Below are positions 1 through 64,000 of a stretch of 64,000 nucleotides of DNA, in pieces. Each line of letters starts with the position of its first letter. Positions within the stretch are counted from its first letter, which is position 1. The position numbers were made by a program, and so were the translations under genes. Location of the stretch: positions 27,092,281-27,156,280 of the forward strand of contig NC_092706.1 of assembly GCF_964275005.1 (NCBI RefSeq), in the 5' to 3' direction. Source of the stretch: Diadema setosum (Eukaryota; Echinodermata; Echinoidea; Diadematoida; Diadematidae). Under the pieces are notes generated by a model. The model worked only from the letters and a program-made list of their open reading frames with translations. It had not been told where the DNA came from and made no database searches.

Positions 1-480
1 TACCTCAAGATTGAGGGCGCACCTCTCTTGTATGGTATCAACAACGTACGAGCAATAATGCTAATTGTACTGCTCATGTAACATTATAGTCGCTAAACCT
101 CCGTTCTTTATTTCACCCGAGTCAAAAGGTAAAATTTTCACCAAGCTTGACGAGTGATAGAGGATGCCCTCCATATTTTAGTAAAACGGGCACCATTCTC
201 TAGGACAATCTGAAGCTCCGAAATTAAAAGATCTATCTATTCTAAACACAAAACAAAGCAAAACAACAACCACAAAATCCTCCCAAACTGAAAATGATTG
301 AGTCAATTCTATATTTGTGAGTGTACACTCTGTACTTTTTTCTTTTTATTGTACAGTAGTTCCAGGAGTTGCCAGTGTTGCTGGGACAACGTTGGGGTCA
401 AGTTTTTACATTTTGATATTCTTTTTGAAAACGCGTGGCCAGGCTTTCTACAAACTGGCCAGCCTGACAAATATATATAT
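1..480. other. Unassigned sequence at window start
   Basis: No gene or clear repeat is seen here. A short open stretch at the very start could be read as an exon ending at a GT, but nothing identifies it. It ends in a short TA run where the first MITE begins. Confidence 0.5.
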
Positions 481-922
481 ACAGTATGTCCCCCAAAAAA
501 ATTACAACGGGGCCCTCCGCAATGATATCTTTAAAAATATTGCATCAATCTAGATATAAATTCAGGGTATGAAACTATAACTCATTACCCACATCTTGCA
601 GAAAACCCCACTCGATTTGCTTCAGTGGTCAAAGAGAAATACGGAATTTTGTAAAGGATGTGGGGAATCTCTTCCGTCCAAGTTCTGCCTATTATTCACA
701 CGCAAGATCATCGAAGTGCTAAACCCGGAAGAATCCGATTCATGACATGCTTTACAACAATCCACATTTCTCTGTGACCGCTTAACCAAATCGAATGGGG
801 ATTTCTTCAAAATAGAGCTAAAATGTTATATTTTAAGACCCTATGAAGTAGCATTTAAAAAAATGTAATCATATTGGGTGTTATCAATGCGAAAATCTGA
901 TTGTAATTTTTTTTGGGACATA
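481..922 (+). mobile_element. MITE, mariner-like ends, left member of an inverted pair
   Basis: Starts CAGTATGTCCC and ends with its inverse GGGACATACTG, with A-rich sequence inside each end. It sits in a TA-rich run, so a TA target duplication, as used by Tc1/mariner elements, is plausible but cannot be told from the flanking TA repeat. The short open frames in it are mirrored in the neighbouring copy and do not look like genes. Confidence 0.65.
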
Positions 923-1364
923 CTGCAGTAAGTCGCCCCAAAAATTACAATCAGATTTTCGAATTGATAACACCCAATACGAACAACCAGTCTAAGTGCT
1001 ACTTCAGGGTCTTAAAATATAACATCTTAGCTCTATTTTGCAGAAAACCCCATTCAATTTGGTTAAGCGGTCACAGAGAAATGTGGATTGTTGTAAAGCA
1101 TGTAATGAGTCTGATTCTTCCAATTTTAGCACTTCGATGATCTTGTGTGTGAATAATAGGCAGAACTTGGACGGAAGAGATTCCCGACATCCTCTACAAA
1201 ATTCCTCATTTCTCTTTGACCACTGAAGCAAATCGAGTGGGGTTTTCTTTAAGATGTGGGCAATGAGTTATAGTTTCATACCCTGAATTTGTATTTAGAT
1301 TGATTCACTATTTTTAAAGATATCATTGCGGAGGGCCCCGTTGTATTTTTTTTGGGGGGACATA

Positions 1365-1368
<4 letters not shown>
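923..1368 (-). mobile_element. MITE, mariner-like ends, right member of an inverted pair
   Basis: Near mirror image of the preceding copy, abutting it with almost no spacer. Its inner end (CAGTAAGTCGCCCC) is more diverged than its outer end (GGGACATACTG). Together the two make a foldback of about 890 bp centred near 923. Confidence 0.65.
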
Positions 1369-1439
<71 letters not shown>

Positions 1440-1464
1440 TATGTATATATATATATATGTATAT
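1366..1464. repeat. (TA)n microsatellite
   Basis: Almost pure TA with occasional TG interruptions; separates the MITE pair from the tandem array. Confidence 0.95.
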
Positions 1465-4166
1465 GAGATTAAAACCTAAAATGGCATTAAAACGCTTTAT
1501 CCTGGCGAGGAAAGCGCATGTTTTTGAAACAAGACACCAAACAGGTTAGTCATCGCATTCTTCATCAGCGACCAGGATGCGATGTGATGTTAGATTAAAA
1601 ATCCGTTTCTGAAGCAGAACATACACACAAGGGTATACGTCTGCTCCTGGTCGGACGGATTTCAAAACTAACCTGCTTGTGATGGAATGCGTCTAAACTG
1701 GTGGTAGTTGTTGCCACAGTGATGGTAACCGCGCAGTATGTATGTGCGCGTTTGGCGTAGCAACGACGCATCCATGGACTGGTTCCCTCCACGAAGAGCC
1801 AAAGATGAAAGGATGAAATCAGTTTAAAAAAACATGACAAACATGAATCCCTGATAGCTTTTCAATGGACTTACATTGCCAACGTCATGCTCCGATTTAC
1901 TATCACGAAGATAAACGGTTCAGAGACCCACCTCATCTTGTCTTTCACTGACGCAAACTCACACCTCCGGCCCCCATAGAGACATCCCAGCCAGTAGTTG
2001 TGCCTTGTCCGTGATGGAATACTGTATCAGACTTTCCTGATAGTCAACGGTCTTTCCCGTAGTCAATCAGACTTTTCCTGATAGTCAATCAGACTTTACC
2101 TGATAGTCAACCAGCCTTTCCTGGTAGTCACTGATCAATAACGAACAGAAGTGAATGAGATTAAAACCTAAAATGGCATTAAAACGCTTTATCCTGGCGA
2201 GGAAAGCGCATGTTTTTGAAACAAGACACCAAACAGGTTAGTCATCGCATTCTTCATCAGCGACCAGGATGCGATGTGATGTTAGATTAAAAATCCGTTT
2301 CTGAAGCAGAACATACACACAAGGGTATACGTCTGCTCCTGGTCGGACGGATTTCAAAACTAACCTGCTTGTGATGGAATGCGTCTAAACTGGTGGTAGT
2401 TGTTGCCACAGTGATGGTAACCGCGCAGTATGTATGTGCGCGTTTGGCGTAGCAACGACGCATCCATGGACTGGTTCCCTCCACGAAGAGCCAAAGATGA
2501 AAGGATGAAATCAGTTTAAAAAAAAACATGACAAACATGAATCCCTGATAGCTTTTCAATGGACTTACATTGCCAACGTCATGCTCCGATTTACTATCAC
2601 GAAGATAAACGGTTCAGAGACCCACCTCATCTTGTCTTTCACTGACGCAAACTCACACCTCCGGCCCCCATAGAGACATCCCAGCCAGTAGTTGTGCCTT
2701 GTCCGTGATGGAATACTGTATCAGACTTTCCTGATAGTCAACGGTCTTTCCCGTAGTCAATCAGACTTTTCCTGATAGTCAATCAGACTTTACCTGATAG
2801 TCAACCAGCCTTTCCTGGTAGTCACTGATCAATAACGAACAGAAGTGAATGAGATTAAAACCTAAAATGGCATTAAAACGCTTTATCCTGGCGAGGAAAG
2901 CGCATGTTTTTGAAACAAGACACCAAACAGGTTAGTCATCGCATTCTTCATCAGCGACCAGGATGCGATGTGATGTTAGATTAAAAATCCGTTTCTGAAG
3001 CAGAACATACACACAAGGGTATACGTCTGCTCCTGGTCGGACGGATTTCAAAACTAACCTGCTTGTGATGGAATGCGTCTAAACTGGTGGTAGTTGTTGC
3101 CACAGTGATGGTAACCGCGCAGTATGTATGTGCGCGTTTGGCGTAGCAACGACGCATCCATGGACTGGTTCCCTCCACGAAGAGCCAAAGATGAAAGGAT
3201 GAAATCAGTTTAAAAAAAAACATGACAAACATGAATCCCTGATAGCTTTTCAATGGACTTACATTGCCAACGTCATGCTCCGATTTACTATCACGAAGAT
3301 AAACGGTTCAGAGACCCACCTCATCTTGTCTTTCACTGACGCAAACTCACACCTCCGGCCCCCATAGAGACATCCCAGCCAGTAGTTGTGCCTTGTCCGT
3401 GATGGAATACTGTATCAGACTTTCCTGATAGTCAACGGTCTTTCCCGTAGTCAATCAGACTTTTCCTGATAGTCAATCAGACTTTACCTGATAGTCAACC
3501 AGCCTTTCCTGGTAGTCACTGATCAATAACGAACAGAAGTGAATGAGATTAAAACCTAAAATGGCATTAAAACGCTTTATCCTGGCGAGGAAAGCGCATG
3601 TTTTTGAAACAAGACACCAAACAGGTTAGTCATCGCATTCTTCATCAGCGACCAGGATGCGATGTGATGTTAGATTAAAAATCCGTTTCTGAAGCAGAAC
3701 ATACACACAAGGGTATACGTCTGCTCCTGGTCGGACGGATTTCAAAACTAACCTGCTTGTGATGGAATGCGTCTAAACTGGTGGTAGTTGTTGCCACAGT
3801 GATGGTAACCGCGCAGTATGTATGTGCGCGTTTGGCGTAGCAACGACGCATCCATGGACTGGTTCCCTCCACGAAGAGCCAAAGATGAAAGGATGAAATC
3901 AGTTTAAAAAACATGACAAACATGAATCCCTGATAGCTTTTCAATGGACTTACATTGCCAACGTCATGCTCCGATTTACTATCACGAAGATAAACGGTTC
4001 AGAGACCCACCTCATCTTGTCTTTCACTGACGCAAACTCACACCTCCGGCCCCCATAGAGACATCCCAGCCAGTAGTTGTGCCTTGTCCGTGATGGAATA
4101 CTGTATCAGACTTTCCTGATAGTCAACGGTCTTTCCCGTAGTCAATCAGACTTTTCCTGATAGTCA

Positions 4167-4168
<2 letters not shown>
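1465..4168 (+). repeat. Tandem array of a ~694-bp unit (three full copies and one partial)
   Basis: Units begin GAGATTAAAACC at 1465, 2157, 2851 and 3545 (steps of 692, 694 and 694 bp). The fourth stops early in a TA run. Copies are almost identical; the visible differences are in the length of one A-run. Each unit holds a hairpin (CGCTTT...AAAGCG) near its start, an inverted CATCGCAT/ATGCGATG pair, and, in full copies, about five ~22-bp subrepeats of the type CCTGATAGTCAA. The repeated minus-strand frame of about 90 codons simply recurs with the unit and resembles nothing I know. Confidence 0.95.
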
Positions 4169-4216
<48 letters not shown>

Positions 4217-4240
4217 ATATATATATTTATATATATATTC
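4168..4240. repeat. (TA)n microsatellite
   Basis: TA run that truncates the last 694-bp unit, so the array is bounded by TA repeats on both sides. The following 4241-4808 is AT-rich intron-like sequence with no recognised feature. Confidence 0.95.
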
Positions 4241-4808
4241 ACTACTGATTGATTGGAACTAAAAAATATGCAAAAATAAAAAAATGAAAAATATAAAAGA
4301 AAAGAAAAACAGAAGAGAGGTCAATGATTTTAGATAGTGTCATGCTGTTTCTCCGAAACCTTATTTTGCCCTAACCTGATTCCTCCCCCGTAAGTTGATT
4401 GATTTTATTCTATTTTATTTCTGAATTTCTTTTTCATACTTAAATGAAATACAAAGTCAATTGAAGAAACTAATTGAGCACAGTATTATTTTGAATCTGA
4501 CAGTTAAAACAGATGAATGATTAATTGAAATATCCAAAATTTTTCTAACACAATGCAAAATGAAAACAACCAGGCATTATTTTATGCATATTTATGTAAC
4601 AGCCTTTAGAAAACGTCTAACGATAGTTTCACATTTCTTTTGATTACTTGGGCGTTTACGTTTCGCAGAAAATCATGGATTACTTTAACAATTCTACTTA
4701 TTTACTATCAATATGATGTGAGTCTATGTATATCTTATCTTTGCAAGTGATGAGCAGTTGCCTTCTGTTTTTATTTTTGTTTTGTTTTGTTTTGTTTTTG
4801 TTTTGTAG

Positions 4809-4962
4809 CTCGTGAAGCAGATGGAAGAGGCTGGTAAAGGTTATTTGGTGGACTTGCATTCACTCCCTGGGACTGGCCACTTCCTGGAGTGTCCGTACCA
4901 TGCAATCAATACTACCTCTGGCCTATATGATCCGCGTGAGGTGACCATTGGTCAGACGAGAT
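4809..4962 (+). CDS. BAAT-like gene, penultimate coding exon
   Basis: Follows a long T/G-rich tract ending TTTTGTAG and ends before GTGAGT. It encodes 51 full codons from LVKQMEEAGK through the catalytic-His block to VTIGQTR, leaving one base for the next codon. Confidence 0.8.
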
Positions 4963-5450
4963 GTGAGTATTAAAACCCGTTGAGGACGGACTGATTTTGC
5001 TACAACACGCATTTCCCATAGACACCTGCCCGAGTATACTCGGGACTCGTCCTCAAGAATCAGGGAGAGGCTACACTTTGTACTGACCTCCTTTTACCCT
5101 TTTCATCAACTTCTCTTTAGATCTTGTATCAACTACTTTGTACTTTTATATCATAATAATCTGTTTTTCCCATACATTTATCTTACGCCTGTGTATCAGA
5201 GCCTGGACAGGCAGAGCTAGCATAACTCCAGGAACCATACTCTAAGACAAGGAGTGGTATAAGGATATCACATGGAGTTGTAACTTTGCCGTTTGTTGGC
5301 TTCCTTGCAGTGTACTACACAGACTATGGTGGCGAGGACATCACGCAAGGAGCCAAAGACCAGGAGTTTGCCTGGAGGAAGATCATCAACTTCTTCAGGA
5401 AGCACCTGGAAGTGAAAGAAATGTACCGCAACGACTGGATATCAGACTAA
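4809..5450 (+). CDS. BAAT/acyl-CoA thioesterase family protein, C-terminal part (two exons)
   Basis: Two exons join in phase to encode the last 97 residues of an alpha/beta-hydrolase of the BAAT/ACOT family, which transfers or hydrolyses acyl groups from acyl-CoA (bile-acid conjugation, peroxisomal and cytosolic thioesterases). The block LPGTGHFLECPY matches the family's G-x-GHxxEPPY block, where the His belongs to the catalytic triad. The final exon has GGEDITQGAKDQEFAW followed by FFRKHL, matching the family's GGEPxxHAxAQexAW...FFRKHL ending. A 14-residue tail after KHL ends DWISD with no SKL peroxisome signal. The nucleophile elbow and acid residue lie upstream and were not found in the window, so the gene probably begins before position 1 or its earlier exons are unrecognised. 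Family call is firm; the substrate and ortholog are not. Confidence 0.8.
4976..5056 (+). mobile_element. Tiny MITE (~81 bp), copy 1 of 3
   Basis: Begins CCCGTTGAGGACGGACTGA and ends GTCCTCAA, with a perfect central palindrome CCCGAGTATACTCGGG. It lies 13 bases inside the BAAT-like intron. Related copies are at 17321 and 19984. Confidence 0.75.
5311..5450 (+). CDS. BAAT-like gene, last coding exon
   Basis: Acceptor CTTCCTTGCAG; encodes YYTDYGGEDI through FFRKHL to the TAA stop. The phase (two bases completing a codon) matches the preceding exon. Confidence 0.8.
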
Positions 5451-5466
5451 ACACTTTGCTGAAGAA

Positions 5467-5472
5467 AATAAA
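5467..5472 (+). terminator. Polyadenylation signal of the BAAT-like gene
   Basis: AATAAA, 16 bases after the TAA stop. That is unusually close, but it is the nearest canonical signal. Confidence 0.5.
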
Positions 5473-5639
5473 ATGCCTGTCGTCTGCAGAGTTCTCCATT
5501 CAGAAGCGTGTTCCTTGGGCACCCACATGTTGTTAGAGACGCGTGTTGAATGTGTGCTCTTTATGGAGCGAAAATATGCTGATATGCAAACTTTACATCA
5601 CCTTTTGATTTGACCTGAAAGCGTATACCAAGAAAGCTC

Positions 5640-6255
5640 TTTCCCCTTTTGTAAATATTCGTCGCTGACACCACGAAGTGGCACTTTGGCTCGTGAAGAA
5701 AACCGCGTTTCGAGAAAAACGCAATCAAAGTTTTTTTGAAAATTCAAAAATTTTTGAAATCAGCTCGAGTGGGTTTCTGTAATTAAACATGATAAATTGT
5801 ACATGAACGAAAAGAGGAGAATTTCTTCTTTACAGTCACATGCCAACTTCAAATAAGGAAAGTGAAATATAGCGACCATGAGGCAGGAGACAATTGTGTC
5901 ATTTCGTGGACGAAATCTACGCGTAGACTGCAGTTCGATTTTTTCCACGAGTTGGCACAATGGGTCGCGCGTCTAGTGTGTCCTGTGTATTCGCGAGTAT
6001 ACAAAAAGAGGTTTTCTGCGATATTGAAATTGCTCTTGCGATCGGTTTTTGGAATATACATGTTATTTATTGTCCAGCAAACCAAGAAGGGCATTTTTTT
6101 TTTTCACCAACTACAGTGTACTATGATTTTTTTTTTTTTCAAATCGCGGAGACAATATATTAACACCATAAAGTTGCAAACATTTGTGCCATTTCGTGAA
6201 CGAAATCGTACGCGAAAATCGTTGTTTCATTAATTCCACGAAGTGGCACGCCACT
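5640..6255. repeat. Degenerate repeat with TTTCGTG-type palindromes
   Basis: Two related blocks (near 5895-5960 and 6181-6255) each contain ATTTCGTG(G/A)ACGAAAT, itself palindromic, followed by CCACGA(G/A)(G/T)TGGCAC. CCACGAAGTGGCAC also appears near 5672. It looks like an old palindromic element; the boundaries are approximate. Confidence 0.45.
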
Positions 6256-7455
6256 TCAAATCTGCATCTTTTCAGTTATGTTAAATGATCTGCTCAATTC
6301 AGTAAACAAGTGTGAAGTAATGTTATATGCAGATGACATGGTTCTGTACTAAAGTGGAAATGATGCCCAGGAGATTGAAAACTGTGCTGAATATTGAATT
6401 GCACTATAATGTGGCCCGGTGGCTGGGACAAAATTGTCTGATATTAAATGTTAAGAAAAATCAGTTTACGTTAATTGGAACACCAAGAAAGTTGTTACCG
6501 ACCGGCAGATCGGTTGAAACTTGAAATTGATGGTAATGAATTGGATAGAGTAACGGATTACAAGACTATTATCCAGGTCTGGAGTTTGAATTGATGAATC
6601 TATGAGATGGCAAAAAAAGAGTTGAAGAATGAAGTTTAAAAAAAGCAAGCTACACGACTAGTATTGCTGAGACGCCTGCGGAAGTATCTAACTGAAAGCA
6701 GTTCTAAATTTTGGCAAACTCCTCAATAATACCGTATTTTGATTATTGTTCTTGTGCATGTTCAAACTGCTCACAAAGCCTTAAAGATGTGCTTATCAAG
6801 CAGCACAAGAAAATGGCCAGAGTGGTAGGGAGAGTGGATCACACAGTGCCAACCAGCCAGGTGCTTGGAAGGTTAGGTTGGACGACGCTTGAAGAGAGGT
6901 GGCGATTTAACACTTCATGGCAACATGCCTGAATATGTGCAAGAACTCATTACATCCCTTGGTAACGCACACTCATAGGATACACGAAACCCAAGTACAT
7001 GTAATAATGGTCTCATAAGTTAGAACTTGAGCAGGAAAAAAAAAAAATTCACATTATGCTTCCTGTCTTTGGAATCAGCTCCCCGCTGAAGTTCGAAACG
7101 CCACTTCCCTTCAAACGTTTGTAAGAGCATACACATCTCACTTGGGGTAGAATTCGGTCATTTTGAAATCTCTATATTATGCAAAAGTATTATCCTATTT
7201 CAAATAATGTGAATTTGTGTATTATTATCATCAAAGACTTATTAATTTGTATCTTATATACACAGACACAGCATTGATAATTGTTTTGATATTGCGATGC
7301 ATAACGGGATGACCTTGATTTGTTACTGTGTGTATGTTGAATTCACTGTTGAAATAACTTGTGTTATTCTGTTGCAGGGCCCCCAAGAATACCAGTGTAT
7401 AGACAACTGATGGGACTACCCTGGGTAAAGAAAGCTAAATAATAAATAAAATATT
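6255..7455 (+). mobile_element. Decayed LINE (non-LTR retrotransposon), 3' part
   Basis: A translated stretch near 6262-6350 reads NDLLNSVNKCEVMLYADDMVLY, giving the YADD reverse-transcriptase active site (about 6322-6339). Downstream frames (about 6711-6930) resemble the post-RT region. The copy ends in a 3' tail with GGGCCCCCAAGAATACCAG, TACCCTGGGTAAAG and AATAAATAAA, which recalls CR1/L2-like LINE tails I have seen in marine invertebrates. It has several frame breaks and stops and is 5' truncated. Confidence 0.6.
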
Positions 7456-8613
7456 ATTTACTTAATTATTCTCTTCCATCCCTCTTCCTTTTTAACATTG
7501 GCTGATTAATAACGAATTGTATACCATCCTATCTCTCCAGCTGTCGTTGTATGTTTTTCTGTCTTTCTACTTCTAACTTCAGCTTATTGAAATAAAGAAC
7601 TACTCATTCCCCTGTTCGTCGCAGTCAAAATTGTAACGCTGTCTATTTTGACTAACGCTGTCTATTTTGACTATGCGGAATTAAAAACATGCAAAATTAA
7701 TTGCATTCGGCAGAGCGCAGAAATTACTCGCGCGAAAATATCCACTTTTTGAGTAACCGTGCAGCTATACATGGACATGGAAATGGCTCGGCGGGCTTAT
7801 ACTCGATCTGCAGAGATAGGAACAGATAAGACGCTAGAACTTCGTTGTGAAGTGTTGCGGTAAGAACCTCTGCTCTTTGGCAACGGTCTCTTGGCAGCCA
7901 TGTGCTTAGTTGCGAAGAGTCATCGCTGGTAAAGCTGGCACTCTACTTGAGGAGGGTGCGCCTACAGACCTCATGCTGTATGAGCAAATTCAGGGGAGGG
8001 GGAGAGAGGGTAGATGTTGCACCCCTGGAGGCTGTCCATCATGGTGTCCTTGTAGCAAAGAAGGGCTAAACTAAAAGGGCGAAAGCAGTAGATGACAGGT
8101 TCGAGTCCCAGTGGTTCCTTTTTTCCGACATTTATATTTAATTTACAGATCACCAGATGAGATCTTAACAAAACTGCATTTGTAGAGGGAGACAGATTGA
8201 GGAAACTCACATCTAAACCTTCACCCCCCTGAATAATATTTTGCTTTCAAGGGCTAAACTTGTTTCCCATACCCCAAGCCCAGTTCAAGAAAGAGTGGTT
8301 GTTTACGGAAGCAGAAGTTCTCTGCTGTGATAGCATGGCCTGACCACTGAGGTCACGCCTTCGAAAGCAGTGCCTCACTCAATACGGACTTAGGTTTCCC
8401 TGAAGGCTTCTATTCTGGTGACCTTCTGCCATCAACGCCAAAGGATGGAGCGTACAATACGCTGGTGGAACTTCTCCAACTGGGTTTCAGATGCTGCCAA
8501 CAAACCGTCCACGCCTCAGTGGAATAGACGCTTAGAAGCGACATCAGGACGACTGCCTTGTGAAGGTTTAGTATTCTGTAGCAGAGACATCCAAGGTCAT
8601 GGCCTGCTTTTCT
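7456..8613. other. Gene-free interval
   Basis: No coding exon recognised. A GGTTCGAGTCCC motif at about 8100 matches a tRNA B-box and may be a SINE remnant, but I see no paired A-box. Confidence 0.5.
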
Positions 8614-9958
8614 TTATAAATGGGTGGTATAGTATTGGTGGAGATGAGGATTGGGCTTTAAACTTTTTGTGAGATACATGTACCAAGAAATCACTTTATG
8701 AAATATCACTGAGTATACCATTCTAAGAAGAATTCAAAGTTTATTTGATAAAAATCGATTTTGAAATAACAGAAATAAAAAAAACCAACAAAGTAAAACA
8801 AAGCAGTCGTCTCTTGCGTATGAGACCTGCTGCTATGCTACGTCTTGGAGGTGCCGCAGCCATTCCACAGTTGCTGGCCATGGGTTGGTCAGGTTAGTGT
8901 GTGATCCTAGAGGTGGTCCGAGCTTGGTACATTCCAGCAGGATGTGGTCCGCTGTCTGCTCAGGTGCACCACACAGACAAGCTGCTGAGGAACTGAGGCC
9001 CCAGCGATGCATGTTGGCCCCGAAGCGACCTACTCCAGTGCGGAGGCGGTTCAGGGTGACCCACTCTCTACGAGGGAGATCAGCTCCTGGTGGGATGGTT
9101 ATGCCAGGGGGGATGGTGAACTGTGTGGGCTTTGTCGTCTCTTGCCAATCATGTTGCCATTTCTCCATAAGGTTGAAGTTGGAGGTTCCTAGTGATTTTG
9201 CATGACGGCTGAAGGATCGACGAGAGCGTAGGCGTTGGTGGGTGAGGTTTTGGGCTCTGATGACGCGAGCATGTAGGAGGTGTGAGGTGTCTGGAAGAGC
9301 CTTCTTCACCAGAATGGCCATGTGGTGTTCTCTACGGAGTGCAGGTGGGGCAATTCCAGAGAGGACAGGGAGGTATTTCACTGGGGTTGGTCGTAGGCAG
9401 CCGTTGACTATTCTCATGGTGTCTTTGAAGTAGCATCCAGTTTGTTGACATGGGAGCTCCTACACCATGCTGGGGCAGCATATTCTGCAGCACTATAGAC
9501 GAGTGCGAGGGCACCTGTTCGGAGAGTGCTTGTGTGGGCTCCCCAGGAAGAACCAGCAAGGCGGCGTAGAAGGTTGTTCCTTGATGTCACTTTGCCACGT
9601 AGTGCCTCGATATGCTGTTTGAAGGTGAGTTGCCTTGTATCCAGTTTCACCCCGAGGTAAGTCGGGGTGGGGTTGTTCGGGAGTGTTGAGCCATCCAGCT
9701 TGACTGTAAGCTGTCTGTGAGCTTCCTTTGTGTTCAAGGTAAAGAGTGTCGCAGTGGTAATAAAATGTGGGTCCCAACTTTTAATAGGATTGCTCTATTT
9801 TGGATATCTCGGCCATTTAAAACCAATTTTCATCAGATAAACGTTGAATTCCTTTTGGAATTACATCCTCTTTCACATTTCATAAGAGGTTTCTCATTAT
9901 CTCACCAAAAAATGCTCGAAGCCCGAAGTTAGGTCTCAACCAAAACTATACAATCCCT
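8614..9958 (+). mobile_element. TTAA-ended MITE (family B), split by a LINE
   Basis: The left piece (about 8614-8794) and right piece (about 9768-9958) together match the single element at 53745-54101: left GAGATGAGGATT and CTTTTTGTGAGATAC, right GTGGGTCCCA...GGATATCTCGGCC...CTCATTATCTCA. The right end is CCCTTTAA, the mirror of the TTAAAGGG start of the other copy. The central join is occupied by a LINE fragment. Confidence 0.7.
8795..9767 (-). mobile_element. LINE 3' fragment (post-RT region with zinc-binding motif), inside a MITE
   Basis: Minus-strand frames at 9737-9414 and 9417-8833 encode the post-RT part of a non-LTR retrotransposon polyprotein: TYLGVKLD, LRRLAGSSWGA, EYAAPAWCRSSH, then GCLRPTPVKYLPVLSGIAPP, and a Cys/His block CLCGAPEQTADHILLEC near the end (RT zinc-binding type). 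One frameshift lies near 9415-9435; otherwise the reading is well preserved. The 5' end is truncated just before TTATLFTLNTKEAHRQL. It ends in a short 3' UTR inside the MITE. Confidence 0.8.
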
Positions 9959-12462
9959 TTAAAGAAAAAGGGGCTGGATTATTATTGTAATAGTCCACTG
10001 CTGGAAGTACACACACCACTGAGCGCACCATTCCACTGCCCGACCACCATTTTCATACAGCAAGGACACTTGTAACACGTAAAATTTGTTATCTCAGTAA
10101 TTCAAGCTTTGTATTTCTGAGGGGCACCTGATCAAAAGTACTGCAGACTTGCTAATCTGCTACAGACTCTAGACGTGAAGAATTACATGTTTGGAACGAT
10201 TGTGCACAGCATACTTTTATACCAGCTACTATTTCAGCATTAGAGTGATTAACAAAATACTTCAAAGACAGAAAGCACTGATGCAATTGTGAAAGACGCT
10301 TGGGTATGCTACAAAAGTATTGAAAAAGAAAAAGGAAAGCTGCATAATTGCTTCATCAATTGTTCCATTTTCAGTTCTGTCTTGGGACAGATCTTCCTTT
10401 CTTGACATAACTCTTTGCTATTATTTTTTTTTTTGTATGCACCATTATACACAAAGCACCATGTACCATGAAATACCACGGTAAGCATTTTCCGTTTCTC
10501 GAACATTCTTCCTACACATATTTTCAGTTGCCAACATAGTTCTATCCAAAATCTATTCTTAACAAAAAGTCTACCCTTGCCTCTCTGCAGATAATACTAA
10601 AAAATCATAACAATTTTGCAGGATGCCACTTCACATTCAACGAAATCACCAACAAGTCTCAAGTGCTTGTTACAAAATACATCATTGTTGAGTTCTCTTG
10701 CTCATTGTACATTGTACAAGTTAAAAACTGATGACTGGTCTGTCATTTTCATGATAATTTTTTTCCTTGACCATACAGCATTTGATATGAAAATAACGAG
10801 CACAATGATTGAGCCCAATAATGGCCAGTCTATCATAATAATGAGGCTTAGCATCATTATGAATACATTATCATACCATCACTCACAGAACACACAACCA
10901 AATTAATATAAACATCACATATGACAATTAATTTGTCTGTGGTATCAAACTCCTATGAATCAGAGAATATGTAGAAAATGCTCATCACGTAAAAAAAAAT
11001 ATTAAAAAAAAAAATAGAAAAATACTCTACATTGTCCTGCACAGGATTCTTTGCCACCTACATGTAGGAATAGACCGTTTCTGTAATGTACTCAAATTAT
11101 ATGCATGCTTTGTTCACAAAAGATTGCTTTAATAACCAGAAAGCTTGCTAGAGGCTTGCCCTACCTGGCAACAACTTATCAATACTTGATTATTCCTTCT
11201 AAAAGCCCCATTGTAGCAGAGCCTTTTAAACTAGAGTTTCCATGGCAACATCCAGGTAACAGCAGGGTAATCTTTTTTTTTTCACCCTGCCTGTTAAACG
11301 AGTCCTAGCAAAATGTTGCTCGGATGTTGTCATGATAACTTTTGCCAAATTCTACCCTAGCATCACCCTGACATTACAGCGACACTACCCTGACAACCCT
11401 TTTATTAGAAATTGAATGCAACTGCAGTAATATTCCTTTGATACACTCAACCCACATGTGCAACATTGCAGACAGAGAATGATTGACGCGCCACACACTA
11501 ATCATGTGCATTCATTGTAAGCACTGATCTCTATGTACATACATGTATGTTGTAGTTGAGATCAGTGATTGCATGTGCACAATCTAAAACAATAGGCGGT
11601 GCTGGCTGGTAGGCTTGCTAGTCTCATCAGTAGACACACCCCCTTTGAGAAAACGTACCCATGTAAGGTTTTCACTGTGTATCTGTTAAAACAATACCCC
11701 TCACTTTCTTTAGCATTATTGTAATATTAAAGGAGTTCTGTTCTCTTTGAAAATACTTTTTTTTTAATTGCCAGATGAACAATTCTTTATAAATAACACA
11801 CTAATTCTCTACTGAACCTGGCTTGATTGACACTGTTAGTGTCCTTCCAAACAAGAAGGTGTGCAGGGAAATGATCTAGGTCACAGGAGACAAAATATCA
11901 GTCCACTGAAAATTTACGACTGAACTAAATATACAGAGAAAAAACATCAATTAATGTCACTGGTAATTAATGACCAAAATTTGGTCAAGCAACAGCCTTT
12001 TCATCACTTGATCACACATTTAAAAATAAAATAAAAATGAAAATGATTTCCATTGAGTACCTCACCATAATGTATTTGTTTCTGAATTTTTCAGCCATTT
12101 TTTTTTTTTCAATTGCCGATGACAGGCAAGGAGTGAGTTCATGCAGAAACTCAGATACAGTTCCCAGAATTAAGAGAAAGCAAAAAACAAGGTGCTGTCG
12201 ATCATAACCATTATCATTCTCAACAGCACGTATATACTTGGTGTAGCCCCAATACTCTCAGCTCTCTTCATTTTTACAGACCCAATAGCATAGGGATTCA
12301 TGGGTAGCGTAAATCATTCACTGCCCATCAGGGTACAGTGCACATTCACAAATCGTGAATAGCATTGGTCAGCAAATATGTGCATCGCTCATCATACCCT
12401 CATCGCTAATGGTGAACTTTAGTCTAGATTCTTTAACTGTGTGTGTACAATTTTGGGTTACA
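9959..12462. other. Gene-free interval
   Basis: About 2.5 kb of AT-rich sequence without a recognised gene. A small foldback lies near 11520-11570 (CACTGATCTC...GAGATCAGTG) around a TACATACATGTATG palindrome. Confidence 0.5.
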
Positions 12463-12718
12463 GCTCGTTGTTCCGAAGGTTCGTTATTCCGAAGGCTCTT
12501 CAGTCCGAAGATTCCTTATTCCTAAGATTCGTTTTTCCCAATTTCATTTTCGGGTGAACAAATCTTCGGAATAACGAAACTTCGGAATAACGCCACAAAT
12601 GTTCAGATTAACGAACCCTTTTTCATTTTCGGATTAACGAACCTCTAGGTATAGGGAAGTTGCGTGTTTCGGATTGACGAAACTTCGGAATATCGAACCT
12701 TCGGAATAACGAACAGCA
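12463..12718. mobile_element. Foldback element built from CGTTATTCCGAAG repeats
   Basis: Left end GCTCGTTGTTCCGAAGGTTC and the inverse of the right end GCTGTTCGTTATTCCGAAGG nearly match. The motif TTCGTTATTCCGAA and its complement recur through the whole 256 bp, forward in the left part and inverted in the right. It has no coding capacity. Confidence 0.7.
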
Positions 12719-12737
12719 CCTCAATTTTGTACTTATA

Positions 12738-13267
12738 CAGTGCACTCCCGCTACAACGAACACGGTTATAATTAAATTTCGTTATAACGAGGTAAAACTT
12801 CTCGTCCCAAAATTAACACCACTAAAGTCTATGGTACAAAATTTGCTTATAACGAACACGGTTATAGCGAAATTTTCGTTATGACGAAGTCTTTTCCGAG
12901 CACCACTGACATAGAGAAACAAAAGAAATGTGCTCCGTTATAACGAAATGCGAACTGCTTTCGAAAAAACGTAGCGGAACAAGCATTTATATAGTCTCTG
13001 CATGGGTGAACACTTCACATCACTGTGTGTTTGCTCCTTGCATCACGCACTGTTTCCAAACTTGCGTTTAATATTGTAATACAATAATCCAATCTCATTT
13101 CACATAGCTTTCCAGTGTATGACGAGTATTCAGCAAACAGAATACGATATATATGCGTGGTTTCCTTGTTTTCGGTTTATATTGTATTTGTTCGGTTATA
13201 ACGAAATTTCGTTATAATGAAAGAAAACTGCCAGTCTCGAGCATTTCGTTATAACGGGAGTGCACTG
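12738..13267. mobile_element. pogo/Tigger-like MITE, long form
   Basis: Flanked by TA at both sides; ends CAGTGCACTCCCGCTACAAC and GTTATAACGGGAGTGCACTG. Interior GTTATAACGAAATTTCGTTA-type palindromes are typical of pogo-group non-autonomous elements. A shorter relative is at 18314-18498. Confidence 0.75.
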
Positions 13268-13355
13268 TAGAGAGATCAGTGAGTAAGTTGTACACAATTC
13301 CCACAGTGGATTCTTAAATATACCCAAGCCTGGCCAGCCTTTCCACTTCATGGTA

Positions 13356-14192
13356 CAGTACTCTCCGCATAATCAGGTAGGCTCGGGCAGAGCATTTCGT
13401 ACCCAATTAAGCGGAGTACCCGAAAAACATGTCTCATTCACAATTGACACACACAATGTGTATGTACATGCATTGTACATTGCACCAAACACCTACACTG
13501 TATGCTTAACACACCTGCTTGCACGGCAGATTATACATACCTTACACTTGGTCAGTCACAAGCAATAATTTACACTCTTTTTATGGACAAATATGTCTTC
13601 AAAAAACTTTGTCGTTTGACTATAGACTCCTCGCTAACACACAGGCATTTTCCGAAATGAACGCATCTCTTTGCATGCACTAGTTACGTAGAACGTAGGG
13701 TTACTTTTCGAGAAGTGACTGGGGAAAAGCAAAATTATGGAGCTGGTGCATGGCCTGATTTTCATTGCAAACTTCTCGTAACGCGATTGTTGTTGTGGTC
13801 TTGTGGAGCAAGGGAGGAGCGCAAGTGTGTTCAGCTCCTGTCTGTCTATGATGCAATTGTGAGTGCCAGCTACATGTGTAATGTTTGTTTACGTGTGGCA
13901 AGTCGGTATGTGTATGTACATGTGTTTTCATGTTTAATCACTCCCCAAATGATCGGTCTTCTTTGCAAATTAAGCAGGAAATGTGATTAGCTGTGGAAAA
14001 TTTGCCATTCATGACTTCTTTATATCTGCGATAAAATGTGGGTAGAAATTAGATTAGAAGAAAATTGTTTACCCTACATGCAGAGAGGCAGCCCGATTAT
14101 CAGGTAATTTTAATGTGCATTAGAACTGATTTTGACATTACTACCCAATTAAACGGAGTGCCCATTTATACCCGATTACGCAGAGAGTACTG
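13356..14192. mobile_element. pogo/Tigger-like MITE, second family
   Basis: TA-flanked, ends CAGTACTCTCCGCATAATC and GATTACGCAGAGAGTACTG, with inner repeats of ACCCAATTAARCGGAGT near both ends. About 837 bp with no transposase frame. Confidence 0.75.
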
Positions 14193-14350
14193 TATCCCCA
14201 TGCTACAGAGTCTGTAAGGGTCATACCACTAAAGGCCCTAATTTTCAAAAACAAACAACCCAAGCAAACGAAAAACTTCTTCCAATTGGAACTTTTACAG
14301 CAACGGTGACTGAGCCACGGAATCTTTTGGAGTACAGTCTGCTGGTGAGA

Positions 14351-14506
14351 CTAGAACTCATCATGCTTGGGTCCAGGGAACTCCTTGTGGCTAATCGTTC
14401 CATCCTTGTCCTGGTCCATGGAGCTGAACATGTGCTTGATGGCCTCGTCGCGGTCCGGAAAGTCTTCTATTCCTCCCATACCCTGCTCCTGGATGTAATT
14501 TAGCAT
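14351..14506 (-). CDS. FKBP-like gene, alternative last exon B (tail HDEF)
   Basis: Acceptor ATCACCTACAG; 51 codons and TAG in phase 0 after exon 3. Encodes MLNYIQEQGMGG, a canonical EF loop DQDKDGTISHKE and the tail PKHDEF. It is reached only if exon A, which carries its own stop, is skipped. The tail resembles the vertebrate ending KHDEL except for the last residue. Confidence 0.82.
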   Translation of the reverse strand: MLNYIQEQGMGGIEDFPDRDEAIKHMFSSMDQDKDGTISHKEFPGPKHDEF

Positions 14507-17500
14507 CTGTAGGTGATGGAATAATACGCATTGTAGTCACCGTCACTTTTCCATTTCAATATATATATATATATATATATAATATAATATATTGGATTTT
14601 AAATTCATAATCACATATAAGTCAGCTAGATTTATAGATTTCATATGCACAGAGTTAGCTGGGGGGACTCGAACCTATTTTATCTACTACCCACAGGATT
14701 TATAAGCAGTCTCATCCTTTTCTTCTTCTTCTTCTTCTTCTTCTTCTTCTTCTTCTTCTTCATCATCATCATGCTGGAATATGGGAGGTTAGCCAATAAA
14801 GTCATGTTCAGGAAAAAAATTGACACAAACACTCTGCAAAAATATGGACAAAAATTCAAGGGAAAACACTATGAAAATATGTTTACTCATACTGGTCCAA
14901 TATTGACCTTTCAGCTGCTATGGTGGTACATTGTAAATGGGCATATTTTTCATGGGACTACAATCTTTACACTTGTACATAGAGGCAACTTCAGTATAAA
15001 TGTCTTCCTTGATTTCTACAGCAAAAATGAAATCACTGTCTTATGATATGAGTGTTAACCTAACACTCCTTAATATATTTGGAACGAAAGGTGGAAGAGG
15101 TCCCTCACACTTCCTGTGAAACAGCATCAAAACTCGTTGAAATTGCTTCCTCATTCAAACTGGCTGAAGAAAGGGCACTATTAAATAAAACTGCACAGTA
15201 CCAGTATTGTGTTTATAAATGGGAATTTTCTATTAATTTTCTATTAATTTCTATTAATATCTAAAGAAAATAAAGTTATATGCTGGCAGCAGCCTGTGAC
15301 TGTATCTTCCTCCCCTAATGATGGAAGGATTTTCGGTAATTACGAATTAATGCAGCTTCCAATCAATTTTACAAGGCTAGCAAAGAAGGAGTGAATGCCT
15401 GTTAGCCAGTGACCACATGACAAATGATTTTTTTTTCTTTTTTTCACATAGATCATCAGAATTCTTGGGAAGGAACTGCAGGCAAATTATTATTTATATG
15501 TTTGCCCCAGCTCCCCCCCCCCCAACATTTTCAGTTGCCAGTCAATTCACAATTTACAATATGACAATACGTCACAATTGATAGTCCACGGTCCTATTCA
15601 CTGAGCAATAGTATCTCCTCAAAGTGACAACCTTTGAGGCTTTGAGTCGTGAAAACATTCATTTCTGGATCTGCCTGTTGAGATTTGAGTTCTAAGGGAC
15701 TCAGATGATACTTGAAACCGCTCCAACAAGGAGGGAAAAAAATCGTGTGCATGCACATTCCAAAGTTATGAGATCTTGAGATACAATCTAAATTCCAGGA
15801 GGAATTCCAGGAGGAATAAATTCCTTTCTTTGTTCACAAAGAACAATATTGAAACAAAGAAACCAAAAAATATGAAAACTTCAGAAAAAAGGTCAAATGG
15901 CACAATGGTCGCATGACCAAGGCTACCAACTTGAAAAGACCACGAGAGGATTATTACCGGTAAGTGCAATCACCTGAAGAGCCTTCCAACATGTCAGCCC
16001 TTTATAAAAATTTAAAAGAATGAACTCCACTCACTTTTTGACCGTGTTTCTAAAAAAGATATAAAATCACACAGTGTGCATATTACTTATGTCCTACAAA
16101 TAAATCATTTCATGGCACGCATCAAAACTTTACGTACCCCTATAACTCTTCATGTCTGGCGTGGCCGAAAAATTCGCGCGACGAGATCGTATTGCTCCTG
16201 TCAAAGTCTTTGCTGTCAAAAATGTTTTGGATGGCCTGGTTGAGGGCATCCTCTTGCCCGAGGGTATCACCCATCCCCTGCCCGGAGAGGAAGACCCTCA
16301 TCTGAAACCACCAACCAGAGAAGAAACTAAATACGAGTGGTTTGCAGTTACACAGTTTGGTGTGCAGTGTGCATTTGAATTTTCTATCCGTTGTTGCTTT
16401 TTGTGGGTGGGGGGGGGGGGGGGGGGGTCATCATTCCAATGGTAAAAGAGTTACAGACAGGCAGTCCATAGCCTCTGCTCACATGTGTATATTTCACACA
16501 CATTCTAAAGTGCTATGATTTTGTTTTATTTCACTGTTGAGCCATCACACCTGAAGTTACAACACTAATTTCTGATTCATGGGTATAACATACATGTACA
16601 TATTTTCAGTCTTTTCTATGAAGCATATTGGGGATAACACTTTTTTGTTGGTCACATTTATACATTTATGCAGAAAACCTAGAATAAACAGTTAGGGAAG
16701 ACATTTATGTAATTATGTGAAGAAAAAAAAATACCACCCACATGAGAAAATTTCCAAGTTCAGTCCCAGCCAGGTCTATCACATCTGCCTAAACCTCTTG
16801 CACTATATACTGACAGCTGATCATGTGTTGCGACGCATGTGCACAACAAAACAGAAGAAAGAACACTGTGCAAGTTGCACACGCATTTGTGCCAACAGTT
16901 GCACTTGGCAAGCAGGTGCACGTTCCAAAAGCTGCACTTGTGTGATGTGAACCAGATGTTATGATAAAGGCATGGTAAAACTTTTGAAAAGCACTGCAAG
17001 TAGATCCTGGAAAGTGACCAGTGATATTCCTGTTTTCATTTGCAATGACCAAATAGACACTAGCAAATAGGTAGGGAAATTTGTCAGTCAGTTGCAATAG
17101 ACACTAGCATACAGCACATTGCTCAAAATCGTTTTGATTCAAAGGATTAAGAAACTTATGACTACTTTGTGAGAAAGAAGGTAAGGTTTTAGACAAGATT
17201 CAAATGTACAGGCATATCATATTATGGATACTAAAGTAGGATATGAAAATACGCATATGGTACCTCTCTTCACCATTGCTAATCAACTCTTAAAAATGCT
17301 ACACCATTTTCCTATTTCAACCCGTTGAGGATGGACTGATTTTGCTACAACATGCATTTCCCATAGAAACCTGCCCAAGTATACTCGGGACTCTTCCTCA
17401 ACACAGGTTGGAAGGTAATTTCACTTCAGGAAAATTATTTGGCCTGAATCCCACATATCATCTAGCCCAGCCAGTAAATGCCACATTAAAACTCACTGAG

Positions 17501-18094
17501 CTGCTGGCTGCATTTTGCCTGGTTCTTATCATCTCTGTATTGGCTAGCTAGTCTTTCCACAAGGACCTCTGGTGTGGATTTGGAACACGGAGCTTCCTGC
17601 ATTACACTCCGCAACTACCGAGTAAATCTTGTCTCTCTTTGCTTGCAAGATATCTGTAAAAGCTCTGTTTACTGGCTTTTTTCAATATATTGTAAATATA
17701 CTGTATATATACTGTATTTTGCGGCATGAAATTCTTGCGAATTGGAGCCGATGGCCTTTTTCGCGGCATAAAATTTTCGCGAGTTGCCTCTAACATTCAA
17801 TGCATACAGTGTAGACAAGAACTTTCGCTTGCATTTTAATTTTGCGAATCTTGGCTGTCGCGAAATTTGCGAAATCAAAATGCACACAACATTCCGCGTT
17901 TTACAGTATTCTGTTCAATCTAGTGAGCTTGTGTTCCAAACCGATGTCACAGGGCCTTGTAAAGAGGCTATATCATAATTCTCTGTACTCTGATCTCTTA
18001 TAATAGTCTGTAATTGATTGGTTCCTTTCCGGAAAAAAAGGTTGCCACTGTGAGAAATCAGGTTAGCTCCCAACTCTAGTACAATGTAGTCCTC

Positions 18095-18133
<39 letters not shown>

Positions 18134-21100
18134 TATGTGTTTGTCTGAGTGTCTGCGTGTGCATGTCATGTCATATTATTATTTCTAGCTCAATTACAGA
18201 TTACGGAAAAATGTGTGGGCATGTTGGAAGACTTGGTTGGTGAGAAAGGGGGTTTGTGGTCTTCTTCTTTTGACAAAAGGCAATACACAATTGTATTGAT
18301 TCATTGCCACGTACAGTGCACTCCCATTATAATGAGCATGATTATGACAAAATTCCGGTTACAACGAAGTAAAATTTCAGGCAGCAACAATGTCCATGCT
18401 TTGTTGTTTATTGTTTATTTGTTCGGTTATAATGAAATTTCGATATAATGAGAGAAAATTTCTAGACCTGAGGACTTTGTTATAATGGGAGTCCACTGTA
18501 CTTTGGAAGGAACAAAAGGATAACATTGTGTATATCAAGAAGGATGGTATTGGCATGTTCATCCAAGTCTAGAATCAGTTGTACAAACCTCATCTTTTGT
18601 AATCTCCTTGTCATCATTAGAATCAATTTGTTTGAAGAGATTCGTGACAGGTGGCTCGTCATTCAGCTGGTGCAGCTCAAAGCGGTAGCCGACATCACGG
18701 TCAGGGGGAGGGGCCTTGGTGTCTACGGAAACAGTGAAACACAAATGACCAATAAAAAGAGATGATTATTGATATGATTGTACTCGAGAAACTTTGCACC
18801 AATTTGACACTGTGAGAATGAGAGTAAAGTTACAAATCATACAAAAACTAACTTCTGCACAACTACCTGTAAAGCAACAAGAACAAATGTATACCTGGAC
18901 TTCATTCGCCAACTTCTCAGTGTGCTCTGTCGAATATAGCATTTGGAGATAGTACCGTTGAAATTTTCATGAAATCAATTTATACTTTAAAAAAATATTC
19001 ACTTTAATCTTGAGCAGTTCAATATTCATTTGTTTGCCATGAACAGAAAGCAAGATTTCTTTGCTCACCTGGTATTGTGGACTGCCAAAATACATGTGCG
19101 CTTATGGCAGTAATTCTGCGCAACAACACATCACACATTACAAACACCACCCACATTCTGGATTTCATGGTGGGTGATTTGTACGGGCCTATACCAGCCA
19201 CCACCGCTTTAATATACAGATTGTAAGTGGTAGCCTCGCGATGGGAGAAAAATGTGTCTCATCACCCTTCCCGATTAAGTGGAGACCACTGTAAGATTAT
19301 GAATTGATCAGTTTCCACTAGTTTGTGCTTTGCTATCAGTAGAGCTCATGTCAAGGTTAAAGTTAGGGATTAATTAAATACTGAGGGTGTGGCATACTTG
19401 GAAGGGCGTGGTTGGCAGTCAGTTCGCCGGCTGGAATCAGGACCTCTCTCTTCTCCTTGAGACACATACCCTCCACTGCTAGGTGCCAGCCCTTCATGGC
19501 CGTGCTCGCCTCATCATGGAGCCGAAAGTAGACTGGACCCTTGTTCATTCTGCGAATAAAATGATACAAAGGTACCGGTAATGTGATTTAGTTTCCACTT
19601 CATAGGCAATGACGTTGCAAATGCAATGCGAACTGGTACGTTTTGAAAGATAACACTGTTCTATAATTGAGTGTTTGAGGCAGTGCAACCATTGTGTGCA
19701 TGAGCTCATTGGTTCCGGTAACTAGCACTATAATATTGATGTATTATGATTTTTAAAGGATTATAGTCACATAGTTTTCAACTACTCTACACGGCCTCTA
19801 GGCATTCCTGAATATAATCAACTGTAAAATACAATGGTTCAATCTTAGAATACCGGTAGATCATAATCTGTTAAATTAATAAATACAGCTCATCCATACA
19901 ATTAACTCTGCTTTCATAGCTCTTTGAATATTACTGAATCTTTGCTGCTAAGTGGAAATGACATGTACACATGTACATTAACTCACCGAGGACGGACTGA
20001 TTATGCTATAACACGCACTTCCATAGACACTTGCCCGAGTATACTCGGGACTCTTCCTCAACGGGCTAATATCCATCATTTTGAACTATACAACATTTGA
20101 CTACTTGCTGTCTCATCATTTCAACATTGTCCGCTATCCAGCTTTGCTGGTTTTACTGTCAACTAACTATAAACAGCCCAGTCGCTGTATAGATAGTGTT
20201 TCGCACAGCGTCTGGTCGGGCTAACTGTCAACACGCATTTGACAAACCTGTACATCTGAGGCAGCCAACCGACATTCCAAGTAAAGATTGGTTACCATAT
20301 GCAGGACATACAGAATTTCAATGAAGGCTTGAACCAATTATAGCATGTAAAATCACTGCCATGATACTAAAGTTTACAAGAATACTGCAGCATCATACTG
20401 CAGAACAGTTAAATCTACTTATTTATATGGAAACTTTTCTGCACCATCCCCCGGCCCCGGCCCCTGAAGGGCCAGGCCTCCAGTAGGTCCTATACAAATA
20501 CAATACAAGTGTGACGAACCCCACCCACGACCGACCACATCTGACCGCAGAGAATGAACATGTGGTGGTGATGCCGACTGCGAACTCTGTGGGGAAATTA
20601 TCTTAAATGTACTTTTTAGTTTTTATAACATTTTACCGAAAAAAAAAAAAAAAACAGCTAGGGCCTACAGAATATCTTCAAAATTATCATTGAACTATAT
20701 TCAATTCAATTCAATCCAATTTCAACTAATTTCACAAAACATTCTATTCTTTTCTTTTCTTTTTTTTTTAATTTCATTAGAGTTAAAACTGACAGGGGCG
20801 GCATATTAAATCAACAGAGTCACAGAAACATTGGTAATGGCCCCGTAATTTACTTGCAGCATATTCAAACAGGGCCGAGTTGTCCGGGTCCCTAGATCTA
20901 GTCCGAGTTCACCCGGGATGATACGCTGTCAAAAGTCATGTTATTTTAAAACTGGTTGTCTTCACACACACAGTAAATTGTGGCATTGGCTGAGATCAAC
21001 CTGACGTGCCACATTATTTCATGGTTGCAAACGAATATCATTTTGACAAACTAGAAAACTGTTTCAAAGTACGGTAGAGTAGCCTACCAAATACCGAGGC

Positions 21101-21344
21101 ATGATGTGTGTAAAAAGATTTTGAAGGATACGTACGTGCTGTCGAACTCCTCGGCGCCCGCTGCGTCGGGCAAGAAGCCCGTGTAGGTGACGGTGACATA
21201 GTCGCCGGCATTGGCCTGTTTCGAACACATTTCTGGCTTGTAAAGGACATTTATATTAATGTCTTCTTGTCCTGTCTCTTCTTGGGAAGACAATTCGCCA
21301 AATGCTAATAACAGAAGAACACTGTATACCCACTGTCTCGTCAT
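14351..21344 (-). CDS. ER-lumen FKBP7/FKBP14-like peptidyl-prolyl isomerase with EF-hands; two alternative last exons
   Basis: Minus-strand gene joined from exons 21344-21136, 19549-19398, 18722-18589, then either 16301-16140 (218 residues) or 14506-14351 (216 residues). FKBP14-type proteins fold procollagen and other secretory clients in the ER. Order: signal peptide (MTRQWVYSVLLLLAFGELSS), divergent FKBP domain (about residues 28-140), EF-hand 1 (loop DSNDDKEITKDE, residues 154-165), EF-hand 2 and an ER-retrieval-like tail supplied by the last exon. All joins keep phase, and total length fits human FKBP14 (about 211). The FKBP core keeps KPEMC, VTVTYTGFL, EEFDST and MKGWHLAVEGMC, but the usual ALGYG loop is replaced by ELTANHALPN, so isomerase activity may be weak. 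FKBP7 and FKBP14 cannot be separated here. Confidence 0.88.
14563..14590. repeat. (TA)n microsatellite
   Basis: Short TA run about 60 bases upstream of last exon B, on the transcribed strand's acceptor side. Confidence 0.9.
14723..14772. repeat. (CTT)n/(CAT)n microsatellite
   Basis: Pure CTT triplets followed by a few CAT triplets, in the intron between the two alternative last exons. Confidence 0.9.
16140..16301 (-). CDS. FKBP-like gene, alternative last exon A (tail HEEL)
   Basis: Acceptor GGTTGGTGGTTTCAG with a good pyrimidine tract; 53 codons and TAG in phase 0. Encodes MRVFLSGQGMGD, an EF loop DFDRSNTISSRE (Asn in place of the usual Gly at position 6) and the tail GHARHEEL. Parallel in layout to exon B (same M...QGMG start, EF-hand, four-residue retrieval-like end) but clearly diverged in sequence. 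Confidence 0.85.
   Translation of the reverse strand: MRVFLSGQGMGDTLGQEDALNQAIQNIFDSKDFDRSNTISSREFFGHARHEEL
16408..16427. repeat. Poly-G run
   Basis: An uninterrupted run of about 18 G, in the intron upstream of last exon A. On the transcribed strand this is poly-C. Confidence 0.9.
17321..17402 (+). mobile_element. Tiny MITE, copy 2 of 3
   Basis: CCCGTTGAGGATGGACTGAT start, CTTCCTCAAC end and a slightly mutated central CCCAAGTATACTCGGG. Lies in FKBP-like intron 3. Confidence 0.75.
17709..17909. mobile_element. Short MITE with TTTCGCG-type interior
   Basis: Ends ATACTGTATTTTGCGG and the inverse of CCGCGTTTTACAGTAT. The interior is rich in AATTTTCGCGA-type motifs. About 201 bp, in FKBP-like intron 3. 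Confidence 0.65.
18097..18131. repeat. (GT)n microsatellite
   Basis: Uninterrupted GT dinucleotides in FKBP-like intron 3. Confidence 0.95.
18314..18498. mobile_element. pogo/Tigger-like MITE, short form
   Basis: TA-flanked; ends CAGTGCACTCCCATTATAAT and TTATAATGGGAGTCCACTG. It shares the ends and the GGTTATAATGAAATTTCGAT interior with the 530-bp element at 12738 but is only 185 bp. It lies 91 bases past the exon 3 donor. Confidence 0.75.
18589..18722 (-). CDS. FKBP-like gene, exon 3 (end of FKBP domain and EF-hand 1)
   Basis: Acceptor TTTCCGTAG, donor GTTTGT. Encodes TKAPPPDRDVGYRFELHQLN and the EF loop DSNDDKEITKDE, whose last Glu is the last codon. This leaves both alternative last exons to begin cleanly after EF-hand 1. 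Confidence 0.87.
19268..19291. repeat. Solo end of a pogo-like element
   Basis: CCCGATTAAGTGGAGACCACTG followed by TA resembles the outer end of the 13356-14192 family. No matching left end is convincing. Confidence 0.4.
19398..19549 (-). CDS. FKBP-like gene, exon 2 (centre of FKBP domain)
   Basis: Acceptor TTTTATTCGCAG, donor GTATGC. Encodes MNKGPVYFRLHDEAS and AMKGWHLAVEGMCLKEKREV, matching the FKBP core around the conserved Trp, then LIPAGELTANHALP. Confidence 0.87.
19984..20065 (+). mobile_element. Tiny MITE, copy 3 of 3
   Basis: ACCGAGGACGGACTGA start, TTCCTCAACGGG end, and the intact central palindrome CCCGAGTATACTCGGG. Lies in FKBP-like intron 1. Confidence 0.75.
20169..20230 (+). 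repeat. Dispersed repeat with CAGTCGCTGTA ... TCTGGTCGGG
   Basis: CAGCCCAGTCGCTGTATAG and CGTCTGGTCGGGCTAAC recur, slightly changed, at 61905-61965 (CAGCCCTGTCGCTGTACAC, CATCTGGTCGGGTTAG). Family unknown to me. Confidence 0.55.
21136..21344 (-). CDS. FKBP-like gene, exon 1 (signal peptide and start of FKBP domain)
   Basis: The ATG opens a frame with a classic signal peptide, then QEDININVLYKPEMC and VTVTYTGFLPDAAGAEEFDS. The donor GTACGT leaves two bases that join exon 2 in phase as Thr. Confidence 0.88.
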
Positions 21345-22082
21345 TTCTCCCTTGAGTTTTTATTACAACTTGATTTGACTGTATGATGTGCTCCTGGCCT
21401 GGTGATAGTGAACAGCTAGCGTAATACACACGTACACAGCACCTAGCTCTTCGCTTCGTGTTCCCCCACACACCGCACCTGTGTGCAACCAGTGAAACCC
21501 AGTGATCTCACCCCATAATTTTACACACTGGCACTGCACTGGGGCGTGTCGGATAAGGAACAATGCAAGTGGCAAACTGGCTCAGGAATGTTTGTACACG
21601 TGTTCAATCTTCAAATCAAGGAAGGGAAGGGTGGAATAGTATACTAATGTTACAAAGGGCCTCACAATTTCTTCAGACCATGAACTGAGAACACAGTAGG
21701 CGGTTTTCGTATACAACATATACCTTTTTTTTTTTTTTTTTTAAGCAGAGGTTGTTCATGACAACCTGATAGCTAATTGTCCGAGGCTTGTCCGACATAG
21801 CAACAAGTGATGCAAACTGATTCCAGCAATTGGATTTCAATCAAGAAGAGCAGGTTAATGGAATAGCTCATCTCTTATAATGTTCCCTTCCCGGGAATGA
21901 AACATCCATAGAAATTATTAACCCTTTTATGCTTTGAGGGCCGATTGCCATACTGAAAACCCCATAGCACCCGACTCCAACCCCCGAAAGAAAGTCGACA
22001 GGAGAAACTGAGCACAACATCATGCAGGCTGCACAGTATGAAGTGTGGCCAGTCAGTTGGGCTTAAAAATAAAACTATATAC
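21345..22082. other. Upstream region of the FKBP-like gene
   Basis: Presumed promoter and 5' flank. I see no clear TATA box. A T-run lies at 21726-21743. Confidence 0.4.
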
Positions 22083-25000
22083 ATAATGTGGATTGAGGGA
22101 ATGCCCCTAACAAAAAAGTCCTGTGGTACTCCCTGTGGTACTAGTCGGTACCACACAATGTACCACACACTTGTAATGTTACCACAGGAACTGTGTGGTA
22201 CTGTACCACAGGCTTGTAGGGTACTCCCTGTAGTACTTGTCAGTACCACACAATGTACCACATAAATAAATGTTACCACAGGAACTGTGTGGTACTGTAT
22301 TACAGGCTCATGTGGTACTGGTTGGTACCACACAATGTACCACACAAATAAGTATGTTAACACAGGAACTGTGTGGTACTGTGTCACAGGCTCGTGTGGT
22401 ACTCTGGGATGTACCACAGGGCAGTACCACAGGACATTACCACAGGAAAGTTCCACAGGACAGTACCACAAGACAGTATACACACAAATTGTCCTGTGGT
22501 ATTTTGGGACGTATACCACACAACAGTACCACAGGACAGTACCACATGAATTGTCCTGTGGTATTTTAGGACGTACCACAGGAGAGTACAACAGGAAAGT
22601 ACCACAGGATAGTACCACAGGACAGTACCACACGACTTGTTCTGTGGTATTTTAGGACGTACCACAGGACAGTACCACAGGGCAGTTCCACAGGACAGTA
22701 CCACAGGACAGTACCACAGGAATTGTCCTGTGGTATTTTGGGACGTACCACAGGACAGTACCACAGGACAGTACCACAGGAATTGTCCTGTGGTATTTTG
22801 GGACGTACCACAGGACAGTACCACAGGGCAGTACCACAGGACAGTACAACAGGACAGTACCACAGGAAAGTACCACAGGACAGTACCACACGACTTGTCC
22901 TGTGGTATTTTGGGACGTACCACAGGGCAGTACCACAGGAAAGTACCACAGGATAGTACCACAGGACAGTACCACACGACTCGTCCTGTGGTATTTTGGG
23001 ACGTACCACAGGACAGTACCACAGGGCAGTACCACAGGAAAGTACCGCAGGGCAGTACCACAGGAAAGTACCACAGGACAGTACCACACGACTTGTCCTG
23101 TGGTATTTTGGGACATACCACAGGACAGTACCACAGGAATTGTCCTATGGTATTTAGGGACGTACCACAGGACAGTACCACAGGGCAGTACCACAGGACA
23201 ATACCACAGGGCAGTACCACTGGACAGTACCACAGGAAAGTACCACAGGATAGTACCACAGGACAGTTCCACACGACTTGTCCTGTGGTATTTTGGGACG
23301 TACCACAGGACAGTACCACAGGATAGTACCACACGACTTGTCCTGTGGTATTTCGGGACGTACCGCAGGACAGTACCACAGGGCAGTACCACAGGCAGTA
23401 CAACAGGACAATACCACAGGAAAGTACCACAGGATAGTACCACAGGACAGTACCACATGACTTGTCCTATGGTATTTTGGGACGTACCACAGGACAGTAC
23501 CACACGAATTGTCCTGTGGAATTTTGGGACGTACCACAGGACAGTACGACAGGAATTCCTGTGGTAATTTTTGATGTATACCACAGGAGTGTACCACAGG
23601 AACTATCCAAAATCCCACAGGAAAATCATAATATGGTGCTATTCCACACAGAAGTACCACACAGCAAATTAAATTCTAAGTACCACAGAAAAATGCTACA
23701 GGATATTCTTTTTTTTTTTCTTAACATTTTATACCAGAGGACTATCACATCAGGAGAATATCAAACAGCAGTACCACACAGGAACACCACACAGGAAAAT
23801 TGTAAGGCAGAATCAACTGAAATTTAAAACAAAAATACAAACAAAAAAGCACATATTAATATTCCTCAATTAATTGATAGATGAGTTATGCTATGAATTA
23901 TAACAGATTTGCCATTACTTATCCTGTCCTATACTCCTACAGTATTACCTATTTAGTGAAAGTGCTGATGTAAAGCATGAAAAATTTCATAAGGACTTCT
24001 GTGGTACTCCTGTGGTACTCCTGTGGTACTCCTGTGGTACAAATTTTTACATAGCTCATGAATATTCATAAAAAGCACTCTAGATTTTAGAAAATACATA
24101 TATGACTTAAAAAGTCAAAGTATTACTGATGGAACTTACTTTGAACTTTATGAAAGATTGTCTAATTATTTTATGTTATTCCCAATATCATAGATATTGT
24201 TATGAAAGTGTAATTTCATATCTTGATAATAAAGTATAATCGAGTTAGTAACCATGCCTTAATGCTTTACGGATAGACGGCCATATATATATGTACTGAT
24301 AGGGTCGATGGCTACCTAGGAATAGAATATGACTATATAGATCTATTATAGGACTAGATTGGCACTTGGCCATTAGACTCGTTTGAGGTTATATGTTAGG
24401 AGTAGGACAGGTTATTAAGTAGGGCCATGCATTGTCCTGAAATCCATCACTCACCTATCAGGAATATTCCTTGAAATGTGGCCAAAAGTCTCCCAGATTT
24501 TTTTTTTCGACCTATCCTGTGTGGTACTCTCCTGTGGTACCATGGAAATGCTGTGTGGTACTGCCCTGTGGTAATGCTGTGTGGTAATGATCGACCTGTG
24601 GTACTGTCCTGTGGTACTGTCCCAAAATACCACAGGACAGTTCCTGTGGTACTGTTCTGTGGTACTAGTCCTGTGGTACTGCCCTGTGGTATGTCCCAAA
24701 ATACCACAGGAATTCCTGTGGTACTGCCCTGTGGTACGTCCCAAAATACCACAGGAATTCCTGTGGTACTGTCCTGTGGTATGTCCCAAAATACCACAGG
24801 ACAATTCCTGTGGTACTGTCCTGTGGTACTGTCCTGTGGTACCGTCCTGTGGTACCGTCCTGTGGTAATTACCACAGGAGTACCACAGGACTTTTTCGTA
24901 AGGGGCAGCAATAAATATTAGTACAAAACACCAGCAAAATCTGAGGAAAATCGGACAATCTATACAAAAGTTGTGAATTTTAAAGTTTCGGTGCTGTCAA

Positions 25001-25436
25001 TGCTGGATCATGCAGAAGACTTCAACATTTTTGACAATATTTGTAGTCACGAGTCGAATGAACGACCACAGTAAAAAAAGCAGGATGATGAAAGCGCACT
25101 TGACTAAAATACCTCTTTCAGAAAGCAAGTGGAATGATATTACCCAAAATGTCGGTTAATATGTCAATGAAGATAATGTGTTCTTTTTGTCAGAAATTGA
25201 ACGTAGCTGGATTCTCTCAATATTTTCTTTACATTATCGTTTTTCCCGATATGACGTATACATGTGTAATATATATTATTTTCTCGTCCAATGATGGCTG
25301 CACTTTCAAATTTTAAAAACTTTAACAATATTTGACTTTTCAACGAAATTTCTGATTTTCGTGAAAGTTTGCTGATGTGTGCTATTGCTGCATTTACTCG
25401 ATGCACATTATATTTAGGTTTCTGTCATTCTTGAAT
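22083..25436 (+). mobile_element. TTAA-type MITE (family A), old copy split by a 2.8-kb foldback element
   Basis: Left remnant AATGTGGATTGAGGG (about 22086) and the right remnant from 24906 (CAGCAATAAATATTAGTAC, AAAATCGGACAATC, CTCTTTCAGAAAGCAAG, ending near 25436) line up in order with the intact family A element at 30411-30977. The outermost left end is unclear. Confidence 0.6.
22104..24905. mobile_element. 2.8-kb foldback element with minisatellite arms
   Basis: Ends CCCCTAACAAAAAAGTCCTG and, on the opposite strand, CCCCTTACGAAAAAGTCCTG (18 of 20 match). The left arm (to about 23600) is made of 13-bp units CAGTACCACAGGA, broken by about 13 spacers of the form CCTGTGGTATTTTGGGACG followed by TACCACAGG. 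The right arm (about 24520-24890) carries the same motifs inverted, with about four spacers. The first 300 bp of the left arm use a different unit of about 95 bp, three copies. The core (about 23600-24500) is mostly unique, with a small (CTGTGGTACTC)n cluster at 24000. Long open frames occur on both strands because the units rarely make stops; I do not think they are genes. Confidence 0.8.
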
Positions 25437-25587
25437 TTGTTTAGCATATTCGACTAAAAGGATCCATTAACTATTACGCCCCGTTTTAAGTCAAGAAATT
25501 GTTCAAAAAAAGGACTATTACTGCGTGCATGGATCCATCGATGCATGATGTTCTTCTAAATCTTGAAGAAATCTTATACAGACCAAT

Positions 25588-25870
25588 CTTTTTCATTTCA
25601 TTTCATTTCAATTTATTTTCATATTTCTCACATACAGCACAAAAAAGTATATAAGTATATACGAAAATTATACAAAACATAAATTAGATGGAACTTCACC
25701 GGAATGTACAAAAGGTTGTCTTGGTATAAACACAAGGTCTGTATACATGAGAGTTGAGCTAATGGTCATAATGCGAGAAATATGATGGGGCCTGCGTAAA
25801 AGCAAGCTTGCACAGCTGCAGGTCCCGTGATAAATCAGATTAGGGGAACTATGAAATATATATTAGACCG
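25588..25870 (-). mobile_element. LINE 3' tail (minus strand)
   Basis: On the minus strand the sequence runs through a 3' UTR to AATAAATTGAAATGAAATG with a TGAAA repeat tail, the usual end of a non-LTR element. No coding part remains. Confidence 0.45.
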
Positions 25871-26423
25871 TACTATAACTGGGGGAATCGATTAAAACAA
25901 ACAAAAAATCCGATCAAATAAATATTACTAAATAAAATACAGAAATCATAAGTTATAACAAACTGATGCCAGCTTTTCGTCTGTCAACTGCGTCAGATTT
26001 ACCAATAGACCACAAATCTCAACCGAACAGCACTCCTTGAGGGATTTACACCTAAAGGCATATAGCTTGGTTTCCTAATATCAAGAGGTGAATTCATAGC
26101 TCGTTATTAGCGTCCAAGACGGGTAATTTCCATAACGTTGACTACTCGATCATTAAACGTACCTTAGTTAAGCCGACGAAACTTGAATTATTTTGTATGC
26201 TGAATTTGCTGTGGAGATTATGGCATGAATTTAGAGGATTACTGTTTCATATTCACGGTAATCAAAGATACTGGAACTTGGTTCATGTATTACAATTTGT
26301 GTCTGTGACAGACGCACATAATTTCTCTTCTTTTAGTTACCCTACAGATACGGCTTACGATTTCAGTGAATATCTAATGATATGATACAAAAATAAATGT
26401 ATGAATAATGAATAAATGAATGA

Positions 26424-26474
<51 letters not shown>

Positions 26475-27377
26475 ATGATGTACTATTATGTGCGTGTCTT
26501 ATACAATGTATAGGCACCTATAGTATTATAATATCATGTAGGTGTGTATATTATGTTACATCAAGTGTGTATTTTTAAGTCTTTTTATTTCCAATTTTTG
26601 TACTTCGATTACATGATAAAGTATATCATAAATTTTGGTCCTGACGTGTTCTTGATATCTTGGCGGGTTAATTATTCGTCTTTAGATAAATAGTTTAGTG
26701 CGTGATTTGATCTAAGTCATCATGTGCATTATGAAGCATTATATTAAACTCACAAATGAAATCCAATCCAATCAAACCAAACCAAATCAAGTCAAATCAA
26801 ATCAAGTATTTCATCACATCTTGCACGTACAGCAATGATTATAAACAGGCACATAAACTATATTGCAAAGACGTCGGTAGTGTTCAAGCAAATTCTTTAT
26901 TCGACAAAAAAAAAAAGAACAGAAAAAAGTCCCTTACAGAATTAAAGAGTTCATGTCGACGATGCAAATCGTCTGATGTTTGTATAAGGTCAATCATGAT
27001 TTATTTGTTGTGTGCACCACGCTTGGCTGGAAAGTGGCAAATTTGTCTGGGGTGATGCCATCTCACGCCATACCGTTAACATTGACATACCGAATATTGA
27101 AATCGCATTTAATGAGTATTTCAGCATCGAAAAGGGTAAAGGAATGTTAGATGTGATATCAGGATATAATTATGTACATAGGCAATATGAAATTCTCAAC
27201 ATGTGTTTATGAGATCCTGTATATTGTAATCCAGTTCCATTGTAAGACAAAATGTATGATAACAGAGTTTAATAGAAGACAGGTATAAGGTATTACTGGG
27301 GCACCGTAGTGAAATTGTGTGATTCTCGGAAATAAAAGCCACGTGCATTCTTTCTTTTTTTTTAATCTGCGAATTTT

Positions 27378-27480
27378 GAATTGAATTGAATTGAATTGAA
27401 TTGAAAAGGTGTTTTTATTGATCAATATCTTTCGCAGCCCGGAGGCTGAAACAGATATTGTTAGCAAATGGCCATGTATA
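27378..27480 (-). mobile_element. LINE 3' tail (minus strand)
   Basis: The minus strand ends CAATAAAAACACC followed by a (TTCAA)n tail. Upstream 3' UTR may extend further, but its limit is not visible. Confidence 0.45.
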
Positions 27481-28810
27481 CATTAAAAATACTCACAAAT
27501 CACAGTGTAGCAATGAAAGAAAAAATACATAAAACAACAAAGGGTCAATCTTATTCATCTTAACCATTGCACAATTAGATTAACCTATAGTACAAAACAA
27601 AAACAGATATTACAAATACAATATATCACTGTTCTCAATGATTATCAAAAAAAAAAAGTTTATGTTAATTATGTACAATGTATGCCGGTCATTCATACTT
27701 ATTAATTAATGCAGATGTTGTATTGTCATACGGCTCAAATCAACACATTTTACACAACAAAGATAATCAGTTTGAATCAAAAAAAAAAAATATTTCCTCA
27801 CAATCTTCTCTTCCTAATATACATAAACCCCCATATCAGAATACATTCAATCTATACACAGCGCATTACATCAAATCAGTCAATCAATAAATACGATATT
27901 CGCATTATTATAATACATGTTCATTGTATATACGAAAATAGCATCTGATAATTGCACATCTCTCCCTCTCTTTCTCCCCTTCTCTCTCTTTCTTTCTCTC
28001 TCTCTCTCTCTCTCTTCTAACTCTCATTCCACCAATACACATACTCTCACTTATATATCTAACAAGCAAATATATACTATTGTTTCTATAACCAACACTC
28101 TGTGTTATATTATTGCACATTTTACACCAAAATTCAATCTCACCAAAACGCTGAAACGTAACATTATATATAAAAACATTAAACCGTTTCTGAGGATAAT
28201 GATATAAAAAGATACAATTATACTTTTTCAACTTGTCGTTAAACCTTTGATCCTGTGATCCACAACCTTTTTTATATTAATGATAAACTCTCTGACAACG
28301 CATACCATGCACATCATGATTAAAAAAAAAAAAACTTTCAGAAATTACATCTTCACATAATGAGGAAAATAATGAATGCTCTGTGGCACTTTATGAAGGA
28401 GCATAAAACAAAACAAACACGAAACAATAGAATAGATCATTTTCTCCGCGTATTTCATACAAGTCGACACTTTCAGCTAAATGTATACATTGTATATATC
28501 AGCGTAACTGTGATTACGTTTATAAAAATGTGTACAGTCAAAACAGAATTATTTAGGAAATGGCTCTATACATTATTTCTCGACTGCATCCATCGTTATT
28601 TCCACTTATTTAATTAAGCATTGACAATCTCACCATGCTCGTATGGGACAACGATCTCCAGAACAATAACAAACAAAACAGAATGAAATGCTCTCTTAAT
28701 TTTTCCTGGTACTGTTGAAATGCAAAATATTCCAGTAGTATCATCAATTGTTGAAATAAATAAAACATATAAATAAAAAAGAATAATAAGAAAAAATATT
28801 ATAATACCTT

Positions 28811-30350
28811 GTGGAGATGTGTTTGATCTGTGCAATAAATAGCGGGAAAATTTTACTTGGTTTACTTTTAGACCTCAGCAAAGCATTTCACACGCTTGAT
28901 CATAATATTCTTTTAGCTAAATTAAGTCTGTATGGATTTCGTGGAGTCGTTTTAAAACTTTTGAAAAGTGACTGTTATTTGAGCAATCGTAAGCAGTTTA
29001 TATCCATTGATAAGAATATATCAGATTACAAAAACATAAGATGTGGAGTGCCACAGGGATCGATCCTCGGGTCTATATTTTATTTCTTTTGTATATAAAC
29101 GATTTACCTAACGTTTCTAATATATTACAGTGTATTTCATTTGCAGACGATCTACCGTACAAGTATATTTTTGTCTCATGATAATATTGATTCTCTGCAA
29201 GAGGTTTTTGAAAAGGAATTGTAATATGTTACATTTTGGCTGCGAGTTAACAAATTATCAATCAACATATCAAAAACTAATTTTATGATATTTACAAAGA
29301 AAAAATGTAACATTGACACTGTTTTCATTAACATGTGTGGTTCTCAAATCATGCAGACGTCTTCACTGAAATTCCTTGGAGTTCATGTAGATGATAAATT
29401 GAATTGGTCAAATCATATTAATTTTGTTTATAATAAATTGTCAAAAAATTGTGTAATGTATAAACTTAGTTTCCTCCCAAAGTCTGTTTTAAAATCAATT
29501 TGTAATGCTATAATTTTACCTCATTTGTGTATTTTATGGAATAACTGTTTTGGGCAATGCTCACGAATGTTATATTCACAGACTTTTAGTGCTTCAAAAA
29601 CGTGCAATACGAATCATTTCCCATACTGCTTTTTTGCCCATACCCCACCACTTTTTTCCCCCTGAAGATATAACAGTTGAATGATATGTACAAATATCAA
29701 GTTGGAATTTTTATGTATTTGTGTAGAAATTATTCATTACCAAAGACTCTCTTAGATTTGTTCACTGTTGATAATCAAATTCGTAATTATAGCACGCGAT
29801 CCGCGAATGATTTTCACCTACCTCTATCTCGTACTCCTTTTTATCAACGATCTATTATTTACATTGGTCCTACCCTGTGGAATTCTCTCCCCTGTGCAAT
29901 TCGTAATGTTAACTCTTTGAATACGTTTAAATCTGGTTACAAAAAGAGTTATCCTCTATTATTACAGCCAAACTCATTGAGGTCAAGAGTATAATCTTTT
30001 ATCCCTTATGTTTCGAGACATCCTGTATTTTGTTATTTGTCATTGTGTGTTTTGTTTTGTCCTTGTCTTGTCCTGTTCTTACGTTTTACTTCCATTTGAA
30101 CACATTATAGATAGTTGAAATTGAATTAATAATTTTAGGTCAGCTAAAAATAAGGGACATCTCCTTTCTGGCTGCTTCCTACCATAGCATAACTGTTAAC
30201 CTATGTACGTATAGTTGTCAATATATTTTTGCATTTTTTTTCCTTTTCACTGTCTTACTGATATGTTTGTAATTGTATCTGAATATTGATGTATGTATTT
30301 GTTTTTAATACGTTCCTTGCTTTGGTGAAATAAAGAAACTTGAAACTTAT
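28811..30350 (+). mobile_element. LINE, 5'-truncated, RT to 3' end
   Basis: RT motifs in order: LLLDLSKAFHTLDHNILLAK (from about 28863), CGVPQGSILGS, a CISFADD active-site block near 29130, then SLKFLGVHVDDKLNWSNHI, and the C-terminal HLPLSRTPFYQRS and GPTLWNSLP ending at 29994. A 3' UTR with AATAAAG and a GAAACTT duplication follows to about 30350. Several frame breaks divide it. Closely similar in plan to the minus-strand LINE at 37256-40171; both fit the Jockey/CR1 superfamily, clade not resolved. Confidence 0.8.
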
Positions 30351-30410
30351 TTCACACGTAAAATTGTTACGGTATATAAATAATAACGCATGGCAATATC
30401 TTGGTTTTAA

Positions 30411-30977
30411 AGGGAAGGTAAACCCAAAAAGCAATGTGGATTGAGTGAAAGCAGCAACATTAGTAGAACACATCATAGCAGTGAAAGTTTGAGGAAAATC
30501 GGACAATCGATGCAAAAGTTATGAATTTTTAAAGTTTTGGTGTTGAAACCGCTGGATGAGGAGACTACTAGAGGATATGACGTATGAGTGGACAGCAATA
30601 CAAAGAAAATATAAAGGAAATTCAACAAAAATTCACTTTTCTAGAATTATGAAAGAGCAATGGACCAACCTCTTTCAGAAAGCATGCAGGGAGAATAATT
30701 GCTACCCCTAACATATGTCAATATCAAGTTGATGGAATTTGTAATTTTCATGAAAAATGGATTTTTGTAGAATTTTCTTTATATTTTCTTGGTATTGTTG
30801 TCCACTCATACGTTATAACCTCTAACAGTCTCCTCGTCCAGCGGTTCCAACACCAAAACTTTAAAAATTCATAACTTTTGCATCGATTGTCCGATTTTCT
30901 TCAAACTTTCACTGATGTGTTCTACTAATGTTGCTGCTTTCACTCAATCCACATTGCTCTTGGGGTTTATCTTCCCT
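30411..30977. mobile_element. TTAA-flanked foldback MITE (family A), intact
   Basis: TTAA at 30407-30410 and 30978-30981. Ends AGGGAAGGTAAACCC and the inverse GGGGTTTATCTTCCC. The arms (AGCAATGTGGATTGAGTG, AAAATCGGACAATCGATGC, AACCGCTGGATGAGGAGAC) are mirrored over roughly 280 bp each. No coding content. TTAA duplication suggests a piggyBac-type relation, but the tip sequence alone does not settle it. Confidence 0.8.
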
Positions 30978-30981
30978 TTAA

Positions 30982-31492
30982 CCTATAACGCATGGAGGTT
31001 CTTTACACGGGCCAATAAGTGAGGCTCTTTCTCCCATGTCCCAGAAGTAGGCTCTTGAAATTGAGACTCATTGTCACTATGAATATACTTTACAAGTGCA
31101 TGTTGTACAGGTTGGATGAATATTATTAACTTACTTACTTCAGTATGTGTTCGGGAACTGACTTCCAGTACTGGGTATAATGTTCTTACTTTTTTCATCT
31201 TGAGCAGTAGCTAAATGGATAGGCCTATGCCGCACAGGGGAAAAATCTCAATTACTAGCACAGCTATTACCCGCTGCTTCTAATTCACTTACATGTTATA
31301 CCATCAATATCAGAAGAGTATGGCTGCACCTACTCAGGCCTGATTATGTTGTTGTTAAACGAGCTTTGATTCTGAAGTATACAATGTCATTCTTTCGACC
31401 TACAGTACTCGGACAATTATGTCATGGCTTTGTAAAGACTCCAAAAGGGAAAACGTTCAAAAAGTGTCATAAATGATAAACAGTAAGAGGCC
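30982..31492. other. 3' flank of the GPCR gene
   Basis: Probably includes the GPCR 3' UTR. No canonical polyadenylation signal was noticed on the minus strand. Confidence 0.4.
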
Positions 31493-32815
31493 CTATGCCG
31501 TACTAGGTTCAAATGAAGGCTGAACACTCGGCACAAGAGCATCTATCTTTAGGGAAAATGTCGGTTGTCCGACTGATCTCTTTCGCATCGGTTCACTCCT
31601 CATCCTTTTCAATGACTTTATGCTGAACAGGTGCTCGTCCGTCGGAATCAGCACGAAGTCGTTTAGGCGCTCGTCACTAAACTTTCCCGAGTCCACCCCA
31701 ACGTCAGTCGGCATCACGTTACCGTCTGATCGGCGAATGCCGATAAAGAAACGATGATTGGCGGAAGCAGTCGAAGGAAACGAATGAGCATCGGCCAATC
31801 TCTTCGGCAGTGTGTTGCAATCCCATTTGGTTGGGCAACACCAGTGACTACACGAAACTCTGAATCTGAGCCACAGATCCTTTGCCCTCCTTCGGTAGTT
31901 TTGGTTCATCACAAAGTAAACGAAGACGTTGAATGCGCTATTGGAAATTGTTAGCCAGTAAGTTAGAAATTCCACAAACGTTGGCAACGTTGTGTGGGAG
32001 ACGACTGTTATGAGAAGACTGGCAAGAATTGTGTACGGCAGCCAGGTAATATAGTATACACCGGCAATTATAACAAGCAGTTTAAACGCTTTGAAATTGC
32101 GTCGGAAATGTGACGGCAATCGTTGGGGCACCACGGCCACGGAAGAAGACCTGCCAAAGAGAACTTCTCGTCTGTGCGAACTTTTGAGGACTCGGATGTG
32201 AACACTAATAGATGTAAAGGTGATCACCACGAAACTTGGGACAAGGAGCAATGATAAGGCAACTATGAAATATGTCATGTTATCTTCATAGTCGGCGGAG
32301 CAAACCAACTTATCCACATCAAATTCATAATTTAATCCATACTGGGTAAACAATTGGGAGAAGAATGCAATACAGAAGAGCCATGTGATGACGATAATGA
32401 CCGCGATTTTGCGCTTTGTGACGTAACGTTGATAGCGGAAGGGATGTATGACGGCGATATATCGTTCGATGCTGAGGCTGATGATCGTGATGAGCGATAC
32501 TCTTGAACAGACCTCCGACATGTAGGCAATGATCAGACAGCAGGTATCGCCGAACGGCCAACGGTGTAAGATCGTGGGGACGATGGCACTTAGGGTGACG
32601 AGGCCCATTCCAAAGTCGGCTGTCGCGAGGGACAGGAGGAAATATCCCTGGCAAGTTTTCAGTGATTTCGAGCTCCCGATCACGACGAAGTTAACGATAT
32701 TTCCGATGATAGCCAGCGATGCTATGATTAATAGGAACCCAACCTCGGTGATACATGTGATCAAAGGTTTCGATTCATCGTCGCGCTTGCCATCGCGAAT
32801 GACAAAGGGATCCAT
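31493..32815 (-). CDS. Class A (rhodopsin-like) G-protein-coupled receptor, GPR21/GPR52-like
   Basis: A single open frame of 440 residues with seven hydrophobic segments. It would act at a cell membrane, coupling an unknown ligand to G proteins. TM1 has GNIVNFVV; TM2 LATADFGMG; Cys in FGDTCCL before TM3 can pair with the Cys in ECL2 (KLVCSADY). The TM3 end is ERY rather than DRY; TM6 has YYITWLPY without the usual CWxP; TM7 has LTISNSAFNVFVYFVMN, so NPxxY is changed to NVFVY. The WLPY...FLTYWLTISNS...N pattern recalls GPR21/GPR52, but orphan or amine-type receptors remain possible. The C-tail is long (about 120 residues) with CCP and many Ser. The start is the first ATG after an apparent 3' splice site 49 bases upstream, so the coding part is intronless but the 5' UTR is probably spliced. 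Confidence 0.85.
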   Translation of the reverse strand: MDPFVIRDGKRDDESKPLITCITEVGFLLIIASLAIIGNIVNFVVIGSSKSLKTCQGYFLLSLATADFGMGLVTLSAIVPTILHRWPFGDTCCLIIAYMSEVCSRVSLITIISLSIERYIAVIHPFRYQRYVTKRKIAVIIVITWLFCIAFFSQLFTQYGLNYEFDVDKLVCSADYEDNMTYFIVALSLLLVPSFVVITFTSISVHIRVLKSSHRREVLFGRSSSVAVVPQRLPSHFRRNFKAFKLLVIIAGVYYITWLPYTILASLLITVVSHTTLPTFVEFLTYWLTISNSAFNVFVYFVMNQNYRRRAKDLWLRFRVSCSHWCCPTKWDCNTLPKRLADAHSFPSTASANHRFFIGIRRSDGNVMPTDVGVDSGKFSDERLNDFVLIPTDEHLFSIKSLKRMRSEPMRKRSVGQPTFSLKIDALVPSVQPSFEPSTA

Positions 32816-32864
32816 GTTGTTAGGAAATCCCTTCCTCTTGTCCTCATCGGATGTTCAAAATATT
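32816..32864 (-). other. 5' UTR of the GPCR exon after a probable splice acceptor
   Basis: The minus strand reads TTTTTCCTCCAG then GAATATTTTG and 49 bases later the ATG. The pyrimidine-AG suggests an upstream non-coding exon, not located. Confidence 0.5.
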
Positions 32865-34554
32865 CCTGGAGGAAAAACATAATAAAACATGAAGAATGTT
32901 GATATAGAAGTTTAGATTGTATGTATGTTTCTGTCCGACAGCAGTTAAAAGTGATCTGTCAGATTGTATCACCCACAATGTATTTCAATTTTTGTTTTCT
33001 GTTCAGCAACTCGATGACTCATCTTTTTTTTTTTTTTTCAAATTCCAGGCTCGTGCGTGCGACAACCTCCTTTGTGACGCTCTCAAACGAGTGTGGTTAC
33101 ATTTTATATCCGGTACTTTACAACGCCGTAAAAACATTGGCAGGTAGATAACATCTTGATCAAAATTATTTTTTCCTCATGAAACGTCTATGAGAGAGGC
33201 AAATTTCCTTTCAGTGTTGCATTTACACCTATAAGGATCACAACAATTTCGTCATATCTTTACATTTTTCTTGTGAGTCTATGTGATCAAACTTAGCGAA
33301 CCCACACGCCATTTCACTGTCACAAAGACTACTTAAAAAAAAGAAAAACTCTCACCAGAATCGAAGATAAATCAAGAAAGCTATGAAATTTTTAAGTTTC
33401 AATGATGATTTTAGTAGCACACGAAAGTGCGACAAGCAATGGTGACATTCACTAAATTAGATGTATTAAAGCTTTAATTATCAATGTTATAAATAAATCT
33501 ATTGTACTTAATCAAGTGTCAAAAAATAATTCAATCATAGTTTATTCTCATGTTTCTGAAATAGTCATGGTATACAAATTACGCATTGTAAAATGTTAAC
33601 AAAATAATGTACACAACACATTATAATCAAATAACATAAAATAATTAAAAGTCTATGTTGAACTGACAAAAGGTATGATAAATTGATATAGACGGAGACA
33701 TTAAACGCATAGCTTGTGAAGTATAAGGTTAGCCGATAGTGACGTACTGGCCTGAGATACCGAAAATGGAAATAGAATAATGATGATAAACTGCAACAGG
33801 TTTCTTCCCTCATATTAGATATACACACATATATATATATATAGTAACTGCAAAGTTCAACATACATTGAATATCTATTTAATGAATCATTGATGGGAGA
33901 GCATTCAATATAATTCGAATACTCTATAGAAAAAAAAAAAGATATGATGGAGTAATAATGCGAAAGCCTCAGTCAAATATACTTACTATATTTCATGGCA
34001 CGGCGTCAGTGTGATGTGGTCTTTGCAGATGGCATGGTCTACACTATAAAGTATAACTGAAATGTTCGACTTCTTTTTGTGATCCACAGTCGCGAAAATG
34101 CACGGTTGTTGTTATCAAGTGGCACACAGCAAAGTGTCTAGGATCAAACTGAGTGTCAGCGTCGTCTGCAAAGAAATCATTAGGACCAATCATTATTCTC
34201 TCCTCCAATCTCCTTGGCAACGGTCCGTGACTAGTCCACGCGTAAGTAAAATATCTATTTTCACCATCAACTCCCATAATCGCAAATAATGAAGATATAG
34301 GAGAGAGGGAATTTCCCAATGTCTTCATAAACTCTTCCTACAACCTGTCTGGATTGCTTAAATTGTCGAGTGTGTGAGTATACACTATGCAAGGCGTACA
34401 CATCCGGGAAGATGTCACTGTTGGCCCAGAAAAAAAAAAATAATTATAGTCGGTATGGTGGTATACGCACGTTTATACCTTGCATGCCTTGGGACCGTAC
34501 TGAATTACGGTAAATAAATGGCTGAAATTTGATCATAGAAAGGGCAACGGGAGA

Positions 34555-34575
34555 GAGAGTGGTGGGGGGGGGGGG

Positions 34576-34613
<38 letters not shown>

Positions 34614-34660
34614 AGGGGGAAGAGAGAAAGAAGGGAGAGAGAAAGATGAGGGGGGTAGAT
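34555..34660. repeat. Poly-G and (GA)n purine tract
   Basis: A run of about 14 G followed by mostly AG/GA over 90 bases; strongly one-sided purine strand. Confidence 0.9.
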
Positions 34661-34865
34661 GAAGAGAATTTTTTTTTTTTTACGTTCACTCACAAACAGT
34701 TTATATTGATATAGTATTAGTTTTAGTACTTTGCTGCGCATCAAAATTGTATACAGAAGTACGTAGAAGACATACATGTGACACAAAGAATAAACCAGAA
34801 TCAATTTAATCAGGTATATATACCCAAACATTAAATTAACAAAATTGTATTTCATCGCATGTACA

Positions 34866-34936
34866 GCTCAGCACAGCACAGCACAGCACAGCACAGCACA
34901 CTGAGCACAGCACAGCACAGCACAGCACTCACCTCA
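34866..34936. repeat. (CAGCA)n microsatellite
   Basis: Pentanucleotide CAGCA repeats with a single CACTGAG interruption. Confidence 0.95.
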
Positions 34937-34984
34937 GCACAGTATTATGGTAAAAAATGCCTATTGATAACAAATAAACGAAAA

Positions 34985-35544
34985 CTTTTTTGAATTCCCC
35001 CTTTACTTTTGATTTCATAAATTATTACAATATTTTGGATTTGACTATTGATTCTATTTTTGTAGACACGTCCGTTATACAGATATGTAAATCGATTTTA
35101 AGTCTCGAATTTTACCCCGAGGCCTCGATCCATGTCAAGCTGCTGCTTATGATTGCGGTCTCCTGCTTTTCTGTTATTTTACTAACCAAAAAATATTGAA
35201 TTTTAAAAATCAATTTATTCATATCCCCTGTGTTATATTCTTTTTTTTTCTAAAATTCGTTTAATGAAACGACGTGATATACTCTGAATGAATAATCAGT
35301 TATTATTTACATACTCTACAAGTGTTGATTTAACGATTCGCCTCCGATTTTTTTTTTTTTTTGAATGATATGCTACACGTCTTATACATCGAATACTTTC
35401 ACGTTTGTACCTTGAATTAATTTGCAAGACAGTATATGCTTGCTTAAATGTCGTGTAACGTTAATTTCTAAATATGTGTATTCTTTTGTTGTGTGTGATT
35501 TGGAAAAAGGCAGAAATAAAATCAATCAATCAATCAATCAAAAA
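34985..35544 (+). mobile_element. LINE 3' tail
   Basis: Ends GGCAGAAATAAAATCAATCAA with an (ATCA)n tail, the form of a LINE 3' end. Little coding signal remains; the 5' limit is approximate. Confidence 0.45.
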
Positions 35545-36302
35545 GACGGAGGAATTAGGTGCTCGGTTCCGTTTTTCGCTTTAAGATCCATGGCTGATTA
35601 ATAGTACGTTTTGGCTTATTGTATTATCTCTGCATATTATTAAAACTTTAGTCATCACGAAAAAAAAAAAAGATCAGAAGAGTGAATGTTTGATGAAAAA
35701 ATCCTTATAACTGTCCATTTTTACTCCTAAGGACAACCTAGAATTCTGATACGCGTAAACTTGGGAGAGCAATCTTTCAAACTGATGAACATAGCCTAAG
35801 TTTTTGCTATACGGAGAGAAAAATCTCTGATTATTGTGAGAAAAAAAAATCATGACTGTATTCTGAGAGAAATTGAACAGAAAGACCTACATTGTCATCC
35901 TTGCTTCAATCATGTTTCTGTACAAATCTACATTATCTGCGCATGCGTTGTGCAATTGGCTAAAGTCTTCATGAGCAAAAGAGAAAGGCGATTGTTGGAG
36001 CTCCACGCTGGTAAAATGGAAGGCTCCTGGAGTGGCAAACATCAGAGGTCAAAGGTTTCAAATCCTGTCCCGTACTTTCATTGCTGGACAGGATATTTTG
36101 CCCACATTGGGTGATTTCAAGTTCCGTGATATACAGAACTGGTGTTCGTGCTATTTCAGAACCAAGTTGACTTCGAAATCATGACGTGCTATGTTGGTCC
36201 TGGTGCTGAATGTCGTCTGCTCAACTGGCCTCTACTTTTCTTATACAAAATAGGACGATCTTTGTATCAAGCAATTTTCCAATCTTACCCTAATCTGAAT
36301 CC

Positions 36303-36358
36303 CTGGAAAAAGAAAGAAAGAAAGAAAGAAAGAAAGAAAAAAAAAAAAAAAAAAAAAG
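36303..36358. repeat. (GAAA)n and poly-A run
   Basis: AAAG tetranucleotides followed by about 20 A. Confidence 0.95.
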
Positions 36359-36478
36359 GTCGGAGCAATATTGTCGCAAGAGCAAAATGTCGTGTCATCC
36401 ACAATCACACAAACGCCCAACCTCTTTTGGAAAGCAAAACTAAGGGAAAATACATTCTCGCCGGTAAGACTGTTGTGG

Positions 36479-36853
36479 CAGAGATGCCAAGTTCAAAAAA
36501 CTTTTATGAGTGAGATTTTTATGACTCGGCGTCTCGGCGCTCGCGCGCATGCGCAAGCGAACGAGGAGGGTGTCCCCCTCCCATGGTAGGGAGCTTTTTT
36601 AAATCATTAGCTCTTAATGACGCGATCTGGTGCATACTTAAGTGACTGTTTTTTACTATATTTTGAAAGGCAAAAGGGAAATATACCTTCAATTGCAACT
36701 ATCACTCTAATCCTTTGAGCTATGCTCCTTAATTTTGGCCCAAATTGCAGACTTCACCAGATGCGTGAGAAAAATGGGTGTCATGCGTGAGATCGTGAGA
36801 CAGACCCTAAATGCTTGACTCTCACGCAGAATGCGTGAGACTTGGTAGCTCTG
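36479..36853. mobile_element. hAT-like MITE with target duplication
   Basis: Inverted ends CAGAGATGCCAAGT and ACTTGGTAGCTCTG, bracketed by a perfect direct repeat TTGTGG (36473-36478 and 36854-36859). The interior has several TGCGTGAGA motifs and a palindromic CGCGCGCATGCGC. 375 bp, no coding. The end sequence and 6-8 bp duplication fit hAT, which usually makes 8 bp. Confidence 0.7.
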
Positions 36854-36859
36854 TTGTGG

Positions 36860-37255
36860 TAAGGTTTTTGGTTTATAGTGTGATGCGAGGATTAGGGTTA
36901 GTGTTATGTTTGTGGGTAGAATAATAATTGTTTGGCTTTAATAGCACGCATATATTTTGTTTCATGGGAGAAATTCGTCACAGAAAAAAAAAGTCATGGA
37001 ACCGTGATTGTAAGTGGGGGGGGGGGGGAGATGTAGACCAGCCCCCCCCCCCCCCTCGAAAAAAAGAAAGAAAAGAAAAGAAAAAGGTATCGTAACATGG
37101 CCTGAACAATATCGGTAACTTTTTTTGTGTTTGATTTTGTCAGATTTCTCTCGTATAAAGGCCTTCGTGTCTTCGGGATGAGCTGGGTCAAGGGCTCTTT
37201 CGATGCTCTATTTTTTCCTTCTGTTTTTGTTTTGTTTGTCATCATGTTTTTTCAA
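36860..37255. other. Gene-free interval
   Basis: Holds a G-run at 37017-37028 and a C-run at 37040-37055, but no gene. Confidence 0.5.
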
Positions 37256-40171
37256 TTTTTTTTTTTTCAATTCAAAGGTTTTATTTTCACTTCTTTCAAC
37301 AGAATGTACAAAAAAAAAATATAGATTCGACATGCGTTTGAAGGAATGATACATAGAATAACATTTGTCAATAATCATTACAAAATTAGGCATTTTTCAA
37401 TAATCATTACAATAATCATAGCAATCATTACATTACAATCATTACAAAATAATCATTACAAAATTAGGCATTTTTCATACAGACATATTTATACATTCTG
37501 CGAAAAAAAGTGGAGGTACCCACTCAAAAAACTATTCTTGTACAAGGTGGGCACCTCACAGGAGGAATAAAAAGGTGAAAACTTAACTACAAGTGTGCGG
37601 GATGAAAAAAAGAAGTGGAAATAAAAGGGGAAAGAGAAGAAGCAGAAATACAAGTAAAGAGACGAGACAACTAAAAACAAAAAGCCTAGATCAATCGATA
37701 CATTCAAGATCAAACCAACAGAGACTATTAGCCATATTAGAAGTGTAGAGCGTTGAAAGCGACGAGAAAGTGATATTCTATACAATTGTATGGAATTGCT
37801 GATAGCAGAACATATTATCTGTTCTGTGAAGGTACGTGTAATAATGTACAAGTTTGCAGTAAGAAAAACAGGGGATGCGATGTGGAATTCCGCGAAAGAC
37901 GCGACCTAACAAGCCTATGAAAAATCAATAGCATCCTGGTGCTTACAAAACCTACTTACTGAAAAAGATAAACAAACAAAATTAATTTCTTTCTGTTACG
38001 TTATAAGACTTAAGGAGGAATGATTTCAATCTTTTTTTGAAAGAAAACAAAGAAGGAGTATTTTTTATGTCTGGACTAAGGGAGTTCCAGAATCTTGGGC
38101 CTGTATAAATAAATGTCTGCTGAGCTAACACAGTTCTAAGCAGGGGCAAGTGAAATTCATTAGACTGTCTTGTTGGGTAACTATGGAATGTCAGGTTACG
38201 AGGAAACATAGAATCAAATATAAACGGAAGACAGTTGTTATTATAGCTATACATAAATTGTCCTAAATGAAATAAAAACAAATCTTTAATTTTCAGAATC
38301 TTATTTTCAGAAAACATAGAAGCTGCATGAGAGCAAGGAGCGGCATTACAAATGATTCGAAGTTCCTTCTTTTGTAACAATAGAACCCTATCTAATAATG
38401 TTTGATGCGTGTTTCCCCATGCCAAAATTCCGTAATTTAAATAAGGTAATATCAAAGACGAATACAGTATAAATAATGAATGTTGGGGAAGAAACAATTT
38501 GAACCTGTTAATGACGCCTATATTACGTGAAATAATTTTACAAACATCTATTGTGATTCCAAGAAATTTTGTATATGAAACACTTTCTAAAACAGTATCA
38601 TCAAAATAAATATCCATATTCAAATTATCTAAAATGTTACTAAAAAACATATACTTTGTTTTATTGATGTTCAGGGACAGCTTATTAGCTCGTATCCAAT
38701 CTCGTAAATTTTGTAACTCCGAATTTACTGTATGCACAAGAATATTTGGATCTTCATGTGAATGAAACACATTTGAGTCATCGGCGAAAAGTATGAATGA
38801 TAACACTTGGGAGAAGCACATAAATCATTAATATAAACAATAAACAACAACGGCCCCAATATACTACCTTGTGGCACGCCACAAATTAGTTCTCTCATAT
38901 CAGAGTTATAATTGTTTATTGAAACATATTGTTTACGATCAGTTAGATAACTCCTGAACCACTCCAAGGCCTTCCCACGTATAGCATAGTGGGACAACTT
39001 ATAAAGCAATATATTATGATTAATAGTGTCGAAGGCCTTGGAGAAGTCCAGGAAGATACCGATCATATGAGAGTGATTATCTAAAGCATGTGCTACTTTA
39101 TCAATGAAATTCAAAAATGCATGAGAGGTGCTATGCTTTTCTCGAAAACCAAACTGGGAGTTTGTTAGAACACAATGCGTCTTCAAAAAATTCATTGTTC
39201 TTTCATATATAATTTTCTCTAAGATTTTTGATATACAAGATAATAAAGAAATAGGTCTATAATTAGTTATCACCATTCTTAAATATAGGAATAACTTTTG
39301 CTATTTTCATTTGTTCCGGAAACTGACCATTTGACATTGACAAATTGAAAATATACACCAAAGGATCCACAATAGAATATATTGCTCCTTTTAAAATCAT
39401 ATTGCTTATATCATCATAACCAGCACTTTTTTTATTTTTCAAACCAGAAACAATATCAATAACTTCATACCTAGTGGTAGGAGTAAAAAATATAGAATGT
39501 GTATTATACTGATTCAAAAAATCAGTAAAATGTTTATCAGTATTGGGAATTTCTTGAGCAATATCTTATCCAATAGTTGTAAAATATTTATTGAAAATAT
39601 TTACAATATCTTGAGAATTATCAATAACCTTGTCATCAAATCGAATTTTTGATATACCAGAGATTTCGGTTATATATTCATAGCATGTTTTAATACATTC
39701 CACGTACTTTTTATGTCATATCTATATCTCTGCAATTGCTTATGATAATATTTTTTCTTTTCTATACGTAATATTTTTGTTAGGGTATTTTTATACGAAG
39801 TGTATTTCAAACGTGCTTGCTCAGTTCTTTTCATCTTAAATGAGTAAAACAATTCATTTTTTCTATTAATAGATCGTAAAATGGAATTTGTAATCCAAGG
39901 AAGCCTTGGTGTTGTTTTACAATTCCCCCGTTTGTATTTTCTTTTGGGAATACATATATCTAAATGATTATTCAAAACATCAAAAAAAATTATTCAAAGA
40001 CAAATTAATGTCATCTGTATCAAACACACATTCCCAATTAGCATTATCTAAAGAAGCACAAAAAGAAAACAAATTTTCTTGAGTTACTCTACGCCTTTCC
40101 TGACAATGAAATGGATTAACATTACTATGATTATACTTAAACTGCGTCATAACAGGAAAATGATCAGTCAT
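37256..40171 (-). mobile_element. LINE, 2.9 kb, 5'-truncated, endonuclease C-end to 3' tail
   Basis: Minus-strand frames in order: endonuclease end MTDHFPVMTQF (40171-39980), a linker frame (39975-39670), RT with KKSAGYDDISN, NYRPISLLSCISKILEK, DFSKAFDTINHNILLYKLSH and CGVPQGSILGPLLF (39517-38725), then ILFADDSNVFH and the C-terminal domain with KTKYMFFSN, LPYLNYGILAWGN and GPRFWNSL (38821-37982). Breaks include frameshifts near 39265 and 38800 and a stop-containing gap near 39540-39660. The 3' UTR runs to an AATAAAACCTTTGAATTG tail near 37256. Jockey/CR1 superfamily. Confidence 0.85.
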
Positions 40172-40839
40172 ATCAGAAAATGATCAGTCATATCATGTCT
40201 TGCCTGTGACATGTCAGCATTTGAAGTATCTGCAGCAATCGTATTACACCACACAAATTTTCCAGGTTCCGTTTGAGATCACAATATTACTCATACAGAT
40301 CATGAACTTCGAATTCGTGCGGGTACATCAGTCAGGTCATAGCCCTGTACATTGCATGTGCTTATATCAAATCATCAACAAGTTGTTTTTGTTTTGTTTT
40401 GTCTTGTTTTTCTAACAAGAGCATACTATCAAAACACAAGAAAAACACGAAAACAAAACAAAAATAAAACACGACGCGTTGATAACACCCTGCGTTGCTG
40501 GTGTTGTTGGTTATAACCAGCAAGTTTTCAAGGATGTTTTTGAGGATGAAGATACCATCATATTTGCTGTTGTTGTTTTTGTTGTTTAATCCTCATAAAG
40601 AATCACAAAGATGATTGACGCACGCCTTACCTTTCAACAGGACAACATGCCCAAACGAGAATTATAACTGTGCAAGAGTGGCAAAAATCAGAAGAGAGAA
40701 ATCAAAACAAAATGATTTTTACTTGTATTTTGAATTTTCATACTATTTTGTCTCGAATGCAAATCATTTACCTTTTCCGTTCCACTGCATGGTAACCTGA
40801 CCTAGGTGTAAGTCATCTTCCCTGGTGGAAAGAAGACAT
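40172..40839. other. Gene-free interval
   Basis: The first bases repeat AGAAAATGATCAGTCATATC in tandem at the LINE's 5' edge. The rest shows no gene. Confidence 0.5.
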
Positions 40840-41481
40840 TGTCTCACAGTGTGAAACACAATGTGAAACTCAGTGTGAACACATTGTGAACACGGTGTGA
40901 AATCTCTTCACACTGTTAGATTCGAGCGTTTTAACATTATGAACACATTGTGAATCACATATTCACAATGTGAAACAGATCATTATAGGCCTACTATTGT
41001 GAAATCTCTGTGAAAGCCACACCACAGTGTGAAATCATCTTCATACTGTTAAATTCGCGCGTTTTCACATATATATCCGATTTGTGGTGAACATACTATT
41101 AGATGCTGTGTTCTATCCATCAGAGTTTTCCCTGATATTTGTTGGTTTTTTTTTTTGGTTTTTTTTTTCACTTTAAGGAACTGTTGCGGTTCAGTGGATA
41201 AGACCACGAATTACGAGGTCGGTGGTTCGAGTCTTCTGCATGGCTGCAGCAGTAAGTCCTTGTACCCCTATATACAGAGCCAAGCCTCTTTATTCTCTTT
41301 GTCGACTAGTCATTCGTGTTGGACTTACAACCTTTGATTCCGTAGTTGTATGTATGTTTATATGTAGGTACGTCGTGTATGTATGTTTAAGAACGATGTC
41401 TCACAGTCTGTTCACAGTGTGTTCACATAGTCGACTGTGTGAAAACGCTCGAATTTAACAATGTGAAGAGATTTCACACTG
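40840..41481. mobile_element. Foldback element with CACANTGTGAA repeats, carrying a SINE
   Basis: The left part has many copies of CACA(A/G)TGTGAA and ends an arm with CTCTTCACACTGTTAGATTC then GAGCGTTTTAAC. The right part inverts this (AAAACGCTCGAATTTAAC, AATGTGAAGAGATTTCACAC). A second partial copy of the arm end is at 41040. Confidence 0.65.
41181..41275 (+). repeat. tRNA-derived SINE
   Basis: A-box-like GCGGTTCAGTGGATAAG and B-box GGTTCGAGTC (41224-41233) at tRNA-like spacing, with a GAATTACGAGGTC linker. It lies between the arms of the foldback element. Not a functional tRNA: the acceptor ends do not pair. Confidence 0.6.
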
Positions 41482-43716
41482 TATTTAAACATTAAGATTA
41501 CTACCTGCAGAAATGATTTTTGTTTTAATAGTTTGTACTTTCAAGAGTACAAAGCCAGCCATAATAGCAACAAATAACCTGTGTTTACTGCTAGAGTTGA
41601 CTAAGGAGATGTGGTACCTCCACGAGTTGACAAACCAACATGATACCCTGGACTTTAAAAGGTAAAACCCCGAGGTAGCTCGATGAACTACGTCACTTTT
41701 GTTCTATACTAGAAGTAAATCGTAGTTCGGCGGGAGAGTCCCAAGGTAATTCATGGCGTCCAAGCCATGTAGGGATTATTATTGTGAGGGGAAAGCAAGA
41801 GGCCCTTATGCGCATGAGCAACTCGGGCAAATCATTTTGACCGGACTTAACTATCAGTGTAATATTACAATACGCCACCGGAGAGTGTGTGTGTGAGAGA
41901 GAAAAATCTAGTGTAGGGCGGGGGGGGGGGGGGGGAGGGAAGGGAGGCTAGAGAGAGGGAGAGGGGATGGGGGGAGATTATTATGAATCTTCATGACTTT
42001 GCTCAAGAAAAGAAGATAATGTCCATCTTCCATAAAATATGCTCTAATGTATAATGTCTGGACAGGACTGTCGCAACTTCAGTCTGTTCGTATGGAGACG
42101 ATACCCCAGTTTCGCGACTGTCAGACCGTTATCATTGTGTTGGTCAGCACTCAGTGACGGTGTTTCCACTGGATAACAAATTCAGTTCATTATAATTTCA
42201 CGTTAACAATATCAGTTACTACACGACTACAGTTCTGTAATGACATGTTTCTATGTCAATGATTTTGATTTAAGTTACCTCCGAACATCGTATCGGACAG
42301 ACAGAGAAGAAGAAGTCCTTTTAAAATCGGACGCACAAGACATTATGTTTGAAAGCTGTCCACCACAAAGTGATTGGTTGCTATGGCAATTATATTGACA
42401 GAGACAATGACGTAGTCACCTAAATAAAACTCGCCAGTTTGCACACAGAAATATCATAAAAGTGAATTTCAGCTGATTATGCAATAACGGCAACTCCCTT
42501 TTACCTCAGAATCATCTTTGCTGGTTTATTTCCAGCTTGATACAGGTTGTATCGTTTGGTGTGAATTATGTAACCCACTCTCTTTTCTTTATTTAAAGAA
42601 AGAAGGTGGCTTATACGCAAAGGCCAGGGCCCCATTTCATGAATAATATTAGGATATAGCAACTCTCGCTGGAATGACACTTCCCATAGCAACATCCACT
42701 CAGAAAGCTAGATTCTTGTCGTTACCATTCCAGCAAGAATTCCTATCGTATCAACTTTTTATGAAACGGGGTCTCGGAGAAGACATGCGACATGATGACG
42801 TCATAATTTCCATCAATTCGTACTATGTGGCTGCTATTTGTTACGACTGATTTCACTCTTCCATGAAAACATTTGAAACTTCGAAAAGTTCGGTAATTTT
42901 ATTTCAGTCCAATTACCACAAACCAGCCTGAGTTATCTGCGCGGCCTTTTGTGTGTGTGTGTGTGTGTGTGTGTTTGCGTCAAGGACTTCGGACATAATC
43001 TTATGAGTTTCTGCTGTATCAGTCAGCACTTAAAGTACTGAAAGTATTTCAATTCATGAGAGCGAACTTGAGCATGGTATCAAATTATACTTTGAATATA
43101 CTTATATTCTGATGAGTATTACATAAGGTGAAGTCTACACCAAACAACTTGGGCATTGAACAGTTTTTGTAATTTTCTCAGACTTTTATTGTTTGCATGA
43201 AGTAACGTATGCAGTGCGTCCAACGTGTAGATTTATAACAGCTCATTTCAGTATCTTACTTGGGGTTATTTTTTATACTGCCATTAATTTCAAGAGAACA
43301 AGCAGACGAACTGCGTAACACATCTTCTAATGCATTTGTGCATAATATATCATTATGAGGATGCTTCTACTGTTCCCTCACGCTTCTGCCTTTTGAAATT
43401 ACCAACTGATGGGATCTTGTTATTTCGTTTTATTGAAATGACTTCATGTTTCAAAATGATTTTCTGGCGCTTTATGTTCGCATTACAAAACGATTCTGAT
43501 TTCTTAACGTACTGTAGCTGAATATCATTAAAATGCATTGTGCATTTAAATACGGATTTCATTACCACGGTTAAAAATTGATACAAGAAACCATGGTCTT
43601 AGGTTCATCACTGTATTGCCCCCAATACTTATGACATATGTATGTAAACGATTATATTTTAATGATTGAGAGCCAAAAAGATGCACAAGATTCTTGGCTC
43701 GGGTGGGGCAAAGAAC
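41482..43716. other. Gene-free interval and 3' flank of the EF-hand gene
   Basis: Holds G-rich and AG-rich patches (41880-41970), a (GT)n run at 42951-42974 and one short MITE (listed). Possible minus-strand AATAAA signals lie at 43429-43434 and 43185-43190, downstream of the EF-hand stop. Confidence 0.45.
42628..42773. mobile_element. Short MITE with GGCCCCATTTCAT ends
   Basis: Ends GGCCCCATTTCATGAA and the inverse of ATGAAACGGGGTCT; centre GCTGGAATGACAC/GTTACCATTCCAGC also palindromic. About 146 bp. Confidence 0.6.
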
Positions 43717-43887
43717 CTAAGCAATGTAGCGCTGTCCCGCTCTGCTGTACGAGTGAAACACGGGCTTGAATCGCATCCGTTGGGCCGGTGTCATCCGGTG
43801 ACATTTTAGGGTCTTCCAGTAGCTCCTGTTGTCCTCCCTCCGACTGATAACCAGGTCCCGATGGTATTCCATAGTGGCGTCCTGAAT
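43717..43887 (-). CDS. EF-hand gene, exon 9 (last)
   Basis: Acceptor CATCCTCTTTGGGCAG; encodes IQDATMEYHRDLVISRREDN through SYSRAGQRYIA to TAG, in phase 0. Confidence 0.72.
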   Translation of the reverse strand: MQDATMEYHRDLVISRREDNRSYWKTLKCHRMTPAQRMRFKPVFHSYSRAGQRYIA

Positions 43888-44722
43888 CTGCCCAAAGAGG
43901 ATGTGTATAGCATGGAAGCATCGAGGAATAATTTTTCAGATAAAATAGAAGGAAAACGAATGATACCTTTCTTTGAATCCGGTGTTTCGCCACAGAATCT
44001 CTTTAATAGTGTTAGTAATCCTTCACCAATGACTTAAAAAGTATTAGGTATTAGACCTATATAGCATTTCTGGTTCTACGTGCAATAAAAGGTACTGGAT
44101 TTTTCTCCGGATACTTTATATTAAAAGTGGGATATCATAAGCAGAAAACCACAGCGAACCATCATATCTTTTTCTAACCGGGGGAGAATTTTAAGTAACG
44201 GCCACGAAACAACTCACACGAAGTTACTGAAACGAAAAGAAAAAAAAAAATACCCACAAATTGAACAAACAAACAAGCAAACAAAAAACAACAATTTTTT
44301 AAAATCAGTAAGCCACTTGACTGTCTAGTAATGATTTATCACGTACCAGTAAATTTACTCATTCTCTGTCTCCTTTTTATCACGCACAAAAAAAAAGAGA
44401 TTATGCGAATATAAAATGTAGTTATATACTCACCCCTTTCCGAATTTTCATTAAATCGTCCATAGTGTACGTGGTGTTGACTTTAGGGAGTCTGTCAGCT
44501 ATACTCTTGACGCGGCATTTGACCCAGCCCAGACGGGGAACCGTTGGCGCTTTTTCTCTCTTCTTGTCCGTTTCTTTCACCTGCAAATCGATTACAAAAT
44601 TAACAATTACCAACATGAAATCTCTTCATTTATCTTTTTTTTTTATGGGCAGAATGGGAATATGACTAAAAGACCTGTTGAAACTGATTTTGTAAACTAA
44701 GCCTTTGTCACTTGTCTGTGGC

Positions 44723-44753
<31 letters not shown>

Positions 44754-47700
44754 TATGTAAAAGTGTAGTACTTTGTCATTTGTAGAGGGATATGGTACGT
44801 GTATAATGGTTGAATCTAGTGGTCAGAAACTTAATGTTCGACTTGCTGACCTTTATTGGTCTCAACTCCTGACAATGTTACTACACACAGGTAAATGGCG
44901 CTATAAAAATGTTGTGTGGATATCATCGTCATCATCAACTCTTATGCAACAGGGCCCTGGGTGTGCACGGATTATTCCACCCACCTCTGCTAACGCGCCA
45001 TTCTCTTTCTTAACCTCTTCGGGCTTCTTGGTTTCATCCTCCTCGCGGAAGTGAACCCGTATGCGGATCTTTCCCGTCAGCCTTGGCCGGACTTCCGTTA
45101 TCGCATCCTCCACCACCGCTTTCTTCTGCTTCTTCTTCTTGCGGGACGTGCGTTGTGGGGTGAGCATGATGCGGAGAGGTTCCGCGTAAGGCGATTTGTA
45201 ATCGTAACCTGTGCATGGATCACGTTCGTTTAGGGAAAATCAAGGGTTAATATCCCCGTCTGTCGTTCTGGGAGACACCATGACCATTTCTTGTGCTGAC
45301 TATTTCGTCTTCATTTCTCAGCTTTTATGTATTTCATTGATTGATTGATTTTATTTTTTTGATTTACTTTTGTTTTGTTTTTGTTTTTGATTATACTTGA
45401 GTGGAAATAAGGAATAGTAACAAATTGATACATAATGTGCACAGGAGGGAGCATGTTTAATCGACCCACATGATTAATAATTTTACTTAACTTGTTAAAT
45501 AGGTGTTCAATATGAACATACCATATGATCTTATCATCTACAATGACTCCTATATATTTTCACCTGAAGTAATTGGTTTAATTCCTCTAAGTTTAACGTT
45601 CGGATGTCGTAGCCTTTCAAGCATAATTAGGTGATCCGAGTATCCTCTCGGATCACCTTCTGTATCTGTACTGATTCTTTAATCTTCTTCTTCTTCTTTA
45701 TTAGGTGATCCGAGTATCCTCTCGGATCACCTATTGTATCTGTACGGATTCTTTCTTCTTCTTCTTCTTTATTTCTTTCTCCTCAAAACTTGTGCAGAGG
45801 TTAACTCAAAAAGTCCCCCTCCTATCACTTTCAAACTTATACCATATATGTATCATGTCCTAAGGACGACAGATCTAGTGTATCAATGTGATCAGTCAAC
45901 CGTGACGTCATTATGACGTCATTATCTGAAATCACGTTTACATTAATATCTCATTAATGGAATGGAATTTTTCAATGAAATTAGAATATCATATAGTTCA
46001 AGTCAAGTTCTATTGATATATTTCATAAAATTTAGTCACGTTCATAGTAAACGAGCGCGTACGCGCGCGTTGAAATTTAAACATGCTCTAATCAACCTTA
46101 AAATTGTTTTGCACACGTTTCAGATCATTTACAGCATTTCAAAAAAAATCGACGGACGCGTATGCGCGCGCGCATATACGCACGCACAGCTCATATGCAA
46201 TAGAGATTTCCCGTTTTATCACACGGAATATATTTTTAAAATGTCAAGGAATATTTATACCAAGTTTCAAGTCAATCCGACTCAATATGACGTCAAACGG
46301 GCCCGTCAAAGTTGAAATTCCGCGCGCGCGTCAATGGCGATATACAGTGCAAGTATGCCCCAAAAACCGCCAATTTTAAATCGGATTTTACTCGTCAGGA
46401 TGGACGGTGACCCCCCATTTTCTTTACATATTCTGAAAGCTGATGAATTGCACATGTCATTTCATGGGCTGGCTGTGCTGACAAAATGATTAAAAGATAT
46501 CAGATTTCTTAATAAAGTAAAAAAAGTAAATTTTCAAAATGACGTCATCAAATTTCAAGTTTACTCGAGCGTATCTCACTTATCCTTTGTCAATTTTCAC
46601 CTAAATTTCAATATGTTGTAGCTTATGAAATGCTCTTTCATTAATCAAATTACACAATTTTGATAAGATGACGACATCACCTCGAAAAAATGGATTGAAG
46701 GTAACCTTGTCAAATTTGACCAGTTTACGTGTTATCTCTATGGGAGTGCAATTTCTATGGAAATGAAAATTGACATGACTATCTTTATCGAGCACTAGCT
46801 CGCTTATGCTTCGATGAATTTCTCTAAGATTTTAATATGTTGTAGCTGAGACATAGGGCTATCGGAAGTGCGCCCTTTATTTTTTCATACGTTATCGGAA
46901 TCACGTCAAAAAACTTGGTTGAAATTAAAGCTTATCTTCGATGTATTTTCATATTTCTTTCTTTCTTCAACTTTCTGTGCAAAAAATCAAGAAAAACATA
47001 CCCTATCACCACCATATTTTGCATATGTTTAGTTCATGTCACGAACATTATTTCACAAAATAACAACTACTTGATCAGACGCCATCTTGGGTATGTAAAT
47101 TAGGGTCAAAGGTCATAAATGTTTCATCCTTTATCTTGGTAAATATATGTCCTATCTTTCTCATATTTTGCACACGTAAAGACCATGTTACAAGGATCAT
47201 TTCACAAAATAACTACTAATTGCTCAGATGACATCTTGGGTGTGCAAAGTGGGGTCAAAGGTCATATGTACTTCTTTCTCAATCTTCGCTTTTACGTGTT
47301 ATCTCTATGGCAGGGAGTTTTTCTAGATGTGAAAATTGACATGACTATCTTTATCAAGCACTATCTTACTTATGCTTGGGTGAATTTCTCTCAGATTTTA
47401 ATATGTTGTAGTTGAGACTTTGCACTATCAGGACTCGAATCATTGATTTAAAAAAAAAAAATATCGGATCACCTTAATTTGTCAGTGATGACAAATTACA
47501 ATCTCTAGTTTGTTTCTTTATTTCTCCTCAAAAGTTGTGCAGAGGTTAGCTCAGAAAGTCCTCTGCCTATCAATTTCAAAATCATACCATGTATGTATCA
47601 TGCCACAAAGATGACTGATCTAATGTATCATAGTGATCAGTCGACCGTGACGTCACGATGACGTCATTATATGAAAACACATTTTCATTCATATCTCATT

Positions 47701-50700
47701 AATGGAATGGAAATTTTCAATGAAATTTACGTCACATATATTTCAAGTCAAGCGCATTCTACTCATATTATCAAAATTCATATTTATTATTAAAACGTGC
47801 GCGTACGCGCGCGTTGAAATATTTGTATGCTCCAATCGAGCTCAAAATCTTTTTGCACACGTTTCAGACCATTTGGAGCATTTTTTGAAAAATTGAAAAA
47901 ATCGGACGGACGCGTACGCGCGCGCACATATACGCACGCACAGCTCATATGCAATGAAAATTTCCCGTTTTTTCACTTTGATCGGATGTCTGAAATGTCA
48001 AGGAATATTTCTACCAAGTTTCAAGTCAATCCCACTCAAAATGACGTCATACGGGTCCGTCAAAGTTGAAATTCCGCGCGCGCGTCAATGGCGATATACA
48101 GTGCAACAATGCCAAAAAACTTCCAATTTTAAATCCGATTTTACTCGTCAGGATGGACGGTGACCCCCCCATTTTCTTTACATATTCTGAAAGCTGATGA
48201 GTTGTACATGTCATTTCATGGGTTGGCAATGCTGAAAAAATGATTAAAAGGTATCAAATTTCTTAATAAAGTAAAAAAAGTAAATTTTCAAAATGACGTC
48301 ATCAAATTTCAAGTTCATTCAAGCATATCTCACTTATTCTTTAGTTGATTTTCGTCCAAATTTCAATATGTTGTAGCTTATTAAATGGTCTTTCAGATAT
48401 ATAATAACAACAATTTGATTGGATGACGGCATCACCTCGTAAAAAGGGATTAAATGTAACATTGTTAAATTTGACCAGTTTACGTGTTATCTCTATGGGA
48501 GTGCAGTTTTTCTGGAAATGAAAACTGACATGACTATCTTTATCGAGCACTAGCTCACTTATGCTTCGGTGAATTTCTCCCATATTTTAGTATGTTGTAG
48601 CTGAGACTTTGGGCTATCGTTAATGTGCCCTTCGTTTTTTTCATACGGAGTCGGCATCATGCCCAAAAAAATGGTTGAAATTAAAGCTTATCTTCCATTT
48701 TTTTTCATATTCCTTTCTTTCTGCAACTTTCTTTGCAATAACTCAAGAAAAACAAGCTCTATCAGCCCAATATTTTGCACATGTTTAGTTTATGTCACGT
48801 ACATTATTTCATAAAATAACAACTACTTGATCGGGCACCTTCTTGGGTATGTAAATCAGGGTCAAAGGTCAAATATGTTTCATCCTGTATCTTGGTGAAT
48901 ACATGTCTTATCTTTCCCATATTTTGCATACGTAAAGACCATGTTACAAGAATCATTTCACAAAATAACCACTTTTTGCTCAGACGCCATCTTGTCTGTG
49001 CAAAGTAGGGTCAAAGGTCATATGTACTTCTTTCTTTATCTTCATTATGACGTGTTATCTCTATGGGAGGGAATTTTTCTAGATGTGAAAATTGACATGA
49101 TTGTCTTTATCTACGACTAGCTCACTTACCCTTCGGTGAATTTCTTCCAGATTTTAGTATGTTGTAGCCAATTTAATACTCTTTAAGTTCTATTCCATCA
49201 AAGATTTAATCGGATGATGTCTTCACCTCGTGAAAATGGATATAATGTAACCTTGTCAAATTTAACCAGTTTACGTGTTATCTCTACGGGAGGGAATTTT
49301 TCTGGAAATGAAAATTGACATGGCGGTCTTTATCGAGCACTAGTTCACTTACTCTTCGGTGAATTTCTCCCAGATTTTAATATGTTGTAGCTGAGACTAA
49401 GGGCTATCGTCACTGTTCTCTCCAATTTTTCATACGACGCCGAGATAACGTCAAAAAACTTGGTTGAAATCAAACTAAGTAACTTATCTTCGATGTATTG
49501 AGATATTTCTTTCTTTCTGCAACTTTCTTTGCAATAACTCGAGAAAAACAGCCCCTTTCATCCCCATATTTTGCACATGTTTAGTTCATGTCACGTACAT
49601 TATTTCATAAAATAACAACTACTTGATCAGACACCATCTTGGGTTTGTAAATTAGGGTCAAAGGTCATAAATGTTTCAACCTGTATCTTGGTGAATACAT
49701 GTCCTATCTTTCCCATATTTTGCACACGTAAAGACCATGTTACAAGAATCATTTCACAAAATAACCACTTTTTGCTCAGATGCCATCTTGGCTGTGCAAA
49801 GTTGGGTCAATGGTCAAAATACTTCATTCTGTATCTTCGTTATAGTGTATACAGAATTTGGTACCAAAGATGGCAGACCTGACTCTCTTTTCTAAATGAG
49901 AATCCAAACATCACACGGCCAATGTCTCTAAACACAGATGAAACGTATATGGTCATGTCTATTGCGATCAGGACTCGAATCATTGATTAAAAAAAAATCG
50001 GATCACCTAATTTGTCAGTCTTGACAAATTCCAAGTCTAGTTATTATTTGTATCAAATAACATACAAACAGTTTCATCTTAATCATTTTTTTTTTTAATT
50101 ATCGTCAGCCATGCATGTTTAAAACATTTGAACTCTTTAAATGCAAAACATTTTCCACATCTTTCGGGTTTTTATGTGAGCAAGAGATGACCGCTGACCA
50201 GTATCCGTACATGATTGTTTCCGCCATTTTCTTTTGCCATGATCATGCGTAGACAAAGCTATCAAAGTTCCTTTTCAAAATAGGTGAACTTAACTACTTT
50301 GTAATAATCACACAATGTCATATAAACATGATAAACACTACCAAAGGTTTTCCGGCTATGTATAGAAGTTTATTGATAACTCGTGTAGAAAGAATGATAG
50401 TTCCTTGCTCAGCAGTGCCGCCGCTCACATACAAAAACGTATAATTATGCAACAGTGTACAAATCCCGTTCTCTTCTATAATCAGACGGCATGGCAACAG
50501 TCATATTTTTCCCCAATACACGAAAATGTAAAAACTCGTCAAATAAAACTAAGGGACCTCTTATCTTAGTAGACAAGAAACAATGATGATGAAGTTGAAG
50601 AGCAATGATCTTCTCGCTCTATTTCATGTAACCATGGTAACACTGGAAGCGGAAGGTTCGGAGAAAGCAATTTTGTCGAAAGTCGTCAAAACTTCCACAA

Positions 50701-51088
50701 AATCTGTCATTGTTATCTTCTTACCTTCGTTGCTTGCCTGGAGGCGGTCGAGATGCTGAACCAACTGCTTCTCGGTCAACCCGATTAGTCTTGCTCCAGC
50801 CGCATAGTGCATGACAACGTGGGGAGCCTGCGCCCGCTTGTACTTGGTGTTGAAGTATCTGTTCAACGCAGAGAAACGACACCGAGAAGTAATTAACATC
50901 ATATGTCACAGGGAGTGGTAAACTTTTATGTGTGTGTGTGTGTGTGTGTGTGGGGGGGGGGGGGGTGTTTGGTCAAAGGTTACGACTCCCTCCCCCCCCC
51001 CCTTCCCTGGGATTGGAAAAATCTCTGGACCCGTATCCTCGAAGATCATGGATTTTATGTTTTATACATACTGCATATATTACATTAC

Positions 51089-51136
<48 letters not shown>

Positions 51137-54113
51137 GGGGGGGGGGGATGTTGGTTGGTGGATTACCAAAGAATTTGGGTGTTGAAAGAAGAGAACAGTA
51201 CAACATTAGACAAAGTCAAAATACATTACATACACGATGATAACATCACAGCATTATCAAAATTAATGCTTTATAGAGGACCTTCACAGAGCTTTTCCAC
51301 GTCATATACTAATCTCTTTCCCAAATCAGGGAGGTGTCCCTTCCACACCTCCGTGGCAAAGTCATACGATAGTCAGAAGACGAGCAATATACCGTTCTAA
51401 TACATCCATCTGCTTCAGGGCCGATGTCTTCATGAACTTGGTGAGGGCGTCGAAGAGCACAGTCTCCCGTCCGCCTGGCGTCTCCTCCTCTCCAGCCGCG
51501 TGTTCGTCATGACTCGCAGCTTTACACACAAGGAAGAGTGAGAGAAGATTTGAGTTTCCCTCTCTACAATTGTTCATAGTGACTCGTGGTTTCACATTTA
51601 AGATAGTCAGTCTTGAGTTTACCACTCTACAATATTGAAGGTGACTCGTGGCTTCACATTTAAGATAGTCAGACTTCAGTTTACCACTCCGTACAATTTT
51701 TCGTGGTGACACGTGGTTCATGTTGATAGTCAGACTTGAGTTTACCACTCTACAATTGTTCATGGTGACTCGTGGTTTCACATTCAAGATAGCCAGACCT
51801 GAGTTTACCACTCTACAATTGTTCATGGTGACTCGTGGTTTCGCATTTAAGATAGTCAGACTTGAGTTTACCACTCTACAATAATTGTTCATGGTGACTC
51901 GTGGTTTCACATTCAAGATAGTCATCAGACCTGAGTTTACCACTCTACTATTGTTCATGGTGACTCGTGGTTTCGCATTTAAGATAGTCAGACTTGAGTT
52001 TACCACTCTTCAATAATTGTTCATGGTGACTCGTGGTTTCACATTCAAGATAGTCATCAGACCTGAGTTTACCACTGTACAATTGTTCATGGTGATTCGT
52101 GGTTTCACATCCAAGATAGTCAGACCCGAGTTTACCACTCTACAATTGTTCATGGTAACTCGTGGTTTCGCATGTAAGATAGTCAGACTTGAGTTCACCA
52201 CTCTACAATTGTTCATGGTGACTCGTGATTTCACATTTAAGATAGTGAGACCTGAGTTTACCACTCTACAATTGTTCATGGTGACTCGTGGTTTCGCATT
52301 TAAGATAGTCAGACCTGAGTTTACCACTCTACAGTTGTTCATGGTGACTCGTGGTTTCGCATTTAAGATAACCAGACTTGAGTTTACCACTCCGCACAAT
52401 TTTTCGTGGTGACACGTGGTTCACATTGATAGTCAGTCTTGAGTTTACCACTCTACAATTGTTCATGGTGACCCGTGGTTTCACATCCAAGATAGTCAGA
52501 CCCGAGTTTACCACTCTACAATTGTTCATGGTAACTCGTGGTTTCGCATGTAAGATAGTCAGACTTGAGTTCACCACTCTACAATTGTTCATGGTGACTC
52601 GTGGTTTCACATTCAAGATAGTGAGACCTGAGTTTACCACTCTACAATTGTTCATGGTGACTCGTGGTTTCGCATTTAAGATAGTCAGACCTGAGTTTAC
52701 CACTCTACAATTGTTCATAGTGACTCGTGGTTTCACATTCAAGATAGTGAGACCTGAGTTTACCACTCTACAATTGTTCATGGTGACTCGTGGTTTCGCA
52801 TTTTAGATAGCCAGACTTGAGTTTACCACTCCGTACAATTTTTCGTGGTGACACGTGGTTCACATTGATAGTCAGACTTGAGTTTACCACTCTACAATTG
52901 TTCATGGTGACTCGTGGTTTCACATTCAAGATAATCAAACTTGGGTTTACCACTCTACAATTGTTCATGGTGACTCGTGGTTTCACATTCAAGATAGTCA
53001 GACTTGAGTTTACCACTCTGTACAATGTTTCGTAGTGACACGTGGTTCCACTTTCAGGATAGTCAGACTTGAGTTTGCCACTTACATTGTTCATGGTGAC
53101 TCCAGTCGTAGCTTCACAATAAAGATAGTCAGACTTGAGTTAACTACTCTACGATTGTTGCAAATCGTATCTTCATATCCGAGAAAGCAAGAGAGTAGTA
53201 AATGATTGAGGTTACTGTACTCTAGGATTATCCACGGCAACTCGTTTCTTCACATCCGACAAAGTGAAAGTGTCAGACGGCCTGAGTTCACGATTGTTCA
53301 TTGAAAAATCGTATCTTCATAATTCATAGGACCTATGCGAAAAAGTGAGAGGTTGTACAGGACTGAGGTTACTACTCTTGGATTGTCCACGTCAACTCGA
53401 TCGTTTCTTCACATCCGAGAACGTGAGAGAGCCAGACCCGATTTCACTACTCTACGATTGTTCATTGTGAATCGTATCTTCACATCCGAGAAAGTGGGAG
53501 GTACTATAGTATATGATTGAGGTTACTCTAGGATTGTCCACGGCAACTAATTTCTTCACATCTGAGAAAGCGAGAGAGTCATACCAGAGTTCACTACTCT
53601 GCGACTGTCCATTGCAGTTCGTATCATACATCCGAGAAAATAAAAGAGCCAGAGTATAGTTCAGTACTCTACAGTTGCTCATGTTAAAAACTCTTATATT
53701 CACGTCAGAAAAAAAAAAAAACCAAAACAAATGAGAGAGTCGGATTAAAGGGATGGTTTGGTATTAGTTGAGATGAGGATTCAGCATGTAACTTTTTGCG
53801 AAATACTTTAAAACCACTTCATGAAATGTTAAAGGGCATACATTATTCTAAGGGGAATTCAAAATTTATTTGATGAAAATCGGTTTTGAAATGGCTGAGA
53901 TATCCAAAACATAAAGTAAAACCAACCTATCCTAACAACAAGTGGGTCCCACCTTTTCTTAGGATCGCTTTTTGTGTGGATATCTCAGTCATTTCTAAAC
54001 AAATTTCCAAAAAATAAACGGTGAATTAATCTTAGAATTATATGCTTTTTCATATTTCGTAACAGGCTCTCATTATCTCAAAAAAAGTTGAAAACCAGAA
54101 GCGGCAGCACAGG

Positions 54114-54155
<42 letters not shown>

Positions 54156-54927
54156 AGAGTCAGATACGGCTTAGTTACATCTTACTCCACACACAAGAGA
54201 GGAAAAACTCATTAATACTTGAGTTTAGTCATTTCAGTGTCAAGACATAATTCGTATATATCAAAAGCGAGAGGAACATAGTCACATGTTACTATTACTA
54301 TTACTATTAGCATTACTTGTACTATTTTGATAGACAATGCCTAATTACATGACTCGCAGCTTCGCACTCGTCAAAGAGCAAGTGTAAGATGTGATGGACA
54401 CATTACACTACGTGCTCGTGTTCGTCACAGCACACTACACGTGTTCGTCACAACCGCAAGGTTAACAGAAGGAAAATAAAACTCCTAAATGAATTCACAC
54501 CGCATACCACGTGTTTGTCAGTGTTCTTTGTGGCCTTCCAGCTTGTCATACGAAACGAAACAAAACAAAAACAAACTGTAACTACTTCGTTAAATTACAC
54601 TTGGAAAGGTCGCCACGACTATAATATTGGAAAATTGAGTCGGGAATCCAATCTCATGCGGAATCAAATTAACATGATACACCATCATGAACAATATAAA
54701 GTAAAGCTAGCACAGAAGTCGGCTTGGCATCCATCTCCACGTGCATTTCAAACGTGCCAACAATGTAATCATATTCGTGTAATTTTTTTTTTTTCGTTTT
54801 GTCATGAATGCCGATGAGATCAATATCATTGTTCTCACATCCTGATCAGAAAAGGCTTAATTTAACTATCAATTGAAAAGCCCAGTCCTTGTGCGACTGC
54901 TCAAAATTGATATGTTTATGGTAAAGC

Positions 54928-54975
<48 letters not shown>

Positions 54976-55854
54976 TCACTCCTCCAGAAGACAATTATGC
55001 TTTCCCAGTTTTCCTTTAGAAAATCATAATGAGGAAATCGAAAGGGATACCACATTAAGCCTTTTAGGGGTTTATATTGATTAAAAGTTGTCCTGAAACA
55101 ATTAGAATCATATCCATGGAACTAGTGCTGTAATTTTTATGATGTATAAGCTTCGCTCCTTCATCCCCCAAAACAATGCCTCTGTCTTGTCGTACTACGA
55201 CTATTGCATCTTTTCTGGCCTGGGACTAGCCAACGACAATTAGACCGTTGAACGATCCTTAAAAAGAAAGCCATTCGCCACTGTACAAATTCCCTCAATC
55301 TTGCCAACACTCTTCCATCACCTGAGGAATCGCAAACGTTAAATCTTCTGGACAAAAACAAAAAACAAAAAACAAAACAAAACAAAATATCAAGTCCAAC
55401 TCGATTAAGCACAAAGGGGCTAAATTGTGGAATTTTATCAAGCAAGAATCTGAATAAAACAATAAATATTTTATCAACAAACAAGCAGCATATTTTAAAG
55501 CGTTGTTTACTATACATGCTATATACTTATCAATCATAAAGAAATTGTGCAATATAAGAATAATCATACAAACTTTGTACAATTATCCTGTATGCTTGTC
55601 TGTTTTTGTTTTGTTCAGTTTTGTCCTCTTCAAATTTTAGTGGGTTTTTTGGCTTATATTGAAATTAATGTATTTTTGGTAGTTATCTGCATTTAGTTGT
55701 TTTCTATGTAAGCCTATATTTTGACATGAATACTGTATGTTAATTTAAAACTCTGAGTTCATGTCAATTTCAAAACCACAGCAGGCTGTTGCGTGATTCC
55801 CTTCTTACACATCTCTGTGAATATTTTGAATTTGATTTTACGAAATGAATAAAG

Positions 55855-55902
<48 letters not shown>

Positions 55903-58778
55903 ATAATTGAACATTTACGTATAGTAGAAATGCAGACTAATGACAATTTAGCACAAAACAGTTCGGGTGTTAACCGTCATAATGATTACGCAGAAGTTAG
56001 AAAGTTTGTGAGAGGCGACACAAAACCAGTGATCACAGTGTGCTACTCTACTAAGCTTATTAAATCTTAGTATCCGAAACAGATCCAGCCCGATCCTCAA
56101 CAGACAAAGATACCCTGTTACGAATTATCGACATATAGCCATGAATTCAATTTTGATAGATGTGAAGAGTAAAATTTATATTACAACGTCATCTCACTAA
56201 AAATAGTATAAGCTTCTTCACCATCAGCATGAAAAGACCTCTTATTAATCACGAACATCATTTATGTAGTTAATTTTGTTGTCCTATTCCTGAACAGTTA
56301 CGGGAAAACAAGGCTGGTTGAAATTCAACCATGAAAATTACAGTTATAGCATATACGTAAAAGCTGATAATGAATCATCGCATGGTTGCTATTATGATGC
56401 ACCTGTTACGTTACCATGGGAACGGGTGTTTTAGGTTTGCTAAGGTATAGTAGCTTTCGGAGGACTTACCAAACGTCTCCAAGAACTTCTCTGTGCTGGT
56501 CATCAGCTGGAGGAATTCCTCGAAGTCGATTTCTCCACTTCCTGGTAAAGGACGAAAGTATCATAGATGATCTCAAGGGATTATTTGTTTGAAAGTTTGC
56601 TCTGACTGCTCACTATTTCACTTGCCAGGGAATTTCATTTATGAGTATTTTGATTCATAACGGTCGAAACATTTCGATTTACAAGAACTTCGGTACAGAG
56701 CGGAAGATCTAACTTTTGTTGTAGGTTCTTCGTGTGCCCTGCGACGTATCATTCAACTTTGATTATGCATGACGGTTATTACAGCAAAAGACTAAAACTA
56801 GCCGTTATTTTCTAAAATAACTCCTCGTTATACCAAATGTCTTGAAAAGGATGATGCAAAGCCGACAGCAAAGTGTTAGCATGGAGTGACAGTCGTGAGC
56901 AAAACCTAGGTCGTACGTTGATGATAAAATTGTATTTATGTATAACGAAACCATATTTCTGCATTGATACATAGTCTCGTAAATTCCAAAAACAAGGGAC
57001 CGCTTTTGAACACAGGATTGCCTTTGAAAATTCGATGGATTAGTACTTAAATTCAAAAGGACTCGGCAAGTATTACGATGATAAAATTAAGATATATTTA
57101 GTATGTTGTATGTCGTAAGTATGTTATAGTCATTCGAACTCACAAAATATGGACAACCATAAAAATTGCATGATTGCTATATCCACGGAGCAAGTTAAAG
57201 AATTCTTTGTTGCACCTCTGTTGTGCATTCTTGTATGTTCTGTTGTCTTACTGATATTTTAGTCTTGTCTCAGTCGTTCCTTTCAGTGGCTTTATTGTGT
57301 GTGTATGTGTGTCTGTTTGTCTGTCGTATCAGTGGGCTTCCGTATACCTTTTCCCTTTTTCTGTGCATCAACTCATTTTTTTTTTTGTGTGCTTATTTGT
57401 TGATGTTCTTTACCAGTCCAAATCGGACCTGTGGGGCCCACATTCTGCAAGCATTGTCTTTTTAGAAAGTCCCCCCATTTTCACCTATTGTTTATTTTAT
57501 TTCCATCGCTTAAGTTTACATGACAATGTAGACCCTATAATTACCATTGTTCCCACAATTATTGTATACTCTTTACATTTCGCATTGCATTTTGCATAAT
57601 GGACACCTTGTTCTCTGTTACCAAAGAAAGTGAAATGTATGTTCTTGTCGAAAAAATAAATTTTGAATTTGAAGTTGAATTGAATCTCTCACTGATCGAA
57701 CTCGTGCTCACCGTCCTTGTCGATGGTTTCGAGGACGTCGCGGATGTCCTGTGACGGGAGGTGGATGTCCACGGAGCTGAGTGCGGACTGTAGCTCGTCG
57801 GCGTCGATGGTGCCGCCACCGTTGCTGTCGAACAGGTCGAACACTTCCTGGAAGGCTGTCAGTATATAATGCAGTACAATACAATGAAACTGTTACACAA
57901 TCTACTGTTAACCATGCACCCATTCTCCCTCTGATGTGGTTATATAAAGGCAAGGAAAAAAGAACAGTTCGTTTGGTTTTATTTCTCTATCTTTTTCTCC
58001 TAAGGCATATAAGTTGACTAAATCAACACAAATTGGTACAGGGCGAGTATAAAACAAAAAATAGCCATACAAATCAAGATAGGAATTGTTGATTTTGTAA
58101 CAACACTGTCTAACAAGTATATGAAAAGGCAACATTGTATAATGCACATACTGTAATCATACGTTAAAAAAGGAGAAATCAATAGAGAAGACCGTCAATC
58201 ATTTATAAGCAGAACTTGACGTATATAGATTAGGCCTTCATACATGGACTCTTCTGCCTCATGCAGTTGAGGCGGAAGGGGAAGTCAAAATGGATTTCGG
58301 AAACAGTCATTTCTGTTGTAAAATGAAGAACATTAAGAAGAAGAAGATTGTAAGAAGAAGAAAGTAATCGTTTCGACTAGGAATTACGAAGAGCTCAATC
58401 TCTATACAAGCTGCAGTTTGCCTTACTGACCTTCGACCTGCTCCTTGGTGAGCGCTGGTTCCGGTTCCGGTGGCTTCGGCTTTCTCTTCATGCTTTGGCT
58501 GTCGCCGACCATTCGACTACTGCGTCGGTTATAGGGGCCGTCCCCGGGAAAGTTGCTACCCCGTCGCGCAAAGTCCGGTAACATACTTCCGCGTCGAGCA
58601 CCTCCGTAGTCGGTGAGGATGCTGCCGCGTCGTGGGTAACTGTCGTGGACCGTACTGCTGCGCCGCATCGGAATCTCGTGGTAAGACTGCACAGAAGAAA
58701 GACAAGATTATGATTTCACCTCACTCGCTCCAACCCTTAACAACAACAATAACAACAACAACAACAACAACAACAACA

Positions 58779-58846
<68 letters not shown>

Positions 58847-60445
58847 AGGCGGAAAATATATTTCCGCCTATACATTTCATTACATTCCAAATCTTTTCAG
58901 TCACTGATGATAGTAAAAGGTTTGGACAAAATAACCAGAAGTATACCATAGGTATCTTGGTGTAAATCTACAGTTAGCTTCAACAGTCGCGTGTACTGAG
59001 TAATTCAACAATGTGATTTTTTTTTTCCAAAAGGAAAAATTTCGGCACTTCATAGTTTAGTTCATTGAACTAGGGTATGACGGCACATGTATTTCATCAT
59101 TCATTATCAACAATAACGCATCTAGTGTGTTGATCTCAAAACAGTCATTATGTACACTGGCCTTACATAATTGATTTATGAGGCAGGGCCAGTTTAGCGA
59201 GCAAACAAAATTAGTTCTTGAAAACATTACTTTGTATTTTTTTCCCCTTTAGAATAATTCGGCAAATCAGCATTGGTATCTCTGATAAAATCATCACAAT
59301 TTCATTTTGTGTGAATGTCACCTTCTCTAGCACTCATTATCATGGCGACATCACTCATGATACTGATGGCGTGTAGAATGATATAATAAATTATCACTAT
59401 AATCACATCATCACCAATGTAGTGTATCGTGGTCATGATGGTCTTGGAAAAACCACTCCGTGTGTAAAACATAAGCACTTTGTAAGAAATTAGTGCGTAT
59501 AATTCTTGCGAGCATAGCATAACGATTGTAATTATATTAAATTTGAATTTGAATTCAATTGAATATATTTTTCATATTTCACGATATTATAATGTAATAA
59601 ACATGACTAACACAACAGCATATCTAACCAGACATTCTTTGAAGTGACACACGTGACAAAACCTGACTTTATTTAGTTTGTGATTTCTACACTGGTTCTC
59701 TGACATTCAATTTCCGTACAAACATTTTAGAACTATTTTGAAGCACTTATCTGGGTTTTTGTTTCAAATGGTAAATGTTGCCGTTTAAACCCAGTTGACA
59801 GTGCTTATCAAACGATGATGATATGAAGAGTTTGTTCGCAAAAACCGATAAGTCCATTTTTGCCAAATGGAGATATTTGCGATTAAAGGTCAAGAAAAAT
59901 AAAGAGAATAATAAGAAAATTTTTGCTTCTTTTGACCATAACTTCAAAAATGTACCTTTATACGTAGTGACCAATATATCATTTAGAAGGTATTATTTTG
60001 TACTTTATGACAGGGACCGTACTTCAAAATCTTCAAAAATGGACTTATCGGTTTTTGCGAACAAACTCTTCATATGTATACACCTGTCGGTTGTATAAAA
60101 GTTTTTCTGTTATAAAAAAAAAAAAAAAAATCTTTGATTGTAAACACTGCCATCATACAGTCCAAACTTATGGTGCCAAAAGGACCTTATCATCATCCAA
60201 GATTGCAAGAAATAAAGTCATCGTGATAACCAAAACATTATACTCACTACATTTGGAGGGGTGGTACTCTTGACTCGACGCTGTGCTATGTCTTCTCTTT
60301 GTGGTCTAGTTCTCAACTTCCCCGAACTTTTGGCCTTGGGCATTGCGCCATTCGCAGTCGACTTCTCCTTGCCCGTCGAGTTCTTAATCGTTTCCATGTC
60401 ACTGCGATGAAGGTATATCGCCCCTCTGCGATTCGTTCCAGACAT
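43717..60445 (-). CDS. EF-hand protein of unknown family (nine exons, 490 residues)
   Basis: Nine minus-strand exons join with all phases compatible into 490 residues. N-terminus: basic, Ser-rich, with five RRxS motifs (residues about 75-130). Centre: a calmodulin-like EF-hand pair, loops DSNGGGTIDADE (161-172) and DKDGSGEIDFEE (197-208). Both carry the needed acidic and Glu-12 ligands, so calcium binding is likely. Then an acidic stretch, a helical segment (VLFDALTKFMKTSALKQMDV), a Lys-rich patch (SRKKKKQKK), and a C-terminal region with KIRIRVHF, LGWVKCRVKSIADRLPK and SYWKTLKCHRM. No signal peptide or membrane segment. I do not recognise the family; a calcium sensor regulated by basophilic kinases is an inference only. 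Introns are long and repeat-filled. Confidence 0.78.
44434..44580 (-). CDS. EF-hand gene, exon 8
   Basis: Acceptor AATCGATTTGCAG, donor GTGAGT. 49 codons: VKETDKKREKAPTVPRLGWV, then KCRVKSIADRLPK and YTMDDLMKIRKG. Confidence 0.78.
44985..45208 (-). CDS. EF-hand gene, exon 7
   Basis: Acceptor CATGCACAG, donor GTGGGT. Encodes YDYKSPYAEPLRIMLTPQR, a Lys-rich patch and KIRIRVHFREEDETKKPEEV; local base use is GC-rich compared with the flanking introns. Confidence 0.78.
45701..47508 (+). mobile_element. Helentron-like element, inner copy
   Basis: A 1.8-kb copy with its own 5' hairpin (45702-45733) and 3' hairpin (47476-47497) ending CTAG at 47505-47508, inserted in the CTT-rich 5' region of the outer copy. 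By eye it matches the outer copy at roughly four bases in five, with the same block order, so the family had diverged before nesting. Confidence 0.7.
45903..45921. promoter_or_regulatory. Two perfect CRE octamers in the inner Helentron
   Basis: TGACGTCA at 45903-45910 and 45914-45921. Further perfect octamers in this copy lie at 46288-46295 and 46540-46547. CREB/ATF binding is known for this octamer; use here is inferred. Confidence 0.5.
47648..47666. promoter_or_regulatory. Two perfect CRE octamers in the outer Helentron
   Basis: TGACGTCA at 47648-47655 and 47659-47666, with two more at 48042-48049 and 48294-48301: the same four positions as in the inner copy. Confidence 0.5.
50041..50724. 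other. EF-hand gene intron 6, unique part
   Basis: No feature recognised between the Helentron end and exon 6. Confidence 0.5.
50725..50858 (-). CDS. EF-hand gene, exon 6
   Basis: Acceptor CTCTGCGTTGAACAG, donor GTAAGA. Encodes YFNTKYKRAQAPHVVMHYAA, GARLIGLTEKQLVQHLDRLQ and ASNE; likely helical. Confidence 0.78.
50928..51145. repeat. Composite simple repeats (GT, poly-G, poly-C, TA, poly-T/G)
   Basis: (GT)n at about 50930-50952 runs into poly-G. Poly-C lies near 50993, (TA)n at 51091-51119, then T-run and G-run to 51147. All are in EF-hand intron 5. Confidence 0.95.
51393..51519 (-). CDS. EF-hand gene, exon 5
   Basis: Acceptor CTTCCTTGTGTGTAAAG, donor GTATAT. Encodes AASHDEHAAGEEETPGGRE, then TVLFDALTKFMKTSALKQ and MDVLE. 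Its first bases resemble the adjacent minisatellite unit. Confidence 0.78.
51546..53165 (-). repeat. 63-bp minisatellite, about 24 copies
   Basis: Unit contains GAGTTTACCACTCTACAATT, GTTCATGGTGACTCGTGG and TTTCACATTCAAGATAGTCA. Copies differ by a few bases; a variant with CCGTACAATTTTTCGTGGTG recurs near 51686, 52392 and 52829, and a block of six units is repeated with an offset of about 376 bp, so there is higher-order structure. The unit is 21 codons and lacks stops, so long frames stay open on both strands. It lies in EF-hand intron 4 and starts about 27 bases upstream of exon 5. Confidence 0.92.
53166..53740 (-). repeat. Diverged relatives of the 63-bp minisatellite
   Basis: Motifs ACTACTCTACGATTGTTCAT and CGTATCTTCACATCCGAGAA recur with irregular spacing and AGAGAG insertions; older edge of the same array. 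Confidence 0.7.
53745..54101 (+). mobile_element. TTAA-type MITE (family B), right end missing
   Basis: Starts TTAAAGGGATGGTTTGG. The arms AAAATCGGTTTTGAAATGGC and GGATATCTCAGTCATTTC mirror each other around a centre near 53920. The right terminal piece seen in the copy at 8614-9958 is absent here. Confidence 0.65.
54114..54162. repeat. (GT)n then (GA)n microsatellite
   Basis: GT run followed by AGAGAG, in EF-hand intron 4 just after the truncated MITE. Confidence 0.95.
54929..54974. repeat. Poly-A and (TA)n run
   Basis: About 15 A then TA repeats and a short T-run. Confidence 0.95.
55560..55901 (+). mobile_element. LINE 3' tail
   Basis: Ends TTTTACGAAATGAATAAAG followed by a (TGAT)n tail to 55901, typical of a LINE 3' end; no coding part seen. 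The 5' limit is approximate. Confidence 0.5.
56470..56541 (-). CDS. EF-hand gene, exon 4 (second half of EF-hand 2)
   Basis: Acceptor CCTTTACCAG, donor GTAAGT. Encodes SGEIDFEEFLQLMTSTEKF then LETF; the intron before it splits the EF-hand loop after DKDG. Confidence 0.82.
57160..57686 (+). mobile_element. LINE 3' tail abutting exon 3
   Basis: Ends AAAAAATAAATTTTGAATTT with a TTGAA-type tail at 57686, only about 25 bases beyond the exon 3 boundary. No RT motif is left. Confidence 0.45.
57712..57855 (-). CDS. EF-hand gene, exon 3 (EF-hand 1 and start of EF-hand 2)
   Basis: Acceptor TATACTGACAG, donor GTGAGC. Encodes FQEVFDLFDSNGGGTIDADE, LQSALSSVDIHLPSQDIRDV and LETIDKD; GC-rich coding base use. 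Confidence 0.85.
58431..58686 (-). CDS. EF-hand gene, exon 2 (RRxS-rich region)
   Basis: Acceptor TCTTTCTTCTGTGCAG, donor GTCAGT. Contains MRRSSTV, PRRGSIL, ARRGSML, ARRGSNF and NRRSSRM, then a Pro/Lys run KRKPKPPEPEPALTKEQVE. Confidence 0.82.
58741..58846. repeat. (AAC)n(TAC)n microsatellite
   Basis: About 14 AAC units then about 20 TAC units. On the transcribed strand this is (GTA)n(GTT)n, ending about 55 bases before the exon 2 acceptor. Confidence 0.95.
59821..60075. mobile_element. Foldback MITE with ~40-bp near-perfect ends
   Basis: Left GAAGAGTTTGTTCGCAAAAA and CCGATAAGTCCATTTTTG are mirrored exactly on the right (CAAAAATGGACTTATCGG, TTTTTGCGAACAAACTCTTC). ATAT at both edges may be a target duplication. 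255 bp, in EF-hand intron 1. Confidence 0.75.
60248..60445 (-). CDS. EF-hand gene, exon 1 (start codon)
   Basis: The ATG opens MSGTNRRGAIYLHRSDMETI and a basic stretch ending STTPPNV; donor GTGAGT in phase 0. It is the first in-frame ATG upstream of exon 2, but an upstream non-coding exon cannot be excluded. Confidence 0.75.
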
Positions 60446-62344
60446 AATGTAATATGTTCACTTTTTGCGTCTGTATATCAATTAAAAAACAGTAAGACCA
60501 CAAATGATGTATGGTCTATATTTTTGTTACCTTATGGGTGTCATTTTTGGCTGAATTATCTCGGTGTTATGTACATGATTTCTTTATCTGCTACCCAGCT
60601 TGCCAAGTTATTCGTGGCTGTATGATAGCATCCCTTATGTTTACACTTCCCCTTATGAACGCAATACAAAAGCGGCAAGACGTTGCGCAGATGACCCTTA
60701 CCTAGATATGCAAATAAGCATGATGTCATAATAACGCGCATCACTATGTGCGCGCTCCTTGTGCTTTGCCATACGGTGATTCTAACAATACGAGTTTAAT
60801 TCTTACCAACTTTTCGTTATTTCTCTGTTGCTGATGCAGGAAATATAATCAGATTTTTTTTCGTAAAATCCGCATTTTTTACATATGATATTCGTTTATT
60901 TCATCATTTCAGTGAAAGCAAGCTCATGTGGTGTCCAGAAGTATATTATCAAACAGGCTACTCAGTTAACGAGAGCCTCGCAACCACACTCCTATCAGGT
61001 ACCATATTTTTTTTTCCGTCAAATTTTCTATGTGCTTGTAAATATCTGTAAATAAATTGTATTATAATATAAATAGCACCAGTCTGCAAGAATCTTTAAC
61101 AGTCTATGAAGGAGGCAGACTTAATAGTCAGAAGAAGAAGAAATAATTCCCGTTACCCGACAACAGCGGGCAGCAGATAATTCTTGGTGTCGGGTAAAAT
61201 GTCAATGAACATTACTGATGCAACACGGGATTTCCCATACTGTGTAATACTCGGTAGTACGTGTACTGTACGTGTAGGTTGTTGGTAAACAATGTAGAAG
61301 GCAAATGGCGTATGGACTGGAGACACGGGCTCGGCCTTCGTAGCAGCAGCATTGTTTTAGGTGTTAATACACCGTTACACGATTTGAATGTGCGGTAGAC
61401 TAGGCTAGGATGGATAAACAGTTATTCACAGACTCTTCTTGTGACTGCAAGGTTTTATGGTAAGTCTTTCTAATAATGAACTGCAGTACACTCATGATGT
61501 GTATCGTCAATCGCGTTTACGCCGGTACGGTCCATACGGATTGCCGGTCATTTTTGATCGGGCATTTCGGCTGTGCTGTGGCCGCGGCCGTGGGGTTGAT
61601 GGTCGCCGAATGGTCGATATCGTTACGTAGCAATGCCCTCTGCTGTGCAGTGCACAATGCATATCGCACGATATAAAGTAAACGTATAAACGTATAAACT
61701 TCACATTTGAACTAGTAGAATGTAAGCAATCGTATGAGCCGAAACAGAAAGAAAGGTATCTTGCCCATATAAGGCCCATGCACGATTGTGTCACTCATGA
61801 CTCTCTCACACACACAAGAGTTTCGTTTCATGTCCTATCCAAGCCTCATTGGTCCAAGGGATGTAATGTTTTGCCTCTCACAGAAAACACAACATGAGTA
61901 CAAATAATTATACACAGCCCTGTCGCTGTACACATTAAAGTGAGCATCTGGTCGGGTTAGAGTACAAGCAGCATTAGACACAGTAGGCCCTAAGACTCAA
62001 ATCTGAATGTATTTGATCCCAATTACTTGTAGGCCTAGGCTAATTTACCACCTAAAACCCTCTAGCAGGTGCCTAACCCGCCTCACAACCTTTCTGTTGG
62101 TCCTGTGTGTGAGAGAGTCACAACCCACACATGGGGAATAGCCTACCTTATCATTTCATCTCAGTATCCTGCAAAATCTTTTACATCGCTTTGCCATTAG
62201 TGATCACTTGACTTACAATTCATAAAATAGTTTAGCTACAATACATGCAATGAATACAGCAATTTCCTGTTCCATTCCTTAATTATACATTGAATGTATA
62301 TTGGTATCTTCTTTTTGCAAGTGCTCTTATTTTGTTGTCTTCAA
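60446..62344. promoter_or_regulatory. Divergent upstream region of the EF-hand gene and STX17
   Basis: About 1.9 kb between opposing starts. 61470-61680 is CpG-rich (GTGGCCGCGGCCGTGG, CGGTACGG). A donor-like TTTTATGGTAAGT near 61455 and the acceptor TTTTGTTGTCTTCAAG ending at 62344 suggest a non-coding first STX17 exon near 61300-61460. Confidence 0.4.
61905..61965 (+). repeat. Dispersed repeat, second copy
   Basis: CAGCCCTGTCGCTGTACAC and GCATCTGGTCGGGTTAG, relative of 20169-20230. Confidence 0.55.
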
Positions 62345-62367
62345 GGAAATCAAAGGCTTGCTGAGGC

Positions 62368-62526
62368 ATGGCAGATTTTGGTGAGACTCCTACAAGTGTG
62401 CCCGACCCCGATGACATGATGAAGCAGCCGATTAAAAAGCTGGAACCAGCTATCAACCGATACACCAAGATTGTCATTCCACTGGATCTTGACAGGCTCA
62501 GCAACCACTGTAGGAATATTCAGAAG
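62368..62526 (+). CDS. STX17: STX17, first coding exon
   Basis: 53 codons from ATG to CGGN-type end NIQK, donor GTACAG, phase 0. Includes the leader and most of the first helix. Confidence 0.92.
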
Positions 62527-63362
62527 GTACAGTTGTACCAACCTTTACATCACTCCATTCTTTCAAAACAAAAACACACAAGCAAACACATAGCAGAGTC
62601 ATTGTGCCAATCAAAGTAAACATCTAGTCAATACCTTACACTGACCAGAGAACGTAGCATCAATACATTTCCAAAAGAAGCATTTTTCCATGGCATTCTG
62701 ACCTGCTTTGCAAGTAGGCAGAGAAGGACTCCACTGCACCTAGTATTAGAATTACCTCCGCCAAGGAAGGAGGTTATGTTTTCATCGACATTGGTTTGTT
62801 CGTTTGTTTGCTGTGTGCAAGATAACTAAAAGTTGGGAACAGGTTTGAATGAAGCTTACAGGAAACGTTGATAATGAAATACTTAACAGATGATTAAATT
62901 TTGGTAGTGATCCAGGAATTTTTATGGATTTTTGAAGAATTCTTATCTTTTTTTCAGATAAGGTCAATGATTTAGGGAGTTCAAGCTGCACGTATTTGAG
63001 TTTTGCATACTCGCTCTAAAGCATGTGTTCTGCTCGGGTGAGGCACCTCACAGCTGGAAGCTGATGAGATAAAGAAAACGCTTCTGTATTGGGAAATTGG
63101 ACAATTTTTAGCATGTGATGAGCATGGATAGAAATAAGCTGACTGGCGGATGTCTGCACGCTCAGAGTGCTTTCTAGTTTATTTATATATTTGTCTAACT
63201 TTGTATTTGTTTTGGTGTGAATTTCTTCACGATAGTGTCTTTTCCCTTTTACCAATGTTCATGCTGATTTTTGACCTGTTTCTTTACCCCCAAAAGTTGC
63301 AGCAACAACAACAATGGGATAAGCTGAGAGCAGAGCAGATAAATGCCAGGAGGACAGTGCAA
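62368..63362 (+). CDS. STX17: Syntaxin-17, N-terminal part (two exons)
   Basis: Two exons encode the first 75 residues of syntaxin-17, the Qa-SNARE that drives autophagosome-lysosome fusion and also works at ER-mitochondria contacts. The match to the vertebrate N-terminal helix is direct: KKLEPAINRYTKIVIPLDLD against RRLEPAIQKFIKIVIPTDLE, then RLSNHCRNIQK, and in exon 2 WDKLRAEQINARRTVQ against WDKLHEEHINAGRTVQ. The start ATG follows a good acceptor by 24 bases. An acidic leader (MADFGETPTSVPDPDD) precedes the helix, longer than in human. The SNARE motif and paired membrane segments must lie beyond position 64000; I could not find the third exon before the edge. Confidence 0.92.
62752..62945 (+). 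repeat. Dispersed repeat CCTCCGCCAAGGAAGGAGGT
   Basis: Starts ACCTCCGCCAAGGAAGGAGG then TTATGTTTTCATCG and GTTTGTTCGTTTGTTTG. I know this type as a widespread repeat of marine animal genomes; the ends are approximate. Lies in STX17 intron 1. Confidence 0.55.
63297..63362 (+). CDS. STX17: STX17, second coding exon
   Basis: Acceptor TTTCTTTACCCCCAAAAG, donor GTAAGT; 22 codons LQQQQQWDKLRAEQINARRT then VQ. Length to the conserved Trp agrees with vertebrate STX17, which fixes the acceptor at AAAAG rather than at the TTGCAG six bases later. Confidence 0.9.
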
Positions 63363-64000
63363 GTAAGTGAATTAAGGCCAGTAATCTTTTTGGTGACTCG
63401 ATATGAGTATCATACCACAAATATTCCATATTGGTGTGAAAACTGTGTGATATTTAAAATGCCATTCGTTACGTTAAAAGAAATCTAGATGGAAGAAAAG
63501 GGGAAAAATACAAATGCTTGTATGTCATAGACTTCGGATCTGTTGCAGCAAGTAGACAATATCAAGATTTTATCATCTTTGATGCAAAGCAAGGATCAAA
63601 GTTTGTCTGCCTCTTTGTTTCTCTGTTTCATCTCTTGGGCTATGATGTTGGACTGTTGCATCATTCTCCAAAATTAGGTTTAGTTTAAGAGCACATCACA
63701 GGGCATTTGAACCTAATAAGTGCAAAAAGCAATGCTTAGCATGTGACAGTTACACCTAGGACAGCTATTAGCTCATTTAGGGTAACAGGAGCTCCTATAC
63801 CCAAGCTAGACATATGTGAACATTAATATTTTTTCTTAAAGGTTTTTCAATCAAATTTCGTTGCTTTTTAAGACTAGATGTGCAATATGCAGTTCTGTTT
63901 GGTTCATTTCAGTTCAATATGATTCACAAATACAGAACCAGATCAATCAGCCACATGAATACATAAATGGTAATCAAGGGGAATGTTCAATGCATGCACT
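63363..64000. other. STX17 intron 2 to window end
   Basis: No further STX17 exon recognised. Confidence 0.5.

Follow-up and report, generated by a model that had tools for sequence, protein, structure and literature searches.

A 2.8-kb sequence in the genome of the sea urchin Diadema setosum has inverted ends, long arms built of tandem repeats and a middle with no gene. What kind of transposable element is this and which protein moves it? The copy lies in a window of 64,000 bp (G000:C24:27092281-27156280), the whole stretch of DNA that was analysed, and the genome searched comprises 912.7 Mb in 102 contigs. A sequence-only reading of the window had described a mobile foldback of a build matching no named family, with the source of the transposase left unknown.

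Structure of the element

The window copy is 2800 bp in length (22105-24904). It starts with CCCTAACAAAAAAGTCC, finishes with GGACTTTTTCGTAAGGG and is flanked by GC on either side (22103..22104 and 24905..24906). The ends had been described as near-perfect inverted repeats, and indeed 19-bp terminal repeats are found at 22105..22123 (CCCTAACAAAAAAGTCCTG, + strand) and at 24886..24904 (- strand, on which it reads CCCTTACGAAAAAGTCCTG). The difference between the left and right ends is kept in most of the listed copies. The element is located where it had been placed (22104..24905), except that bases 22104 and 24905 belong to the GC duplication.

The left outer domain (22105..22404, + strand) comprises approximately three copies of an 84-bp unit made of GTGTGGTAC / GTACCACA motifs and is shared with the left tip of a 35-kb element described below (L065). 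The left arm proper (22405..23604, + strand) is a minisatellite of 13-bp units, GTACCACAGGACA, among which inverted units, TTGTCCTGTGGTATTTTGGGAC, are scattered. The core (23605..24516, + strand) is AT-rich and non-coding (912 bp, 33% G+C), and is followed by the right arm (24517..24904, - strand), which consists chiefly of inverted 13-bp units. The arms flanking the core are unequal, approximately 1500 bp on the left and 388 bp on the right. With up to one mismatch allowed, the left arm contains 70 copies of TACCACAGG on the + strand and 19 inverted ones, and the right arm contains 6 on the + strand and 17 inverted, a total of 112 motifs in 1.9 kb of arms. Because both orientations were counted in both arms, inverted units are present inside each arm. 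The earlier description, of a left array and a right arm that is the same array inverted, is thus mainly correct, with the qualification that each arm also has units in the opposite orientation and that the arms differ in length.

No exact copy of TACCACAGG was found on either strand in the remainder of the window. In keeping with the earlier remark that no coding core is evident, the copy is non-coding; a convincing reading frame was sought in the core and none was found. The window has no matches to Rfam or to the phage collection with which it was compared. With long inverted tandem-repeat arms and a non-coding middle, the window copy has the structure of a foldback element.

The sequences surrounding the element are of several kinds. 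A likely first exon of an FKBP14-like gene is located at 21105-21344 (- strand; best solved-structure match FKBP14, E 0.022; no Pfam matches); the element is upstream of this gene, approximately 760 bp from its ATG. An uninterrupted frame of 453 codons (31493-32854, - strand) encodes a rhodopsin-type receptor (7tm_1, 1.9e-38). Reverse-transcriptase frames at 37982-39300 (- strand) and a weak zf-RVT match below the cut-off at 8833-9459 (- strand) are both LINE-type by look. A 63-bp array of approximately 25 copies is present at 51546-53159, and four short arrays sharing one 21-22-bp unit are present at 2026-4168, the first three of them 694 bp apart.

The family in the genome

The sequence-only reading staked its case on other loci having the same ends, and these are numerous. 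A DNA search identified long copies on many contigs (best 40 of 434 candidates scored). Exact matches to the 19-bp end number 294 across the genome (140 forward and 154 reverse), whereas the reversed-pattern control gave 0. The family ends are CCCTAAC / CCCTTAC (short form CCCTWACRAAAAAGTCC), and the element takes the form CCCT...AGGG. Matches to a wider clan of ends, 18-mers with the first 15 bases CCCTWACRAAAAAGT and T excluded at positions 17-18, numbered seven. Because this equals the seven of the reversed control (3+4), a sister family with the CCCTWACRAAAAAGT bases was not found.

Among the 294 ends, 249 were listed with two flanking bases (for flanks of A and T only, 100 of 145). Adjacent convergent ends of opposite type no more than 40 kb apart were taken as a pair, which gave 99 pairs (198 ends) and left 51 ends unpaired. 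The 2-bp flanks are identical in 83 of the 99 pairs, whereas 10,000 shuffles gave 8.1 such pairs on average and never more than 19. Each of the 16 possible dinucleotides is represented, and the 16 pairs with unequal flanks are retained in the count. Equal flanks were also seen in 22 of 26 copies read at both ends. Pair lengths range from 1.9 to 35 kb, with 75 of the 99 between 2.7 and 3.5 kb and 14 longer than 4 kb. A 20-mer from the core was found in 71 of the 90 pairs on C1-C19 and is missing in 19, several of which are of ordinary size.

Some loci depart from this simple picture. On C1-C19, 28 of 99 hits of the core 20-mer lie outside every listed pair, the end being mutated, lost or unlisted. 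Three of the 16 unequal pairs (on C2, C68 and C72) have flanks that are reverse complements (AA/TT, CC/GG and AG/CT); these could be inversions between copies and are few enough for chance. Two copies on C4 (37818076-37821860 and 37823163-37826935) lie approximately 5.1 kb apart and share both orientation and 2-bp flanks, which points to a tandem duplication that took in the element.

Target sites

The window copy interrupts an older MITE, the left tip of which is at 22085..22102 (+ strand) and the remainder at 24907..25409 (+ strand; the right limit is approximate and comes from the match of the right arm to 30855-30955). When joined, the flanks of the copy align over the junction, at 78% and 80%, to both arms of a MITE at 30433-30955, which is uninterrupted and has a single GC at the insertion site. 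The split of an older MITE had been recognised from the window; the break is near its left tip. GC, which had been allowed only as a perhaps, is a true 2-bp target site duplication, in line with the equal flanks of 83 of the 99 pairs.

Empty sites were sought using the joined flanks of other copies as queries, with the best 40 of 2130 candidates scored. For copy L014, 35 places are continuous through the junction at 99-100% with the length unchanged. Alignment of empty sites, proposed with the original description, thus succeeded for both the window copy and L014. L007 gave five uninterrupted places, all of which exceed its joined flanks by 3 bases, and for L017 and the queried part of L012 there was no junction-spanning match among the best 40 of the 2130 candidates. 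The target preference is at most a weak A at -4 and T at +4 in 22 empty sites. The sequence into which L014 inserted is a dispersed repeat with many near-identical copies; that of L007 is a hairpin-like repeat, copies of which lie close to the beginning of C5 and of C10.

It could be argued that no transposase acts on these sequences and that palindromic repeats have spread by recombination or replication slippage, as the arm lengths do differ by repeat units. The fixed ends, 2-bp duplications and empty sites contradict this explanation, the least credible of those weighed here. The same three observations uphold the original claim that the element moved as one unit.

A candidate autonomous partner

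Where would the transposase come from? The Transposase_21 domain (PF02992) has three matches in the genome. One of them is in an open frame of 913 codons inside a 35.1-kb end pair (C10:38386908-38422034; 35,127 bp) with CA on both flanks; the other two are in none of the 99 listed pairs. The sequence basis for this pair is 1801 of the 35,127 bp and 299 of the 913 codons. The 901 bp of the frame contain 299 stop-free codons and score 33.6 bits against PF02992 (cut-off 28.6). Used as a query, the 299-codon piece gave 28 matches in 13 clusters, of which only the C10 place is within any of the 99 pairs. Besides C10, the clusters include degraded fragments with 68-88% identity at C6:15.88 Mb; the others are 29-57% identical. 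Compared by sequence, the piece has no transposase match among solved structures and no matches in NCBIfam. The search for a transposase between the same ends thus yielded a candidate where the source had been called unknown, in a pair that has been read in part.

The repeats of the C10 pair resemble those of the ordinary copies. Its left 292 bp are the same outer domain, diverged by a mean of 12.3% (10.7-13.4%) from 27 tips that are 2.0% apart among themselves (maximum 6%). The 13-bp array is present at its right end and persists 685-984 bp inward, farther than the right arms of 26 ordinary copies (388-544 bp). Direct and inverted subterminal repeats are also present in the pieces that were read (L065-L067). 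The core 20-mer is absent. With at most two mismatches, the tip signature of this lineage occurs in three places, one in the C10 pair and two on C46.

Four of the 14 pairs longer than 4 kb were examined (three whole and C10 in part), and L008 and L021 were examined in the left portion only. The three whole pairs were rejected as autonomous copies. The core of the 23-kb pair on C3 is split by a 20.2-kb insert (C3:6099739-6119899) that has its own inverted repeat of 38-39 bp and an AAGT duplication. Approximately 4.7 kb is inserted near the left tip of L062 (C6, 7.8 kb), and an arm of L063 (C15, 7.65 kb) contains a LINE reverse transcriptase. In the window, a repeat of approximately 250 bp (59824-60072) matches both ends of the C3 insert (115 and 136 bp, 92-95%), which is either a giant MITE parent or a MITE split by other repeats.

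Such inserts illustrate how common nesting is, and the C10 pair could likewise be an old foldback copy in which an unrelated CACTA-type element is nested, the true transposase being elsewhere or lost. More than 33 kb of the pair, including the gap between the arms and the gene, lies outside the part read. However, the left tip is an outgroup to all 27 tips with which it was compared and the right arm exceeds that of any of the 26 copies. The chance that the gene fell within the pair is also small. By chance, the three PF02992 places would be expected to give 0.0001 hits in the C10 pair (about 1 in 9,000) and 0.0013 in the 99 pairs (1 in 800), and the 13 clusters 0.0005 (1 in 2,000) and 0.0055 (about 1 in 180). 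Furthermore, the CCC ends and the 2-bp duplication independently indicate this type of transposase (PMC1636069). The missing core 20-mer argues in the same direction, weakly, because 19 of 90 pairs, several ordinary in size, also have none. Taken together, we consider nesting unlikely.

Because of the divergent tip, the longer right array and, more weakly, the missing core 20-mer, we take the C10 pair to be a sister element that is probably autonomous. Its protein, or a close relative, is the candidate to drive the 2.8-kb copies in trans. Since the left tip of the 35-kb element is 11-13% diverged, a closer source may have driven the latest burst.

Classification

In animals, TRC elements are characterised by CCC ends, a direct repeat of 2 bp and Transposase_21 (PMC1636069, PMC4298943), and have been reported in Schistosoma, Tribolium and Aedes (PMC1636069). 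Spongebob of Hydra is a CACTA relative with CCC ends and a 2-bp duplication (PMC4298943). The family described here has inverted repeats that begin with CCC, the 2-bp duplication seen in pairs, copies and empty sites, and subterminal repeats in direct and inverted orientation at each end; Transposase_21 is in the partly read 35.1-kb pair, the window copy being non-coding. Because CCC ends, 2-bp duplications and Transposase_21 mark the animal CACTA relatives (TRC/EnSpm), the window copy is quite probably a non-autonomous cut-and-paste DNA transposon of that group (TRC; EnSpm, CMC clade). The build thus fits published animal elements, contrary to the view that it had no named counterpart (PMC1636069, PMC4298943). 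Some observations count against the assignment. The ends are CCC rather than the classical CAC, although animal TRC elements show CCC, and flanks are unequal in 16 of the 99 pairs. Neither the CACTA/CACTG ends nor the 3-bp duplication of classical plant CACTA elements is seen, nor is the TA duplication of Tc1/mariner, TA being found in 6 of the 83 matched pairs.

Other groups of transposons were weighed. Short inverted repeats with a 2-bp duplication are also found in ISL2EU/PHIS-type transposons, and YqaJ, the ISL2EU companion gene, has 10 matches in the genome. However, the published duplication of that group is AT within AATT (PMC4482050), whereas all 16 dinucleotides are used here, and none of the 10 YqaJ places is within any of the 99 pairs. 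Membership in ISL2EU (PHIS) was rejected on these grounds and is very improbable.

The target duplication of the foldback Galileo is 7 bp, against 2 bp here. In Tetris it is 8-10 bp (PMC4079207), again unlike the 2 bp of the 83 pairs and the empty sites. FB, Tetris and Galileo have the same build, with tandem-repeat inverted arms and a variable non-coding middle (PMC4079207, PMC3688188), and would suggest a Mutator- or P-type foldback. Given the size of the duplication, Mutator-type membership was rejected and a Mutator or P origin is highly improbable.

Recent movement and array change

The cores of 26 copies, picked by similarity to the window copy, have a mean pairwise divergence of 2.5% (range 0-4.3%); because of this selection, diversity across the whole family may be greater. 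Between the three copies L009, L012 and L025 (on C4, C16 and C6), pairwise comparison shows 2, 1 and 3 substitutions in approximately 2927 aligned bp, and therefore movement is recent. The arms of these copies differ by indels of 13 and 211 bp, plus a few of 1-4 bp. Because this has occurred with so few substitutions, the arms evolve in large steps and faster than the bases. There is no sign of homogenisation between the arms of a copy, since right-arm 30-mers are found in the left arms of other copies (17.4%) as often as in their own (17.5%).

Within the unit, TACCACA (positions 2-8) shows a constancy of at least 97% across 1459 units from left arms and at least 99% across 397 units from right arms. 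At position 9 the figure is 95-98%, and at position 10 it is 97% on the left and 83% on the right. Position 13 is constant at 99.6% on the left and 93% on the right. Positions 1, 11 and 12 are the most variable (position 12, 68% on the left). Judged from this pattern of constancy, TACCACA plus its neighbours may be the core bound by a protein. The extent of this putative core is uncertain because position 13 is at 99.6% on the left and position 10 at only 83% on the right, and the conservation may come in part from homogenisation of the array and from the filter used to pick units.

The proposed mechanism and its relatives

In CACTA elements, subterminal motifs flank both ends in both orientations with unequal sides, and in En/Spm they are bound by TNPA (PMC2613891). 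In Galileo, tandem repeats within the long arms contain binding sites for the THAP domain of the transposase (PMC3688188). By analogy, the arms probably derive from CACTA subterminal repeats by overgrowth and would be arrays of protein-binding sites. The tandem and inverted sites, of which TACCACA is the most constant part, would gather transposition proteins at both ends, and a CACTA-type transposase supplied in trans would cut and paste the 2.8-kb copies with a 2-bp stagger. The arms, being a minisatellite, would gain or lose whole units. The element looks like a foldback because its two ends bear units mainly in opposite orientation.

Foldbacks with tandem-repeat arms include TU of sea urchins. 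FB, Tetris and Galileo share the tandem-repeat inverted arms and non-coding middle (PMC3688188, PMC4079207); unlike the present family, the foldbacks are mostly assigned to Mutator, with exceptions (PMC4079207), and Galileo is assigned to P. The TRC elements (SmTRC1; Spongebob_HMa / EnSpm-4N1_HM) share the CCC ends, the 2-bp duplication and Transposase_21 in the full element, and the published drawing of SmTRC1 includes a region of tandem repeats (PMC1636069, PMC4298943). They differ in that the end sequence departs after CCC(T) and that foldback minisatellite arms go unmentioned in the available text of the same two sources. The candidate autonomous form is also longer, 35 kb compared with 5.2 kb (Tribolium) and 9.2 kb (Aedes) for TRC.

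Plant CACTA elements (En/Spm, Tgmt*) likewise have short direct and inverted motifs beside both ends, unequal between left and right; these can form stem-loops, and defective elements are mobilised in trans (PMC2613891). They differ in the CACTA ends and 3-bp duplication, and the longer side of Tgmt* has 24 repeats in 732 bp (PMC2613891) as opposed to 112 TACCACAGG in 1.9 kb here. Among the literature matches listed, which come from open sources outside Repbase, Dfam and subscription papers, none describes a foldback of the CACTA/TRC type whose arms are a minisatellite. By its transposon features the family fits TRC/EnSpm and by its structure it is grouped with the foldbacks.

Implications

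The candidate transposase of this foldback family belongs to neither the Mutator nor the P lineage, which suggests that CACTA subterminal repeats gave rise to the foldback plan anew. Because one genome holds 99 pairs, near-identical recent copies and a candidate autonomous partner, the role of the repeat arms is directly testable. Near-identical copies that differ by whole units make this transposon a carrier of a minisatellite. A bolder and tentative proposal, which we hold to be possible but doubtful, is that a CACTA lineage independently evolved the foldback plan by expanding predicted binding sites into a minisatellite of approximately 100 units that changes by units faster than by point mutation, each insertion scattering a dense array of sites for a DNA-binding protein of the element or the host, in the window approximately 760 bp upstream of the FKBP14-like gene. 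TACCACAGG contains TGTGGT, the Runx-type core. If the proposal is true, the array could raise the mobility of the element and rewire nearby genes.
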